From positions 4,464,001 to 4,528,000 of the forward strand of contig NZ_CP108046.1 in NCBI RefSeq assembly GCF_041435115.1: a stretch of 64,000 nt of DNA, given 5' to 3'. Below are positions 1 through 64,000 of the stretch, in pieces; within the stretch, counting starts at the first letter, position 1; the number at the start of each line of letters is the position of its first letter. The notes below the pieces were generated by a model that was given only the letters and a program-made list of their open reading frames with translations, was not told where the DNA came from and ran no database searches. The position numbers were made by a program, and so were the translations under genes. This DNA comes from Streptomyces sp. NBC_00289. GTDB taxonomy: Bacteria; Actinomycetota; Actinomycetes; Streptomycetales; Streptomycetaceae.

Positions 1-810
1 GGTCGCGCGCCCGCCATCGCCACCGGCCTGGCCTCCTCGCGCCGTGACCTGTCCGTGTGGGTGGTCACCGGTGACGGCGACGCGCTGTCGATCGGCGGCA
101 ACCACCTGATCCACGCCCTGCGCCGCAACGTCAACCTCAAGATCCTGCTGTTCAACAACCGGATCTACGGCCTGACGAAGGGCCAGTACTCCCCTACCTC
201 CGAGGTCGGCAAGATCACCAAGTCGACGCCGATGGGCTCGCTCGACGCGCCCTTCAACCCGGTGTCGCTCGCGATCGGCGCGGAGGCGTCCTTCGTGGCC
301 CGGACCGTGGACTCCGACCGCAAGCACCTGACGGAGGTGCTGCGGCAGGCGGCCGCCCATCCCGGCACCGCGCTGATCGAGATCTACCAGAACTGCAACA
401 TCTTCAACGACGGCGCCTTCGACGCGCTCAAGGACCGGCAGCAGGCCGAGGAGGCGGTGATCCGCCTGGAGCACGGGCAGCCGATCCGCTTCGGGGCGGA
501 GTCCTCGCGCGGCGTCGTACGGGACGCGGCCACCGGTGATCTGAAGGTGGTCACGGTGACCCCGGAGAACGAGGCGCAGGTCCTGGTCCACGACGCCCAC
601 GCGGCCTCTCCGACCACGGCGTTCGCGTTGTCGCGGCTGGCCGACCCGGACACCCTGCACCACACGCCGATCGGCGTCCTGCGTTCCGTGGAGCGGCCGG
701 TCTACGACACGCAGATGGCCGACCAGCTGGACACGGCCGTCGAGCAGCACGGCAAGGGCGATCTCGCCGCGCTGCTGGCGGGCGGGGACACCTGGACGGT
801 CGTCGGCTGA
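1..810 (+). CDS. korB: 2-oxoglutarate:ferredoxin oxidoreductase, beta subunit (5' end outside window)
   Basis: The window opens inside this frame, leaving 269 residues. The enzyme oxidatively decarboxylates 2-oxoglutarate to succinyl-CoA and passes electrons to ferredoxin; the beta subunit carries thiamine diphosphate. The visible part starts in the TPP/Mg2+ site: GDGDALSIGGNH (about residues 24-35 of the fragment) followed by LFNNRIYGLTKGQYSPTS, both typical of KorB/PorB-type beta subunits. The alpha subunit (korA) normally lies immediately upstream and would be outside the window. The gene ends 14 bp before the convergent stop of the HxlR gene, with a strong hairpin between them. Function is confident from the conserved TPP region; the missing N-terminus should hold the cluster-binding cysteines. 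Confidence 0.93.
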   Translation, partial: GRAPAIATGLASSRRDLSVWVVTGDGDALSIGGNHLIHALRRNVNLKILLFNNRIYGLTKGQYSPTSEVGKITKSTPMGSLDAPFNPVSLAIGAEASFVARTVDSDRKHLTEVLRQAAAHPGTALIEIYQNCNIFNDGAFDALKDRQQAEEAVIRLEHGQPIRFGAESSRGVVRDAATGDLKVVTVTPENEAQVLVHDAHAASPTTAFALSRLADPDTLHHTPIGVLRSVERPVYDTQMADQLDTAVEQHGKGDLAALLAGGDTWTVVG

Positions 811-823
811 GTACCGGCGCGGT

Positions 824-1264
824 TCACGAGGCCCGGGAGGCGCGCTCCCGGGCCTCGTCGTATGTCCGGCGGGACTCCTCCACCTCGGGCATCCGCCGGC
901 TCGTCCACATGGCCAGGCCCCGCACCTGCTGTGCCGCCTCCCGGCCCAGGTCCGTGAGGGAGTAGTCGACGCGGGGCGGGATCACCGGCTTGGCGTCGCG
1001 GTGGACCAGGCCGTCGCGTTCGAGGGTCTGGAGAGTCTGGGTCAGCATCTTCTCGCTGACCCGGCCGATCGCCCGGCGCAGCTCACTGAAGCGGTACGGG
1101 CGCTCCATGAGCTCGATCAGCACCAGGACGCCCCAGCGTGAGGTCACGTGTTCCAGGACCAGACGGTACGGACACATCGCCTCGGCGATGTCGTACTTGT
1201 TCACGGCCTCGTTCTCGCCGGCCGCCTTCTTCTTGCCCGCTGACTCGCTGCTACTTACCGACAT
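824..1264 (-). CDS. HxlR-family winged-helix transcriptional regulator
   Basis: A 146-residue protein with the HxlR layout: a conserved cysteine in MCPYRLVLEHVTSRW (about 30-44), the winged helix with ELMERPYRFSELRRAIG and KMLTQTLQTLERDGLV (about 50-87), then the wing SLTDLGREA. The first 25 residues are a charged, poorly conserved tail. HxlR proteins are MarR-like dimers that often sense redox or electrophile stress through that cysteine and control a neighbouring oxidoreductase. The gene diverges from the NmrA-like quinone oxidoreductase at 1354, and the 89-bp gap holds an imperfect palindrome of the HxlR/QorR type, so it most likely represses that gene and itself. Family assignment is firm; the inducer is inferred only. 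Confidence 0.9.
   Translation of the reverse strand: MSVSSSESAGKKKAAGENEAVNKYDIAEAMCPYRLVLEHVTSRWGVLVLIELMERPYRFSELRRAIGRVSEKMLTQTLQTLERDGLVHRDAKPVIPPRVDYSLTDLGREAAQQVRGLAMWTSRRMPEVEESRRTYDEARERASRAS
827..857. terminator. Bidirectional hairpin between convergent korB and HxlR gene
   Basis: CGAGGCCCGGGAG (827-839) and its perfect reverse complement (845-857) flank the 5-nt loop GCGCG, giving a 13-bp stem. It begins 17 bp after the korB stop and lies within the last codons of the opposing HxlR gene, so it can terminate korB transcripts. No U-tract follows, as is usual for Streptomyces terminators. Confidence 0.75.
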
Positions 1265-1268
1265 GCCA

Positions 1269-1291
1269 GTACCTTACTTCAAAGTGGGTAC
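1269..1291. promoter_or_regulatory. Probable HxlR operator between divergent genes
   Basis: GTAC-CTT-ACTTCAAAGT-GGG-TAC-type element: the core ACTT-CA-AAGT is a perfect 4-2-4 inverted repeat, and outer GTAC copies sit on both sides with a 1-nt asymmetry. It lies 5 bp upstream of the HxlR start and about 60 bp upstream of the oxidoreductase start. HxlR/QorR sites typically contain paired GTAC/ACTT half-sites, so the assignment is by pattern and position. Confidence 0.55.
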
Positions 1292-1353
1292 TTTCCCGAA
1301 GTTAGCGCCTGCCCTAAGGTTAGTGACAACGCACCCCACAAGGAGTTCTGATC

Positions 1354-2208
<855 letters not shown>

Positions 2209-2281
2209 ACTCCCCCGCGCTGGGCTCTTCGCGCCGGACTCCCCCGCGCCGCGTTCCCCAGCCGCGCCCCTGAGCGCGTCA

Positions 2282-2327
2282 CCCCGCCTGTCATGACCGT
2301 ATGGCGATACGGACATGACAGGCGGGG
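2282..2327. terminator. Very long hairpin between quinone oxidoreductase and RarD genes
   Basis: CCCCGCCTGTCATG (2282-2295) pairs perfectly with CATGACAGGCGGGG (2314-2327). Inside, after one A-A mismatch, CCGTAT (2297-2302) pairs with ATACGG (2307-2312) around the loop GGCG. The total is about 20 bp of stem. Its position, 73 bp after one stop and about 60 bp before the next start, suits a terminator; part could also act in the rarD leader. Confidence 0.65.
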
Positions 2328-2388
2328 CTCCTCGGCGTTACCTTCTTGCTGGCTGCACAGAAGCAGCCGGGTGAGTGAGGAGGACCCC

Positions 2389-3342
2389 GTGACCGGGAAG
2401 TCGACGGGCGAGCGGCGGACAGGTCTGCTGAACGGCTTCGCCGCGTACGGGATGTGGGGTCTGGTCCCCCTCTTCTGGCCGCTACTCAAGCCCGCCGGGG
2501 CGATGGAGATCCTCGCCCACCGGATGGTGTGGTCCCTCGGCTTCGTCGCCGTGGCACTGGTCCTGGTGCGGCGCTGGGCCTGGGCGGGCGAACTGCTGCG
2601 GCAGCCGCGCAGGCTCGCGCTGGTCGCCGTGGCCGCGGCCGTCATCACCGTGAACTGGGGCGTCTACATCTGGGCCGTGAACTCCGGCCACGTGGTCGAG
2701 GCCTCGCTCGGATACTTCATCAATCCCCTGGTCACCATCGCGATGGGCGTGCTGCTCCTCAAGGAGCGGCTGCGGCCCGCGCAGTGGGTGGCGGTCGGGG
2801 TCGGCTTCGCCGCGGTCCTCGTGCTGACCATCGGGTACGGACAGCCGCCGTGGATCTCGCTCACCCTCGCCTTCTCCTTCGCCACGTACGGCCTGGTGAA
2901 GAAGAAGGTCAACCTCGGCGGCGTCGAGTCGCTGGCCGCCGAGACCGCGATCCAGTTCCTGCCCGCGCTCGGCTACCTGCTGTGGCTGTCCGCGCACGGG
3001 GACTCCACGTTCACCGGTGCGGGAGCCGGGCACGCGGCGCTGCTCGCCGCGACCGGCGTCGTCACCGCGCTCCCCCTCGTCTGCTTCGGCGCGGCCGCGA
3101 TCCGTGTGCCCCTGTCCACGCTGGGCCTGCTGCAGTATCTGGCCCCGGTCTTCCAGTTCCTTCTCGGCGTCCTCTACTTCCACGAGGCGATGCCGGCCGA
3201 GCGGTGGGCCGGGTTCGCGCTGGTGTGGCTGGCACTGGCGCTGCTGACCGCCGACGCCTGGCGCTCCGCGCGGAGGGCACGGGCGCAACTCGACCTGGCC
3301 CTTCGGGTGCCCGCGCCCACGTCCGCCGAGGTGGACGCCTGA
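2389..3342 (+). CDS. rarD: EamA-family transporter RarD
   Basis: A 317-residue polytopic membrane protein of the drug/metabolite transporter superfamily, RarD branch. It begins with the conserved LLNGFAAYGMWGLVPLFWPLL segment and contains EILAHRMVWS, NWGVYIWAVN and EASLGYFINPLVTI, all RarD hallmarks; about ten hydrophobic segments form two EamA halves. The GTG at 2389 is chosen because GGAGGA lies 4 nt upstream; an in-frame GTG at 2371 and an ATG at 2293 (inside the hairpin) lack good ribosome-binding sites. RarD proteins were named for chloramphenicol sensitivity but their natural substrate is unknown. It appears monocistronic. Confidence 0.85.
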   Translation: MTGKSTGERRTGLLNGFAAYGMWGLVPLFWPLLKPAGAMEILAHRMVWSLGFVAVALVLVRRWAWAGELLRQPRRLALVAVAAAVITVNWGVYIWAVNSGHVVEASLGYFINPLVTIAMGVLLLKERLRPAQWVAVGVGFAAVLVLTIGYGQPPWISLTLAFSFATYGLVKKKVNLGGVESLAAETAIQFLPALGYLLWLSAHGDSTFTGAGAGHAALLAATGVVTALPLVCFGAAAIRVPLSTLGLLQYLAPVFQFLLGVLYFHEAMPAERWAGFALVWLALALLTADAWRSARRARAQLDLALRVPAPTSAEVDA

Positions 3343-3511
3343 CGCACCCCGGCACGCCGGGCACTCCTCCGGGGGCTCGGCCGCGGCCCCGGACGCATCG
3401 AGGCGCTACGGCGACTTCCAGCCCTTCCGGGAACGGGGGACGACTGCGGCCCCCGGGTCCACCGGCGATTCCGTTGCCCACTCGCCCGCGCAACGAGTAT
3501 GAGTGGTTGCC

Positions 3512-4024
3512 ATGACGCAGACGCCTCCCCCCGAGCCCGTAGCCGCACCCGCCTCCGCCCCCACGCCCGTGCCCGTGCCCGTGCACTGGAAGCTCGTCGT
3601 CGACGCCGCCGATCCGCACCCGCAGGCCGACTTCTGGGCCGCCGCGCTGCACTACGAGGTCGAGGACAACAGCGCGCTGATCGAGCGGCTGCTGGAACTC
3701 GGCGCGCTGCCCGGCGCGGCGACCGTCGAGTTCCACGGCCAGCCCGCGTTCCGTGACCTGATCGCCGTACGGCATCCCGACGACCCGTACGACAAGGACA
3801 GCGGGACCGGGCTGGGGCGGCGGCTGCTGTTCCAGCGGGTGCCGGAGCCGAAGACGGTCAAGAACCGGCTGCATCTCGATCTGCACCCCGGCGACGGACT
3901 GCGCGCGGCGGAGGTCGAGCGACTGGAGCGGCTGGGCGCGCGTGTCCTGCGGCGGGTGGCGGAGCCGTCCGGGGAGTGGGTCGTGATGGCGGATCCGGAG
4001 GGGAACGAGTTCTGCGTCCACTAG
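3512..4024 (+). CDS. VOC (glyoxalase-like) superfamily protein
   Basis: A 170-residue protein; after a proline/alanine-rich N-terminal stretch (about 2-26) comes a two-module vicinal-oxygen-chelate fold: VHWKLVVDAADPHPQADFWAAAL, then NRLHLDLHPGD and a C-terminal WVVMADPEGNEFCVH, the usual ending of glyoxalase_6-type proteins. VOC proteins include glyoxalases, bleomycin-binding proteins and dioxygenases; the particular reaction cannot be read. ATG 3512 is preferred over the in-frame GTG at 3503; neither has a strong Shine-Dalgarno. Directly after the stop lies a 15-bp tandem repeat. Confidence 0.78.
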   Translation: MTQTPPPEPVAAPASAPTPVPVPVHWKLVVDAADPHPQADFWAAALHYEVEDNSALIERLLELGALPGAATVEFHGQPAFRDLIAVRHPDDPYDKDSGTGLGRRLLFQRVPEPKTVKNRLHLDLHPGDGLRAAEVERLERLGARVLRRVAEPSGEWVVMADPEGNEFCVH

Positions 4025-5188
<1,164 letters not shown>

Positions 5189-5220
5189 GCCTGGCGGACA
5201 GGCCCAGCACCCCGAACCAA

Positions 5221-5252
5221 GGCTTCGGCCAGGGAGTTCCCTGGCCGAAGCC
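5221..5252. terminator. Bidirectional terminator between aminopeptidase and TPR-like gene
   Basis: GGCTTCGGCCAGGGA (5221-5235) and its perfect reverse complement (5238-5252) leave a two-base centre, a 15-bp stem. It sits 32 bp after the + strand stop and 41 bp before the opposing stop, so it can serve both convergent genes. Confidence 0.85.
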
Positions 5253-5293
5253 GGCGGGCGAGTCCGCCTGGCCGCCCGCTTCAGCCGCCCGCT

Positions 5294-6715
5294 TCAGCCG
5301 CCCGGCGCGTCCGCGGCCCTGCGGGCGCGGTCGGCCAGGCGGGTCATCCGGGTGCGGGCCGACTCCAGCTGCTCGATGTCGTCGGCGGCCGGACCGCCCT
5401 GCGCCGCGAGCTCGCTCCACAGGGCGATCAGGTCGACGCCCAGGTTCAGCCCCTGCACCGGGTCGCGTACGGCGCGCCAGGCGGTGGCCGCGCTCTGCAC
5501 GTTGCCGTACGCCGCCTCCGCGTCCCCGGCGCCGCGGCGGAGACCCGCGAGGTCGAGGGAGAGGTGGAGGGAGCGGACCGGGTCGTCCGCCAAGTAGAGG
5601 ATGTACGCGGTCAGTTCCCGCAGCCGGAGCACTTCGGGGTGTTCCGGCCCCAGCGTCCCCGAGGCCTCTGCCACGGTCTGCTCGGCGAGCGCCGCGGCCG
5701 TCTCGATCCGGCCCGACCTGACGGCCTCGTTGATCCGCGCGACCGGTTCCGCGAGCAGCGGAGGCCCTGCCGCGTCACCGGCGAGCAGCGGCTCGTCCCC
5801 GAGGACGGCTTCGGCCACGGCGTCGAACCCCCTGGCGGGCGTCGGCCTGGGGTCGGGTTCGCGTACGGAGGCGGGGTCGGGGATGAAGGGGCGGGCCGCG
5901 GTCGCGGTGGGGATCGGATTCGGGCGGTTGGCCGGAGTCGGATGGCCGGTCGGAGCCGGATGTCCGGTCGGGGTCGCGTGGTTGGCCCGGTACGGGTCCG
6001 GGTGCGGGATCTGCTGCGGTGCCGGCGGCCATTCCTGGTGGGTGGCCGAGGCGGGTGCGGGCTGTGGGTACCCGACCGGCTCCGGGGTGGAGCCCGACTC
6101 GGGGTAGAGGGCCCGCTCGGCGGCCGAGTTCGACTCCGGGTAGAGGGCCCCCTCGGGGCCCGAGTTCGACTCCGGGTAGAGGGCCGGCTCCGGTGTCGTC
6201 GGCGGCACGGGCCAGTGGTCGGTTCGGGCGGCCGGCTGCGCGTCCATCACCGGCGGCGGGCCGAACTGCCCGGTGGGTACCGCCACCGTGCCCGGTGCCG
6301 TGCGCGTCGGCTCCGGCATCGACGCCTGCGGCATCGCAGGCGCGGGCGGGTCGTGCGGTGCCCTCGCGGACGCGTTCGCCGGCTCGTCGCGTGCGGCCAG
6401 CAGGACCGGCTCGGCGGTGAACTGGCTGGAGCCGTCCGGATCCACTCGAAGGGGGACGACGTAACCGATGCGTTCGTCGTGGATGGTGGCGAGGACGGGG
6501 TGGCCCGCGGCGAACGCGATGCGGTGCAGCTGGGCGAGGACGGCGTGCTGGAGTTCCTCGCCGGGCGCCGCGACGACCGGTACGCCGCCGACCGACGCAC
6601 CGCCCGCACCCGGCCCGGTCCCGGTGACCCGCACGTCGATCGGTGCCGCCTCCCCGGCGGCCGGGTCGGCGGCGCCCTGCTGTTCCCGCTTCTTGTCGCG
6701 GCTGAGTCGAGACAT
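5294..6715 (-). CDS. Proline-rich protein with C-terminal TPR-like domain, function unknown
   Basis: A 473-residue protein without a signal peptide. It starts with a charged segment (SRLSRDKKREQQ), followed by a small globular region about 40-120 (EELQHAVLAQLHRIAF, ATIHDERIGYVVPLR). A long proline/alanine-rich stretch about 130-300 contains three 12-residue repeats beginning ALYPES. A helical C-terminus about 305-465 has paired helices like a tetratricopeptide domain (LAEQTVAEASGTLGPEHPEVLRL). Start ATG 6715 is chosen because the open frame upstream is arginine-rich and looks non-coding. It is convergent with the aminopeptidase and divergent from the reductase. I do not recognise the family; the architecture suggests a cytoplasmic scaffold or regulator. 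Confidence 0.7.
   Translation of the reverse strand: MSRLSRDKKREQQGAADPAAGEAAPIDVRVTGTGPGAGGASVGGVPVVAAPGEELQHAVLAQLHRIAFAAGHPVLATIHDERIGYVVPLRVDPDGSSQFTAEPVLLAARDEPANASARAPHDPPAPAMPQASMPEPTRTAPGTVAVPTGQFGPPPVMDAQPAARTDHWPVPPTTPEPALYPESNSGPEGALYPESNSAAERALYPESGSTPEPVGYPQPAPASATHQEWPPAPQQIPHPDPYRANHATPTGHPAPTGHPTPANRPNPIPTATAARPFIPDPASVREPDPRPTPARGFDAVAEAVLGDEPLLAGDAAGPPLLAEPVARINEAVRSGRIETAAALAEQTVAEASGTLGPEHPEVLRLRELTAYILYLADDPVRSLHLSLDLAGLRRGAGDAEAAYGNVQSAATAWRAVRDPVQGLNLGVDLIALWSELAAQGGPAADDIEQLESARTRMTRLADRARRAADAPGG
6078..6186. repeat. 36-bp tandem repeat inside the proline-rich gene
   Basis: Three copies of a 36-bp unit carrying TAGAGGGCC on the + strand recur at 6105, 6141 and 6177, encoding the 12-residue ALYPES repeats on the - strand. 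The middle pair is nearly identical at DNA level, which points to recent duplication. Confidence 0.75.
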
Positions 6716-6914
6716 CGGTTCCCTCACTCGGATGCGTCGGGGAGTCGCCGTAGAGCGCGCTCGGATTCCATGGTGCTCCCTCCCGCCGCCGGTTTCTGCT
6801 GCCCCGGCGTCAAGATCGGTTCGTACGCCTCCTGCGAGTCGCCTTCTGTGAGTCTCTCCGCTCACTCACGGTTCTCACGTCACTGGGGCGTCACAGGCTC
6901 GTTCCAGAGAACAG

Positions 6915-6942
6915 TGGACAGTTACTTGCGTACGCATATAAT
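6915..6942 (+). promoter_or_regulatory. Promoter with internal palindromic operator for the NAD(P)H reductase
   Basis: -35 TGGACA (6915-6920), 16-bp spacer and a consensus -10 TATAAT (6937-6942) lie 45 bp before the ATG at 6987. The 10-bp perfect palindrome TGCGTACGCA (6927-6936) fills the spacer, an ideal place for a repressor. A consensus -10 is rare in this GC-rich DNA. Confidence 0.7.
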
Positions 6943-6986
6943 GCAGATGCCTGTAAGTGCCGCACGCCGACCATCCGGGAGATCCC

Positions 6987-7598
6987 ATGACCCGCCGCTT
7001 CCTGTTCGTCCTGGGCAGCAGCCGCACCGAGGGGAACACCGAACTGCTCGCGCGCCGGGCGGCCGAGCAGCTGCCCCCGGACGTGGAACAGCGGTGGATC
7101 AGCCTCGCCGAGCATCCGCTGCCCGACTTCGTGGACCTGCGGCACGACAGCGACCACGTGCGGCCGGTGGACGGCAACGCGGGCCTGCTGCTCGACGCCA
7201 CGCTCGCGGCCACGGACATCGTGATCGCGTCGCCGCTGTACTGGTACTCGGTGTCCGCCCACACCAAGCGCTACCTCGACTACTGGTCGGGCTGGCTGCG
7301 TACGCCCGGCATCGACTTCAAGGCGACCCTGGCCGGGCGCACGCTCTGGGGTGTCACCGTGCTCGCGGACCGGGAGCAGGTGGTCGCCGACCCGCTGATC
7401 GGCACCCTCAACAACTCGGCCGCGTACCTGCGGATGCGATTCGGCGGAGTGCTGCTCGGCAACGGCAGCAAGGCCGGTGACGTCCTGCACGACACCGAGG
7501 CCCTCGCCGAGGCGAAGACCTTCTTCGCCCGGCAGGCGCCTCTCGCCCGCTTCCAGTTCGAGTCCGACCTACCTCCGGTCACGGGGGCTACGCGGTGA
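6987..7598 (+). CDS. Flavodoxin-fold NAD(P)H-dependent oxidoreductase
   Basis: A 203-residue protein of the NADPH-dependent FMN reductase/flavodoxin-like fold: strand-loop FLFVLGSSRTEGNTELLAR (5-23) is the phosphate-binding loop for FMN, and DIVIASPLYWYSVSAHTKRYLDYW (about 79-102) forms the second flavin-contacting segment. Such enzymes reduce quinones, nitro or azo compounds, or free flavins. ATG 6987 is taken because the family's first strand begins at once; an ATG at 6957 would add ten residues with no role. Its last 11 bp overlap the end of the convergent ABC permease gene. The strong promoter and operator-like palindrome suggest stress-inducible expression. Confidence 0.85.
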   Translation: MTRRFLFVLGSSRTEGNTELLARRAAEQLPPDVEQRWISLAEHPLPDFVDLRHDSDHVRPVDGNAGLLLDATLAATDIVIASPLYWYSVSAHTKRYLDYWSGWLRTPGIDFKATLAGRTLWGVTVLADREQVVADPLIGTLNNSAAYLRMRFGGVLLGNGSKAGDVLHDTEALAEAKTFFARQAPLARFQFESDLPPVTGATR

Positions 7599-8523
7599 TG
7601 TCCTTCGCCGTGAACCGGGCCCAGGCCGCCGACCCGAACACGCCCGCGTACAGGGCCTGGACACCGAGGTTCTTCACCAGGTCGTCCCAGTAGACGGGGT
7701 CGCGCATCAGGTCGGCGAAGGACAGCCAGTAGTGGGAGAAGAAGTACGGCTGGAGGGCGTGCAGCTGGGGGATCTGGTCGAGGATCTGAACCGTGATCAG
7801 CAGGCCCACCGTCGTCGCCATGGCCGCGACACCGCTGTTCGTCAGGGTCGAGACGAACAGACCGAGGGCCGCCACCCCGATCAGTGACGCGGCGACGACC
7901 AGGGCGATCAGCAGCGCCCGGCCCAGGCCGTCGGCGAAACCGATCCGGGTGCCGGAGATGGTGGTCAGGTCACCGAGCGGGAAGAGCAGCGCGCCGACCG
8001 TCAGCGCCGAGGCCGCCACCACCAGCGTGGCGACCAGACAGAAGGTCAGCACGGTCGCGTACTTGGTGAGCAGCAGGCGGGTGCGGCCGGCGGGGGCGAC
8101 CAGGAGGTAGCGCAGGGTGCCCGCGTTCGCCTCGCCGGCGATCGCGTCGCCCGCGACGACGCCGATCGCCATCGGGAGGAAGAACGGGAGCGTCGCGGCC
8201 AGCGCGGTGAAGACCAGGAACAGACCGTTGTTGGTGATCTGCGAGATGAACGCCGGGCCCTCGCCGCCTCCGCCGGCCGACGAGCCGTCGCTCGTCTCGA
8301 TCTTCACGGCGATCCCGACCAGGACCGGTACGGCGGCCAGCACAGCCAGCAGCGCGAGCGTGCGCCAGCGCCGGAAGGTGGTCAGCAGTTCGCTGCGCAG
8401 CAGGCCGAGGGTCCACAACGGGCTGGGCTTCCGGACCGGCGCCCCGGCCGCGACGGGCAGGTCCGCCACGCCCTGGGTGCCAGGCGGTCCCTGCTCTCCC
8501 CGCGTCGTGTCAGCCCGCGACAT
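7588..8523 (-). CDS. ABC-2 type transporter permease
   Basis: A 311-residue membrane protein with about six hydrophobic segments: WRTLALLAVLAAVPVLVGIAV (about 53-73), a block near 98-130 ending in MAIGVVAGDAIAGEANAGTLRY, the characteristic ABC-2 region next to the cytoplasmic coupling helix, and further segments to about 290. A 14-bp overlap with the upstream ATPase gene shows translational coupling. With that ATPase it should form an exporter; substrates of this class are lipids, drugs or antibiotics and cannot be named here. The gene ends convergently, overlapping the reductase stop. Confidence 0.88.
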   Translation of the reverse strand: MSRADTTRGEQGPPGTQGVADLPVAAGAPVRKPSPLWTLGLLRSELLTTFRRWRTLALLAVLAAVPVLVGIAVKIETSDGSSAGGGGEGPAFISQITNNGLFLVFTALAATLPFFLPMAIGVVAGDAIAGEANAGTLRYLLVAPAGRTRLLLTKYATVLTFCLVATLVVAASALTVGALLFPLGDLTTISGTRIGFADGLGRALLIALVVAASLIGVAALGLFVSTLTNSGVAAMATTVGLLITVQILDQIPQLHALQPYFFSHYWLSFADLMRDPVYWDDLVKNLGVQALYAGVFGSAAWARFTAKDITA

Positions 8524-9484
8524 CGAAGCCCTCCCCCGTCAGCGCGACGAACGCGTCCTCCAGTGAGGCCCGTTCGATCCCGAAGCCGCGGACGCGGACA
8601 CCGGCCGACACCAGCGCGGCGTTCAGGTCGGCGGGGTCGCCGTCAGGGGGGTCGGCGGTCACGCGGTCGTCGCCGACGACGACGTCCGCGGCGCCGTGTT
8701 CCTTCAGCACCCGAGCCGCGTCCCCCGCGTCCGGCGTCGTCACGACCAGCCGGCCGCGGGTTCCCGCCGCCAGGTCCGCGACGGCGCCCTGGGTGATCAG
8801 CCGGCCACGGGTCATCACCGCAGCGTGCGTACACACCTGCTCGATCTCGTCGAGCAGGTGCGAGGAGAGGAAGACGGTCGTGCCGTCCGAGGCCAACTCC
8901 CGGATCAGGGAGCGGATTTCCCGCATGCCCTGCGGGTCGAGGCCGTTGGTCGGCTCGTCGAGCACGAGGAGTTTTCGCGGCTGGAGCAGCGCGGCCGCGA
9001 GGCCCAGTCGCTGTTTCATGCCCAGCGAGTACGCCTTCGCCTTCTTGCCCGCGGCCGCCCCGAGGCCCACCCGCTCCAGGGCCGAGGCGACGCGGGCGCG
9101 CCGGGTGCGTGGGTCGGCGGTCGGGTCTGCGGCGTCGTAGCGCAGCAGGTTGTCGCGGCCGGAGAGGAAGCCGTAGAGGGCCGGGCCCTCGATGAGCGCG
9201 CCGACGTGGGGCAGCACGGTGCGGGTGGAGCGGGGCATCGGGCGGCCCAGGACGCGGGCCGTGCCGGAGGTCGGTTCGATCAGGCCCATCAGCATGCGGA
9301 TGGTGGTGGTCTTGCCCGAGCCGTTGGGACCGAGGAAGCCGAAGACGCTGCCCGCCGGGACGGTCAGGTCGAGACCGTCGACGGCGAGCTGCCCGCCGCG
9401 GTAGCGCTTGGTGAGCGCGCGGGTGGCGATCACGCTGTCACCCGCGCCCTCGGTGCCCGGCTCCGTGACGGACGGTTCGTCCAT
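8510..9484 (-). CDS. ABC transporter ATP-binding protein (drug/lipid exporter type)
   Basis: A 324-residue nucleotide-binding subunit of the CcmA/DrrA class. Walker A is GPNGSGKTT (about 53-61), the signature is SLGMKQRLGLA (about 152-162), and Walker B LLVLDEPTNGLDPQG (about 174-188) is followed by the H-loop SSHLLDE. A C-terminal extension of about 80 residues (GRLVVTTPDAGDAARVL onward) is the DUF4162-like regulatory domain found in this class. It sits 45 bp downstream of the LolA-like gene and overlaps the permease gene, giving a three-gene operon. Confidence 0.93.
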   Translation of the reverse strand: MDEPSVTEPGTEGAGDSVIATRALTKRYRGGQLAVDGLDLTVPAGSVFGFLGPNGSGKTTTIRMLMGLIEPTSGTARVLGRPMPRSTRTVLPHVGALIEGPALYGFLSGRDNLLRYDAADPTADPRTRRARVASALERVGLGAAAGKKAKAYSLGMKQRLGLAAALLQPRKLLVLDEPTNGLDPQGMREIRSLIRELASDGTTVFLSSHLLDEIEQVCTHAAVMTRGRLITQGAVADLAAGTRGRLVVTTPDAGDAARVLKEHGAADVVVGDDRVTADPPDGDPADLNAALVSAGVRVRGFGIERASLEDAFVALTGEGFDVAG

Positions 9485-9529
9485 CGGCTCCCTCGTTTCG
9501 TCGTACGCCTCCGGTGGGTGCGTACGTCC

Positions 9530-10753
9530 TTACTTCCCGGCGTTGGCCGCCTTGACCAGGGTGTCCTTGGACACGGCGCCGACGTAGAGCTTGCCGTCGT
9601 CCGTGGCCAGGGCGTTGATCAGGCGGGTGGAGAAGACGGTGCCCGAGCCGAACTTGCCGGTGACGTGGTCGCCGAGCGAGCCGAGGAAGCCGCCGAGGTC
9701 ACCGCCGCCGGAGGAGCCCGTCGGCAGTCCTTCGCCGCCCGTCTCGAAGGTGGCGACGGAGTTCCAGCCCTTCCCGATGACCTTCAGGCCGTCGAGACCC
9801 TCCCCCTTGGTGACGTCGCCCTCGGACTTCCGGTACCGCGGGGCGTGCTCGGTCCCGCCGTCGGAGCCCGCGCCGTCCTCGGTGACCTTGGCACCCTTGG
9901 GCGGGGTGAAGTCGAAGGTGGAAGCGGCCGGCCGGGCGAAGCTGACCTGTGTGAAGCCGGCGTCGATCACGGCCGCGCCACCGCTGGACGGGGTGAGCGT
10001 GAACTTCAGCGGCAGCCCGGTCTTCGCGTCCACGGCCACGCTGATCGCGCCGACGGTGGACCCGGCCTGCTTGGGCTTGATGACCAGCCGGTACGCGTCC
10101 CGGCCGGCGATCTGCGCGGTGCCGTCGACGGCCACGGAGGTGGTGTCGTCGACCGACTTGAGGGCCTCTTCGGTGAGGTCCTTGGGGGTCGCGGGGACGT
10201 CCTCCCGCTTCCGCTGCGCCTCCGCGCCGCCGGGCTCGGTGGCGTGGTAGACCTCGTTGGACTTGCTGTCGTAGCCCCAGACGTCCTTGCCGTCGTGGAT
10301 CACGCTGTACTCGGCGGCGTTCTCCAGGAGCGAGAGCTTCTGCCGGTCCGGGCCGTCGGCCGCGACGCGCAGGGTGTGCGTGCCGGTGGCGAGTTCCATC
10401 AGCTTCGACGACGGGTCCGCGGACGAACCGCCGTCACCCTGCTGCGTGGCGCCGGACAGCAGCCCGCTCTCCAGACCACCGAGGTCGGGCAGTCCCAGAT
10501 CCGTGGTGATCTTCACCGTGCCGGACAGCTGCTGTACGTCCGAGGCGGCGATCTTCTCGATGAGTTGCTGTGCGCTGATCTTCGGCAGGCTGGGGTCGCC
10601 GGAGTCGGCGAGCGCGGGCACGAGCCCGATGGTCGCCGCCGCCACCCCCACCACGGTGACCGGCACGATGTACCGCGCGGCCCTTCGCCGACCCACGCGC
10701 AGGTCGTCGGCCTCCCCGGCGTTCGTGCTGTCCTCGGATTCGTACGGTGCCAT
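9530..10753 (-). CDS. LolA/DUF2092-like exported or membrane-anchored protein
   Basis: A 407-residue protein with a hydrophobic segment about 27-48 (ARYIVPVTVVGVAAATIGLVPALA) acting as signal peptide or anchor, after a short acidic N-terminus. The extracellular part begins LPKISAQQLIEKIAASDVQQLSGTVKI, the LolA/RseB-like half-barrel start, and continues with DGKDVWGYDSKSNEVYH and ISVAVDAKTGLPLKFTL. LolA-fold proteins bind acyl chains or lipoproteins; in single-membrane actinobacteria the role is unsettled. It is first in an operon with an ABC-2 exporter, so handling of a lipid or sensing of envelope state is plausible. ATG 10753 is chosen as the start before the charged leader. Confidence 0.78.
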   Translation of the reverse strand: MAPYESEDSTNAGEADDLRVGRRRAARYIVPVTVVGVAAATIGLVPALADSGDPSLPKISAQQLIEKIAASDVQQLSGTVKITTDLGLPDLGGLESGLLSGATQQGDGGSSADPSSKLMELATGTHTLRVAADGPDRQKLSLLENAAEYSVIHDGKDVWGYDSKSNEVYHATEPGGAEAQRKREDVPATPKDLTEEALKSVDDTTSVAVDGTAQIAGRDAYRLVIKPKQAGSTVGAISVAVDAKTGLPLKFTLTPSSGGAAVIDAGFTQVSFARPAASTFDFTPPKGAKVTEDGAGSDGGTEHAPRYRKSEGDVTKGEGLDGLKVIGKGWNSVATFETGGEGLPTGSSGGGDLGGFLGSLGDHVTGKFGSGTVFSTRLINALATDDGKLYVGAVSKDTLVKAANAGK

Positions 10754-10946
10754 GTGTGCCTTACCTCCGTCGTCGGCGGCGGCTCTCCGTTGCTCGTCTC
10801 GTCCTCGCACTCGTCCCACCCTGAGCCGCCATTCTCACCCGAATCGGTGAGGAGTGGTGATTTCCGTGATGTCCATCTGACCAAATCGGCCGCAGTGAAG
10901 CGTCAACCCTCGGAATCAACTCCGCGTACGCCTGGGGTATGACGCG

Positions 10947-10998
10947 AGAGGGCGGTGCCTGCTCCGACCCGTAGGGGTAGGAGCAGGCACCGCCCTCT
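10947..10998. terminator. Long perfect hairpin downstream of the polyprenyl synthase gene
   Basis: AGAGGGCGGTGCCTGCTCC (10947-10965) and its exact complement (10980-10998) form a 19-bp stem with a 14-nt loop. It starts 54 bp beyond the leftward stop of the polyprenyl synthase gene. Otherwise the 299-bp gap to the LolA-like start holds no gene that I can see. Confidence 0.85.
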
Positions 10999-11052
10999 TC
11001 TCACTCAGGTGGCGCCGGCGGATCAGCGTCGCGCGGACACGCGTGGCAGGGT

Positions 11053-12063
11053 CTAGCCCGCCCGGTGGACCACCGCGTCGCACAGCTCCACGAGCGCCGC
11101 CTTCGCGTCGCACTCCCGCAGCGGGGCCAGGGCCGACCGGGCCTCCTCGGTGTAGCGCACCGTGTCCCGGCGCGCCTGCTCCAGCGCGGGGTGCGACCGG
11201 AGCCCGGCCAGCGCCTCGGCGAGCCGGTCGTCGTCGGTCAGGTCGGAGTCGAGGAGCTCACACAGGGCGAGGTCCTCGGCGAGGCCCAGCCGGGCCGCCC
11301 GCTCACGCAGCCGCAGCACCGGCATGGTGGGGATGCCCTCGCGCAGGTCCGTGCCCGGGGTCTTGCCGGACTCGTGGGAGTCGGAGGCGATGTCCAGCAC
11401 GTCGTCCGCCAGCTGGAAGGCGACGCCGAGCCGCTCCCCGTACTGGGTCAGCACGTCCACGACCGTCTCGTCGGCGCCCGACATCATCGCGCCGAACCGG
11501 CAGGACACGGCCACCAGGGAGCCCGTCTTGCCGCCCAGGACGTCGAGGTAGTGCTCGACCGGGTCGCGCCCGTCCGTCGGTCCCGCCGTCTCCAGGATCT
11601 GGCCGGTCACCAGGCGCTCGAACGCCTCCGCCTGGACACGGACCGCCTCCGGCCCGAGATCGGCCAGGATGTGCGAGGCGCGGGCGAACAGGAAGTCGCC
11701 GGTGAGGACCGCGACCGAGTTGCCCCAGCGGGCGTTCGCGCTGGGCACCCCGCGCCGTACCGCGGCCTCGTCCATCACGTCGTCGTGGTACAGCGTCGCC
11801 AGGTGGGTCAGCTCCACCACCACCGCCGACGGCACGATCCCCGGCGCGTACGGGTCACCGAACTGCGCGGCGAGCATCACGAGCAGCGGCCGGAACCGCT
11901 TGCCACCCGCGCGCACCAGGTGCTGGGCGGCCTCCGTGATGAAGGGGACCTCACTCTTGGTGGCTTCGAGCAGACCCTCCTCGACGGCCGTCATCCCGGC
12001 CTGGACATCGGCTTCCAGAGCCTGGTCCCGCACGCTCAGCCCGAACGGCCCGACGACGGTCAC
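11053..12063 (-). CDS. Long-chain polyprenyl diphosphate synthase
   Basis: A 336-residue trans-prenyltransferase condensing isopentenyl diphosphate units. GGKRFRP (about 53-59) binds IPP; the first aspartate-rich motif is DDVMD (94-98) and the second is in FQLADDVLDIA. The fifth residue before DDVMD is alanine (A89), a small residue associated with long-chain rather than farnesyl/geranylgeranyl products, so a menaquinone side-chain (hepta- to nonaprenyl) synthase is the likeliest role. That matches the nuo operon, whose electron acceptor is menaquinone. GTG start with AGGAGA 6 nt upstream. A 19-bp terminator hairpin follows. Confidence 0.9.
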   Translation of the reverse strand: MTVVGPFGLSVRDQALEADVQAGMTAVEEGLLEATKSEVPFITEAAQHLVRAGGKRFRPLLVMLAAQFGDPYAPGIVPSAVVVELTHLATLYHDDVMDEAAVRRGVPSANARWGNSVAVLTGDFLFARASHILADLGPEAVRVQAEAFERLVTGQILETAGPTDGRDPVEHYLDVLGGKTGSLVAVSCRFGAMMSGADETVVDVLTQYGERLGVAFQLADDVLDIASDSHESGKTPGTDLREGIPTMPVLRLRERAARLGLAEDLALCELLDSDLTDDDRLAEALAGLRSHPALEQARRDTVRYTEEARSALAPLRECDAKAALVELCDAVVHRAG

Positions 12064-12956
12064 GAGGGGTCTCCTGTCTGCTGGTGTCCACTGGCGGTTA
12101 CACGGTTTGTCGATAGGTCGCTGCGCTCACTCAAGTCAGCGTATCCGGTCACCTTTCGATCACCGATAGCGCCCACGGTTCCAGGCCAGGCGGTATGGGA
12201 TCACGACCGGAATGTTTTTGATCACTAGATAAGGACGGATACCTGTCGGCTTAGCTGGATGTACTGGCATATGCCCCGAATCTTAGGCCGCCGCCGAGCC
12301 CGCCGGCCTGCGCGTCCGGGAACGTTTGTGACTCCTTGACATGCAGTATCCCCACGCCCCTTCCGCACCACGAGACGACCCACGGGCTTCTGCGTGTCCC
12401 GCTCCGGACGCGCGCCGCGCTTGCCGCCCTCCACGGGCCTCCGGTGCCGCCGCCTCCTCCACCTCCCTCATGTCGGATACCCCGGTCCGCCCGAACCGCG
12501 CACCGCGACGGGCGGCGCCTTTACGCCGACCGGTCCACCCCTCCGCCTGATCGCGCTCGCGACCGCGATCGCGGCCGCCCGAAGATCACCGGCCTGCCGT
12601 GCCGGGCCGGGCGCCGCCCCCCGACGCGCCCCGCCCGCCCGACCAAGCCGCCTCCGCTTCCACAGCCACAGCCAAAGCCGCGGCCCCGCCGGGCCGCCTC
12701 ACGGAGAGCCGCGAGGCACCCCTCCGGTAAGTGGATTTCACCGACGGCCGGTTGACTACGAGTTGGCCCTATTGCCCGAATTGCCACTCTTGTTCACGCC
12801 CGTGAGTTGGGTCACGCACGCCCTCGTCCCCCCAGCCCCTCCCCGTCACCCCTTTCACCTTTCCCCGAAAGCGAGTTGAGGATTGGCATCCGCAAAGGAT
12901 CAAGTGCCCCATACGCCTCAGACCAAGGTCAACGGCGTCATAAGCGAATACGGCAC
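12064..12956. other. About 0.9 kb without a recognisable gene
   Basis: The stretch between the polyprenyl synthase start and the riboswitch promoter holds only low-complexity open frames rich in Pro, Arg and Ala. The one notable island is AT-rich (12210-12236, TTTTTGATCACTAGATAAGG) and probably belongs to the promoter of the leftward gene. On the - strand a 19-codon frame starting at 12342 (MSRSHKRSRTRR...) has GGGGA 5 nt upstream, but I cannot support it further. Confidence 0.5.
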
Positions 12957-12986
12957 TTGTTCCGGACATGTGCTCTCGCATACGTT
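12957..12986 (+). promoter_or_regulatory. Candidate promoter for the c-di-AMP riboswitch transcript
   Basis: TTGTTC (12957-12962), 18-bp spacer and TACGTT (12981-12986) place a start near 12993, about 12 nt before the first riboswitch helix. Match to consensus is moderate; position is the main argument. Confidence 0.4.
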
Positions 12987-13004
12987 CCCGGCCTGTCGGG
13001 CGGA

Positions 13005-13193
13005 CGCCTAATCCTGCCGCCGCCCGAACCGAGACTCATCGACGAAAGACACCGCACGGCAGGAGCGGGGGACCCAGGTAAGTCGCCGTACCGGACGTTC
13101 CAGGACGAACCGGTACGGCTGGGGGTGAAGCCACGTCCGTAAGGGCGCGGCCGGGCAGCTCCCGCCCGAACCCGACAGCTCACCTCGCAGGCG
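13005..13193 (+). ncRNA. Cyclic di-AMP (ydaO/yuaA-type) riboswitch
   Basis: The leader carries the conserved ydaO blocks in order: P1 5' arm CGCCT (13005-13009) then AATCCTGCC; GGCAGGAGCGGGGGACCCA (13058-13076); GGGGGTGAAGCC (13121-13132); AAGGGC; AGCTC...CCCGAACCCGACAGCTCACC (to about 13184); and the P1 3' arm AGGCG (13189-13193), followed by GGAGAGG and the start codon at 13212. CCTGCC (13013-13018) pairs with GGCAGG (13058-13063). In Streptomyces this riboswitch class precedes cell-wall hydrolase genes and switches expression off when c-di-AMP is high, exactly the arrangement here. The ribosome-binding site starts only a few bases after P1. Confidence 0.93.
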
Positions 13194-13211
13194 CCGGAGA
13201 GGAAAACAGTC

Positions 13212-13694
13212 ATGCCCGCTGCCGCTCAGCACCGACGCACCAGAACCGCCCGCCTCGTCCGCAAGCTCGCCGTCATCGGCACCGGAGCCGCCGTACTGGC
13301 ACTCCCCGTCATCGGCGCGAGCACCGCCTCCGCGGCGACCCCGACGGTCACCACCGCCTCCTCGCTGGGGTACGCCAACAACCTCGACGGCTGGATCCGG
13401 GCCTCCCTGACCGTCATGTCGCAGCACGGCATTCCGGGGTCGTACAACGGCATCTACCGCAACGTCATCCGCGAGTCGTCGGGCAACCCCTACGCCATCA
13501 ACCTGTGGGACTCCAACGCGGCCGCGGGCATCCCGTCCAAGGGCCTGCTGCAGGTCATCGACCCGACCTTCCGGGCGTACCACGTCGCCGGCACCTCCTG
13601 GGACTCGTACGACCCGGTAGCGAACATCACGGCCGCCTGCAACTACGCGGCCGCGCGCTACGGTTCGATCGACAACGTCTTCGGGGCGTACTAG
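13212..13694 (+). CDS. Secreted lytic transglycosylase (SLT-like), riboswitch-controlled
   Basis: A 160-residue exported muralytic enzyme. A twin-basic signal peptide (RTARLVRKLAVIGTGAAVLAL...) is cleaved near ASA-AT (about 41/42). The mature 118 residues are a minimal SLT/transglycosylase domain: NVIRESSGNPYAIN carries the catalytic glutamate E88, followed by GIPSKGLLQVIDPTFRAY and ITAACNYAAARYGSIDNV. It would cleave the MurNAc-GlcNAc bond of peptidoglycan during growth, germination or sporulation. There is no separate cell-wall-binding domain. ATG 13212 has GGAGAGG 9 nt upstream, immediately after the riboswitch. The family and regulatory set-up match the Streptomyces cell-wall hydrolases under c-di-AMP control. 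Confidence 0.92.
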   Translation: MPAAAQHRRTRTARLVRKLAVIGTGAAVLALPVIGASTASAATPTVTTASSLGYANNLDGWIRASLTVMSQHGIPGSYNGIYRNVIRESSGNPYAINLWDSNAAAGIPSKGLLQVIDPTFRAYHVAGTSWDSYDPVANITAACNYAAARYGSIDNVFGAY

Positions 13695-13783
13695 AAGGCC
13701 CGGAGTCCGGTACGCCACCCGCGGGTGTCACGGCAACGGCGTTGGGGCGCCGGGGCCACCGACATCCCGGCCCGATCGGCGGA

Positions 13784-14617
13784 TCAGGCCGGCCGCCAGG
13801 CGCTCCGGGGCCCGGGGAAGAGACGTTCGAGGACGACGGCGATGCCGTCGTCCTCGTTCGACGTGGTGATCTCGTCCGCCACGGACTTGAGTTCGGGGTG
13901 GGCGTTGGCCATCGCCACGCCGTGGGCCGCCCAGTCGAACATGGGGATGTCGTTGGGCATGTCGCCGAAGGCGATGGTCCGGTCCGGACCGAGGCCCAGG
14001 TACTCGGCGGCCAGGGCGAGTCCGGTGGCCTTGGTGATGCCGCATGGCTGGAGTTCGACGGTGCCGGGTCCGGACATGGTGACCGTCGCCAGGGAGCCGA
14101 CCACCGAACGCGCCGTCGCCGCCAACTCGTCGTCGCTCAGGTCGGGGTGGCGCAGCAGCACCTTGCTGATGGGCTCGCACCACAGGTCGTCACGCCGCTC
14201 GACCCGGAGGGCCGGGAGGGTCGGGTGCGGCATCAGGTAGCCGGGCTCGATGAGCGTGAGGCCGTCGACACCGTCCTGGTCGACCGCCGCGTACACCTGC
14301 CCCACCTCGGCCTCGATCTTGCCGAGCGCGGTCTCGGCCAGCTCCCGGTCCAGGGTGACGGACCACAGCAGACGGTCCGCGCCGGTGTCGTACACCTGCG
14401 CGCCCTGCCCGCACACCGCGAGCCCCGTGCTGCCCAGGTCGTCGAGCAGCGGCCGCACCCTGGGCGCCGGGCGGCCCGTCACGACCAGATGCCGGGCGCC
14501 GGCCGCTGCCACGCGCGCGAGCGCGGCGAGCGAGCGTTCGGAGAGGGTGTCGTCGCCGCGGAGCAGGGTTCCGTCCAGGTCGGTGGCGATCAGTGAATAC
14601 GCGGTGGGAGCGGCCAT
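13784..14617 (-). CDS. HAD-superfamily hydrolase, Cof type
   Basis: A 277-residue haloacid-dehalogenase phosphatase, subclass IIB. Motif I is ATDLDGTLLRGD (about 11-22), motif II is in HLVVTGRP (about 43-50), and motif III/IV are GITKATGLALAAEYLG and IAFGDMPNDIPMF (about 235-247). A cap domain lies between. Cof-type enzymes dephosphorylate sugar phosphates, FMN or PLP; the substrate is not visible. It appears monocistronic, converging on the transglycosylase gene. Confidence 0.9.
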   Translation of the reverse strand: MAAPTAYSLIATDLDGTLLRGDDTLSERSLAALARVAAAGARHLVVTGRPAPRVRPLLDDLGSTGLAVCGQGAQVYDTGADRLLWSVTLDRELAETALGKIEAEVGQVYAAVDQDGVDGLTLIEPGYLMPHPTLPALRVERRDDLWCEPISKVLLRHPDLSDDELAATARSVVGSLATVTMSGPGTVELQPCGITKATGLALAAEYLGLGPDRTIAFGDMPNDIPMFDWAAHGVAMANAHPELKSVADEITTSNEDDGIAVVLERLFPGPRSAWRPA

Positions 14618-14757
14618 GATCAGAGAATACGGATGGAACGCCCCGGCGACTCGACGCGAACCGGACGGCTACTGGTTTCACATCTGTTGACAGCTGTTCC
14701 GGTTACTCGTTGTCGGTTACGGGTCGTCGGTTGCCGGGAGTTGAGCGGTTCGGCGCC

Positions 14758-15786
14758 CTACGCCGAGTCCCGCACCACCAGTTCCGTGGGCAGGATCACT
14801 CCCGCCGTGTCCTCGCCGGCGATCTGGGCGAGCAGCATGCGGACCATCTCGGCGCTGATGCGGTCGTAGGGCTGGCGCATGGTGGTGAGCGCCGGGGTGA
14901 CGGCGGTGGCCGCGGCCGAGTCGTCGAAGCCGCCGACAGCGATGTCATCGGGGACGGAACGCCCGGCCTGCTGGAGGGTGTTGACGACTCCCTGGGCCAT
15001 GAGGTCGGAGGCGACGAACACCGCGTCCATGTCGGGGGCGCGGGCCAGCAGCAGCCGGGCCGCCTCCTCGCCACCGGTGCGGCGGTAGTCGCCCTCCGCC
15101 ACCAGCGCCTCGTCGTAGGGCAGTCCCGCCTCGGCGAGCACCTCGCGGTAGCCGGCCAGGCGGTCGGTGCCGCCGGGGGTGTCGAGCGGGCCGGTGATCA
15201 TGCCGACGCGGCGGCGGCCGACGGAGAGGAGGTGGCGGACCATCTCCCGGGCGCCGTCGCGGTCGTCGGCGGCCACGTAGCTGACCTTGGAGCCGAGGCC
15301 GAGCGGCTTGCCGCAGGCCACCAACGGGATGCCGGCGTCGCGCAGTTCGGCGGCGACCGGGTCACCGCTGTGGCTGGACACCAGCAGGACACCGTCGACG
15401 TGGCCGGAGGTGATGTAGCGGGTCAGCCGGCGGCGGTCGTCCCTGGAGGAGGCCAGCATCAGCAGCAGCGGGACGTCGTGCCGGGCGAGGTGTTCGGTGC
15501 AGCCGCGCAGCAGCACGTTGAAGTTGGGGTCCTCGAAGAACTTCTCCTGCGGCTCGGTGAGGAGGAAGGCCACCGAGTCCGAGCGTCCGGTGCTCAGGCT
15601 GCGGGCGTGCCGGTTGACGACGTACCCCGTCTTCCTGATGGCGGCCTCCACCGCCCGGCCCGCGGCGGGCGAGACGTAGTGGCCGCCGTTCAGGAAGCGG
15701 GAGACGGTGCCCCGCGACACGCCCGCCTCCCGCGCCACGTCGTGGATGGTGGGCGGTCGGCGGCGTCCGTTGGCGCTGGTGGTCAT
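14758..15786 (-). CDS. LacI-family repressor of the galactan locus
   Basis: A 342-residue LacI/GalR regulator. The HTH is TIHDVAREAGVSRGTVSRFL (13-32), with the hinge helix about 50-60, followed by a periplasmic-binding-protein-like core (VDGVLLVSSH, VGMITGPLDTPGGTDRLAGY, PDDIAVGGFDDSA). It is the last gene of the leftward transport operon, 34 bp after the permease stop. Two 16-bp palindromes of LacI type lie between that operon and the GH42 gene, so it most likely represses both directions and is released by a galacto-oligosaccharide. The specificity is inferred from neighbours, not from the binding pocket. Confidence 0.92.
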   Translation of the reverse strand: MTTSANGRRRPPTIHDVAREAGVSRGTVSRFLNGGHYVSPAAGRAVEAAIRKTGYVVNRHARSLSTGRSDSVAFLLTEPQEKFFEDPNFNVLLRGCTEHLARHDVPLLLMLASSRDDRRRLTRYITSGHVDGVLLVSSHSGDPVAAELRDAGIPLVACGKPLGLGSKVSYVAADDRDGAREMVRHLLSVGRRRVGMITGPLDTPGGTDRLAGYREVLAEAGLPYDEALVAEGDYRRTGGEEAARLLLARAPDMDAVFVASDLMAQGVVNTLQQAGRSVPDDIAVGGFDDSAAATAVTPALTTMRQPYDRISAEMVRMLLAQIAGEDTAGVILPTELVVRDSA

Positions 15787-15820
15787 GGTCCTCGTTCGTG
15801 ACGGTGGAGTGGTCAGTGCC

Positions 15821-16708
15821 TCAGGCCTTGACCGAGCCGCTCAGCAGGTCCAGGGACCAGAACCGCTGGATCACCAGGAAGAGCGCGATCAGCGGGATGA
15901 TCGCCAGCAGACATCCGGTGATGACCAGGGTGTAGAGGGCGGGCTGCGAGGCGCCCTGTGCGAGCAGGGTGTAGAGCCCGAGGGTGAGCGGGAACTTGGT
16001 GTCGTCGGCCAGCATCACGTACGGCAGCAGGAAGTTGTTCCAGATGGCGACGAACTGGAAGAGGAACACCGTGATCAGGCCCGGCATCATCATCGGTACG
16101 GCGATCCGCGAGAAGATCCGCCACTCGCTCGCGCCGTCCATGCGGGCGGCTTCGAGGAGTTCGGCGGGTACCGCGGCGGCCGCGTAGATGCGGACCAGGT
16201 AGACGCCGTACGGGGAGAGGATGGACGGCAGCAGCATCGACCAGTACGAGTCGGCCATGCCCATCTTCGACAGCAGCAGGTACTGCGGGACGGTCAGCAC
16301 GATGCTGGGCACCAGGACGCCGGCCAGGATCAGCTTGAAGATGAACTCCCGCCCCCGGAAGGCGAACCGGCCGAGCGCGTAGCCGCCGCCGGCGGAGACC
16401 GCGGCGGACAGCAGGGCGCCGAAGCCCGCGTAGAGGGCGGAGTTGCCCATCCACGTCCAGTAGATGCCGTCCCGGTAGGCGGTCAGCTCGCTCAGGTTGT
16501 CGAAGAAGCCGGTGCCGGGCGCGAAGGTGAAGGTGGAGAACAGCTCCGACCGGTCCTTGGTCGCGGCCATCACCACCCAGGCGATGGGGACCAGGCAGTA
16601 CAGCGCGCCGAGGATCAGCACGAGGGTGGGGACCCAGGCCGTGCGCCGTGCTCGGCTTTTCACGGGAAGTTCGCCGGCGGTGTCGGCGGTGAGGGTGAGG
16701 GGGGTCAT
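15821..16708 (-). CDS. Galacto-oligosaccharide ABC transporter permease (MalG type)
   Basis: A 295-residue inner-membrane subunit of a CUT1 sugar importer. About six TM segments start at residue 26 (TAWVPTLVLILGALYCLVPI). The coupling-helix EAA loop EAARMDGASEWRIFSRIAVPMMMPG (about 188-212) is textbook for MalG-like permeases. Start ATG 16708 overlaps the preceding permease stop by ATGA. With the MalF-like partner and the lipoprotein it should import galactan-derived oligosaccharides; no ATPase is encoded here, as usual in Streptomyces, where MsiK energises several CUT1 systems. Confidence 0.92.
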   Translation of the reverse strand: MTPLTLTADTAGELPVKSRARRTAWVPTLVLILGALYCLVPIAWVVMAATKDRSELFSTFTFAPGTGFFDNLSELTAYRDGIYWTWMGNSALYAGFGALLSAAVSAGGGYALGRFAFRGREFIFKLILAGVLVPSIVLTVPQYLLLSKMGMADSYWSMLLPSILSPYGVYLVRIYAAAAVPAELLEAARMDGASEWRIFSRIAVPMMMPGLITVFLFQFVAIWNNFLLPYVMLADDTKFPLTLGLYTLLAQGASQPALYTLVITGCLLAIIPLIALFLVIQRFWSLDLLSGSVKA

Positions 16709-17700
16709 GCCCGGTCCTCCCGGGTGTAGCGGTCGGAGACGCGCAGCAGGGTGAAGGAGATGAGGTAGGTGGCCAGGGCCAGGACCACCGCGGTGGCGGA
16801 GGCACCGTAGATGTCGGACTTCAGGAAGGCGCTGTCGTAGATGGCCATCAGCGGGCTCCAGGTGGTGGAGAGGCCGTTGGTCAGCGGCTTGAGCGCCATC
16901 GGCTCGGTGAAGACCTGAAGGGTGGCGATCACCGAGAAGAAGAAGGTCAGCACCAGGGAGGGCATGACGATCGGGATCTTGATCCGCAGCGCGATCTTGA
17001 GGTCGGACGCGCCGTCGATCCGCGCCGCCTCGTAGATGTCCGGCGGGATCGCCCGGAGCGCGGTGTAGATGACGATCATGTTGAAGCCGGTGCCGCCCCA
17101 GACCGCGATGTTCGCGAAGGAGAGGTACAGGTTGCCGCCGTCGAACAGGTCCGGCTGCGGCAGGCCGAACCTGTTCAGCAGGTAGTAGAAGGGGCTGACG
17201 TCCGGGAGGTACAGGAAGCCCCACATGAGGGCGGCGATGATGCCGGGCACCGCGTACGGCAGGAAGATCATCAGCCGTGCGAAGGAGGCGCTGCGCGCCT
17301 TCGGGGTGTCGAGCATCAGCGCGAACAGCAGCGCCAGCCCGAGCATCGTCGGGATGACGATGAGGCCGTAGCCGAAGGCGCGCAGCACGCTGTGGCCGAA
17401 CTCGGAGTCCTGGAGCACGTCGGTGTAGTTGCCGAAGCCGTTCCAGACCTGTTCGCGGGCGCCCTTGCCGAGTCCGATGCCCTTGACCCGGACCTTGTGG
17501 AGGCTGAGCCAGATCGCGTATCCGATGGGGACGACGGTGAAGGCGGCGAACAGGACCAGGGTCGGTGTCAGGAACCAGTACGGTGCGCTGCGGCCACGGC
17601 GGCGGGGGCGGCTGGGGCGGACGGGCTTGGCGGTGCCGGTGCCGTCCGCCAAGGGCCCGACCGTGATGCGGTCGGAGCCCTTGAGCGGAGCGCTGGTCAT
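16705..17700 (-). CDS. Galacto-oligosaccharide ABC transporter permease (MalF type)
   Basis: A 331-residue CUT1 permease. A basic N-terminus (RPSRPRRRGR) precedes the first TM YWFLTPTLVLFAAFTVVPIG; five further TMs follow. The EAA loop is YEAARIDGASDLKIALRIKIPIVMP (about 223-247). Start ATG 17700 overlaps the binding-protein stop by ATGA and the downstream permease overlaps in the same way, so the three transport genes are translationally coupled. Confidence 0.92.
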   Translation of the reverse strand: MTSAPLKGSDRITVGPLADGTGTAKPVRPSRPRRRGRSAPYWFLTPTLVLFAAFTVVPIGYAIWLSLHKVRVKGIGLGKGAREQVWNGFGNYTDVLQDSEFGHSVLRAFGYGLIVIPTMLGLALLFALMLDTPKARSASFARLMIFLPYAVPGIIAALMWGFLYLPDVSPFYYLLNRFGLPQPDLFDGGNLYLSFANIAVWGGTGFNMIVIYTALRAIPPDIYEAARIDGASDLKIALRIKIPIVMPSLVLTFFFSVIATLQVFTEPMALKPLTNGLSTTWSPLMAIYDSAFLKSDIYGASATAVVLALATYLISFTLLRVSDRYTREDRA

Positions 17701-19025
17701 GCCTCGGTCACCTCGAAGCCCTGCTTCTTCATGTCGTCGAAGGTCTTCGACTGCATGGTGCTGAGGGCAGAGGTGAACTGGGCCTCCTTCTTCGCCTTGG
17801 TGGCCTTGCCGAAGCCGTCGTTGAAGGCGGTGTAGGCGGTCTGGACGTTCGGGCCCCAGGCGGCGGTGGCCGTGGTGGCGGCGATCTCCGCGGCCGTCGT
17901 GTAGAAGTCCTTCTGGTTCGGGAAGAACGCGGGCGTGGTGAGCACGTCGCCCGACTGGCCCTTCGTGGCCGCCGGGTAGATGCCGACCTCCTTGACCAGG
18001 GCGGCCAGCGCCTCCGGGTCGGTGTTGATCCAGTGGGCGAACTTCGCCGCGGCCTCGGCGTGCTCGGAGTCGGTGGAGACACCGGTGGAGGAGCCGCCCC
18101 AGCTGCCGGTGACGTTCTCGCCCGACTTCCACTGCGGCAGCGGGGCCATCCGCCACTTGCCCTCGGTGTCGGGGGCGGAGGAGACCAGCACGCCGGGCGC
18201 CCACACGGCGGAGACCCAGGCGATGTGGGTGCCCTTGTTCAGGGCGTTGTTCCAGGCCGGGGTGTACATCGGCTGGTTGTCGAGGACGCCCTCCTGGACC
18301 AGGCCGCCCCAGAACTCGGCGACCTTCCGGCTGGCCGCGTCGTCGATGCCGACCGTCCACTTGCCGCTGCCGTCGACCGTCCACCACCTGGCGCCGGCCT
18401 GCTGGGTGAGGCCCGCGAACAGACCCGGGTCGTTGGAGGAGAAGGTGGTCAGGTAGGCGTCCGGGAGGGCCTTCCTGGCGGCGCGCGCGGTCTCCGCGAA
18501 CTCCGTCCAGGTCTTCGGGACGGACAGGCCGTGCTTCTTGAAGAGGTCCTCGCGGTAGTAGAACATCAGCGGCCCGGAGTCCTGCGGGACGCCGTAGACC
18601 GCGTCGGTGCCGAGGGTGACCATGTCCCACAGACCCTCGGCGAAGTCGCCCTTGGCGTCGGCGACGTACTTCGATATGTCGGCGAGCACGTCGTTGGAGA
18701 CCAGGGTCGGCAGCGACTGGTACTCGGCCTGGATCAGGTCGGGCGCGTTGCCGGCCTTCTTCGCGGTGATCACCTTCGTGAGGATCTCGGCGCCGCTGCC
18801 CTGCTTCGACACGGTGACCGTGATGTCCGGGTTCTTCTTGTTCCAGATCGCGGCGACCTTCTCCATGTTCGGCGCCCACGACCAGTAGGTCAGCTTGACC
18901 GGGCCGCTGCTCTTGCCGGAGTCGTCGTCGGAACCGCCGCAGGCGGCGAGGGTGCCGGTGAGGCCGAGGGCTGCGGCCCCGGCGAGCATGGTGCGCCTGC
19001 TGATCCGGCGGCTGTGGATCGACAT
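17697..19025 (-). CDS. Sugar ABC transporter solute-binding lipoprotein
   Basis: A 442-residue extracellular binding protein of the CUT1 family. The signal combines a Tat-like SRRISRRTML with the lipobox LAAC (C29 becomes the lipidated N-terminus), so it is anchored outside the membrane. The mature part KLTYWSWAPNMEKVAAIWNKKNP and DLIQAEYQSLPTLVSNDVLAD fits SBP_bac_1. ATG 19025 is preferred over ATG 19031 because GGGGAG then lies 6 nt upstream instead of touching the codon. First gene of the leftward operon behind a consensus-like promoter and a LacI-type operator. Ligand is inferred from GH42 and GH53: beta-1,4-galacto-oligosaccharides. Confidence 0.92.
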   Translation of the reverse strand: MSIHSRRISRRTMLAGAAALGLTGTLAACGGSDDDSGKSSGPVKLTYWSWAPNMEKVAAIWNKKNPDITVTVSKQGSGAEILTKVITAKKAGNAPDLIQAEYQSLPTLVSNDVLADISKYVADAKGDFAEGLWDMVTLGTDAVYGVPQDSGPLMFYYREDLFKKHGLSVPKTWTEFAETARAARKALPDAYLTTFSSNDPGLFAGLTQQAGARWWTVDGSGKWTVGIDDAASRKVAEFWGGLVQEGVLDNQPMYTPAWNNALNKGTHIAWVSAVWAPGVLVSSAPDTEGKWRMAPLPQWKSGENVTGSWGGSSTGVSTDSEHAEAAAKFAHWINTDPEALAALVKEVGIYPAATKGQSGDVLTTPAFFPNQKDFYTTAAEIAATTATAAWGPNVQTAYTAFNDGFGKATKAKKEAQFTSALSTMQSKTFDDMKKQGFEVTEA

Positions 19026-19146
19026 CTTCATCTCCCCTGACTGAGAAGAGCCGGCCTCGGTATGTCCCGCGTGCGCGGCAGCCGCCGTGGGGGGTGTGGG
19101 GCTGCGGGCACGTGACCGAGAGGCTGTGCGCGAGGGCCGCGCGGCT

Positions 19147-19162
19147 CTGTGATCGTGCACAG
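19147..19162. promoter_or_regulatory. LacI-type operator 1 of the galactan locus
   Basis: CTGTGATCGTGCACAG: outer CTGTG/CACAG inverted repeat around a central CG, the usual LacI-family geometry. It overlaps the leftward -10 and start site. Confidence 0.75.
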
Positions 19163-19189
19163 TAGAGAATTGTTTCCGCCCCTTGTCAA
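19161..19189 (-). promoter_or_regulatory. Leftward promoter of the transport operon
   Basis: Read on the - strand: consensus -35 TTGACA (19184-19189), 17-bp spacer, -10 TCTACT (19161-19166). The -10 touches the operator at 19147-19162, so repressor would cover the start site. Its -35 overlaps that of the rightward promoter. Confidence 0.7.
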
Positions 19190-19211
19190 TGGTGAAAGCG
19201 TGCGGTTACCT
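19183..19211 (+). promoter_or_regulatory. Candidate rightward promoter of the GH42 gene
   Basis: TTGTCA (19183-19188), 17-bp spacer and TTACCT (19206-19211) predict a start near 19218, upstream of the second operator and about 95 bp before the ATG. The -35 is good and the -10 weak. Confidence 0.5.
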
Positions 19212-19245
19212 ACTTGTTGCTCATGGATGCCAGCCATGCCAAGCT

Positions 19246-19261
19246 CTGTGCACGATCACAG
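19246..19261. promoter_or_regulatory. LacI-type operator 2 of the galactan locus
   Basis: CTGTGCACGATCACAG, the exact reverse complement of operator 1, lying 99 bp away and 51 bp before the GH42 start. It sits in the transcribed leader of the rightward gene, acting as a roadblock or allowing repressor looping between the two sites. Confidence 0.75.
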
Positions 19262-19312
19262 AAATATGGGAACTTCAGGCATCATCCTGCCGATCCACCT
19301 GGGAGCCACCAC

Positions 19313-21313
19313 ATGCCCTCCGCCGCCCCGCACGACCGTCTGCCACTCGCCTTCGGGGGCGACTACAACCCCGAGCAGTGGCCGCAGGAGGTGTGGCAGG
19401 AGGACGTACGGCTGATGCGGGAGGCCGGCGTCACGATGGTGTCGCTCGGCATCTTCGCCTGGTCCCGGATCGAGCCCCGGCCGGGCACGTACGACTGGGA
19501 ATGGCTCGACCAGGTCATCGGGATGCTGCACGAGGCCGGGATCGCGGTGGACCTGGCGACGCCGACCGTGGTGCCGCCCGCCTGGTTCTACCGGGCCCAC
19601 CCCGAGGCACTGCCCGTCACCCGGGAGGGCGTCCGCCTGGCCTTCGGCTCACGCGGTGCCATCTGCCACTCCGACCCCGACTACCGGGCCGCCGCGGCGA
19701 CGATCACCACCCGGCTCGCCGAACGCTACGGCAGCCACCCGGCCGTCGTGCTGTGGCACGTCCACAACGAGTACGGCGCCCCCGTGCTCACCTGCTACTG
19801 CGACACCTGCGCCGCCGCCTTCCGGGTGTGGCTGCGGGAGCGGTACGGCAGCACGGACAAGCTCAACGACGCCTGGGGTGCCGCCTTCTGGGGCCAGCTC
19901 TACGGCGACTGGGACGAGATCACCCCGCCCCGCGCCACCCCCACCGTCGTCAACCCCGCCCAGCAACTGGACTACCAGCGCTTCGCCGACGCGGCCGCCC
20001 GCGCCAACTTCACCGCTGAGCGCGACATCCTGCACCGCCTGTCCCCCGGCGTGCCCGTGACCACCAACTTCATGGTCGCCCCGAGCCAGTGCCAGGGCAT
20101 CGACTACTGGGCCTGGGGCCGCGAGGTCGACCTCGTCACCAACGACCACTACCTGATCACCGACGGCCGACGCACCCACGTCAACCTGGCCCTCGCCGCC
20201 GACCTCACCCGCTCGGTCGCGGGCGGCGGCCCCTGGCTGCTGCTCGAACAATCCACCTCGGGCGTCAACTGGCAGCCGCACAACCCCGCCAAGGCGCCCG
20301 GCCAGATGGCCCGCAACTCCCTCGGTCACATGGCACGCGGCTCCGAGGGCGCCATGTTCTTCCAGTGGCGCCAATCCCGGCACGGCGCCGAGAAGTTCCA
20401 CTCGGCGATGCTCCCGCACGGCGGAACCGGCACCCGGGTCTGGCGGGAGGTGGCGGACCTCGGCCGCCGGGTGGCCGGTCTGGCCGATCTGCGCGGCACC
20501 CGCACCCGCGGCGACGTGGCCATGGTCTGGTCCTGGGAGTCCTGGTGGGCGCAGGACCTGGAGTGGCGCCCCAGCCAGGACCTGGACGCCCGCGAGCGCC
20601 TCGACGCGTTCTACGAGGCGCTCTACGACCGGCACCTCACGGTCGACTTCGTGGCGCCGTCCGCGCTGTCCTCGGTCGACCCCGAGCGTCACCCCCTGCT
20701 CGTCGTCCCGCAGCTGTACTCGGCGCCCGCCGGCGTCGCCGCCGACCTGGAACGGTACGTCTCGCGCGGCGGCACGCTCCTGGTCTCCTTCTTCTCCGGC
20801 ATCGTCGACGAGCACGACGCCGTGCACACCGGCCCCTACCCGGGCCCGCTGCGCGACGTACTCGGCCTGACGGTCGAGGAGTTCGACCCGCTGCTGCCCG
20901 GCGAGACGGTCACCGTGCGCACGGCCGACGGCGGTACGTACACCGCCGACCTGTGGTCCGAGTACGTCGTCCCCGGCGACGACTGCCAGACCGTGGCCGC
21001 CTTCGCCGACGGCCGTACGGCCGGACACCCCGCGCTGACCCGGCATCCGCTCGGCGAGGGCACCGCCTGGTACCTGGCCACCCGGCTGACCGGCGCCGAC
21101 CTGGCCGCCGTCGTGGACCTGGCGCTGGCGGACGCCGGCATCACCCCTGCCGACCTGCCCCGGGACGTCGAACTCGTCGTACGCGAGGGCGAGTCCGGCG
21201 TCTTCCGCTTCGCCGTCAACCACACCGAGACCGAGGTGAAGGTCCTGCTGCCGGACGGCAGCCGGGCCGCCGTCCCGGCGGGCGGGGTCGAGGTGTTCCG
21301 CGACCGGCGCTGA
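19313..21313 (+). CDS. Beta-galactosidase, glycoside hydrolase family 42
   Basis: A 666-residue intracellular GH42 enzyme (no signal peptide). The (beta/alpha)8 barrel starts at GGDYNPEQWP (15-24); acid/base E153 is in HVHNEYGAP and nucleophile E312 is in LLEQSTSGVNW. A zinc-type CYCDTC cluster (161-166) matches one seen in several GH42 enzymes. The trimerisation domain (about 395-600) and a small C-terminal beta domain complete the usual length. ATG 19313 has GGGAG 7 nt upstream; earlier in-frame ATGs run into the operator. It would hydrolyse imported beta-galacto-oligosaccharides to galactose and is probably co-transcribed with the GH53 gene. Confidence 0.95.
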   Translation: MPSAAPHDRLPLAFGGDYNPEQWPQEVWQEDVRLMREAGVTMVSLGIFAWSRIEPRPGTYDWEWLDQVIGMLHEAGIAVDLATPTVVPPAWFYRAHPEALPVTREGVRLAFGSRGAICHSDPDYRAAAATITTRLAERYGSHPAVVLWHVHNEYGAPVLTCYCDTCAAAFRVWLRERYGSTDKLNDAWGAAFWGQLYGDWDEITPPRATPTVVNPAQQLDYQRFADAAARANFTAERDILHRLSPGVPVTTNFMVAPSQCQGIDYWAWGREVDLVTNDHYLITDGRRTHVNLALAADLTRSVAGGGPWLLLEQSTSGVNWQPHNPAKAPGQMARNSLGHMARGSEGAMFFQWRQSRHGAEKFHSAMLPHGGTGTRVWREVADLGRRVAGLADLRGTRTRGDVAMVWSWESWWAQDLEWRPSQDLDARERLDAFYEALYDRHLTVDFVAPSALSSVDPERHPLLVVPQLYSAPAGVAADLERYVSRGGTLLVSFFSGIVDEHDAVHTGPYPGPLRDVLGLTVEEFDPLLPGETVTVRTADGGTYTADLWSEYVVPGDDCQTVAAFADGRTAGHPALTRHPLGEGTAWYLATRLTGADLAAVVDLALADAGITPADLPRDVELVVREGESGVFRFAVNHTETEVKVLLPDGSRAAVPAGGVEVFRDRR

Positions 21314-21468
21314 GCTCCGGAGGGCCGGGCCGAAGCGGGGCGGACGCCGCTTCCACTGCCGCGCCCGCGCCTGCCACCGCCGGCCGCTGCCGCTTCCCAC
21401 GGCACGTCGATCGTCGATTCCCCTGGTGTGTCCACCGTGAATGTTCTCCACTGTGAAGGGACCCTGAA

Positions 21469-22635
21469 ATGCGCAGACGCAGCGTTCTCACCGCCGCCGG
21501 CGTCGCCGGAGCCGCCGCTCTGGCGGTGCCCGTCCTGGGCGCGACGCCCGCCGTCGCGAACACCGCGACCGGCACCTCCGCGGCCCGCCCGCGCCCCCGC
21601 CGCCTGGAGATCCGCGCCATGGACATCTCCTCGCTGCCCAGGAACGAGGACCTCGGCGCCGTCTACCGCACCGCCGACGGCCGCCGCGCCGACGCGGTCC
21701 GCCTCCTCGCCGACGCGGGCGTCACCCACGCCCGGCTCAAGGTGTGGGTGAACCCGGCCGACGGCTACAACAACAAGAAGCACATCCTCCCGCTGGCCCG
21801 GCGCCTTAAGCGGGCGGGCATCGGCATCTGGGTCGACTTCCACTACTCGGACACCTGGACCGACCCGGGCCACCAGACCAAGCCCGCCGCCTGGAACGAC
21901 CTCGACGTGGCCGGCCTGACCCGCGCCGTCTACGACCACACCGCCGACGTCCTCGGCGCGCTCAGGCGCCAGGGCACCCCGGCCGACCTGGTGCAGATCG
22001 GCAACGAACTCAACGGCGGAATGCTCTGGCCCACCGCCGACTGGGACCACTGGGACAACCTCGCCGCGTTCCTCAAGGCCGGCCTCCGTGCCGCCCGCGA
22101 CACCACCCCGCGCATCCGCACGATCCTTCATCTGGCCAACGGCGGCGACAACGGGCTGTACCGCTGGTGGTTCGACAACGCGGTCTCCCACGGCGTCGAC
22201 TTCGACGTCATCGGCCTCTCCTACTACCCCTTCTGGCACGGCCCGGTGGAGCAGGCCGCCGCCAACATGGCCGACATCACGGCCCGTTACGGCAAGCCGT
22301 GCGTGATCGCCGAGACCGCGTACCCGTTCACGCTGGAGAGCGAGGACGCGACCAACGACATCCTGAACAGCCCCTCGCAGCTCACCGAGGGCTACCCCGC
22401 CACCCCCGAGGGCCAGGCCGCCTGGCTGCGCACGGTGGCCGACCTCGCCGCCGCGGTCCCGGGCGGCCAGGGTCTGGGCTACTGCTACTGGGAAGGCGTG
22501 TGGACCTACCGGGCCGGCGCGGGCTGGGACCCGACGGACCCGGCGTCCGGCAACGCGTGGGAGAACCTCGCGCTGTTCGACTTCGAGGACAGGGCACTGC
22601 CGGGGCTGAAGACACTCGGCTCGTACCGGGGCTGA
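21469..22635 (+). CDS. Secreted endo-beta-1,4-galactanase, glycoside hydrolase family 53
   Basis: A 388-residue exported arabinogalactan endo-1,4-beta-galactosidase. The signal peptide (MRRRSVLTAAGVAGAAAL..., cleavage near AVA-NT, about 30) has a Tat-like RRRS start. The GH53 barrel has MDISSLP (51-57), RLKVWVNP, WVDFHYSDTWTDPGHQTKP (121-139), acid/base E180 in VQIGNEL and nucleophile E282 in IAETAYP. It cuts type I arabinogalactan or pectic galactan outside the cell; products would be bound by the lipoprotein and split by GH42. No carbohydrate-binding module is attached. Starts 155 bp after GH42 with AAGGGA as ribosome-binding site. Confidence 0.95.
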   Translation: MRRRSVLTAAGVAGAAALAVPVLGATPAVANTATGTSAARPRPRRLEIRAMDISSLPRNEDLGAVYRTADGRRADAVRLLADAGVTHARLKVWVNPADGYNNKKHILPLARRLKRAGIGIWVDFHYSDTWTDPGHQTKPAAWNDLDVAGLTRAVYDHTADVLGALRRQGTPADLVQIGNELNGGMLWPTADWDHWDNLAAFLKAGLRAARDTTPRIRTILHLANGGDNGLYRWWFDNAVSHGVDFDVIGLSYYPFWHGPVEQAAANMADITARYGKPCVIAETAYPFTLESEDATNDILNSPSQLTEGYPATPEGQAAWLRTVADLAAAVPGGQGLGYCYWEGVWTYRAGAGWDPTDPASGNAWENLALFDFEDRALPGLKTLGSYRG

Positions 22636-22658
22636 GGCGGGAAGGCTCGGCGGGGGTG

Positions 22659-22700
22659 CCGCGGCGGCACGGGGGCGCGGCGGGACGCGTGCCGCCGCGG
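22659..22700. terminator. Terminator hairpin after the GH53 gene
   Basis: CCGCGGCGGCACG (22659-22671) pairs perfectly with CGTGCCGCCGCGG (22688-22700) over a 16-nt loop. It begins 24 bp past the GH53 stop and separates it from the convergent AhpD-like gene. Confidence 0.7.
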
Positions 22701-22756
22701 GACAGGTGCCACCGCGGGCGGAGGGTACGGCGCGGGCAGACCTGTCCCGACACCGG

Positions 22757-23218
22757 TCATCCCCAGGTCGTCCCCGCGGGCTCCCTGATGGTGGTGTTGA
22801 TGCGGTTGAACATGTTGGTGACGGAGATCGTGAGGATCAGCGCCGACAGTTCCCTCTCGTCGAAGTGGTCGGCCACCTCGTCCCACAGTGTGTCCGGCAC
22901 CGACTCGTGCGAGCGGTCCGCGAGCCGCGTGACCGACTCCGTCAGCTGGAGCGCGGCACGCTCGGCGTCGCCGAAGCAGGGAGCCTCCCGCCAGGCGGCG
23001 ACGGCCGCGATGCGCTCCTCGGTCACCCCGGCCTTGCGCAGGTTCAGCACATGACCGTGTACGCAGGCGCTGCAGCCGTTGACCTGGCTGGCGCGCAGCC
23101 CGACGAGCTCCGTCATCTCCTGCGAGAGTCCGCTCTCGCCGATCGCCTGGAAGAGCGTGCCGATGCCCTTGAGCGCGCCGGGAAGGACGTACGCCGGGTT
23201 CGTCATCCGTGCCTTCAT
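22757..23218 (-). CDS. AhpD/carboxymuconolactone decarboxylase-family protein
   Basis: A 153-residue member of the AhpD-like peroxidase family. The diagnostic motif NGCSACVHGH holds the redox pair C49 and C52 with H56, preceded by E37 in MTELVGLRAS. Such proteins reduce peroxides through a CxxC disulfide cycle or serve as generic redox enzymes. The start codon follows AGGAGG, 7 nt away; an internal ATG four codons later is the alternative. It is transcribed alone and divergent from the exopolysaccharide-type gene group, with no obvious link to it. Confidence 0.88.
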   Translation of the reverse strand: MKARMTNPAYVLPGALKGIGTLFQAIGESGLSQEMTELVGLRASQVNGCSACVHGHVLNLRKAGVTEERIAAVAAWREAPCFGDAERAALQLTESVTRLADRSHESVPDTLWDEVADHFDERELSALILTISVTNMFNRINTTIREPAGTTWG

Positions 23219-23463
23219 GGTGGTGCCTCCTGTGTTGACCGCGTCGGTGAACGCCGGAGATGTGTCGCCGGCGTCGCGTTGCCTTCACTGCACTGACGGA
23301 GCGGGGGCGGTCGTTGTGACAGCCGGGCGGGAAGAATTCCGGACGCGTCGGCGCGTGTTTCGGACACGTCCGCGCGGGGTTGCCGCGGGCATCGTCCGAG
23401 GCCACTGAGGCAGGGCTTCTGCGGCCCTCTGCGACCCTCTGCACCAATTGGACACAGGATGCT

Positions 23464-23477
23464 CCGGTACCTACCGG
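23464..23477. promoter_or_regulatory. Short inverted repeat upstream of the GNAT gene
   Basis: CCGGTA-CC-TACCGG is a 6-2-6 inverted repeat 60 bp before the start at 23537. It is the only notable element in the 318-bp gap between the divergent AhpD-like and GNAT genes; it may be an operator. Confidence 0.35.
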
Positions 23478-23536
23478 TGGGACCTGCCTCGGGGGTACCG
23501 TCCAAGGGTGTCCAGGGGGGACTTGATCGGGGGGTC

Positions 23537-24625
23537 ATGTTGAGTGGTGGGCGCATTCGCGTGCTGAGGCCCGAGGAGCTCGGTGCGGGGGAAAGGGAGC
23601 AGTGGCGCGAGTTGCGCGCCAAGTCCGGTCAGCCGCGAAATCCGTTCATGGAACCGGAGTTCGCCGACGCCGTGGGTCGGGTGCGGCCCCGGGCGCGGGT
23701 CGCGGTGGTGTACGAGGGGAGCGAGGCGGTCGGCTTCCTGCCGCACGAGAGGGGGCCGCTGGGGCAGGGGCGGGCGCTCGCGCTCGGGGTGTCCGACTGC
23801 CAGGGCGCGGTGCTGCCGGCGGGCTTCGCGCTCGACGCCGGTGAACTGCTGCGGGCCTGCTCGCTGTCGAGTCTCGCCTTCGACAACCTGGAGGCGGAGC
23901 AGCAGCTGTTCGTGCCGTACGCCGCCGCGGAGTACGCCACCTTCGTCATCGACGTGGAGAAGGGGTACGCGGCCTACGAGACCGTCCTGCGCGCCCAGTC
24001 GCCGAAGTTCCTCAAGACCACGCTCGCCAAGGAACGCAGGCTCGGCCGCCAGGTCGGTGAGCTGCGGTTCGTGTTCGACGAACGTGACCCGGCCGCGCTG
24101 CGCACCCTGATGGAGTGGAAGTCGGCGCAGTACCGCAGGACGGGCCGCCGCGACCGGTTCGCGCAGGACTGGATCACCCGGCTCGTGCACACCCTCGACG
24201 CGACGCGGGAACGGGAGTGCGCGGGCACGCTGTCCGCGCTGTACGCCGGTGACCGGCCGGTCGCCGCCCACTTCGGGCTGCGGTCGTCGACCGTACTGGC
24301 CTGCTGGTTCCCGTCGTACGACCAGGAGTTCGCGAAGTTCTCGCCGGGGTTGGTGCTGCATCTGCGGATGGCGGAGGCGGCGGCCGCCGCCGGTGTCGGG
24401 CTGCTCGATCTGGGCCGGGGGGCCGCCGAGTACAAAAACTCGCTCAAGACGGGCGAACTGCCCGTGTACGAAGGGGCCGCGACGCGTCCCGGGGTGGGCG
24501 CCGCGCTGAACTGGCTCAGTGTCGAACCCTCCCGCCGGGCACACCACTTCGTACGCAATCGGCCCCGGCTCGCCGCCGTCGCCGCGCGGACGCTGAAGGG
24601 CGTGGCCAGGCTGCGCCGACCGTAG
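23537..24625 (+). CDS. GNAT (BioF2/CelD-like, FemAB-related) acyltransferase
   Basis: A 362-residue protein of the Acetyltransf_6 (BioF2-like) family found in cellulose and exopolysaccharide loci. NPFMEPEFADAVGRVRPRARVAVVYEG (about 34-60) forms the N-terminal half. The second GNAT domain carries LRTLMEWKSAQYRRTGRRD, LYAGDRPVAAHFGLRSSTVLACWFPSYDQEFAKFSPGLVL and DLGRGAAEYKNSLKTGE, the last being the family's usual signature. It probably transfers an acyl or aminoacyl group to a glycan precursor. ATG 23537 has GGGGGG 4 nt upstream. It lies 28 bp before the glycosyltransferase gene, forming a three-gene run with the deacetylase. Confidence 0.85.
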   Translation: MLSGGRIRVLRPEELGAGEREQWRELRAKSGQPRNPFMEPEFADAVGRVRPRARVAVVYEGSEAVGFLPHERGPLGQGRALALGVSDCQGAVLPAGFALDAGELLRACSLSSLAFDNLEAEQQLFVPYAAAEYATFVIDVEKGYAAYETVLRAQSPKFLKTTLAKERRLGRQVGELRFVFDERDPAALRTLMEWKSAQYRRTGRRDRFAQDWITRLVHTLDATRERECAGTLSALYAGDRPVAAHFGLRSSTVLACWFPSYDQEFAKFSPGLVLHLRMAEAAAAAGVGLLDLGRGAAEYKNSLKTGELPVYEGAATRPGVGAALNWLSVEPSRRAHHFVRNRPRLAAVAARTLKGVARLRRP

Positions 24626-24653
24626 GAACACAGGGACACGAGGGGGAGGGCGT

Positions 24654-25958
24654 ATGTCCCGCAGATCGCGCACGCAGGAGGAGATACGGCGGTTCCTGAG
24701 CATCGGAGCCGTGCAGGTGGCCGAGTTGGACATCGACGGGGAGGATGTCTCGCTGAGACCCGGACCGGGCAGTCCGCCCGTGACGGCCGGTGAGGTCTTC
24801 GTGCTGGTCAGACGCGAGGGGCGGCCCGTCGGCACGCTGCTCGGGCGGGTGCCCGAGGGCGCAGAACCACGGGCGGTGCTCAGCGAGCTGGCCCGCGCCG
24901 ACTTCGGCGGGGCGGCGGACGACGCGCGGAGGACGGACGACGCCCGGCGGGCGGCGCCCGCGCCGCCGCTCACGAGCGTCGTCGTCGCCACCAGGGAACG
25001 TGCCGGGCAGCTCGCCCGCGCTCTCGACTCGCTCCTCGCCCAGGACCACCCCGACTTCGAGATCCTCGTCGTCGACAACGCGCCCCTGACGACCGAGACC
25101 CGCGACCTGGTCGAGCGGAAGTACGGCGAGCGGGTGCGCTACGTCCGCGAAACCGTTCCGGGACTCGCCGTCGCGCACAACCGGGGCGTCGAGGCCGCCC
25201 GCGGCGAGGTGGTCGCCTTCACCGACGACGACGTGGTCGCGGACCCGCGCTGGCTCACCGAGCTGAGCGCGCCGTTCGCCGCCGACCCCGGACTCGGCTG
25301 CGCCACCGGCCTGATCCTGCCGGCCCGGCTGAGCACCCCGGCCCAGGTACTGCTGGAGAGCCACGGCGGCTTCGCGAAGGGCTTCGCGCCGCGCACCTAC
25401 GATCCCGGGGACCCGCCCGCCGACGAGCCGCTGTTCCCGTTCACCGCGGGACGCTTCGGCTCCGGCGCCAACATGGCCTTCCGTACGTCGGTGCTGCGTG
25501 GCGTCGGCGGCTTCGACCCGGCGACCGGCGTCGGCACCCTCGCCCGGGGCGGGGACGACCTCTACGGGTTCGTCCGGGTCCTCGCCCAGGGCCACCGGCT
25601 GCGCTACACCCCGCGGGCACTGGTCTGGCACCACCACCGGGACACCTGGCGGGACCTGGAGAACCAGGCGTACGGCTACGGAGCGGGCCTCACCGCGTAC
25701 CTCACCGCGGTCCTCGCGCGCCGGCCCGCCCTGCTGCCGGCGTTCCTCGCGAGGCTCCCGCGCGGCCTCGCGTACGCCCGCGCGCTGACCGCGGCCCGGG
25801 AGGCGGAGGGCGGCGGGACGCCCGGCGAGCACGCCACCCGGTCCCACCCGTGGCCCGGACGCCTGTCCCGCCTCCAGCGCAGAGGCATGCTGTACGGCCC
25901 GGTCGGCTACGCCCGGTCCCGCCACGCCCTGCGCTCGGCCGACCGGAGGTCGCGATGA
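24654..25958 (+). CDS. Glycosyltransferase family 2 with extra N-terminal domain
   Basis: A 434-residue inverting GT-A glycosyltransferase. Residues about 1-100 form an extra domain (EEIRRFLSIGAVQVAELDID, VFVLVRREGRPVGTLLGRVP). The GT2 core begins at LTSVVVATRERAGQLARALDSLL (about 104-126), with the nucleotide-binding FTDDDVVADPRW and, later, LARGGDDLYGFVRVL followed by WHHHRDTW, a usual acceptor/catalytic region. No membrane helices are evident, unlike synthase-type GT2s. ATG 24654 follows GGGGGAGGG. The stop overlaps the deacetylase start by ATGA. The extra domain resembles modules seen with other Streptomyces glycan enzymes but I cannot name it. Confidence 0.88.
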   Translation: MSRRSRTQEEIRRFLSIGAVQVAELDIDGEDVSLRPGPGSPPVTAGEVFVLVRREGRPVGTLLGRVPEGAEPRAVLSELARADFGGAADDARRTDDARRAAPAPPLTSVVVATRERAGQLARALDSLLAQDHPDFEILVVDNAPLTTETRDLVERKYGERVRYVRETVPGLAVAHNRGVEAARGEVVAFTDDDVVADPRWLTELSAPFAADPGLGCATGLILPARLSTPAQVLLESHGGFAKGFAPRTYDPGDPPADEPLFPFTAGRFGSGANMAFRTSVLRGVGGFDPATGVGTLARGGDDLYGFVRVLAQGHRLRYTPRALVWHHHRDTWRDLENQAYGYGAGLTAYLTAVLARRPALLPAFLARLPRGLAYARALTAAREAEGGGTPGEHATRSHPWPGRLSRLQRRGMLYGPVGYARSRHALRSADRRSR

Positions 25959-26821
25959 CGACGCGGGACGACGGAGAGGGAAGCGGTGCGGCGGGGGACG
26001 CGGGCGGTGGCTCGGGTTCCCGTGCGGGCCGGGACGGCATCCCCGTCTTCCTCTATCACGCCGTGATGGACGATCCGCCCGACTGGATCGCCGAGTTCAC
26101 CGTCACACCGAAGGAGTTCGCGGCGCACCTCGACGCCGTCGTCGACAGTGGCCGTACGCCCGTCACCATCGGTGCGGTCGCCGACCACCTCGCGGGGCGG
26201 GCGCCGCTGCCGCCCCGGCCCGTGCTGCTCACCTTCGACGACGGGTTCGCCGACCTGCCCGGGCCCACCGCCGAGGCGCTGGCCGAGCGCGCGCTGCCGG
26301 CCACCGCGTACCTGACCACCGGCGCCATCGCCCCGGGCGGGCGCAGCCTGCTGCCGCCCGCGCCGATGATGACCCTGGACCGGGCGGCGGAACTGGAGCA
26401 TCTCGGCATGGAGGTCGGCAGCCACACGGTCACCCACGCGCAGCTGGACACGCTTTCCGCGAAGGACCTGGCGTACGAACTGCGCACGTCGAAAACGGTG
26501 TTGGAGGAGGCGCTCGGTCATCCCGTCCGCCACCTCGCCTATCCGCACGGCTACAACAGCTCACGGGTGCGGGCGATGTCCGCCGACGCCGGGTACGAGA
26601 CGGCGACCGCCGTGCGGCACGCGCTCAGTTCGGACCGGGACGAGCGGTACCGCATCGCCCGCCTCATCGTCCGGCGGAGCCACACGGTCGCCGACGTCGA
26701 GGGCTGGCTGGCGGGCACGGGCGCCCGGGTGGCGCCGTACCGCGACGCGCCGAGGACGGTCGCGTGGCGCTGGTACCGGCGGGCCCGCGCGGTCGTGCGC
26801 GGGCCCGAGTTCGCGGGCTGA
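25955..26821 (+). CDS. Polysaccharide deacetylase (NodB/CE4 family)
   Basis: A 288-residue carbohydrate esterase family 4 protein. The NodB signature TFDDG (93-97) gives the catalytic base and metal-binding Asp; H157 and H161 in GSHTVTHAQLD complete the metal triad, and LAYPHGYNS is motif 3. It removes N- or O-acetyl groups from a glycan. No Sec signal is seen; the first 28 residues are glycine/acid-rich, so it is cytoplasmic or exported by another route. Translationally coupled to GT2 by ATGA. Its last base is only 12 bp from the convergent GH26-like stop. Confidence 0.9.
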   Translation: MTTRDDGEGSGAAGDAGGGSGSRAGRDGIPVFLYHAVMDDPPDWIAEFTVTPKEFAAHLDAVVDSGRTPVTIGAVADHLAGRAPLPPRPVLLTFDDGFADLPGPTAEALAERALPATAYLTTGAIAPGGRSLLPPAPMMTLDRAAELEHLGMEVGSHTVTHAQLDTLSAKDLAYELRTSKTVLEEALGHPVRHLAYPHGYNSSRVRAMSADAGYETATAVRHALSSDRDERYRIARLIVRRSHTVADVEGWLAGTGARVAPYRDAPRTVAWRWYRRARAVVRGPEFAG

Positions 26822-26832
26822 GCCGGACACGG

Positions 26833-28122
26833 TCAGTCCAGCGGCTGGTTGAGGTACGGGTCCGAGACCGCCTTGCGCAGTCCGTCCCAGGCGTCGTCGT
26901 TCGCGACCGCCAGATCGCAGTACCGTCCCGGGTCACGGTAGTTCCACTGGAGTGCGGCCTTGACGCCGTCCAGTTCCTTGAGCACCCGGGGCACCTGCGC
27001 GTACCAGCCGGCCTGCCGGTCCGGCGTCGACGGGTCGTCGGCCGTGCCGAACTCGGACAGCATCAGCGGCTTGTCGTCGGAGAGGTGCGTGCGGATCCAG
27101 GTGTGGGTGGCGGTCTGCGTCTGCTCGAAGGACAGCCAGTCGGCGTTGTGGCAGCGGTAGTAGTTGTACTGGTTGTAGCCGATCCAGTCGACGTACTCGT
27201 CGCCCGGGTAGAGCCGCTGGAACAGATCGGCGTGCTCGAGGTATCCGGTGATGATCCAGGTCCACACGACGTTGCCGACGCCCAGCCGCGCGAACCGGTC
27301 GTGGATGTGCCGGTACGCCGCGACGTAGTCCTCCGGACTGCCACTGGCCGGCGTACGGGTGTCCATCTCCAGGTCGAAGGAGAGGAACACCTTCTTCCCG
27401 GTGCGTTCGCCGTAGGCCTTGATGCGCTCGGCCTGGACGTCGATGACGGTGTCGTCCAGGTCGCCGGCCGCGATCTGCTTCCAGGTGGGCTGCTGCTGTT
27501 TCGTGCCGCCCCACCACTTGCTCTCCCAGGACAACAGCAGCATGCGGTCCCTGCCGACGGCCTGTTCGTCGTCGGTGAGGAGCTGGCCCTCCCGGCGGAC
27601 GCCCTCCACGCGGGACATGTCGTGGTACGTGTAGACGATGTCCAGCCTGCGGCCCACGTGCTTCTCGTAGGCGAGGACCTTCTCCTCCAGATCGTCCTTG
27701 CTGTGCGGCACGAACGCGCCGAACCAGGCTCCGCAGGGCGGCTCGAGGAGTGCGGTGGGGCGGCAGTCACCGCCGAGCGCGGAGGCCCGCGAGCCCGAGC
27801 CCGCGGCCGTTCCGGAACGCGGCCCCGGCGGCCCGGACGCGTCACGCAGGACCAGCACCGCCACCAGCACCGCGCAGACGGCGACGGCAAAGGTCGTCAA
27901 CAGGCGCCGGCGGCCGGGCGGGGCGGGCCCGTCGACCGAGTCGCCGGGCGGGGCGTCGGGCGAGTCGTCGGGCGAGTCGTTGACCGGCTCGTCGAGCGGC
28001 TCGACGTGCGGGTTCGGCTGCGCGTCCGGCTTGCGGTGCCGGCCAGGAGTCGTACGGCGCAGGCGGCCGTGGGCGCGGACGACGGCGCCATGGATACGGT
28101 GAAAGGGACGGGCAGACCTCAC
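26833..28122 (-). CDS. Membrane-anchored GH26-like glycoside hydrolase
   Basis: A 429-residue type II membrane protein: proline/acid-rich cytoplasmic tail (30-70), one TM helix about 74-93, then an extracellular (beta/alpha)8-type domain. Features shared with GH26 mannanases are GAWFGAFVP (131-139), FLSFDLEMDTR (247-257, E252 as possible acid/base), YPGDEYVDWIGYNQYNY (305-321) and LSEFGT (355-360, E357 as likely nucleophile). The usual HE dipeptide before the acid/base is replaced by LE, so substrate preference may differ from mannan. GTG 28122 overlaps the upstream stop by GTGA. Placed at the end of a glycan-assembly operon, it may trim or release the product. Confidence 0.78.
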   Translation of the reverse strand: MRSARPFHRIHGAVVRAHGRLRRTTPGRHRKPDAQPNPHVEPLDEPVNDSPDDSPDAPPGDSVDGPAPPGRRRLLTTFAVAVCAVLVAVLVLRDASGPPGPRSGTAAGSGSRASALGGDCRPTALLEPPCGAWFGAFVPHSKDDLEEKVLAYEKHVGRRLDIVYTYHDMSRVEGVRREGQLLTDDEQAVGRDRMLLLSWESKWWGGTKQQQPTWKQIAAGDLDDTVIDVQAERIKAYGERTGKKVFLSFDLEMDTRTPASGSPEDYVAAYRHIHDRFARLGVGNVVWTWIITGYLEHADLFQRLYPGDEYVDWIGYNQYNYYRCHNADWLSFEQTQTATHTWIRTHLSDDKPLMLSEFGTADDPSTPDRQAGWYAQVPRVLKELDGVKAALQWNYRDPGRYCDLAVANDDAWDGLRKAVSDPYLNQPLD

Positions 28123-28547
28123 GGAGCGGAACCCTTCCGTGTCCTCGACGTCGGGGAGGCGCGCATCGGCGGGCAGAACGCGGCGAGCGTGGTCAGCACG
28201 GCGAGCGCCAGCAGCACACGCTGCCCGCTGAACGCGTGGCCGGCGATCAGCACCGTCGCGGTGAGCAGTACGACCCCCACGCTCAGGAAGATCACCAGCA
28301 TCAGCCGTTCCAGCAGGTCGGAGTGCTGATCGAAGTCCGTGCCCGGCCGGTCGACGGGCCCCCGCGCGGGCCGCGATCCCAGCGCGGCCGCGCCGATCCT
28401 GACCACGGCCGTACCCGGGCCCGCCGTCAGGAAGACGACGACGGCGGCGGCCCGCAGGGGTGACGCGTCGGGCAGAGCGAGGGCGGCGAGGGCCAGCCAC
28501 CCGCCGCAGGGGGGCAGTACGCGGGTCACGAGTTCCTGCGGTGTCAT
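28119..28547 (-). CDS. Small membrane protein of the glycan operon, unknown function
   Basis: A 142-residue protein with four hydrophobic stretches (GWLALAALALPDASPLRAAAV, FLTAGPGTAVVRIGAAAL, LMLVIFLSVGVVLLTATVLI, RVLLALAVLTTLAAF). The motif FLTAGPGTAVVR resembles the start of DUF1616/actinobacterial membrane proteins, which is weak evidence. It overlaps both neighbours by ATGA and GTGA, so it is translated with the large membrane protein before it and the GH26-like enzyme after it, and probably acts with them. Confidence 0.75.
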   Translation of the reverse strand: MTPQELVTRVLPPCGGWLALAALALPDASPLRAAAVVVFLTAGPGTAVVRIGAAALGSRPARGPVDRPGTDFDQHSDLLERLMLVIFLSVGVVLLTATVLIAGHAFSGQRVLLALAVLTTLAAFCPPMRASPTSRTRKGSAP

Positions 28548-30724
28548 CGGACGGCTCCCCTCAGCACGTACACCGATCCGGCGCTGTTGCGCTCCACCAG
28601 CTCGAAGCGCGGCGACGCGGCGACCGACCGCTGGATGCGCGCCAACTGGGCGCCGGTGAGCAGCCCGTTCATCTCGGAGTCGGCCACCTGCCCCTGGGTG
28701 AGCAGGAAGTAGGCGCGGCCCGGCGGATCCACCACCGACATGTCGCGGGCGAGTGTGGCGGCCGGGTCCCGCAGTATCTCGTCGACGTGGTGTCTGTCGT
28801 CCTCGAGGAACCAGTAGTGGTCGACGCTCCAGTACGAGGCGTAGGCCAGGGGGTAGTTCCGGTCGGCGGCGACGACCATGGAGCCTTCGGGCGCCCGGTC
28901 GAACAGGGACTGCACGAGGTCGACCTCCTGCGGCGGGAAGTAGCTCATACGGTCCTTGCCCGAGTAACTCGGCACGAACGCGAGCGTCCCGGCCAGCAGC
29001 GCGAGGAGCGGTACCCAGGTGCCGTACCGCTCGACGGAAGAGCCGAACCGCCCACGCCACGTGCCCGCACCCCCTCCCCTGCCTGGGCCCACGTCCTTCC
29101 TCCGGCCCTCGCCCGCAGCCCGTGCCGGTCCCGAGCCCGCGACCCCTGCCCTTCCCGAGCCCGCGCCTCCTGCCCGTCCCGAGCCCGCGACCTGCGCCCG
29201 GGTCTCCCGCGCGGCCGCGTCGGCGGCCAGGGTGCGCACCTTCGGCAGCAGCGCCGCGGCGGCGAAGAAGCACGCGCCGGGCAGCATGAACATCAGCACC
29301 CGAAAGATCATTTCGGCGCCGTAGCTGCTCGCCGCGAACATCGGCAGCGGGGCAGCCGCGAGCAACAGCAGCGGCAGGGCCCGGTGCCGCAGCACGCGTT
29401 GGCGCAGCACACCGACCACCGCGAGCAGCAGCACCGAGCCCGACAACAGCCGGGCCGCCCAGGAGGTCGCCACCGCTCCGGTGCCGGTCGGGGTCGCCCC
29501 GTATCCGGTGGAGACGTTGCCGCCGACGTCGCCGACCGAGCGGATCATGTCGGGCAGCGCGGCGGACAGGAAGGGCAGCGCGGCCGTGAGGCACCAGGCC
29601 AGGAAGATCACCAATGTCGTGACCAGCGGCACCCAGTTGCGGTAGCGGCGGGTCAGGCACAGCGCGGCCAGTGAGACGAGCAGCATGCCCGGGGTGAGCT
29701 GGTGCGATATGACGATCGCCACGATCATCACGGTGATCACCACCGTCCACCCGGTGGTCCGCTGCCGGTCCGCCAACCCTCCGGTACGACCGTACCGGCG
29801 CAGCACCACGGCCAGCACGCCGAGGTGCAGGGCGAAGGCCACGGACTGCGGCGAGAAGTAGTCCTGGCCCACCCAGTCGGCGACGTAGAAGACCCACACC
29901 GCGGTCCAGATCAGTCGGCGGTCCGCGGTGAAGGTGCGGTAGATCAACAGCAGGGGCAGCAGCAGCATCAGGCTCGAGATCAGCGGCCACCAGGCCATGT
30001 ACGCCGCGGCCGAGTCCACTCCCACCAGTCGCACCAGCGCGGCCTGCGCGGCGAAGAAGCCCGGCCACTGGTCGTACACCGCCATGTCCCCGAGCTCTTT
30101 CGAGGTCTGCAGCCCTCCGGACGTCAGCAGGTGGTCGATGACGGCGTCGTGCTTCCAGGCCCAGGCGTACAGCGGGGACGGATAGAGAACGGCCTGCGTG
30201 GCCCGCTCCATCACCAGCAACCCGAGCACGTACGCGAGCGACCAGGCGTCGCGGCGCCGGGAATCGCGGACGGTGAACCAGAAGCCGGTGGTGAGGACGA
30301 TCAGGCCGAGCCAGAACGTCGGGTGCAGCGCGGAGACGAGTCCGAAGTCGTCGAGGCCGGAGACGTCCGTGTGCGCCGTCGAGTACGCCCACAGGCCGAG
30401 CGCGGCCAGCAGCGGGAGAGCCGGCCAGAAGCCGGGCGGACGCCGGGGAGGCCAGGCGGGCAGGTCGGAGAGATCCGAGAGTTCCGAGAGGTCCGTCATG
30501 GGTTCGTCGGTGGGTCCGTGCGACTCCTGGGAGGAACGGTCGGGTGTCTTCCGCGGGTGCCGGACGGCGGCGGTCCACCCGGCAGGGGACGAGGCGCGGG
30601 CCGACCCGGGCGAGGCGGTCGCCTCCGGCACCGCTCCGGGCTGCGTTTCCGGGCCGGCGGAGGACTCCGGGCCCGGCACCCGCTCGGGTTCGGATCTCTC
30701 CCGTGAAGTTGTTGGCGGACGCAC
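28544..30724 (-). CDS. Large polytopic membrane protein, polymerase- or glycosyltransferase-like
   Basis: A 726-residue membrane protein. A disordered N-terminus (about 1-90, rich in Pro, Ser and Glu) precedes about twelve hydrophobic segments from residue 95 (FWPALPLLAALGLWAYS) to about 450. Extracellular loops carry DQWPGFFAAQAALVRLVG and VGQDYFSPQSVAFALHL, seen in actinobacterial GT-C/Wzy-like proteins. A Gly/Ala/Arg linker with AGSGRAG repeats lies near 500-545, and a globular tail about 580-726 has DRNYPLAYASYWSVDHYWFLEDDRHHVDEIL. GTG 30724 with AGGGGG 7 nt upstream is the best start. A role in polymerising or transferring lipid-linked sugars is inferred from topology and neighbours only. 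Confidence 0.75.
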   Translation of the reverse strand: MRPPTTSRERSEPERVPGPESSAGPETQPGAVPEATASPGSARASSPAGWTAAVRHPRKTPDRSSQESHGPTDEPMTDLSELSDLSDLPAWPPRRPPGFWPALPLLAALGLWAYSTAHTDVSGLDDFGLVSALHPTFWLGLIVLTTGFWFTVRDSRRRDAWSLAYVLGLLVMERATQAVLYPSPLYAWAWKHDAVIDHLLTSGGLQTSKELGDMAVYDQWPGFFAAQAALVRLVGVDSAAAYMAWWPLISSLMLLLPLLLIYRTFTADRRLIWTAVWVFYVADWVGQDYFSPQSVAFALHLGVLAVVLRRYGRTGGLADRQRTTGWTVVITVMIVAIVISHQLTPGMLLVSLAALCLTRRYRNWVPLVTTLVIFLAWCLTAALPFLSAALPDMIRSVGDVGGNVSTGYGATPTGTGAVATSWAARLLSGSVLLLAVVGVLRQRVLRHRALPLLLLAAAPLPMFAASSYGAEMIFRVLMFMLPGACFFAAAALLPKVRTLAADAAARETRAQVAGSGRAGGAGSGRAGVAGSGPARAAGEGRRKDVGPGRGGGAGTWRGRFGSSVERYGTWVPLLALLAGTLAFVPSYSGKDRMSYFPPQEVDLVQSLFDRAPEGSMVVAADRNYPLAYASYWSVDHYWFLEDDRHHVDEILRDPAATLARDMSVVDPPGRAYFLLTQGQVADSEMNGLLTGAQLARIQRSVAASPRFELVERNSAGSVYVLRGAVR

Positions 30725-30814
30725 GGTGTTCCCCCTGGCGGCTCGGCTTCGCTCCGCGGCCGGCTGGGCCGCTCGGCTTCGGTGGTTCGGCTGGTGCGCT
30801 CGTCGATCCCTTGC

Positions 30815-33646
30815 TCAGTCTGTGAATCCGTTGCCGGATCCGATGTCATTCGGCCGCTGGACCGGTGTTTCGACCGGTCTCTGAACCGGTCCGTCAACTG
30901 GTCTGCGAACCGGTCCGTCAACTGGTCTGCGAACCGGTCCGTGAACCGGTCCGTGAACCGGTCCGTGAAGCGGCTTCTGGGTCGGTCTCTCGATCGGTCT
31001 CCGGGTCTGTTCCTGCCGAGTCTCCGAACCCGTCGTTCGGCCTTGTGCGGGGTTCGGGAGCTCGGCCGCTCGGGTGTCGCGGAGCTCGACCGCGCGGGTG
31101 TCGCGGAGCCGTGACGGAAGCAGCGCGAGCAGGACGATCAGGATGAGCAGCACGAGGAGGACGAACAGGGGCAGGGCGACCGGAGCGAGTGCCTGCCGCC
31201 ACCCCCAGCCGCCCACCGCGGCGAGATACAAGGCCCCCCAACGCCCGGGCCACGGCAGCCGCCCTCCCCCGCGCGCGAGCAGCCACCACAGCGGTACGAG
31301 GCCCAGCACCAGCAGGACGGACGGCGCCCAGCGCAGCAGCGGACCGGGCCCGTCGAGGCCCAGCCCGTTCGCGAGGGAACCGGCCGTCCGCGCGTACCAC
31401 GCTCCGCCGACGGGCCGGGGTTCCTGGCCCAGGGCCACCGGCGCCGCGTACAGGGCGAGCGTGAAGACGCCCAGCGCACTGCCCGGCAGCCAGGAGTCGC
31501 CCGGGGCGCACCAGGTCACGGCGGCCACGTACACGAGGAGCAGCACCACCACGGCGGCCGTCGCCACCGGCGGCAGGCTCTCCACCAGTTCCCGGCCGCC
31601 CACGACCGTCCCGGACGGGCCGCCCGACCAGGGCAGTTGGCGCAGCGACGCCCAGAAGAACAGGGCGGCGACGACGAGCAGGGACCAGAGGGTGTAGCGC
31701 GGAAGCCGGTCGCGCTGCGCGGCGGCGGAGACCCGCGGCGGGGCGGAGAGAGGGCGCGGGCTGCGCGGCCGATGGGGCTCGGGGCGAACGGAGCCGCCGG
31801 CCTGCGGGGGCTCCGGGCGGACGGGGACGGCGAGTTCAGAGGGGCCCGAGGAGCCCGGGGCATCCGGGGCATCCGAGGTACCCGGACGGACGAGGGCGCT
31901 GGATCCGTGGGAACCCGGCACACCAGGGGAAGCAGGGGACCGAGGGGCACCCGAGGATCCTGGGGAGGCCGAGGAGTCCGAGGAGTCCGAGGAGCCTGGG
32001 GACTCGGAGGAGCCTGGAGAACCCTTGAACCCCGGGGAACCCGAGGAGCCCGAGGAGTCCGGCCGAGCCGGACCCCCCTCCGTGCTGACCGGCCTCGGCT
32101 CGGAGGCGGGCCGGCGGACGATCAGGGCGAGCGTGTCCGCCTCCAGTGCCTCGCGTTCGTACCCGGGGTGTCCGATGAACAGCGTGACCGTGTCCTCGCT
32201 GGACTCCTGCTGCTCGTACGCGGCCCGGCGGGCCCAGCTCGTGCCGTAGCCCGCGGTGGCGTTGAGCTGGGCCCAGCGGGTTCCGTAGGCGGGGCCCGCG
32301 GAAGACCGGGTCAGGTCGGTGGACGCGCGGCCGGTACCGCGCAGCGCGGAACGCAGGCCCGGGATGGACACGAGGGCCATCAGCGTCATGCTGCCGACCA
32401 CCGCCCACCCGGCACCGTCGATGCCCGTCGGCGCGAACAGCACGGCCGCACTGCCCAGCACGAGCGTGCACATGGTGCCCTGGAGCACGGCGAGCACTCC
32501 GGTACGGCCCTGGACGCGCAGCACCCCGATGTACAGCTCCACCGCCACCCGGGGCAGTGCGCCGATGGCGAGCAGCCGCAGCACCGTCGAACCGTGTCTG
32601 GAGTAGTCCTCGTTGAACGGGGCGAGGATCTGCGGGGCGAAGACCACCAGCACCAGGATCACCGGCACCAGCAGCAGCGTCATCCGGCGCAGGGCGCCAC
32701 GGACTCCGTCGGCGAGCTGGCGCGGGTCGTGCGAGGCGTGGGCGGTGAGCGAGGAGGCCATGTTGATGGCCATGAACTCCATCGTGCCGCCGACGGTGTA
32801 CGCCACGTAGAAGAAGCCGTTCTCCGCGGCGCTGAAACGGACCGCGACCATCACCGGCAGCAGGTTGATCATCGCCAGGCTGAACAGCGCCCCGAGCGAG
32901 TCCCCGGCCAGGAAGCGGCCCATCTCCCGCAGCCGGGGCGGCTCCAGGTGCCGGTCCGCCGCGACCTGCCCCGGGATGAGCCGACGGAAGATCAGCCAGC
33001 CGAGCGGCAGCGTGGAGAAGGCGATCGCCACCGCCCAGGACACGAAGATGCCCAGTACCGGCACGCTGGTGGCGAACACGACCAGCAGGATCAGCTTGCC
33101 GACGGAGAACACCGCGTTCCCGGCCGGCACCCACTCCGCCTTGCGCAGCCCGGTGAGGACGCCGTCCTGGAGAGTGAGCAGCGCCCACGCCACGGAGGCG
33201 GCGACGAACAGCGCCCCCGCGGTGGGCGTGTCGAGCGGCGCGTACGACGGTCCCCACCAGCCCAGCGTGAACAGGAAGCCGACGGAGGCCACCACGACGA
33301 CCACCGAACTGGCCGCGTAGGCCCGCCACACCAGGGCACCGGTCGCGCGGCCGGCGCGCGGCACGAAACGCACCACCGCGCCGATCATCGTCGTCGCCGT
33401 GATGCTGGCGAGCAGTCGCATCGCGGCGATGGCGGCGGAGCCCTGGCCGACGGCCTCCTCCGAGTAATAGCGCGCGGCCACGAGCCAGAACCCCAGCCCG
33501 AGCACGGCGGAGACCCCGGTGCTGAGCATGAGGAAGTAGGCGTTCTTGAACATCGAGTCGGCACCGGCCCCGCGCCCGGTCCCGGACGTCGCCGAGCCGC
33601 CGTCGGCGTCCACCGCGGCGCGCTCGTGCACCCGGGTCTCAGCCAC
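30815..33646 (-). CDS. Wzx/MATE-like flippase fused to a second membrane domain and a repeat tail
   Basis: A 943-residue protein. After about 30 residues comes a polysaccharide-flippase domain (about 31-480): KNAYFLMLSTGVSAVLGLGFWLVAARYYS and VGQGSAAIAAMRLLASI are typical of the Polysacc_synt family, with 12-14 TM segments. A Ser/Gly/Pro low-complexity region covers about 540-650. A second hydrophobic domain of about six TMs (655-860) follows, then a tail with a four-residue pattern (GPVHGPVHGPVRRPVDGPV). GTG 33646 overlaps the DegT stop by 8 bp; ATG 33556 just before the first TM is the alternative. It should flip lipid-linked glycan across the membrane. The fusion and tail are unusual. Confidence 0.78.
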   Translation of the reverse strand: MAETRVHERAAVDADGGSATSGTGRGAGADSMFKNAYFLMLSTGVSAVLGLGFWLVAARYYSEEAVGQGSAAIAAMRLLASITATTMIGAVVRFVPRAGRATGALVWRAYAASSVVVVVASVGFLFTLGWWGPSYAPLDTPTAGALFVAASVAWALLTLQDGVLTGLRKAEWVPAGNAVFSVGKLILLVVFATSVPVLGIFVSWAVAIAFSTLPLGWLIFRRLIPGQVAADRHLEPPRLREMGRFLAGDSLGALFSLAMINLLPVMVAVRFSAAENGFFYVAYTVGGTMEFMAINMASSLTAHASHDPRQLADGVRGALRRMTLLLVPVILVLVVFAPQILAPFNEDYSRHGSTVLRLLAIGALPRVAVELYIGVLRVQGRTGVLAVLQGTMCTLVLGSAAVLFAPTGIDGAGWAVVGSMTLMALVSIPGLRSALRGTGRASTDLTRSSAGPAYGTRWAQLNATAGYGTSWARRAAYEQQESSEDTVTLFIGHPGYEREALEADTLALIVRRPASEPRPVSTEGGPARPDSSGSSGSPGFKGSPGSSESPGSSDSSDSSASPGSSGAPRSPASPGVPGSHGSSALVRPGTSDAPDAPGSSGPSELAVPVRPEPPQAGGSVRPEPHRPRSPRPLSAPPRVSAAAQRDRLPRYTLWSLLVVAALFFWASLRQLPWSGGPSGTVVGGRELVESLPPVATAAVVVLLLVYVAAVTWCAPGDSWLPGSALGVFTLALYAAPVALGQEPRPVGGAWYARTAGSLANGLGLDGPGPLLRWAPSVLLVLGLVPLWWLLARGGGRLPWPGRWGALYLAAVGGWGWRQALAPVALPLFVLLVLLILIVLLALLPSRLRDTRAVELRDTRAAELPNPAQGRTTGSETRQEQTRRPIERPTQKPLHGPVHGPVHGPVRRPVDGPVRRPVDGPVQRPVETPVQRPNDIGSGNGFTD
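30859..31002. repeat. 12-bp tandem repeat encoding the flippase tail
   Basis: Twelve 12-bp units run from 30859 to 31002. GAACCGGTCCGT occurs exactly at 30883, 30907, 30931, 30943 and 30955; CAACTGGTCTGC alternates at 30895 and 30919. On the - strand they encode RPV/DGP-type tetrapeptides. Confidence 0.85.
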
Positions 33647-34988
33647 GGGACGGGCCCAGCCCTCTCGACACCGGCCCCTCGGCCAACTGCCCCTCGGCCA
33701 CCCGGCCCTCGGGTGCCAATTCACCCTTGTTCGCCGGTGCCGCCTCTCCCGACGCGAGTGCAGGCGCCACCCCGGCCGGCTGGGCCCCGGACTCCTCCAA
33801 CGCGTCGATGACGACGCGGGCCCGCAGCGGATCCACCGGCACCGCGTGCCGGGCGAACCAGCGGGCCCCTTCGGGGGCGGGCGAGAGATCGGTGAAGGGC
33901 GCGCCCGCGTAGTCGTCCAGGGGTGGGTCGTAGAGATAGCCGACGACGATGCCCCGCCGCGCCAGCGCCCTGATCGCCGCGTCCCGGTCCGACACGAACA
34001 ACGGGACCCGGAACAGGGGTTGGACGGGATCGCCGGACCCGCTCGCCGCACCCGGCTTCGCCCACTTCGTCGACAGCAGCAGTTCCGTACCCGCGCGACA
34101 GGCCGCGAGCGTCTCGTCCAGTCGGCCGAGCCTCCGGCCGATACGGCCGAGCCGCAGCCGCCCGGACCGCAGACGGTAGTCGTGCATGTCCACCCGCACC
34201 CAGGGGTCGTACGCCTCCAGGCCCGGGGCCGAGTCGCCGGCGCGCGCGAGTTCCTCCGGACGCAGCGGCATCCGGATCTCCTCGCGTTCCATCAGTCCCA
34301 GCAGTCGCATCGTGGTCCAGGCGGCGCTCCGCAGGCGCAGACCGCGCACGGCCGCCTCCGCGTACGGCCGTACGGCGTAAGCCAGTTCGGCCGTGGGCCG
34401 GCCCGGGGCGAGCAGATCACGGCCGGTCCGCTCCAGCTCTTCACGCAGCCCCGGATCGGCGACGGACAGCATGCCGCCCGCCTTGGCGCCGACGTGTTTG
34501 GACAGGCTGAAGACCGAGGCGTCCCCCCAAGCTCCCACCGGCCGGCCGCCCACCTCGCTGCCGATCGCGTGCGCCGCGTCCTCGAACAGGGGTATCCCCA
34601 ACGCGTCGCACCGCTCGCGCAGTCGAGGAGCCGGGTCCGGATTGCCGTACAGGTTGGTGGTCAGTACGGCCGACAGCGAACCCCACACCGCTTCGGGCAC
34701 GGCGTCGACGTCGATGGACGCGTCCAGCGGGTCGAGCGGTGCCTGGACCGGCCGCAGCCCGGCCGCGAGCACCACGAAGAGGATGACGTCGTCGTTGACC
34801 GGCGACATCAGCACCCGCCCGCCGGGCGGGCACCAGTGGCGCAGCGCCAGATACAACCCGAACCGGCACGACGGTACGTATACGCATTCCCGACCGAGTC
34901 GCCCGCGCATGATCTCTTCCAGCCGCTTGGTCCGTTGCGACTGTGAGTCCGGGCGCGCCGACACGAGGCCGGCCTCCCCAATGGCCAT
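33639..34988 (-). CDS. DegT/DnrJ/EryC1/StrS-family aminotransferase-like protein
   Basis: A 449-residue PLP-fold protein of the sugar aminotransferase family. TNLYGNP (111-117), FEDAAHAIGS (135-144, D137 contacts the pyridine N) and SLSKHVGAKAGG (161-172, K164 as PLP lysine) are conserved. It would aminate a keto-sugar nucleotide for the glycan assembled by the downstream genes. The C-terminal 60 residues are a Pro/Ala/Gly-rich extension beyond the usual 370-400 residues. ATG 34988 follows AGGGGGG. It is first in the leftward operon and overlaps the flippase start. Confidence 0.85.
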   Translation of the reverse strand: MAIGEAGLVSARPDSQSQRTKRLEEIMRGRLGRECVYVPSCRFGLYLALRHWCPPGGRVLMSPVNDDVILFVVLAAGLRPVQAPLDPLDASIDVDAVPEAVWGSLSAVLTTNLYGNPDPAPRLRERCDALGIPLFEDAAHAIGSEVGGRPVGAWGDASVFSLSKHVGAKAGGMLSVADPGLREELERTGRDLLAPGRPTAELAYAVRPYAEAAVRGLRLRSAAWTTMRLLGLMEREEIRMPLRPEELARAGDSAPGLEAYDPWVRVDMHDYRLRSGRLRLGRIGRRLGRLDETLAACRAGTELLLSTKWAKPGAASGSGDPVQPLFRVPLFVSDRDAAIRALARRGIVVGYLYDPPLDDYAGAPFTDLSPAPEGARWFARHAVPVDPLRARVVIDALEESGAQPAGVAPALASGEAAPANKGELAPEGRVAEGQLAEGPVSRGLGPSRG

Positions 34989-35091
34989 GAGCCCCCCTGA
35001 AGTGCCGTGGGAAAGCCCCCTCCCCGAGGCCTTCCGGCACCCGTCCAGAGTCTCCCTGTTCGCACCACTGCGTCAAGATTGCGTACCGGCC

Positions 35092-35100
35092 TGTGGACAA
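35092..35100 (-). promoter_or_regulatory. DnaA-box-like site
   Basis: TTGTCCACA on the - strand, the Streptomyces DnaA-box consensus, in the 259-bp gap between the divergent DegT and fumarylacetoacetase genes. No cluster of boxes is present, so it is not an origin; possibly a regulatory or titration site. Confidence 0.4.
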
Positions 35101-35247
35101 CTTCCCGCACACGAACGAAAGCGGAGCGCCACAGGATGCGGCCGACCCGGCGGCCCCTGCCCACGACCGGTGACACAGCCGTAACGTGTGGTGCGCCACC
35201 GGAGCGACCCGGTGACCACGGAACGCACGAAAGTGAGGCAGCACTCC

Positions 35248-36471
35248 ATGCCCCCCTTCGATGTCCCCGAGGGCGACCCCTTCGGCCCGCACAACCTTCC
35301 GTACGGCGTGTTCTCACTCCCCGGCTCCACGGAGCGGACGGTCGGTGTGCGGCTCGGCGACGCCGTCCTCGACGCGGGCGCGGCGGCCGCGGCACTCGGC
35401 TCGCCGTACATCTCCCTGCTGGCGCGGCCGTCCCTGAACCCGCTGCTGGCCGCCGGCCGGACCGCGTGGTCCGACGTACGGCGTGCGCTGACCGCGTGGG
35501 TGACCGTGCCGTCCCACCGGGAGGTCATCGAGCCCCTGTTCCACCCGCTGTCGTCGGTGACGCTGCACCTCCCCTTCGAGGTCGCGGACTACGTCGACTT
35601 CTACGCCTCCGAGAACCACGCCCGGAACGTGGGCCAGATCTTCCGCCCCGACGCGGCCGACTCCCTGACGCCCAACTGGAAGCACCTGCCCATCGGCTAC
35701 CACGGCCGCGCGGGCACGGTGGTGGTGTCCGGCACCGATGTCGTACGACCGTCCGGGCAGCGGAAGGCCCCCTCCGACGCGACGCCCGTGTTCGGCCCGT
35801 CCGTCCGCCTGGACATCGAGGCGGAGGTCGGCTTCGTGGTCGGCGCGCCCTCGCGGCTCGGCCGGCCCGTGGACCTCGCCGACTTCCGGGACCACGTCTT
35901 CGGGGTCTGCCTGCTCAACGACTGGTCCGCCCGGGACATCCAAGCCTGGGAGTACGTCCCGCTCGGCCCGTTCCTCGGCAAGTCCTTCGCCACGTCGGTG
36001 TCGGCGTGGATCACCCCGCTGGACGCGCTGGACGACGCGCGGGTGTCACCGCCCGCGCGGACGCACCCCCTGCTGCCGTATCTCGACGACGCCGACGACG
36101 AACCCGGCGGCTACGACCTGCGCATCTCGATCGCGATCAACGGTCACGTGGTCTCCGAACCCCCCTTCTCCACCATGTACTGGACGGCCGCCCAGCAACT
36201 CGCCCAGATGACCGTCAACGGGGCCTCCCTGCGCACCGGCGACCTGTACGGCTCGGGCACGGTGAGCGGTCCGACGGAGCGGGAACGCGGTTCGCTGCTG
36301 GAACTGACCTGGAACGGCCGCGATGCCCTGGAACTCCCCGACGGCAAGCGGGCGTTCCTGGAGGACGGGGATGTGGTCACGATGTCGGCGTGGGCGCCGG
36401 GACCGGGCGGCACCCGGGTCGGACTGGGAGAGGTCACCGGACGGGTGGTGCCGGCGGACCACGACGGCTGA
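35248..36471 (+). CDS. Fumarylacetoacetase
   Basis: A 407-residue fumarylacetoacetate hydrolase, last step of tyrosine/homogentisate catabolism, giving fumarate and acetoacetate. An N-terminal SH3-like domain (about 1-105) precedes the FAH barrel. Metal ligands are D117 in YVDFYASENHARNVG, E191 and E193 in LDIEAEVGFVVG, and D225 in NDWSARDIQAWEYVPLGPFLGKSF; H124 is the catalytic base. ATG 35248 is chosen because MPPFDVP...GDPFG is the family's usual beginning; an in-frame upstream stretch is not conserved. No other tyrosine-degradation genes are adjacent. Confidence 0.94.
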   Translation: MPPFDVPEGDPFGPHNLPYGVFSLPGSTERTVGVRLGDAVLDAGAAAAALGSPYISLLARPSLNPLLAAGRTAWSDVRRALTAWVTVPSHREVIEPLFHPLSSVTLHLPFEVADYVDFYASENHARNVGQIFRPDAADSLTPNWKHLPIGYHGRAGTVVVSGTDVVRPSGQRKAPSDATPVFGPSVRLDIEAEVGFVVGAPSRLGRPVDLADFRDHVFGVCLLNDWSARDIQAWEYVPLGPFLGKSFATSVSAWITPLDALDDARVSPPARTHPLLPYLDDADDEPGGYDLRISIAINGHVVSEPPFSTMYWTAAQQLAQMTVNGASLRTGDLYGSGTVSGPTERERGSLLELTWNGRDALELPDGKRAFLEDGDVVTMSAWAPGPGGTRVGLGEVTGRVVPADHDG

Positions 36472-36498
36472 CAGCAACGGGGTCGCCCTGCCCGCGGG

Positions 36499-36698
36499 GG
36501 CGTCACCGAACTTCCCGCGGGCGTCACGAGAACCTCCCGCCCGGCTTCACGGGAACTTCCCGCCCGGCGTCATGCGAACGTCCTGCCTGGCGTCCCGGAA
36601 CTTCTCGCCGGGCGTCGTGGGAGGCTTCCAGCCGGGCGTCCCGGAGCTTCATGCCGGGCGTCACGGAGGCTTCCCGCCGGGCGATTCGGGAGACGTCC
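36499..36698. repeat. Intergenic 21-24-bp minisatellite
   Basis: Nine units starting GGCGTC (or GGCTTC, GGCGAT) begin at 36499, 36520, 36543, 36566, 36589, 36611, 36635, 36657 and 36680. A typical unit is GGCGTCACGGGAACTTCCCGCC in outline, with length drifting between 21 and 24 bp, so it is not coding. Between it and the M56 start (36699-36845) I see nothing else. Confidence 0.8.
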
Positions 36699-36845
36699 GG
36701 CTTTGCCCCTGACTCCTGTCGCCCGCGCGGTCATACTTACGGCAGGCGATGCATGTGCGGTGCCGACACGCGCACCGCCCCGCACCGCCCCGCACCACCT
36801 TGCCCTTTGGCCGCACCCTCCCGAACAGGACCCGGAGCCCGTGGC

Positions 36846-37784
36846 ATGACTGTCTGCCTGCTCCTGCTGAGTGTCGTCGCCGTGACGGCCGCCGTGCCGG
36901 TTCCGCGTGCGCTGACCCGGTCCGAATGGCCGGACCGGGAACCCGTGGTCGCGCTGTGGGTGTGGCAGTGCCTGGTCGCCACCGTCCTGCTGTGCTGTCT
37001 GACGGCCCTGGTCCTGGGTGCGGCGGCCGTCTTCCACACCGTCCGCGACCACGTCTTCGCCCCGGCACCGCCGGCCGTGACCGCGGCGTACGACCTGTCC
37101 ACGGCCCCGCCGTGGGCGGTCGCCCTCACCGTGCTGCTGGCCTGCGGGGCCGCCTGGACCACGGCGATGATCGCCCGGGAACTCGTCGAGGCCCGCCGGC
37201 GCCGCGGCCAGGCGCGGGCGCACCTGCGGGAACGCGCCCCAGACCTGCCCGCCGGTCTGCCTCCCGCCCGCGGCCCCATGCTGGTCCTGGAGGACGAGTA
37301 CCCCGACGCCTGGTGGATGCCCGGCCATCCGCCCCAACTGGTCGTCACCACCGGGGCGCTGCACCGCCTCACCGACCACCAGCTCGACGCCGTCCTCACC
37401 CACGAGCGCGGTCACGCGCGCGCCCGCCACGACTGGCTGCTGCACCTCTCCACCGCGCTGGCCACGGGCTTTCCCCGCATCCCCCTCTTCGCCCACTTCT
37501 GCGACCAGACCCACCGGCTGGTGGAACTCGCCGCCGACGACACGGCATCCCGGCGTTGCGGCCACCTGACCACCGCCCTGGCTCTCATCGAACTCAACCA
37601 GCACCGAGGCGTCCTGTCCTGCGCCTCCAGCCACCGCCTCCTCGGCGAACGCGTCGACCGTCTCCTCCAGCCCCCGCCCCGTCTCGGCCGCGGAAACCGG
37701 GCCCTGACGACGACGGTGGCGGCGCTGGTGCCCCTGGTTCCGCTCCTGATCACCTTCGCGCCGGGCCTGACCGCACTGTCGTAG
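36846..37784 (+). CDS. M56-family (BlaR1-like) membrane metallopeptidase
   Basis: A 312-residue membrane protease. Hydrophobic segments occur at about 2-20, 35-65, 90-110 and 285-308. The zinc site is H186-E-R-G-H190 in VLTHERGHARARHDW with E at LVELAADDTA as third ligand. BlaR1-type proteins cleave a BlaI/MecI repressor; most Streptomyces M56 genes sit beside a BlaI gene, but here no such partner is adjacent, and there is no penicillin-binding sensor domain. Transcribed in the same direction as the following GntR gene, 202 bp apart. Confidence 0.85.
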   Translation: MTVCLLLLSVVAVTAAVPVPRALTRSEWPDREPVVALWVWQCLVATVLLCCLTALVLGAAAVFHTVRDHVFAPAPPAVTAAYDLSTAPPWAVALTVLLACGAAWTTAMIARELVEARRRRGQARAHLRERAPDLPAGLPPARGPMLVLEDEYPDAWWMPGHPPQLVVTTGALHRLTDHQLDAVLTHERGHARARHDWLLHLSTALATGFPRIPLFAHFCDQTHRLVELAADDTASRRCGHLTTALALIELNQHRGVLSCASSHRLLGERVDRLLQPPPRLGRGNRALTTTVAALVPLVPLLITFAPGLTALS

Positions 37785-37934
37785 CCACACAGGGCTGTCC
37801 CGCCCGGCGGCGCCATCGACCTCCCCCGAACCCATGGGCGCGAGCGGTCGGACAAGGCGGTCCCCGGTGGCAGATCTTCTCGACCGTCGGCGAAAGCCCC
37901 AGCTCAGAGAGGCGAGCGGCGGGTCGGCGGGTGG

Positions 37935-37956
37935 CGCAACACTTCCGCAACACCAC
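37935..37956. promoter_or_regulatory. Direct repeat before the GntR gene
   Basis: CGCAACACTTC (37935-37945) is followed at once by CGCAACACCAC (37946-37956), an 11-bp direct repeat 30 bp before the ATG. It may be a regulator-binding site; a -10-like TATCGT lies at 37974-37979. Confidence 0.3.
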
Positions 37957-37986
37957 TCCCGCCCGGCCGCCGCTATCGTCCGACGC

Positions 37987-38772
37987 ATGGCAAACGACCG
38001 CATCCGAGACCACGCCGGACAGGGCGCGACCACCGTCGCGGCCCACCGCGCGCGGCGCCGGCTGCGCGCCGACCAGGCCCGGCAACTCGCCGACCTGCTG
38101 CGCCACCAGCTCCTCGGCGACGGCTTCCCGGACGGCACCCTCCCCCACGAGTCCACCCTGGCCACCGACTACGGCGCGACCCGCAACACGGTCCGCCAGG
38201 CCCTGGACCTCCTGCGCGCCGAAGGCCTCGTGGAACGCCTACCCGGCGTGGGCACCGTGGTCGTCGCCCGGAAGTACCCGCACGGCCTCGACTGTCTGAT
38301 GGGCCTCGCGGAAACCCTGCACGAGCACGGCCGGGTCACCAACGAGGTCCGCACCATGGGCCCCGCCCCCGCACCCGCCCCCGTCGCCGAACGCCTCCAC
38401 GTCCCACCCGGCACCGACGTCCTCTACATCGAACGCCTGCGCCGCCTGGGTGGCCTTCCCCTCTCCCTCGACCTCACCTACATCCCCCTCGACCTCGGCA
38501 CCGCCCTGCTCGGCGCCGATCTGGAGAACACCGACGTCTTCCGCCTGCTGGAAGCCGTCACCGGCCAGCGCCTCGGCCACGCCGAGATCACCCTGGAGGC
38601 GGTGAACGCGGACGCCCACTCCGCCGCCGTACTGGAAGCGCCACGCGGCGCCGCCGTCCTGATGCTGGAACGGCTCACGCACTTCGCCGACGGCCGTCCC
38701 GTCGACCTCGAGTTCATCCGCTTCCGCGGCGACCGCATCACGATGAGCGGCCTGCTGCACCGCTCCGTCTGA
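37987..38772 (+). CDS. GntR-family regulator with UTRA ligand domain (HutC type)
   Basis: A 261-residue repressor-type protein. The winged helix is about 25-95 (RQLADLLRHQLLGDGF, LPHESTLATDYGATRNTVRQALDLLRAEGLV, LPGVGTVV). The UTRA domain covers about 110-255 (LHVPPGTDVLYIERLRRLGGLPLSLDLTYIP, GAAVLMLERLTHFADGRPVDLEFIRFRGDR). HutC-type regulators sense a small metabolite of the pathway they control. It lies 110 bp upstream of, and in line with, the ferredoxin-transporter-flavoprotein block, so it is the natural candidate regulator of that block. Confidence 0.9.
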   Translation: MANDRIRDHAGQGATTVAAHRARRRLRADQARQLADLLRHQLLGDGFPDGTLPHESTLATDYGATRNTVRQALDLLRAEGLVERLPGVGTVVVARKYPHGLDCLMGLAETLHEHGRVTNEVRTMGPAPAPAPVAERLHVPPGTDVLYIERLRRLGGLPLSLDLTYIPLDLGTALLGADLENTDVFRLLEAVTGQRLGHAEITLEAVNADAHSAAVLEAPRGAAVLMLERLTHFADGRPVDLEFIRFRGDRITMSGLLHRSV

Positions 38773-38794
38773 ACCGCCCCTTCTTCGCTTCCCC

Positions 38795-38820
38795 GACGAC
38801 ACCTCGAAGCCGAGGTCGTC
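38795..38820 (+). terminator. Possible weak terminator or attenuator after the GntR gene
   Basis: GACGA-CA-CCTCG (38795-38806) can pair with CGAGGTCGTC (38811-38820), leaving a two-base bulge and a 4-nt loop. It lies 22 bp after the GntR stop and 62 bp before the ferredoxin start. Confidence 0.35.
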
Positions 38821-38882
38821 CTCCCCACGCGCCCCTTCGCCACGCCCACCTTTCCGCGAGTAGGACCTCCCTGGAGACAGCC

Positions 38883-39110
38883 ATGCCCTTGGCGCCCCAG
38901 CGGGCCGATGTGCCCGTGACCATCGACGAGTCGAAGTGCATCGACGGCTGCACGCTCTGCGTGGACATGTGCCCGCTGGACTCCCTCGCCATCGACGAGA
39001 GCAACGGCAAGGCCTACATGCACGTCGACGAGTGTTGGTACTGCGGCCCGTGCGCGGCCCGCTGTCCCACCGGAGCCGTCACGGTCAACATGCCCTATCT
39101 GCTCCGGTGA
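38883..39110 (+). CDS. AprB-like 2x[4Fe-4S] ferredoxin
   Basis: A 75-residue iron-sulfur protein with eight cysteines for two [4Fe-4S] clusters: C19, C23, C26, C30-P (the first motif has three residues between the first two cysteines) and C51, C54, C57, C61-P in ECWYCGPCAARCPTGAVTVNM. The second half closely resembles AprB, the beta subunit of dissimilatory APS reductase. With the AprA-like flavoprotein at 42171 it should form a heterodimer in which the ferredoxin carries electrons to or from FAD. ATG 38883 follows GGAGA by 6 nt. The gene is first in a five-gene run and 16 bp before the binding-protein gene. Confidence 0.9.
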   Translation: MPLAPQRADVPVTIDESKCIDGCTLCVDMCPLDSLAIDESNGKAYMHVDECWYCGPCAARCPTGAVTVNMPYLLR

Positions 39111-39126
39111 GAGGTCCCGAACTCCC

Positions 39127-40476
39127 GTGAAACATCCAGCAGTCACCGCCACCACGGCCGCGCTCGCCCTCCTCCTCCCGCTCACCGCCTGCGGCGGCAG
39201 CGCCGAGGCCGGCGACGGCTCCACGGTCACCGTGACCGTGGGCTACCAGTCCAAGACCATCAACACGGTCACCGCCGGAACCCTCCTTCGCTCCCTCGGC
39301 TCCTTCGAGAAGGAACTCGACGCGCTCGGCGACGGCATCACCTACAAGGTGAACTGGCAGGACTACGCCACCGGCGCCCCCATCACCGCCCAGATGACCG
39401 CGGGGAAGATCGACATCGGCTCGATGGGCGACTTCCCGCTCCTCATCAACGCGGCCCGCGGCAAGCAGCTCGGCAAGCCGACCCACCTGGTCTCGGTCAC
39501 CGGCTACAACCTCCGCGGCGGCCTCAACACCATCGTCACCGCCCCGGGCTCCAAGCTCGCCTCCCTCACCGACCTGCGCGGCAAGAAGGTGTCGACGAGC
39601 GTCGGCTCGGCCGCCGACGGCACTCTCGTGCGGGCCCTGCAACGCGCCGGCATCGACCCCGACAAGGGCGTCGAGAAGCTCAACCAGCAGCCCGCGGTGG
39701 GCGCCTCCGCCCTCGCCGCGGGCAGCACGGACGCGCTCTCGCAGTTCGTGGCCTGGCCCGGCCTGCTCGCCTACCAGGGCAAGGCGAAGGCGCTGTACGA
39801 CGGTGCCCAGCTGAACCTGCCCACCTTCCACGGCGTCACCGCCCGCGAGGACTTCGCCGAGAAGCGCCCGGCCGTGCTCGAGGCCTTTCTCAGGGCCCAG
39901 GCGGAAGCCACCGACTACCTCGGCGAACACCCCGTGGCCGCCGCCGAGAAGGTCGCCGGCGCCACCGGCCTGCCCGCCGAGGTCGTCTACCTCTACAACG
40001 GCGCCCACGGCATCGCCACCTTCGACCCGGCGATCAAGCCCCAGCTCGTCTCCGCCCTGAAGCAGGACGTGTCGGTCCTGAAGTCGGCCAAGCTGACCGG
40101 TGACGTGGACGTGGACTCCTTCGTCGACGACCAGTACGTCAGGAAGGCCCTCGGCACGGACTACGCCAAGCGCCTCGCCGCCGCGCCCGCACCGGCCGCG
40201 AGCGAGGTGTGGCCCAAGGGCGCCACCGAGACCCGTGCCTTCAAGTCCCCCGCGCAGCTGCTGCGTTACGTCGCCGAGCACCCGGACGGCATCCGCGCCG
40301 CGTACGTCCCCGACGCCACCACCGGCACCCTGTGGTTCGCCGACAGGGCGGTCTGGGTGGCCGACGGCGACCAGCTCCTCCCCTTCGTCGCACCGGCGAC
40401 CGCGCGGGCCTACGCCGCCGGGCACGGTGGCGCCCGCGTCGTCACGTACGCCGACGCGCTGGAGCGGGCGTCATGA
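39127..40476 (+). CDS. SsuA/NMT1-type ABC substrate-binding lipoprotein with NosL-like tail
   Basis: A 449-residue lipoprotein: lipobox LTAC (C22). Residues about 30-345 are a nitrate/sulfonate/taurine-type binding domain (VGYQSKTINTVTAGTLLRSLGSFEKEL, MTAGKIDIGSMGDFPLLINA, VSTSVGSAADGTLVRALQRAG, FLRAQAEATDYLGEHPVAAAEK). The last about 95 residues are extra for the family and resemble NosL: FKSPAQLLRYVAEHPDG, AAYVPDATTGTLWFADRAVWV and ARAYAAGHGGARVVTYADAL. The metal-binding Met/Cys of true NosL are absent. GTG 39127 start. The stop overlaps the permease start by ATGA. Substrate unknown. Confidence 0.85.
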   Translation: MKHPAVTATTAALALLLPLTACGGSAEAGDGSTVTVTVGYQSKTINTVTAGTLLRSLGSFEKELDALGDGITYKVNWQDYATGAPITAQMTAGKIDIGSMGDFPLLINAARGKQLGKPTHLVSVTGYNLRGGLNTIVTAPGSKLASLTDLRGKKVSTSVGSAADGTLVRALQRAGIDPDKGVEKLNQQPAVGASALAAGSTDALSQFVAWPGLLAYQGKAKALYDGAQLNLPTFHGVTAREDFAEKRPAVLEAFLRAQAEATDYLGEHPVAAAEKVAGATGLPAEVVYLYNGAHGIATFDPAIKPQLVSALKQDVSVLKSAKLTGDVDVDSFVDDQYVRKALGTDYAKRLAAAPAPAASEVWPKGATETRAFKSPAQLLRYVAEHPDGIRAAYVPDATTGTLWFADRAVWVADGDQLLPFVAPATARAYAAGHGGARVVTYADALERAS

Positions 40477-41325
40477 GCCGGTATGCGCTGCGGGTGGGCT
40501 CGCTGGCCGCCGCCCTCGGCCTCTGGCAACTGCTGACCAGCAGGGACGTCGACCTGTGGCTGCGCTTCTCGCAGTTCCCGACCGTCGCCGACGTGGCCCG
40601 CACCTTCGCCGAACGGCTGTCCGGCCCCGACTACTGGACGGACCTCACCGACAGCCTCACCCGCATCGTCACCGGCTTCCTCCTCGCCGCCGTCCTGGGC
40701 GTGGCCACCGGTGTGCTGGTGGCCCGCTCCCGCCTGGCCGAGGACCTGCTCGGTCCGCTTCTCGAGGTGATCCGCCCGATCCCGGCGATCGCCCTCGTCC
40801 CCGTCGCCATCCTCCTCTTCCCCTCCAACGAACAGGGCATCGTCTTCATCACCTGCACCGCCGCCTTCTTCCCGGTCCTGGTCTCCACCCGGCACGCGGT
40901 CCGCGCGCTGACCCCCGTGTGGGAGGAGGCGGTGCGGACCATGGGCGGCGGCCGGTGGCGGATCCTCGGCTCGGTCGTCCTGCCGGGCGCGCTGCCCGGC
41001 ATCTTCGGCGGCCTCTCGGTCGGCATCGGCGTCTCGTGGATCTGTGTGATCTCCGCCGAGATGATCTCCGGTCAGTACGGCGTCGGCTACCGCACCTGGC
41101 AGGACTACACAGTGGTCGACTATCCGGCCGTGTTCGTCGGCATGGTCACGATCGGCGTGCTCGGCTGGATCACCTCCACCGCCGTGGAGCTGCTCGGCCG
41201 CCGCCTCACCCGCTGGCTGCCGCGCACCTCGTACGTCCCCGGACTCCGCGCCCCCCGTGCCCGCGCCACCGCCCCCGTGCCCGTGCCCGTGACGGGGAGC
41301 ACCAGGACGAAGGGAGAGGTGCCCC

Positions 41326-41342
<17 letters not shown>
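40473..41342 (+). CDS. SsuC/TauC-type ABC transporter permease
   Basis: A 289-residue integral membrane protein with about six TM segments and the cytoplasmic loop EEAVRTMGGGRWRILGSVVLPGALPGIFGGLSVG (about 150-183), the EAA motif of the nitrate/sulfonate/taurine group. The C-terminal 35 residues are a Pro/Arg/Ala-rich tail. ATG start overlaps the binding-protein stop; the 3' end overlaps the ATPase gene by 17 bp. It forms the importer channel with the neighbouring binding protein and ATPase. Confidence 0.92.
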
Positions 41343-42099
<757 letters not shown>

Positions 42100-42104
42100 T
42101 CCGC

Positions 42105-42163
42105 GGACATCCGGTCCCGGAACATCCGCTCCCCGAACATCCGGTCCCCGAACATCCGAAAGG
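42105..42163. repeat. 15-bp repeat in the gap before the flavoprotein gene
   Basis: GGACATCCGGTCCCG (42105), GAACATCCGCTCCCC (42120), GAACATCCGGTCCCC (42135) and a partial unit at 42150 fill most of the 71-bp gap. The last unit ends just before the AAAGG ribosome-binding site. Confidence 0.8.
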
Positions 42164-42170
42164 CAGCCTG

Positions 42171-45100
42171 GTGGACACCTTGGTGGAGATCCCCGCCCTC
42201 GCCGACGCCGAGGAACTCTCCTGCGACGTCCTCGTGATCGGCGGCGGCACCGCCGGCACCATGGCGGCCCTGACCGCCGCCGAACAGGGCGCGAACGTGC
42301 TGCTGCTGGAGAAGGCCCACGTCCGGCACTCCGGCGCACTCGCCATGGGCATGGACGGCGTCAACAACGCCGTCGTCCCGGGCCGGGCCGAGCCCGACGA
42401 CTACGTCGCCGAGATCACCCGCGCCAACGACGGCATCGTCGACCAGTCCACCGTCCGCCAGACCGCCACCCGCGGCTTCGCCATGGTCCAGCGCCTCGAG
42501 TCGTACGGCGTGAAGTTCGAGAAGGACGAGCACGGCGAGTACGCCGTCCGCCAGGTGCACCGCTCCGGTTCGTACGTGCTGCCGATGCCGGAGGGCAAGG
42601 ACGTCAAGAAGGTCCTGTACCGGCAGCTGCGGCGGCGCGAGATGCGGGAACGGATCCGGATCGAGAACCGGGTGATGCCGGTGCGTGTGCTGACGGCGGG
42701 CGAGGGCGCCGACCGGCGGGCCGTGGGGGCGGCCGGCTTCAACACCCGCACCGGGCGGTTCGTCTCCGTCCGCGCGGGTGCGGTGATCCTGGCGACCGGC
42801 GCCTGCGGCCGACTCGGACTGCCCGCGTCCGGCTACCTGTACGGCACGTACGAGAATCCGACCAACGCGGGCGACGGCTACGCCATGGCCTACCACGCGG
42901 GCGCCGAGCTGACCGGCATCGAGTGCTTCCAGATCAACCCGCTGATCAAGGACTACAACGGCCCGGCCTGCGCCTACGTCGCCAATCCCTTCGGCGGCTA
43001 CCAGGTCAACCGGCACGGCGAGCGCTTCGTCGACTCCGACTACTGGTCCGGCCAGATGATGGCCGAGTTCGCCGCGGAGGTCGCCTCCGACCGGGGCCCG
43101 GTGTACCTGAAACTGAGCCACCTTCCGGAGGAGTCGGTGTCGGCCCTGGAGTCGATCCTGCACTCGACGGAACGCCCGACCCGCGGCACCTTCCACTCGG
43201 GCCGCGGCCACGACTACCGCACCCACGACATCGAGATGCACATCTCGGAGATCGGCCTGTGCGGCGGCCACTCGGCCTCGGGCGTCCGCGTCGACGACCA
43301 CGCCCGCACCACCGTCCCCCGGCTCTACGCGGCCGGCGACCTCGCCTGCGTTCCGCACAACTACATGATCGGCGCGTTCGTCTTCGGCGACCTGGCGGGC
43401 GCGGACGCCGCCCGGTACCCGGCGTACGAAGGGGAGCTTCCCGTGGACCAGCTCCGTGAGGCGCACGAGCTCGTCTACCGCCCGCTGCGCCACCCGGAGG
43501 GCCCGCCGCAGCCCCAGGTCGAGTACAAACTGCGCCGCTTCGTGAACGACTACGTGGCCCCGCCGAAGTCCGGCGCCCGGCTGTCGCTCGCCCTGGAGGC
43601 GTTCGAGCGCATGCGCGACGACATCGCCGAGATGGGCGCCCGCACCGCGCACGAGCTGATGCGCTGCGCCGAGGTCACCTTCATCCGCGACTGCGCGGAG
43701 ATGGCCGCCCGCGCCTCCCTGGCCCGTACGGAATCCCGCTGGGGCCTCTACCACGACCGCATCGACCACCCGCAACGCGACGACGCGTCCTGGTTCCACC
43801 ACCTCGATCTGCACAAGTCCCCCTCTGGTGCGATGGAGTTCACGGCTCGTCCCGTGGCTCCCTATCTGGTGCCGGTCGAGGAGTTCACCCCGACCGGCGG
43901 TCCTTCCCGGCATCTGGGCGAGGTCCTCGCCGAGGACGTGGCGACCGCCGGGTCACGGGACCTGGCGCCGATGGCGGCCGGTGCCGAGGAGACCGGTGCC
44001 GAGGGGACCGGGTCGGATCGCCCGGGTGCCGTCCCGGACGGCCCGGCCTTCCAGCCCGCCCCCGGACAGTCCTCGGGCCGCCTCCTCGAACTCGTCGCCC
44101 TCGCCGAGGAGCAGCCCGAACTCGACGCCCTGCGGCCGTACCTGACCGACCCTGTGCCGGCCGTCCGGCGTGAGGCCGTCGCCGTCCTGACCGAGGCGCT
44201 GCCGCCGGGGACGGGCCCGGCGCTCGCCGAGGCACTCCGCGACCCCGCCGCCGAGGTGCGCGCCGCCGCCGCGGCATCCCTGCGCGAGCTCGTCGAGACG
44301 CTGCCGCCCGAACCCGCGCTGCGGGACGGCCTCGGCGCCGCGCTGACCGAGTCCGACCCCGTCGTCCGCGCCGCCGCGCTCGACGTACTGCGCGCCCTGC
44401 GCCTCGGCGACACCGCGCTGTTCGCGGCCTCGCTGGCGGACCCGGACACCGCCGTCCGCATCGAAGCCGTCCGCGCGCTGGTATCGGTCGACGCCGCCGA
44501 GGAGCTCGCCCGAGCGGGGGCCGCCGACCCGTCGCGCGAGGTCCGCGTCACCATCGCCAAGGCCCTGGCCACGGTGTCCGCGGGCCGCCTCGGCCACCAG
44601 CAAGCCACGGGCCCTTCAAGCCGGCCCGGCGACCGGCAGGTCGCAAAGCCCTCAAGCCCGCTCGAAGACCGACAGGTCACAGCGCCTTCAAGCCCGCTCG
44701 GCGACCAACAGACCACGGCACCTTCAAGCCCGCTCGAACACCGCGAGACCCCGGCACCTTCAAGCAAGCTCCAAGACCGGCAGGCCACAGCGCCTTCGAG
44801 CCCGCTCGGCGACCGGCAGACCACGGCACCTTCAAGCAAGCTCCAAGACCGGCAGACCACAGCACCTTCAAGCCCGCTCGAACACCGCGAGACCCCGGCA
44901 CCTTCAAGCAAGCTCCAAGACCGGCAGGCCACAGCGCCTTCAAGCCTGCTCGGCGACCAACAGGCAACGGCACCTTCAAGCCCGCTCGGCGACCAGCCCA
45001 GCGCCTCGCCCGACCCCGTGCGCTCGGCCCTCTCCGAGCTCATCGACGACGCCGACGCCCTGGTGCGCGCGGCCGCCTACGGGGCGCTCGGCACGGCCGG

Positions 45101-45377
45101 CTGCCCGGAGCCGTTCGCCGCACGGGCCGTCGCCGCTCTGTCCGACCCGGCGTGGCAGGTGCGGGCCGGCGCGGCCACCGCCCTGTCGGCGGCTGCCCCC
45201 GACCTGGCCGTACCGGCCCTGGCCAAGGCCCTCGCGGACGCGAACGCCGATGTCCGCAAGGCGGCCGTGCTGTCCCTGACCCGGCATTCCGGCGCCGAAG
45301 ACGCCCGCGTGGCCCTCGCCACGGCGACCACGGACTCCGACGCCGACGTCAGGGCGTACGCCACACGCGCCCTGTGA
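42171..45377 (+). CDS. AprA-like FAD flavoprotein fused to HEAT repeats
   Basis: A 1068-residue protein. Residues about 15-610 are a fumarate-reductase/APS-reductase-type flavoprotein: FAD-binding DVLVIGGGTAGT (19-30), the AprA-like HVRHSGALAMGMDGVNN (50-66), LATGACGRLG, NPTNAGDGYAMAYHAGAELTGIECFQINP and the second dinucleotide site PRLYAAGDLA. From about 640 to 800 comes a HEAT/PBS-lyase-type helical repeat array (AVRREAVAVLTEAL, DPAAEVRAAAAASLREL), then eleven 12-residue APSSPL repeats (808-939), then more HEAT units to the end. GTG start 7 nt after AAAGG. With the AprB-like ferredoxin it probably forms a two-subunit redox enzyme; the substrate is unknown. The HEAT extension is far beyond AprA's usual length. 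Confidence 0.88.
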   Translation: MDTLVEIPALADAEELSCDVLVIGGGTAGTMAALTAAEQGANVLLLEKAHVRHSGALAMGMDGVNNAVVPGRAEPDDYVAEITRANDGIVDQSTVRQTATRGFAMVQRLESYGVKFEKDEHGEYAVRQVHRSGSYVLPMPEGKDVKKVLYRQLRRREMRERIRIENRVMPVRVLTAGEGADRRAVGAAGFNTRTGRFVSVRAGAVILATGACGRLGLPASGYLYGTYENPTNAGDGYAMAYHAGAELTGIECFQINPLIKDYNGPACAYVANPFGGYQVNRHGERFVDSDYWSGQMMAEFAAEVASDRGPVYLKLSHLPEESVSALESILHSTERPTRGTFHSGRGHDYRTHDIEMHISEIGLCGGHSASGVRVDDHARTTVPRLYAAGDLACVPHNYMIGAFVFGDLAGADAARYPAYEGELPVDQLREAHELVYRPLRHPEGPPQPQVEYKLRRFVNDYVAPPKSGARLSLALEAFERMRDDIAEMGARTAHELMRCAEVTFIRDCAEMAARASLARTESRWGLYHDRIDHPQRDDASWFHHLDLHKSPSGAMEFTARPVAPYLVPVEEFTPTGGPSRHLGEVLAEDVATAGSRDLAPMAAGAEETGAEGTGSDRPGAVPDGPAFQPAPGQSSGRLLELVALAEEQPELDALRPYLTDPVPAVRREAVAVLTEALPPGTGPALAEALRDPAAEVRAAAAASLRELVETLPPEPALRDGLGAALTESDPVVRAAALDVLRALRLGDTALFAASLADPDTAVRIEAVRALVSVDAAEELARAGAADPSREVRVTIAKALATVSAGRLGHQQATGPSSRPGDRQVAKPSSPLEDRQVTAPSSPLGDQQTTAPSSPLEHRETPAPSSKLQDRQATAPSSPLGDRQTTAPSSKLQDRQTTAPSSPLEHRETPAPSSKLQDRQATAPSSLLGDQQATAPSSPLGDQPSASPDPVRSALSELIDDADALVRAAAYGALGTAGCPEPFAARAVAALSDPAWQVRAGAATALSAAAPDLAVPALAKALADANADVRKAAVLSLTRHSGAEDARVALATATTDSDADVRAYATRAL
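44592..44987 (+). repeat. 11 x 36-bp in-frame tandem repeat in the flavoprotein gene
   Basis: Eleven units of exactly 36 bp encode 12-residue repeats such as GDRQATAPSSPL, EHRETPAPSSKL and QDRQTTAPSSPL. A stretch beginning AACACCGCGAGACCCCGGC occurs at 44737 and again at 44881, exactly 144 bp (four units) later, with about 75 bp nearly identical, showing block duplication. Confidence 0.92.
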
Positions 45378-45472
45378 CGGCACGGACGACGGCGCCCGGG
45401 GCGTGCGTGTGCGTGTTCAGGCAGGTGCGCCGGGCACGGCCAAGACGCCGGCGCGCCCCGCCCCGCCCACCG

Positions 45473-47617
<2,145 letters not shown>

Positions 47618-47688
47618 CGTCCTGTCCCCCGTACGTCGTCCCTCGACCACTGCGTCCACCATAGGGGCCGCCGCCGACAACGCCGGAG

Positions 47689-47697
47689 TTATCCACA
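47689..47697 (+). promoter_or_regulatory. DnaA-box-like site upstream of recQ
   Basis: TTATCCACA, the classical DnaA box, 72 bp upstream of the recQ start. The flanking GTTATCCACAGGCTG matches 14 of 15 bases at 49579-49593 in nuoN. The rest of the 346-bp gap (47618-47963) holds the nuo terminator and no gene. Confidence 0.4.
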
Positions 47698-47911
47698 GGC
47701 TGCCGGACGTGGACCACCTCAAGGACACGGCTGCCGTTCGCTCGTTCGATGAAGGCCGGTGGTCATCGGCAGGTGGACGACGTAGGCCGCGTGCCCGGCG
47801 GCCACCCGTTTCCGGCCGGTGACCCTTCCGGTGGCCCTCACCGACCTCGGCCCTCACCGGTTCCGGTCGCGTCACGGCGAGCGCGCGGGGCGGGCACCGC
47901 GCCGACGGCAG

Positions 47912-47943
47912 CGGCCCGGCACCCTCCTGCGGGTACCGGGCCG
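47912..47943 (-). terminator. Terminator of the nuo operon
   Basis: CGGCCCGGCACC (47912-47923) and GGTACCGGGCCG (47932-47943) form a 12-bp stem with one mismatch and an 8-nt loop. It lies 21 bp beyond the nuoN stop in the direction of transcription. Confidence 0.75.
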
Positions 47944-47963
47944 ACCTGGACGGTCGTGCGACC

Positions 47964-49613
47964 TCAGCGCACGAACACGCCCGCCTGGTTCGCCAGGTCC
48001 AGGAAGTACTGCGGCGCCACACCGAGCACCAGCGTCACCGCCACGCCGACCCCGATCGCGGTCATCGTCAGCGGCGAGGGCACGGCGACCGTCGGGCCGT
48101 CGGGCCGCGGCTCGCTGAAGAACATCAGCACGATCACCCGGATGTAGAAGAACGCCGCGATCGCCGACGAGATCACACCGACCACGACCAGCGGGGCCGC
48201 GCCGCCCTCCGCCGCCGCCTTGAACACGGCGAACTTCCCGGCGAACCCGGAGGTCAGCGGGATGCCCGCGAAGGCCAGCAGGAACACCGCGAAGACGGCC
48301 GCCACCAGGGGCGAACGACGGCCGAGCCCCGCCCACTTGGACAGGTGCGTCGCCTCACCGCCCGCGTCCCGCACCAGTGTCACGACGGCGAAGGCGCCGA
48401 TCGTGACGAAGGAGTACGCGGCCAGATAGAACAGGACGGACGACACACCGTCCGGCGTGGTCGCGATGACACCCGCGAGGATGAATCCCGCGTGTGCGAT
48501 GGACGAGTACGCCAGCAGTCGCTTGATGTCGGTCTGCGTGATCGCCACGATCGCACCGCCCAGCATGGTGATGATCGCGACGCCCCACATGACCGGCCGC
48601 CAGTCCCAGCGCAGGCCGGGCAGGACGACGTACAGGAGCCGGAGCAGCGCGCCGAACGCCGCCACCTTGGTCGCCGCCGCCATGAACCCGGTCAGCGGGG
48701 TCGGAGCGCCCTGGTAGACGTCCGGCGTCCACGCGTGGAAGGGCACCGCGCCCACCTTGAACAGCAGCCCCATGACGATCAGCGCGGAGCCGATCAGCAG
48801 CAGCGCGTCGTTGCCCATGGTGCCCACGAGGGCGGGGTCGACGGTGGTGATCGTGCCGTCGACGACCTGCGCGATCGTCGCGTACGACACCGAGCCCGCG
48901 TAGCCGTAAAGCAGCGCGATGCCGAACAGGGTGAAGGCGGAGGCGAACGCGCCGAGCAGGAAGTACTTGACCGCGGCCTCCTGCGACAGGAGCCGCTTGC
49001 GGCGGGCCAGCGCGCACATCAGGTACAGCGGCAGTGAGAAGACCTCCAGGGCCACGAAGAGCGTCAGCAGGTCGTTGGCCGACGGGAAGACCAGCATGCC
49101 GGCGACGGCGAACAGCAGCAGCGGGAACACCTCGGTGGTGGTGAACCCGGCCCGCACCGCGGCCTTCTCGCTGTCACTGCCCGGCACGGAGGCGGCCTGC
49201 GCGGCGAACGAGTCGACCCGGTTGCCGTGCGCCTCCGGGTCCAGCCGCCGCTCGGCGAAGGTGAACAGACCGACCAGGCCCGCCAGCAGGATGGTCCCCT
49301 GCAGGAAGAGAGCCGGGCCGTCGACCGCGATCGCGCCCATCGCCGCGATGCGGGCCTTGCTGGTGCCGTACCCGTCCGCCGCGAGCGCGACGACCGCGGC
49401 GAAGGCGGCGATGAGCGCCACGGCGGAAAGGAACACCTGGACGTAGTAGCGGGATTTACGCGGTACGAACGCCTCTACCAGCACCCCGACGATCGCCGCT
49501 CCGACGACGATCAGGGTGGGCGACAACTGTGCGTACTCGATCTTCGGCGCGTCGATCTTCGAGATCGGGTCGGCCGCGGTTGTCCACAGGCTGTGGACGG
49601 CTGCTGCGCTCAC
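47964..49613 (-). CDS. nuoN: NADH-quinone oxidoreductase subunit N
   Basis: A 549-residue antiporter-like membrane subunit of complex I, about 14 TM helices. Core residues of the proton channel are visible in [18 protein letters not shown] (conserved Glu) and [38 protein letters not shown] (conserved Lys residues). GTG 49613 overlaps the nuoM stop by GTGA. It is the last gene of the operon and is followed by a hairpin. The N-terminal codons contain the palindrome GTCCACAGGCTGTGGAC. Confidence 0.96.
49580..49588 (+). promoter_or_regulatory. DnaA-box-like site in the start of nuoN
   Basis: TTGTCCACA followed by GGCTGTGGAC forms the 17-bp palindrome GTCCACAG-G-CTGTGGAC (49582-49598), which holds two inverted DnaA-box-like 9-mers within coding sequence. 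It may be chance or a binding site. Confidence 0.35.
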
Positions 49614-51181
49614 TTGGCCGCCTCCACCTCGGGCTGGGGGTCCGTTTTGTGTACGTCGGACATGGTCTTCTCCACCGCTGGGTTGACGATGTCCGTGAGG
49701 GGCTTCGGGTAGACGCCCAGGAAGATCAACAGCACGATCAGCGGGGCGACGACCACGAGCTCGCGCACCCTGAGGTCCGGCATCGCGGAGACCTCCGCCT
49801 TCACCGGGCCGGTCATCGTCCGCTGGTAGAGGACGAGGGTGTACAGCGCGGCGAGCACGATGCCGAAGGTGGCGATGATGCCGATCACCGGATAGCGCGC
49901 GAACGTGCCGACCAGGACCAGGAACTCGCTCACGAACGGCGCGAGGCCGGGCAGCGACAGGGTCGCCAGACCGCCGATCAGGAAGGTGCCGGCCAGGATG
50001 GGAGCGACCTTCTGCACACCGCCGTAGTCGGCGATGAGCCGCGAGCCGCGCCGGGAGATCAGGAAGCCGGCCACCAGCATCAGCGCGGCCGTCGAGATCC
50101 CGTGGTTGACCATGTAGAGGGTCGCGCCCGACTGTCCCTGACTGGTCATCGCGAAGATGCCCAGCACGATGAACCCGAAGTGCGAGATCGACGCGTACGC
50201 CACCAGCCGCTTGATGTCCCGCTGGCCGACGGCGAGCAGCGCCCCGTAGATGATGCTGATCAGCGCCAGTACGAGGATGACGGGCGTCGCCCACTTGCTC
50301 GCCTCCGGGAACAGCTGGAGGCAGAAGCGGAGCATCGCGAAGGTGCCCACCTTGTCCACGACCGCCGTGATGAGCACCGCGACCGGGGTGGTGGCCTCCT
50401 GCATGGCGTTGGGCAGCCAGGTGTGCAGCGGCCACAGCGGCGCCTTCACCGCGAACGCGAAGAAGAAGCCCAGGAAAAGCCAGCGTTCGGTGTTGGTCGC
50501 CATGTCGAGCGAGCCGTTGGCGCGCGCCTCGGCGATCTCCTGGAGCGAGAAGTTCCCGGCGACCACATAGAGGCCGATCACCGCGGCCAGCATGATCAGA
50601 CCGCCGACCAGGTTGTAGAGGAGGAACTTCACGGCGGCGTACGACCGTTGCGTGGAGGCCGCCTCCTCGCCGTGCTCGTGGGCCCGGTCCCCGAAGCCGC
50701 CGATGAGGAAGTACATCGGGATCAGCATGGCTTCGAAGAAGATGTAGAAGAGGAAGACGTCGGTGGCCTCGAAGGAGATGATCACCATCGCCTCGACGGC
50801 CAGGATCAGGGCGAAGAAGCCCTGGGTGGGCCGCCAGCGCGTGTTGCCCGTCTCCAGCGGGTCGGCGTCGTGCCAGCCCGCGAGGACGATGAACGGGATC
50901 AGCAGGGCGGTCAGCGCGATCAGCACCACCGCGATGCCGTCCACACCCAGCTCGTACCTGACTCCGAAGTCCGCGATCCAGGAGTGTGACTCGGTGAGCT
51001 GGTAGCGGCTGCCGCCCGGGTCGAAGCGCACCAGGACGACGACGGCCAGGGCGAGGGTGGCGAGCGAGACGAGCAGCGCCAGCCACTTGGCGGCGGTGCG
51101 TCGCGCGGCCGGTACGGCGGCCGTGGCGACCGCCCCGATCGCGGGAAGCGCCGCCGTCGCTGTCAGCAGAGGAAAGGACAT
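49610..51181 (-). CDS. nuoM: NADH-quinone oxidoreductase subunit M
   Basis: A 523-residue antiporter-like proton-pumping subunit of complex I. FILYIFFEAMLIPMYFLIG carries the conserved Glu of the channel, and LWPLHTWLPNAMQEATTPVAVLITAVVDKVGTFAML the conserved Lys. ATG 51181 lies 5 bp after the nuoL stop. Length and topology (about 14 TM) are normal. Confidence 0.96.
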   Translation of the reverse strand: MSFPLLTATAALPAIGAVATAAVPAARRTAAKWLALLVSLATLALAVVVLVRFDPGGSRYQLTESHSWIADFGVRYELGVDGIAVVLIALTALLIPFIVLAGWHDADPLETGNTRWRPTQGFFALILAVEAMVIISFEATDVFLFYIFFEAMLIPMYFLIGGFGDRAHEHGEEAASTQRSYAAVKFLLYNLVGGLIMLAAVIGLYVVAGNFSLQEIAEARANGSLDMATNTERWLFLGFFFAFAVKAPLWPLHTWLPNAMQEATTPVAVLITAVVDKVGTFAMLRFCLQLFPEASKWATPVILVLALISIIYGALLAVGQRDIKRLVAYASISHFGFIVLGIFAMTSQGQSGATLYMVNHGISTAALMLVAGFLISRRGSRLIADYGGVQKVAPILAGTFLIGGLATLSLPGLAPFVSEFLVLVGTFARYPVIGIIATFGIVLAALYTLVLYQRTMTGPVKAEVSAMPDLRVRELVVVAPLIVLLIFLGVYPKPLTDIVNPAVEKTMSDVHKTDPQPEVEAAK

Positions 51182-51186
51182 CGGTA

Positions 51187-53151
51187 TCAGACCGCCCTCA
51201 TCAGCAGGGTCGCGGCGACGAGAAGGGCCGCACCGCCGAACATCGAGACCGCGTACGACCGCGCGAAGCCGTTCTGCAGCCGCCGCAGTCGCCCGGAGAG
51301 CCCGCCGACCGAGGCCGCCGTGCCGTTGACGACACCGTCGACCAGGGTGTGGTCGACGTACACCAGGGAGCGCGTGAGGTGCTCGCCGCCGCGGACCAGC
51401 ACGACGTGGTTGAAGTCGTCCTGGTACAGGTCGCGCCGGGCCGCCCGGGTCAGCAGCGAGCCGCGCGGGGCGTGGACCGGGACCGGACGGCGCCCGTACT
51501 GGGCGTAGGCGATGGCGACACCGACGACCAGGACGACCATCGTGGCCAGGGTGACCGTCGTCGCGCTGACCGGCGAGTCCCCGTGGCTGTGCCCGGTGAC
51601 GGGCTCCAGCCAGTGCAGGAAGCGGTCGCCGATGCTGAACAGGCCACCCGCGAAGACCGATCCGAAGGCCAGCACGATCATCGGGATCGTCATGGACCGG
51701 GGCGATTCGTGGGGGTGCGGTTCGGCGTGATCGCCGTGGTGCGCGGCCGCGGGCTCCGCACTCGGCTCCTCGGGGGACCGCGTCGCCCGGTTCTTCCAGC
51801 GCTCCTCACCGAAGAACGTCATCAGCATCACGCGCGTCATGTAGAACGCCGTGATCGCCGCACCCAGCAGGGCCGCGCCGCCGAGGATCCAGCCCTCGGT
51901 GCCGCCCTTGGCGAACGCCGCCTCGATGATCTTGTCCTTGGAGAAGAAGCCGGACAGGCCCGGGAAGCCGATGATGGCGAGGTAGCCGAGGCCGAAGGTG
52001 ACGAAGGTGATCGGCATGTACTTGCGCAGGCCGCCGTACTTCCGCATGTCGACCTCGTCGTTCATGCCGTGCATGACCGAACCGGCGCCGAGGAACAGTC
52101 CGGCCTTGAAGAAGCCGTGCGTCACCAGGTGCATGATCGCGAAGACGTAGCCGATCGGGCCGAGGCCCGCGGCGAGCACCATGTAGCCGATCTGCGACAT
52201 CGTCGAGCCGGCCAGCGCCTTCTTGATGTCGTCCTTCGCGCAACCGACGATCGCACCGAACAAAAGCGTGACGGCACCGACGACGGTGACGACGAGCTGC
52301 GCGTCGGGCGCGCCGTTGAAGATGGCGGCGGAGCGGACGATCAGGTAGACGCCCGCGGTCACCATCGTCGCGGCGTGGATGAGGGCCGAGACCGGGGTCG
52401 GGCCCTCCATCGCGTCCCCGAGCCAGGACTGCAGGGGTACCTGGGCGGACTTGCCGCAGGCGGCGAGCAGGAGCATCAGGGCGATCGCGGTGAGCTTGCC
52501 CTCGCTCGCGTCCCCGGCGATCCCCCCCTCCTGGTAGGTGCCGAGCAGCGGGCCGAAGGCGAAGGTGCCGAAGGTGGTGAACATCAGCATGATCGCGATC
52601 GACAGGCCCACGTCGCCGACGCGGTTGACCAGGAAGGCCTTCTTCGCCGCGGTGGCCGCGCTGGGCTTGTGCTGCCAGAAGCCGATCAGCAGGTAGGAGG
52701 CGAGACCGACGCCCTCCCAGCCGACGTAGAGCAGAAGGTAGTTGTCGGCGAGGACGAGGAGCAGCATCGCCGCGAGGAACAGGTTCAGGTAGCCGAAGAA
52801 GCGGCGGCGGCGTTCGTCGTGCGCCATGTACCCGACCGAGTACAGATGGATCAGCGAGCCGACGCCCGTGATCAGCAGGACGAACGTCATCGACAGCTGG
52901 TCGACGCGGAAGGCGACGTCGGCCTGGAATCCCTCGACCGGCACCCAGGTGTACAGGTGCTGCAGCAGGGTCCGGTCCTCGGCGCTCCTGCCGAGCAGGT
53001 CGACGAAGAGGACGACACCGAGCACGAAGGAGACGGCCGCGAGTGCCGTGCCGATCCAGTGGCCGACGGCGTCGAGGCGCCGGCCGCCGCACAGCAGTAC
53101 GGCCGCTCCGAGCAGTGGCGCCGCCACCAGCAGCGCAATCAGGTTCTCCAC
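51187..53151 (-). CDS. nuoL: NADH-quinone oxidoreductase subunit L
   Basis: A 654-residue antiporter-like subunit, the distal proton pump of complex I, with the long lateral helix at the C-terminus. Key segments are [37 protein letters not shown] (channel Glu) and [34 protein letters not shown] (channel Lys region). A His-rich loop ([16 protein letters not shown], about 475-490) is an insertion of the kind often variable in NuoL. GTG start 14 bp after the nuoK stop. Confidence 0.96.
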
Positions 53152-53165
53152 GATTCAGCGACCCC

Positions 53166-53465
53166 TCAGAGCTTCATCAGGCTGGCGTCGTCGACCGAGG
53201 CCGAGTGGCGGGTACGGAACAGGGACACGATGATCGCGAGCCCGACCACGACCTCCGCGGCGGCGACGACCATCGTGAAGAACGCGATGACCTGGCCGTC
53301 GAGGTTGCCGTGCATCCGGGAGAAGGTGACGAACGCCAGGTTGCAGGCGTTGAGCATGAGCTCGATACACATGAACACGACGATCGCGTTGCGCCTGATC
53401 AGCACGCCGGTCGCGCCGATCGTGAACAACAGCGCGGCGAGATACAGGTAGTTGACCGGGTTCAC
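53166..53465 (-). CDS. nuoK: NADH-quinone oxidoreductase subunit K
   Basis: A 99-residue subunit with three TM helices. [17 protein letters not shown] carries the conserved membrane glutamate (E36 region) needed for proton translocation, and [17 protein letters not shown] the second. GTG 53465 overlaps the nuoJ stop by GTGA. Confidence 0.96.
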
Positions 53466-54328
53466 TTCGATGCCTCCTCGGCCCGCTTGCGGTTCGCGCG
53501 CGTGTCCTCGGGCCGGTCCAGGCGGTCCTGCGCGCGCTGCTCCAGCGCGCGCAGGTCGTTCAGCGCCTCGGCCGACACGTCACGGATCTGACCGCGCCCG
53601 CGCAGCGTCTTGTTGACGGTGAGCTCGGACGGTGTGCCGTCGGGCAGCAGGCCCGCGATGTCCACCCCGTTGTGCCGGGCGTACACGCCGGGCGCCGGCA
53701 GCGGCGGCAGGTGCTTGCCCTCGCGGACTCGCTCCTCGGCCAGTTCGCGCTGGGTCTTGGCCCGCTCGGTGCGCTCGCGGTGGGTGAGCACCATGGCGCC
53801 CACGGCGGCCGTGATGAGCAGGGCGCCGGTGATCTCGAAGGCGAAGACGTACTTGGTGAAGATGAGGGCCGCCAGGCCCTCCACGTTGCCGTTCGCGTTG
53901 GCCTGGCCGAGTCCGTTGAACTCCTTCAGGGAGGCGTTGCCGATGCCCGCGAACAGCAGGACGCCGAAGCCGAGACCGCACAGCAGGGCCAGCCAGCGCT
54001 GCCCCTTGATGGTCTCCTTCAGCGAGTCCGCCGCGGTGACACCGACGAGCATGACCACGAACAGGAACAGCATCATGATCGCGCCGGTGTAGACGACGAT
54101 CTGCACGATGCCCAGGAAGTAGGCGCCGTTGGCGAGGTAGAACACCGCCAGAACGATCATGGTGCCGGCCAGACAGAGCGCGCTGTGCACGGACTTCTTC
54201 ATGAAGACGGTGCACAGGGCGCCGATCACCGCGACCGTGCCGAGGACCCAGAACTGGAAGGCCTCACCGGTGGAGGTGCTGTAGGCGGCCAGCTGCGTGG
54301 CGGATTGTGCGGCGAGCTGCGCGGTCAT
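53462..54328 (-). CDS. nuoJ: NADH-quinone oxidoreductase subunit J
   Basis: A 288-residue subunit with five TM helices in the first about 180 residues ([49 protein letters not shown]). The remaining about 110 residues are a charged cytoplasmic extension ([18 protein letters not shown], ending in [15 protein letters not shown]), longer than in E. coli (184 residues) and usual for actinobacteria. ATG overlaps the nuoI stop. Confidence 0.95.
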
Positions 54329-54966
54329 CGCCCGACCACCTTCTCCGACGCCGGCTCGTCCTCGCCGAAGGTCGAGGCGGCCTCCTGCGGAACCTCACCC
54401 TTCGACAGGGCGACCTGCCGTACGGTGCCCGGCGCGGCCTCCGTCACCAAGCCCTGGTAGTAGTCCTGTTCGTCCGTCCCCGGGAAGATCGAGTGGGGGC
54501 TGTCGACCATCCCCTCGTCGAGGCCGGCGAGCAGCTGCTCCTTGGTGTAGATGAGGTTGGCGCGGCTGGTGTCGGCGAGTTCGAACTCGTTGGTCATCGT
54601 GAGCGCGCGCGTGGGGCACGCCTCGATGCACAGACCGCACAGGATGCAGCGGGCGTAGTTGATCTGGTAGACGCGGCCGTACCGCTCACCGGGGGAGTAG
54701 CGCTCCTCGTCGGTGTTGTCGGCGCCCTCGACGTAGATGGCGTCGGCGGGGCAGGCCCAGGCGCACAGCTCGCAGCCGACGCACTTCTCCAGGCCGTCCG
54801 GATGGCGGTTGAGCTGGTGCCTTCCGTGGAAACGCGGGGCGGTGGTCTTCTGCTGCTCCGGGTACTGCTCGGTCAGCCGCTTCTTGAACATGGCCTTGAA
54901 GGTCACGCCGAAGCCGGCCACGGGGTTCTGGAAACCGGGTTTGGTCTCCTTGGGCTCCTCAGCCAT
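54325..54966 (-). CDS. nuoI: NADH-quinone oxidoreductase subunit I
   Basis: A 213-residue peripheral-arm subunit with clusters N6a and N6b: [12 protein letters not shown] and [15 protein letters not shown] 54966 is chosen because AAGGAGG lies 7 nt upstream; the frame extends further but into nuoH. The start lies within the last codons of nuoH (8-bp overlap). An acidic C-terminal extension follows the ferredoxin core. Confidence 0.96.
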
Positions 54967-56335
54967 CGGACGCCTCCTTTCCTTCACGAGTTCCGCCGAT
55001 CGATTCGTCACTCGCAGTATCCGGCCCGCCACTGACAATCAACTCGCGCTCACGGCGCGGGTGGCGCCGCGGCACCGGTGGCAACTCCTGTCCCGGCAGT
55101 GGCGGTACGGGGAATCCGCCCGCCATCGCGTCGAAGCCGGCCGGCTCCTGATCGGGCCGCTCGGCCGTCTTCGCCTTCTCGCGGAACATGTCGGCGAGGA
55201 AGGAGAGCAGCAGCAGGGCGAGGACGCCGCCGCCCACGTAGAGGGCGATGTCGGCGAAGTCGTAGTTCTCGTTCCGCAGGGTCCGCACGGTGGCGACGAG
55301 CATCAGCCAGACCACGGAGACCGGGATGAGGACCTTCCAGCCGAGCTTCATCAGCTGGTCGTAGCGGACCCGTGGGAGCGTGCCGCGCAGCCAGATGAAG
55401 AAGAACAGCAGCAGCTGGACCTTGACGACGAACCAGAGCATCGGCCACCAGCCGTGGTTCGCGCCCTCCCAGAAGGTGCTGATCGGCCACGGGGCCCGCC
55501 AGCCGCCCAGGAACAGCGTGGTCGACACGGCGGAGACCGTCACCATGTTCACGTACTCGGCGAGCATGAACATCGCGAACTTGATCGACGAGTACTCGGT
55601 GTTGAACCCGCCGACCAGGTCGCCCTCGGACTCCGGCATGTCGAAGGGGGCGCGGTTGGTCTCGCCGACCATCGTCACGATGTAGATCAGGAAGGAGACC
55701 GGCAGCAGGACGATGTACCAGCGGTCGTGCTGCTGCTCGACGATCGTCGACGTCGACATCGATCCCGAGTAGAGGAACACCGAGGCGAAGGCGGCGCCCA
55801 TGGCGATCTCGTACGAGATCATCTGCGCGCAGGAGCGCAGACCGCCCAGCAGCGGATACGTGGAGCCGGAGCTCCATCCCGCGAGGACGATGCCGTAGAT
55901 GCCGACGGAGGCGATCGCGAGGACGTACAGCATCGCGATCGGCAGGTCGGTCAGCTGCATCGCGGTGCGCTGGCCGAAGATCGACACCTCGTTGTCGGCC
56001 GGGCCGAACGGGATCACCGCGATCGCCATGAAGGCCGGGATGGCCGCGACGATCGGCGCGAGGACGTAGACGACCTTGTCCGCGCGTTTGACGATGACGT
56101 CTTCCTTCAGCATCAGCTTCATGCCGTCGGCCAGCGACTGGAGCATGCCCCAGGGGCCGTGCCGGTTGGGGCCGATGCGCAGCTGCATCCAGGCGACGAC
56201 CTTGCGCTCCCACACGATGGAGAACAGCACGGTCAACATCAGGAAGGCGAAGCAGAACACCGCCTTGACGACGACCAGCCACCATGGATCGGTGCCGAAC
56301 ATCGAGAGGTCTTCAGCAGCGAGATACGGGCTCAT
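54959..56335 (-). CDS. nuoH: NADH-quinone oxidoreductase subunit H
   Basis: A 458-residue membrane subunit forming much of the quinone-binding site. [47 protein letters not shown] and [19 protein letters not shown] are diagnostic. Eight TM helices, then a cytoplasmic extension of about 80 residues rich in Pro and Arg beyond the E. coli length. ATG overlaps the nuoG stop by ATGA. Confidence 0.96.
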
Positions 56336-58836
56336 GCCTCCACCTCCTTGGGGGCCTCGTCGGCGAACTTCGCCGGGCCGATACGGACTAGGGAGCCGGG
56401 CCGCGCCCCGCTGTCGGAGGCGACGCCCCCGCCGGTCGAGTTCAGCGGAAGCCAGACCACCCGGTCCGGCATGTCGGTGACCCGCAAGGGGAGTTCGACC
56501 ACGCCGCGGGAACCGGTCACGGCGAGCAGATCGCCGTCCTTGACGCCCGCCTCGGCGGCCGTGGCGGCCGACACGCGCGCGTGCGCGGCGTGCCGCGTCC
56601 CGGCGAGTGCCTCGTCGCCCTCCTGGAGGACGCCCTGGTCGAGCAGCAGACGATGCCCCGCGAGCACGGCCTCCCCGGCGGCGGGCCGCGGCAGCACACC
56701 CGCGGTCTCCGACGGTTCGGTGGCCTGCGATCCGTCCCAGGCACCCAGCCGGTCCAGCTCCGCGCGCGCGGTGCGCAGGTCCGGCAGACCCAGGTGTACG
56801 TCCATGGCGTCGGCCAGCATCTGCAGCACGCGCGCGTCCGCGGGCGCCAGTCGGCGGATCATCTGGTCGGGCTTGAGCGCGGCCTCGAAGAGGCGGACCC
56901 GGCCTTCCCAGTTGAGGAAGGTGCCGGCCTTCTCGGCGACGGCGGCGACGGGCAGGACGACGGCCGCGTGCTCGGTGACCTCACTGGGCCGCAGCTCCAG
57001 CGACACCAGGAAGCCCACCTCGTGAAGGGCTTCACGCGCGCGTGCCGGGTCGGGCAGGTCGGCGATCTCGACGCCCGCCACCACGAGGGCCTGGAGCTCG
57101 CCCCGGGCGGCGGCCTCGACGATCTGGCCGGTGTCGCGCCCGTAGCGGTGCGGGAGTTCGCCGACACCCCAGACACCGGCGACCTCCTCCCGCGCGCGCG
57201 GGTCGGTGGCGGGACGGCCGCCCGGCAGCAGCGACGGCAGCGCGCCCGCCTCCACGGCGCCGCGCTCCCCCGCCCGGCGCGGAATCCACACCAGCCGGGC
57301 GCCGGTCGCGGACGCGGCCCGTACGGCGGCGGTGAGGCCGCCGGAGACGGCGGCCAGCCGCTCACCGACGACGATCACCGCGCCCTCGGTACGCAGCGCC
57401 TCGGCCGCCTGGCCTCCGCCCTCCTCGAGGCCGACGCCGCTCGCGAGCGCGTCCAGCCACTCGGTCTCGGTGCCGGGAGCGGCCGGCAGCAGAGTGCCGC
57501 CGGCCTTCTCCAGGCCGCGGGTGGCGTGCGTGCCGAGGGAGAACACCCTCTGTCCGTGCTTGCGCCAGGCCTTGCGCAGCCGCAGGAAGACGCCGGGCGC
57601 CTCCTCCTCGGCCTCGAACCCGACCAGGAGGACGGCGGGGGCCTTCTCCAGGGAGGTGTACGTGACGCCCGTACCGTCGAGGTCACGGCCGCGCCCGGCG
57701 ACCCGGGCGGCCAGGAAGTCGGCCTCCTCGCTGCTGTGCACGCGCGCGCGGAAGTCGATGTCGTTGGTGTCCAGGGCCACGCGCGCGAACTTGCTGTACG
57801 CGTAGGCGTCCTCGACGGTGAGGCGACCGCCGGTCAGGACGCCGGTCCTGCCGCGCGAGGCCAGCAGCCCCTGCGCGGCGATCTGCAGCGCCTCCGGCCA
57901 GGAGGCAGGGACGAGCTCACCCTCCGCGTTGCGCACGAGCGGTGTCTGGAGCCGGTCCCGCTGCTGCGCGTACCGGAACGCGAACCGCCCCTTGTCGCAG
58001 ATCCACTCCTCGTTGACCTCCGGGTCGTCCGCGGCCAGACGCCGCATGACCTTGCCGCGCCGGTGGTCGGTGCGCGTGGCGCAGCCGCCGGAGCAGTGCT
58101 CGCACACGGACGGCGTGGAGATGAGGTCGAAGGGGCGGGAGCGGAAGCGATACGCCGCCGAGGTGAGCGCGCCGACCGGGCAGATCTGGATGGTGTTCCC
58201 GGAGAAGTACGACTCGAAGGGGTCGCCCTCTCCGGTACCGACCTGCTGGAGCGCGCCCCGTTCGATCAGCTCGATCATCGGGTCGCCGGCGACCTGGTTG
58301 GAGAAGCGGGTGCAGCGGGCGCAGAGCACGCACCGCTCGCGGTCGAGCAGCACCTGCGTGGAGATCGGGACGGGCTTCTCGTACGTCCGTTTCCGGCCCT
58401 CGAAGCGGGACTCGGCGTTGCCGTGCGACATCGCCTGGTTCTGCAGCGGGCACTCGCCGCCCTTGTCGCAGACCGGGCAGTCCAGCGGGTGGTTGATGAG
58501 GAGCAGCTCCATCACACCGTGCTGGGCCTTCTCGGCGGCCGGCGAGGTCAGGTGGGTCTTCACCACCATCCCGTCCGTGCAGGTGATGGTGCAGGACGCC
58601 ATCGGCTTGCGCTGGCCCTCGACATCGACGATGCACTGCCGGCAGGCGCCGGCCGGGTCGAGCAGGGGGTGGTCGCAGAAGCGGGGGATCTCGATGCCGA
58701 GCTGCTCGGCGGCCCGGATGACCAGGGTGCCCTTGGGCACGCTGATCTCGGCGCCGTCGATCGTCAGCGAGACGAGATCCTCCGGCGGGACCGCCGCCTC
58801 TCCCCCTCCCGAGGGAGCGCTGGTGGTCACAGTCAT
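56332..58836 (-). CDS. nuoG: NADH-quinone oxidoreductase subunit G
   Basis: An 834-residue subunit. The N-terminal [2Fe-2S] domain includes [17 protein letters not shown]; the His-ligated N5 cluster is [15 protein letters not shown]4 is CVLCARC with distal CPVG. The N7 motif CEHCSGGC...C (C-x2-C-x3-C-x27-C) is intact, as in E. coli and Thermus. The remainder is a degenerate molybdopterin-oxidoreductase domain. ATG 58836 overlaps the nuoF stop by ATGA. Confidence 0.96.
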
Positions 58837-60179
58837 GCGTTCACCTCCGTGCGGTCGGCCCAGGCCGTCGACCTGGCCGGGTCGAAGGGGCAGCCGCGGC
58901 CCGTGATGTGCTGCTCGTACTCCTCGCGGAAGTACTTGAGCGAGGAGAAGATCGGCGAGGCGGCGCCGTCGCCGAGGGCGCAGAAAGACTTGCCGTTGAT
59001 GTTGTCGGCGATGTCGTTCAGCTTGTCGAGGTCGGACATGGCGCCCTTGCCGGCCTCGATGTCGCGCAGCAACTGCACGAGCCAGTACGTGCCTTCGCGG
59101 CACGGAGTGCACTTGCCGCAGGACTCGTGGGCGTAGAACTCGGTCCAGCGGGTGACGGCGCGCACGACGCAGGTCGTCTCGTCGAAGCACTGGAGAGCTT
59201 TCGTGCCGAGCATGGAACCCGCGGCGCCCACTCCTTCGTAGTCAAGAGGGACGTCGAGATGCTCGTCGGTGAACATCGGTGTCGAGGAGCCGCCCGGCGT
59301 CCAGAACTTGAGCCGATGCCCGGCGCGCATCCCGCCGCTCATCTCGAGGAGCTGACGGAGGGTGATGCCGAGCGGGGCCTCGTACTGGCCCGGACTGGTG
59401 ACGTGACCGCTGAGCGAGTAGAGCGTGAAGCCCGGGGACTTCTCGCTGCCCATCGACCTGAACCATTCCTTGCCTTTTTGCAGAATCGCGGGAACTGACG
59501 CGATCGACTCGACGTTATTCACAACAGTCGGGCACGCATAGAGGCCCGCGACAGCGGGGAAAGGGGGACGGAGCCGCGGTTGACCACGGCGGCCTTCGAG
59601 CGAGTCGAGCAGCGCGGTCTCCTCACCGCAGATGTACGCGCCCGCGCCCGCGTGCACGGTGAGTTGAAGGTCGAGTCCGCTGCCCAGGATGTTCTCGCCG
59701 AGGTAGCCCGCCGCGTAGGCCTCACGCACGGCCTCGTGCAACCGCCGCAGCACAGGGACGACTTCACCGCGCAGATAGATGAAGGCATGCGAAGACCGGA
59801 TGGCATAACAGGCGATCACAATGCCCTCGATGAGGCTATGCGGGTTCGCGAAGAGGAGTGGGATGTCCTTGCACGTCCCGGGCTCCGACTCGTCGGCGTT
59901 GACAACTAGATAGTGCGGTTTTCCATCCCCTTGGGGAATGAACTGCCATTTCATTCCCGTGGGGAATCCCGCGCCACCGCGACCGCGCAGACCGGATTCC
60001 TTGACGTACGCGATGAGGTCGTCCGGCGACATGGCGAGCGCCTTGCGGAGTCCCTCGTATCCCTCGTGCCTTCGGTAGACGTCCAGCGACCAGGACCTGT
60101 CCTCGTCCCAGAAGGCCGACAGCACGGGTGCGAGCAGCTTCTCGGGGCTGGTGTCTTTGATCTCGGGTGCCAAGGTCAT
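58833..60179 (-). CDS. nuoF: NADH-quinone oxidoreductase subunit F
   Basis: A 448-residue NADH-oxidising subunit. FMN/NADH-binding [30 protein letters not shown] and [19 protein letters not shown]; cluster N3 ligands in [11 protein letters not shown] plus the distal Cys of [10 protein letters not shown]. Start ATG 60179 shares one base with the nuoE stop (TGATG). Confidence 0.97.
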
Positions 60180-61051
60180 CACTCCCCCTCCTCGGCGGTC
60201 GGCCCTGCCGGGTGGGCCGGGTCGGAGGCCGACGTGTCCTGCGGCGCGTCGTGCGAACTCAGGTGTTCGCTGGGCGACGGCTCGTGCATCGCCCGGTCCT
60301 TCGGCTGGTCGTGCGGGCCGCCGTCGCGCGGATGGACCACGCGCGTGGGTGTCGCCTCTCCCCTGGCCAGGCGGAGGCCCACCAGGGAAGCGGGTCCCGC
60401 GCTGCCACTCGCCTCGACGGCGCCGTCCCGCTCGTCGGGGAAGCCCGCGAGGATCCGGGCGGTCTCCTTGAAGGTGCAGATCGGGGCCCCGCGCGTGGGC
60501 TCGACCGGCCGTCCCGCGCGCAGGTCGTCGACGAGGCGCGTGGCGCTCGCCGGGGTCTGGTTGTCGAAGAACTCCCAGTTGACCATCACCACCGGCGCGA
60601 AGTCGCAGGCCGCGTTGCACTCGATGTGCTCCAGCGTGACCTTGCCGTCCTCAGTGGTCCCGCCGTTGCCGACGCCGAGGTGCTCCTGGAGCTCCTCGAA
60701 GATCGCGTCGCCGCCCATCACCGCGCACAGGGTGTTGGTGCAGACGCCGACCTGGTAGTCGCCGCTCGGCCTGCGCCGGTACATGGTGTAGAAGGTGGCG
60801 ACCGCGGTGACCTCGGCCGTGGTCAGGTTCAGCACGTCCGCGCAGAACCGCATCCCGGTGCGCGTGACATGGCCCTCCTCCGACTGCACGAGGTGCAGCA
60901 ACGGCAGCAGGGCCGAGCGGGAGTCCGGGTAGCGGGCGATGATCTCGCGCGCGTCGGTCTCCAGCCGGGCTCGGACGTCGTCCGGGTAGGCGGGCGCGGG
61001 CAGTTCGGGCATGCCCAGGCTGACGCCCTGCTCCGAAGAACTGGTGGTCAC
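60179..61051 (-). CDS. nuoE: NADH-quinone oxidoreductase subunit E
   Basis: A 290-residue subunit with the thioredoxin-like [2Fe-2S] N1a domain: VCTNTLC and ECNAAC provide the four cysteines. The first about 190 residues match the usual length; about 80 further residues ([21 protein letters not shown] and so on) are a low-complexity acidic tail absent from E. coli. GTG 61051 overlaps the nuoD stop by GTGA. Confidence 0.95.
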
Positions 61052-62424
61052 CGGTCGACGCCTCCCATCACGGGGTCGATGGACGCGACGGCGACGATGA
61101 CGTCGGCGACCTGGCCGCCCTCACACATCGCCGCCATGGCCTGCAGATTGGTGAAGGACGGGTCACGGAAGTGGACCCGGTAGGGGCGGGTGCCACCGTC
61201 GGACACGGCGTGCACCCCGAGTTCGCCCTTGGGCGACTCGACCGCCGCGTACGCCTGTCCCGGCGGTACGCGGAAGCCTTCGGTCACCAGCTTGAAGTGG
61301 TGGATCAGGGCCTCCATGGACGTGCCCATGATCTTCTTGATGTGGTCGAGGGAGTTGCCGAGACCGTCGGGGCCCAGGGCGAGCTGGGCGGGCCAGGCGA
61401 TCTTCTTGTCGGCGACCATGACCGGTCCCGGCTGCAGCCGGTCCAGGCACTGCTCGACGATCCTGAGCGACTGGCGCATCTCCTCCAGGCGGACCAGGAA
61501 GCGGCCGTAGGAGTCACTGGAGTCGGCGGTCGGGACGTCGAAGTCGTACGTCTCGTAGCCGCAGTACGGCTGTGCCTTGCGCAGGTCGTGCGGCAGGCCG
61601 GTGGCGCGCAGGATCGGGCCGGTGGCGCCGAGGGCCATGCAGCCGGCCAGGTCGAGGTGGCCGACGTCCTGCATACGGGCCTTGAAGATGGGGTTCCCGG
61701 TGGCGAGCTTGTCGTACTCCGGGAGGTTCCTCTTCATCTTCTTCACGAACTCGCGGATGTGGTCCACCGCGCCGGGCGGCAGGTCCTGCGCGAGGCCGCC
61801 GGGGCGGATGTACGCGTGGTTCATCCTGAGGCCCGTGATGAGCTCGTAGATGTCGAGAATCATTTCACGATCACGGAATCCGTAGATCATGATCGTGGTG
61901 GCGCCGAGCTCCATGCCGCCGGTGGCGATGCACACCAGGTGGGAGGACATCCGGTTCAGCTCCATCAGGAGCACCCGGATGATCTCGGCCCGGTCGGTGA
62001 TCTGGTCCTCGATACCGAGAAGTTTCTCGACGGCGAGGCAGTAGGCGGTCTCGTTGAAGAAGGACGTCAGGTAGTCCATGCGCGTCACGAACGTGGTGCC
62101 CTGCGTCCACGTGCGGTACTCGAGGTTCTTCTCGATGCCGGTGTGCAGATAGCCGATGCCGCAGCGGGCCTCGGTGACGGTCTCGCCCTCGATCTCCAGG
62201 ATGAGCCGGAGCACACCGTGGGTGGAGGGGTGCTGCGGACCCATGTTGACCACGATGCGCTCGTCGTCCGCGCGGGCCGCGGACTGGACGACCTCGTCCC
62301 AGTCGCCACCGGTGACGGTGTAGACGGTGCCCTCGGTGGTCTCACGGGCGGATGCCATCGAGGAGGTGGTCCCGGAGGGACTCGATGAGGTGTGGTGGCC
62401 AGGCGACGGGTTGGGAGTGCTCAC
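61048..62424 (-). CDS. nuoD: NADH-quinone oxidoreductase subunit D
   Basis: A 458-residue quinone-site subunit related to [NiFe]-hydrogenase large subunits. [45 protein letters not shown] and [16 protein letters not shown] are conserved. GTG 62424 overlapping nuoC by GTGA is chosen; ATG 62358 is a possible internal start that still precedes the conserved domain. NuoC and NuoD are separate here, unlike the E. coli fusion. Confidence 0.95.
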
Positions 62425-63176
62425 GAGTACGACCTCCGCTGGTCCGGAGCCGGGATCTGGGCGCCCTTGTACTCGACGGGGATGCCGCCGAGGGGGTAGT
62501 CCTTGCGCTGCGCGTGGCCCTGCCAGTCGTCCGGCATCATGATCCGCGTCAGGGCCGGGTGCCCGTCGAAGACGATGCCGAAGAAGTCGTACGTCTCGCG
62601 CTCGTGCCAGTCGTTGGTCGGGTAGACCGGGACCAGGGACGGGATGTGCGGATCGGCGTCCGGGGCGCTGACTTCGAGGCGGATCAGCCGGTTGTGGGTG
62701 ATCGAGCGCAGGTGGTAGACGGCGTGCAGTTCGCGGCCCTTGTCCTCCGGGTAGTGCACACCGCTCACGCCGGTACACAGCTCGAAGCGCAGTGCGGGGT
62801 CGTCGCGCAGGGTCTGGGCGACCCGGACCAGGTGCTCGCGCTCGATGTGGAAGGTCAGCTCGTCGCGGTCGACGACCGTCCGATCGATCGCGTTGTCCGG
62901 GAGGAGACCCTGTTCCTCCAGCGCGCCCTCGAGTTCGTCGGCGACCTCGTCGAACCAGCCGCCATAGGGGCGGCTCGCCGGTCCCGGGAGACGGACCGAG
63001 CGGACCAGGCCGCCGTAGCCGGAGGTGTCACCGCCGTTGTTGGCGCCGAACATGCCGCGCTGGACGCGGATCTCCTCACCGCCCTCGCCGCGCCGGCCGG
63101 GGAGGTTGGAGGCGCCGAGGTCCTTTTCGGGGTTCACCCCGTTCGACGGCTCGTTGGTGCCGTTCGCGTCGCTCAC
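62421..63176 (-). CDS. nuoC: NADH-quinone oxidoreductase subunit C
   Basis: A 251-residue peripheral subunit (30-kDa family): the core about 80-235 includes [57 protein letters not shown] and [14 protein letters not shown]. The first about 65 residues are a Gly/Asn/Glu-rich extension. GTG 63176 overlaps the nuoB stop by GTGA. Confidence 0.95.
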
Positions 63177-63727
63177 CGCAGCAGCCCCTTCATCTCGATC
63201 GTCGGCAGGGCCTTGAGCGCCGCTTCCTCCGCCTCACGAGCCGCCTCCTCGGCGTTCACGCCGAGCTTGGAGGACTGGATCTTCTGGTGGAGCTTGAGAA
63301 TCGCGTCGATCAGCATCTCGGGCCGTGGCGGGCAGCCGGGCAGATAGATGTCGACCGGCACGATGTGGTCGACGCCCTGGACGATCGCGTAGTTGTTAAA
63401 CATGCCGCCCGAGGAGGCGCAGACCCCCATGGAGATCACCCACTTGGGGTTCGGCATCTGGTCATAGACCTGCCGCAGCACCGGCGCCATCTTCTGGCTG
63501 ACCCGGCCTGCCACGATCATGAGGTCCGCCTGCCGCGGCGAACCGCGGAAGACCTCCATGCCGAAGCGCGCCAGGTCGTAACGGCCGGCGCCGGTGGTCA
63601 TCATCTCGATGGCACAGCAGGCGAGGCCGAATGTGGCGGGGAAGACGGACGCCTTGCGCACCCAGCCCGCGGCCTGCTCGACGGTGGTCAGCAGGAAGCC
63701 GCTCGGCAGCTTTTCTTCGAGTCCCAT
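63173..63727 (-). CDS. nuoB: NADH-quinone oxidoreductase subunit B
   Basis: A 184-residue subunit carrying cluster N2, the last electron carrier before quinone: [10 protein letters not shown] (tandem cysteines), [12 protein letters not shown] and [14 protein letters not shown] start 13 bp after the nuoA stop. Confidence 0.97.
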
Positions 63728-63740
63728 GTCCTAAGGCCCC

Positions 63741-64000
63741 TCAGTCCCATTCCAGGCCGCCGCGCCGCCATACGTACGCGTACGCGACGAAGACGGTGAG
63801 CACGAAGAGCAGCATCTCCACGAGCCCGAAAACACCCAGGGCGTCGAAGGTGACGGCCCAGGGGTAGAGGAAGACGATCTCGATGTCGAAGACGATGAAG
63901 AGCATCGCCGTCAGGTAGTACTTGATGGGGAAGCGCCCGCCGCCGGCCGGCGTGGGGGTCGGCTCGATCCCGCACTCGTAGGCCTCGAGCTTGGCCCGGT
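63741..64000 (-). CDS. nuoA: NADH-quinone oxidoreductase subunit A (5' end outside window)
   Basis: The last 86 codons of nuoA, ending GGLEWD. Visible are [44 protein letters not shown] (cut by the window start of the gene), with the conserved Cys loop and the FDIE motif of the second TM helix, then a third TM. It is the first gene of the nuo operon, whose promoter lies beyond the window. Confidence 0.96.

Follow-up and report, generated by a model that had tools for sequence, protein, structure and literature searches.

What does a bacterium import, and what does it then do with it, when a sulfonate-type importer is encoded beside a flavoprotein and a small ferredoxin? This question is raised by six genes of a Streptomyces genome, all within the 64,000-nucleotide stretch of DNA analysed here (the window), in which an earlier note had seen a putative undescribed uptake-plus-redox system acting on a small anion or on an organosulfur or organonitrogen compound. 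Gene co-occurrence and protein families support a single system of this kind, of sulfonate type, and the operon probably lets bacteria obtain sulfur from an organic sulfur compound. The uptake role and the architecture are well supported; the substrate class and the reductive chemistry are proposed by inference.

Layout and distribution of the six-gene module

The coordinates and plus-strand placement of six genes in 7.4 kb are borne out (Table 1), and each family, including the HutC-type GntR regulator with its GntR and UTRA domains, is backed by Pfam and NCBIfam. From gntR to the flavoprotein gene, the successive intergenic gaps are 110, 16, -4, -4 and 71 bases, the last four of which agree with the earlier description of the ferredoxin, importer and flavoprotein genes as close or overlapping.

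Table 1. Features of the locus, with positions counted from the first letter of the window
Feature	Positions	Strand	Basis and remarks
GntR/UTRA (HutC-type) regulator	37987..38772	+	Pfam GntR and UTRA; ATG at 37834 is an alternative open start
Ferredoxin, 75 aa, two [4Fe-4S] motifs, eight Cys	38883..39110	+	Pfam/NCBIfam
Substrate-binding lipoprotein, SsuA/TauA/NMT1 type	39127..40476	+	Pfam/NCBIfam
C-terminal NosL-like domain (residues 361-443) of the binding protein	40207..40455	+	PF05573
ABC permease, SsuC/TauC/NrtB type	40473..41329	+	Pfam/NCBIfam; 4-base overlap with binding-protein gene
ABC ATPase, TauB/SsuB/NrtD type	41326..42099	+	Pfam/NCBIfam; 4-base overlap with permease gene
PRK13800 flavoprotein with fused HEAT repeats, 1068 aa	42171..45377	+	NF010374
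FAD domains of the flavoprotein, residues 1-586, APS/PAPS-reductase alpha-like fold	42171..43928	+	
HEAT repeats of the flavoprotein, about residues 640-1068	44088..45374	+	Pfam HEAT_2
36-base tandem repeat encoding a linker of low complexity that interrupts the HEAT repeats	44596..44995	+	

The six-gene module is a fixed architecture, nearly unchanged in many soil bacteria. Specifically, all six genes are present in 72 of the 75 untruncated loci among the best 80 of at least 589 genome loci, all actinobacterial, and the GntR/UTRA gene occupies the same place in most of them; because the order is repeated so often, it is not due to chance. In the 18 plasmid loci examined (from 51 plasmid records), mostly proteobacterial and cyanobacterial, the flavoprotein, the ferredoxin and a complete importer occur together in 15, and the HEAT part is encoded as a separate gene in 17. 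The operon is seen in Streptomyces, Nocardia, Mycobacterium, rhizobia, Paraburkholderia, Cupriavidus and Acinetobacter, and its core also in cyanobacteria. Importer and flavoprotein are thus found together across loci; the earlier note had held that rare co-occurrence of the two would count against its reading. No description of the six-gene module was found in the literature searched; the word "undescribed" holds for that literature, but NCBIfam already models the protein family, and a system of broadly similar kind, asfRABC, has been described.

Thirty Streptomyces loci and the window share a palindrome upstream of the ferredoxin gene; it was set aside because it sits within the gntR coding sequence.

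The flavoprotein and its probable ferredoxin partner

The flavoprotein scores above the cut-offs of NF010374/PRK13800 (1629.4 versus 1196 bits) and PRK08275 (856.9 versus 587 bits). The name of this family, "fumarate reductase/succinate dehydrogenase flavoprotein subunit", is a label for the protein rather than an assayed function and looks misleading, and many public proteins carry the flavoprotein under a succinate-dehydrogenase name. The window flavoprotein stays below the cut-off of TIGR01812 for succinate dehydrogenase/fumarate reductase (133 versus 567 bits) and fails membership of dissimilatory AprA, TIGR02061 (127 versus 641.75 bits). Among 7,999 scored candidate proteins, 7,014 matched the FAD domains of the flavoprotein, not all of them necessarily of this family.

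In a tree comprising 9 of the 16 aligned family rows, an AprA row made of two segments and no characterised FrdA row, the family forms its own clade (100/100); all 24 rows translated from genome loci span their match in a single open frame. For the AprA/FrdA/SdhA placement that the earlier note had called for, this puts the family outside the clade of E. coli NadB and of the SdhA and the PRK07803 flavoprotein encoded in the genome of the window. The family joins the APS/PAPS reductases and one further long row at 90/65 only, a weakly supported node, and does not lie inside the reductase clade. SDH/NadB membership was rejected on curated cut-off scores and tree placement. A related reading, in which a fumarate-reductase-type hydride transfer acts on a sulfonated succinate or amino-acid analogue (e.g. 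3-sulfopropionate or cysteate) and desulfonation takes place elsewhere, would fit the FAD_binding_2 and Succ_DH_flav_C domains, a fold near that of FrdA and the many Arg and His residues invariant in the family alignment. However, NadB His244 is replaced by Asn256 and the family stands outside the SdhA/NadB clade, and we consider this reading rather unlikely.

The AprA-type segment HVRHSGALAMGMDGVNN, noted earlier, is present at residues 50-66, and the designation "AprA-like" holds for the fold and the two-subunit architecture, whereas the substrate residues do not bear it out. Among solved structures, the alpha subunit of PAPS reductase from the methanogen Methanothermococcus thermolithotrophicus (8a8o) comes closest in both sequence and fold, at 26% identity in the structural alignment. 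The arginine of AprA (Af Arg265) and PAPS reductase (Mt Arg237), which we take to be the substrate-binding arginine, is replaced by Leu258, which all 16 aligned members share; Trp234 is replaced by Tyr227, and besides Arg237, PAPS reductase Trp206, Lys120 and Arg121 are replaced. Asn65 and His367 align with the Asn and the GGH-motif His of PAPS reductase, both of which presumably have functional roles in APS/PAPS reductases; against AprA, whose aligned row ended at residue 293, conservation was checked for the Asn (Asn74 equivalent) only. Around the active site the predicted flavoprotein model is of low quality, too low for a pocket to be read from it (mean pLDDT 70; residues 211-233, 254-274 and 357-368 below 50).

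Membership in the APS/PAPS reductases was rejected on these residue differences. That the enzyme could nevertheless serve sulfate assimilation as another form of APS/PAPS reductase, as in M. thermolithotrophicus, is suggested by 8a8o being its closest solved relative, but this is highly improbable, given that the substrate residues differ, the genome already has CysH (and CysD), the importer is SsuA-like rather than of sulfate type, and one residue stretch invariant in the family is mostly absent from both APS and PAPS reductases. A search of the whole genome found neither a Sat gene nor a DsrA scoring above cut-off, extending the earlier observation that such genes are missing nearby.

The ferredoxin is likely the small electron-transfer subunit of the flavoprotein, and all 16 aligned members keep its eight Cys and Trp52. 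Its proposed likeness to AprB is weak and not particular to that protein: it scores 36 bits with TIGR02060 (AprB), where the cut-off is 136, but the model of the mercury-methylation ferredoxin HgcB scores higher (39 bits), and its matches among solved chains place AprB and the beta subunit of PAPS reductase in mid-list.

NF010374 also matches, through its C-terminal part, two stand-alone HEAT proteins. A metal site in the HEAT part was dropped because no nearly invariant Cys or His occurs among the 16 aligned HEAT parts.

Substrate uptake and a proposed sulfur-scavenging route

The predicted fold of the binding protein ranks SsuA first among solved folds, and its scores lie below the curated cut-offs of the SsuA/TauA sulfonate-binding models TIGR01728 (136 versus 163.5 bits) and TIGR01729 (78 versus 304 bits). 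The NosL-like PF05573 is matched in 14 of 15 binding-protein members at E up to 1, with a best E of 1.3e-6; in the window protein the match has an E of 0.0022 and lies under the Pfam gathering score.

In some other genomes the neighbours of the operon are sulfonate-sulfur genes, namely SsuD, SsuE, SfnB-like and Asf-like (the Asf-like gene being fragmented in locus L077), above the Streptomyces base rate. The SsuD enrichment was counted after the LLM group had been chosen for its recurrence, from related Streptomyces loci that are not independent, one of the four being the source of the query itself. Frames below 80 aa, frames overlapping core genes and the weaker of overlapping frames were removed before the neighbour clustering, as were frames of low third-base GC in genome loci. 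A small anion other than an organosulfur compound (nitrate-like, bicarbonate-like or an N-heterocycle) as the object of uptake and redox is quite improbable, with SsuA as the top binding-protein fold and sulfonate-sulfur genes among the recurrent neighbours. Of the substrates entertained at the outset, organosulfur is therefore favoured by neighbours and fold, and organonitrogen has little support.

The neighbours also bear on a reading in which flavoprotein and ferredoxin only supply electrons and the sulfonate is cleaved by a separate oxygenase (SsuD, for example), a role that has been proposed for AsfAB. A review (PMC4267179) describes Asf as a reductase/ferredoxin electron-transfer system for C-S oxygenation. 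Of 98 copies, 16 have an LLM-type monooxygenase gene nearby, SsuE or SfnB-like genes lie near some, and a TauD annotation and a Rieske protein annotation are each found near a single plasmid copy. However, the clustering shows no LLM-group gene at the other 82 of 98 loci (only the LLM type being counted), the six-gene core, complete in 72 of 75 loci, includes no oxygenase, and the enzyme retains a FrdA/AprA-type fold with conserved residues of its own, which makes a role purely in electron supply unlikely.

We favour, at about an even chance, a sulfur-scavenging operon in which a sulfonate-type anion is imported and its sulfur freed by an AprAB-like enzyme. Judging from family and fold, the SsuA-like protein would bind an R-SO3- anion extracellularly and the SsuBC-type transporter would import it, and the GntR/UTRA protein may respond to the compound or its product. 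Flavoprotein and ferredoxin would form a putative AprAB-like complex, an architecture suggested by homology, in which electrons would pass from the ferredoxin clusters to the FAD. In the least certain step, the FAD would attack or reduce the substrate to yield sulfite for cysteine synthesis. The HEAT part, linked to the enzyme by fusion and neighbourhood, may serve as a scaffold or maturation domain.

Several observations are counted against this explanation. Beside the window operon, flanked by fumarylacetoacetase and RecQ, no sulfur gene was recognised, and the SsuD-like gene of the genome lies about 4.5 Mb away. The loci without an LLM-group gene, the post-hoc SsuD count and the non-independence of loci weigh likewise, as do the Leu258 and Tyr227 substitutions and a ferredoxin that is not specifically AprB-like. 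Moreover, reductive cleavage of a plain C-S bond is far harder than that of the S-O bond of APS, and GntR/UTRA relatives respond to many kinds of compound.

More tentatively, and with some doubt, we propose an oxygen-independent sulfonate-sulfur route widespread in aerobes, in which an AprAB-type enzyme with a HEAT scaffold and a NosL-extended importer would attack the sulfur of a sulfonate or other R-SO3- compound and release sulfite. Such a route would run parallel to the oxygen-dependent SsuD and TauD, and under direct attack AsfAB, too, may be a catalyst and not an electron carrier. If the sulfur-scavenging reading is true, a function would be assigned to an operon seen in all the groups listed above, and sulfonate-sulfur release in soil, ascribed in PMC4267179 to a multi-component mono-oxygenase system, would gain a second chemistry.

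Comparison with described systems

The nearest described kind is the arylsulfonate desulfurization cluster asfRABC of Pseudomonas putida S-313, with AsfAB of Cupriavidus metallidurans, although its flavoprotein appears to belong to another family. According to PMC4267179, Asf, like the window operon, combines a flavoprotein, a two-cluster ferredoxin and a sulfonate-type binding protein and importer, and both have aerobic soil bacteria as hosts; Asf is under LysR control, whereas a GntR/UTRA gene is found here. In CH34, we take the flavoprotein-ferredoxin pair at 928-930 kb to be AsfAB (Rmet_4334/4335), based on adjacency to the sole ferredoxin of this type found on the replicon and on the 15 FAD_binding_2 matches there. 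A flavoprotein at 793 kb was rejected as AsfA since, by eye, its frame and the downstream cysteine motifs resemble a TcuA/TcuB pair, and the 928-930 kb pair was therefore chosen. Directly beside that pair no LysR gene was recognised, and a HEAT gene was not apparent by eye in the CH34 frames inspected. The likely CH34 AsfA shares 30% identity with the window flavoprotein over 238 residues, falls in a separate clade of the tree and reaches 56 bits against the PRK08275 cut-off of 587.

PAPS reductase (8a8o) likewise pairs an alpha flavoprotein with a beta 2x[4Fe-4S] ferredoxin and shares the Asn and GGH-motif His, but differs in the four replaced residues and in lacking the importer and HEAT part that the window operon adds. 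Dissimilatory AprAB is similar in two-subunit architecture and general fold, but 642 bits would be needed where the flavoprotein has 127, and the genome is without Sat or a DsrA above cut-off. Finally, ssuEADCB and tauABCD share the transporter family and the binding-protein fold with the window operon, whose enzyme, in contrast, is a flavin/[4Fe-4S] pair rather than an oxygenase, and whose binding protein carries an extra NosL-like domain.

Gene content, linkage and distribution of the operon

The six genes recognised by the earlier note are all present. Specifically, Pfam and NCBIfam models identify a GntR/UTRA regulator, a 2x[4Fe-4S] ferredoxin, an NMT1/SsuA-type binding protein, a BPD permease and an ABC ATPase, followed by a flavoprotein that combines FAD_binding_2 and Succ_DH_flav_C domains with HEAT repeats at its C-terminus. 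Their close or overlapping arrangement is also borne out: at two junctions the neighbouring genes share four bases, and another pair is only 16 bases apart, from which we infer that the operon is read as one transcript. Full-length Streptomyces homologues of the flavoprotein are mostly about 910-1020 aa long, so the linker encoded by a tandem repeat probably differs in length from strain to strain. The FAD part is 99% identical to a protein of Streptomyces sp. NPDC087903.

Features located in the window and in related loci
Feature	Location	Remarks
NosL-like domain, C-terminus of sulfonate-type binding protein	window 40207-40455	in 14/15 aligned members
36-base tandem repeat	window 44596-44995	about 130 low-complexity residues (APSSPLGDRQT-like units) interrupting HEAT repeats
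LysR regulator, cyanobacterial module	L071 6673-8673	666 aa; 214 bits to binding-protein profile of the module; NMT1_2 match behind LysR domains
LysR regulator, cyanobacterial module	L072 6307-8343	678 aa; 226 bits to the same profile
Flavoprotein-ferredoxin pair	CH34 second replicon, 927.9-929.9 kb	near SsuBC-like genes; unannotated record
PF00487 fatty-acid-desaturase-like gene	L164 1801-2832; C. metallidurans megaplasmid 929983-931014	directly upstream of likely AsfAB
Asf-like flavoprotein and ferredoxin frames	L108 17731-20849	Streptomyces; about 6 kb or less from operon
Asf-like flavoprotein and ferredoxin frames	L132 614-2793	Streptomyces; about 6 kb or less from operon

The importer and the flavoprotein, paired in the earlier note, stay together across loci. 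The genome scan retained the 80 top-scoring loci out of at least 589 confirmed ones, and all 80 are actinobacterial. Upstream sequence of 4.6 kb or more is available before the flavoprotein in 75 of them, and in 72 of these 75 all six genes lie on one strand. The exceptions are L118, L136 and L161, the last counted as such because of the distance limit of the analysis, a GntR gene and extra transporter genes being present further upstream. The flavoprotein exceeds the PRK13800 cut-off in 42 of 121 genomes of the genus and the PRK08275 cut-off in 12 of 396 Actinomycetota genomes. In the 55 Streptomyces loci, fumarylacetoacetase recurs upstream (27/55), and RecQ (22/55) and an NADH-quinone-oxidoreductase-like gene (27/55) recur downstream (window span of the whole arrangement 35188-52000), these groups being recognised by eye; the operon thus holds a stable position in part of the genus.

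Plasmids yielded 51 matching records, of which 18 were examined, one from the actinobacterium Tsukamurella. The flavoprotein accompanies the ferredoxin in all 18, and the importer is complete in 15; L064, L066 and L068 show no complete importer within the stretch. HEAT is a separate gene in 17/18 plasmid loci (annotated as two overlapping pieces in L080) and is fused in Tsukamurella. As annotated, a DUF971/gamma-butyrobetaine-hydroxylase-like gene stands beside the module in 10/18 loci and an Mrp/NBP35 gene in 3/18, all cyanobacteria; both families of neighbour point to iron-sulfur maturation. Regulators vary, with GntR/UTRA in 7/18, Crp/Fnr in rhizobia and Methylobacterium, and LysR in two cyanobacteria. 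The two LysR proteins, which resemble the binding protein of the module, look as if they sensed its ligand inside the cell.

Active site and proposed chemistry

The importer, the two-cluster ferredoxin and the AprA/FrdA-fold FAD enzyme are established by homology, and the HEAT part, by fusion or adjacency in the sequences, belongs with the flavoprotein. We aligned 16 family members with the Methanothermococcus thermolithotrophicus PAPS reductase (8a8o), Escherichia coli NadB and the N-terminal part of Archaeoglobus AprA. At the position of AprA Asn74 the family likewise has Asn (Asn65), and it shares the GGH-motif histidine (His367) with PAPS reductase. However, Leu258 stands in 16/16 members in place of AprA Arg265 and PAPS reductase Arg237, Tyr227 replaces the Trp at 234/206, Asn256 occupies the position of NadB His244, and Val129 and His130 align with PAPS reductase Lys120 and Arg121, the two residues that PMC10322725 names as conferring PAPS traits. 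A G-x-Y-V-L-P-M-P stretch is invariant in the family and mostly missing from both AprA and PAPS reductase. Of the "AprA-like" label, therefore, the general AprAB architecture stands, whereas the substrate site is the family's own. Separately, two Actinomycetota genomes (L046, L047) encode flavoproteins that exceed the cut-off of PRK06854 (adenylyl-sulfate reductase); in the tree these group with the PAPS reductase of the methanogen and not with Archaeoglobus AprA.

The "AprB-like" ferredoxin is indeed of the two-cluster type, but its likeness to AprB is not a specific one: HgcB and polyferredoxin segments score higher, and the protein is of a common type. It has eight cysteines and a Trp52 invariant in 16/16, which, judged by the AprB motif, may be the counterpart of the Trp proposed to carry electrons in PAPS reductase. 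That Trp is described in PMC10322725, which also proposes reductive flavin attack in APS/PAPS reductases.

By analogy with those reductases, electrons would pass from the ferredoxin to FAD, the flavin would attack a sulfonate-type substrate reductively, and sulfite would be the product. Because S-O, S-N and S-S bonds are chemically easier targets than C-S bonds, a sulfate ester, a sulfamate or a thiosulfonate is a possible substrate beside a sulfonate.

Sulfur genes in the host genome and near the operon

The host assembly (11.0 Mb, 6 contigs; window at 4464001-4528000 on the first) encodes CysH and CysD. The absence of sulfate-activation and dissimilatory sulfite reductase genes, noticed earlier around the operon, extends to the whole genome, with Sat lacking and no DsrA over the cut-off.

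Neighbours were clustered over 98 loci (18 from plasmids and the 80 top-scoring genome loci out of at least 589, namely 55 Streptomyces and 25 other actinobacterial). Outside Streptomyces, two groups turn up repeatedly, in seven loci: the DUF971 gene and the flavin monooxygenases of LLM type. An LLM-type gene lies near the operon in 16/98 loci overall, one example scoring 467 bits against the FMNH2-dependent alkanesulfonate monooxygenase model (cut-off 518). Other neighbours include SsuE (215 bits, cut-off 164), an SfnB-like protein (223 bits, cut-off 431), and SsuABC-like and Rrf2/CymR-like proteins. At a strict E of 1e-60, SsuD occurs in 4/55 Streptomyces, 1/25 other actinobacterial and 0/18 plasmid loci; from the base rate for the genus, 57 matches over 61 genomes, 0.13 would be expected among the 55. 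Since the group was picked after inspection, the four include the query's own source, and related loci are not independent, SsuD proximity supports a sulfonate-sulfur link for these sequences rather than proving it. Counting against the link, no sulfur neighbour was recognised beside the window's own operon copy, and 82/98 loci have no LLM-group gene.

Comparison with the Asf system

A literature search, in which most subscription journals lay outside coverage so that an earlier description is possible, found no description of the module among the papers listed. The most similar described system is asfRABC (arylsulfonate desulfurization), which, according to PMC4267179, comprises a binding protein, an ABC transporter, a reductase/ferredoxin and a LysR regulator, and whose asfA transposon mutant in P. 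putida S-313 fails to use aromatic sulfonates. In Cupriavidus metallidurans CH34, AsfA/AsfB are Rmet_4334/4335, with asfRAB on the second replicon (PMC2864759); the flavoprotein-ferredoxin pair found on that replicon is probably AsfAB. This putative AsfA is 30% identical to the window flavoprotein over 238 residues, and no member of the window flavoprotein's own family lies on the replicon (best match to the 16 aligned flavoproteins, 82.5 bits).

Asf-like genes occur close to the operon in some loci. Transporter or binding-protein genes lie near the Asf-like frames of L108 and L132, and L077 has an Asf-like flavoprotein in broken pieces within about 6 kb of the operon. The CH34-type Asf-like flavoprotein occurs in 8/121 genomes of the genus, the window's own lacking it; six of these eight carry the operon flavoprotein vs 42/121 overall (one-sided Fisher p 0.02), and in G106, matched in two pieces, both flavoproteins share a contig about 16 kb apart. 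The asf system thus already combines sulfonate uptake with a flavoprotein-ferredoxin pair; the present operon departs from it in its flavoprotein family, its HEAT partner, the NosL extension of its binding protein and its GntR regulator, which makes it a variant of the asf-type kind.
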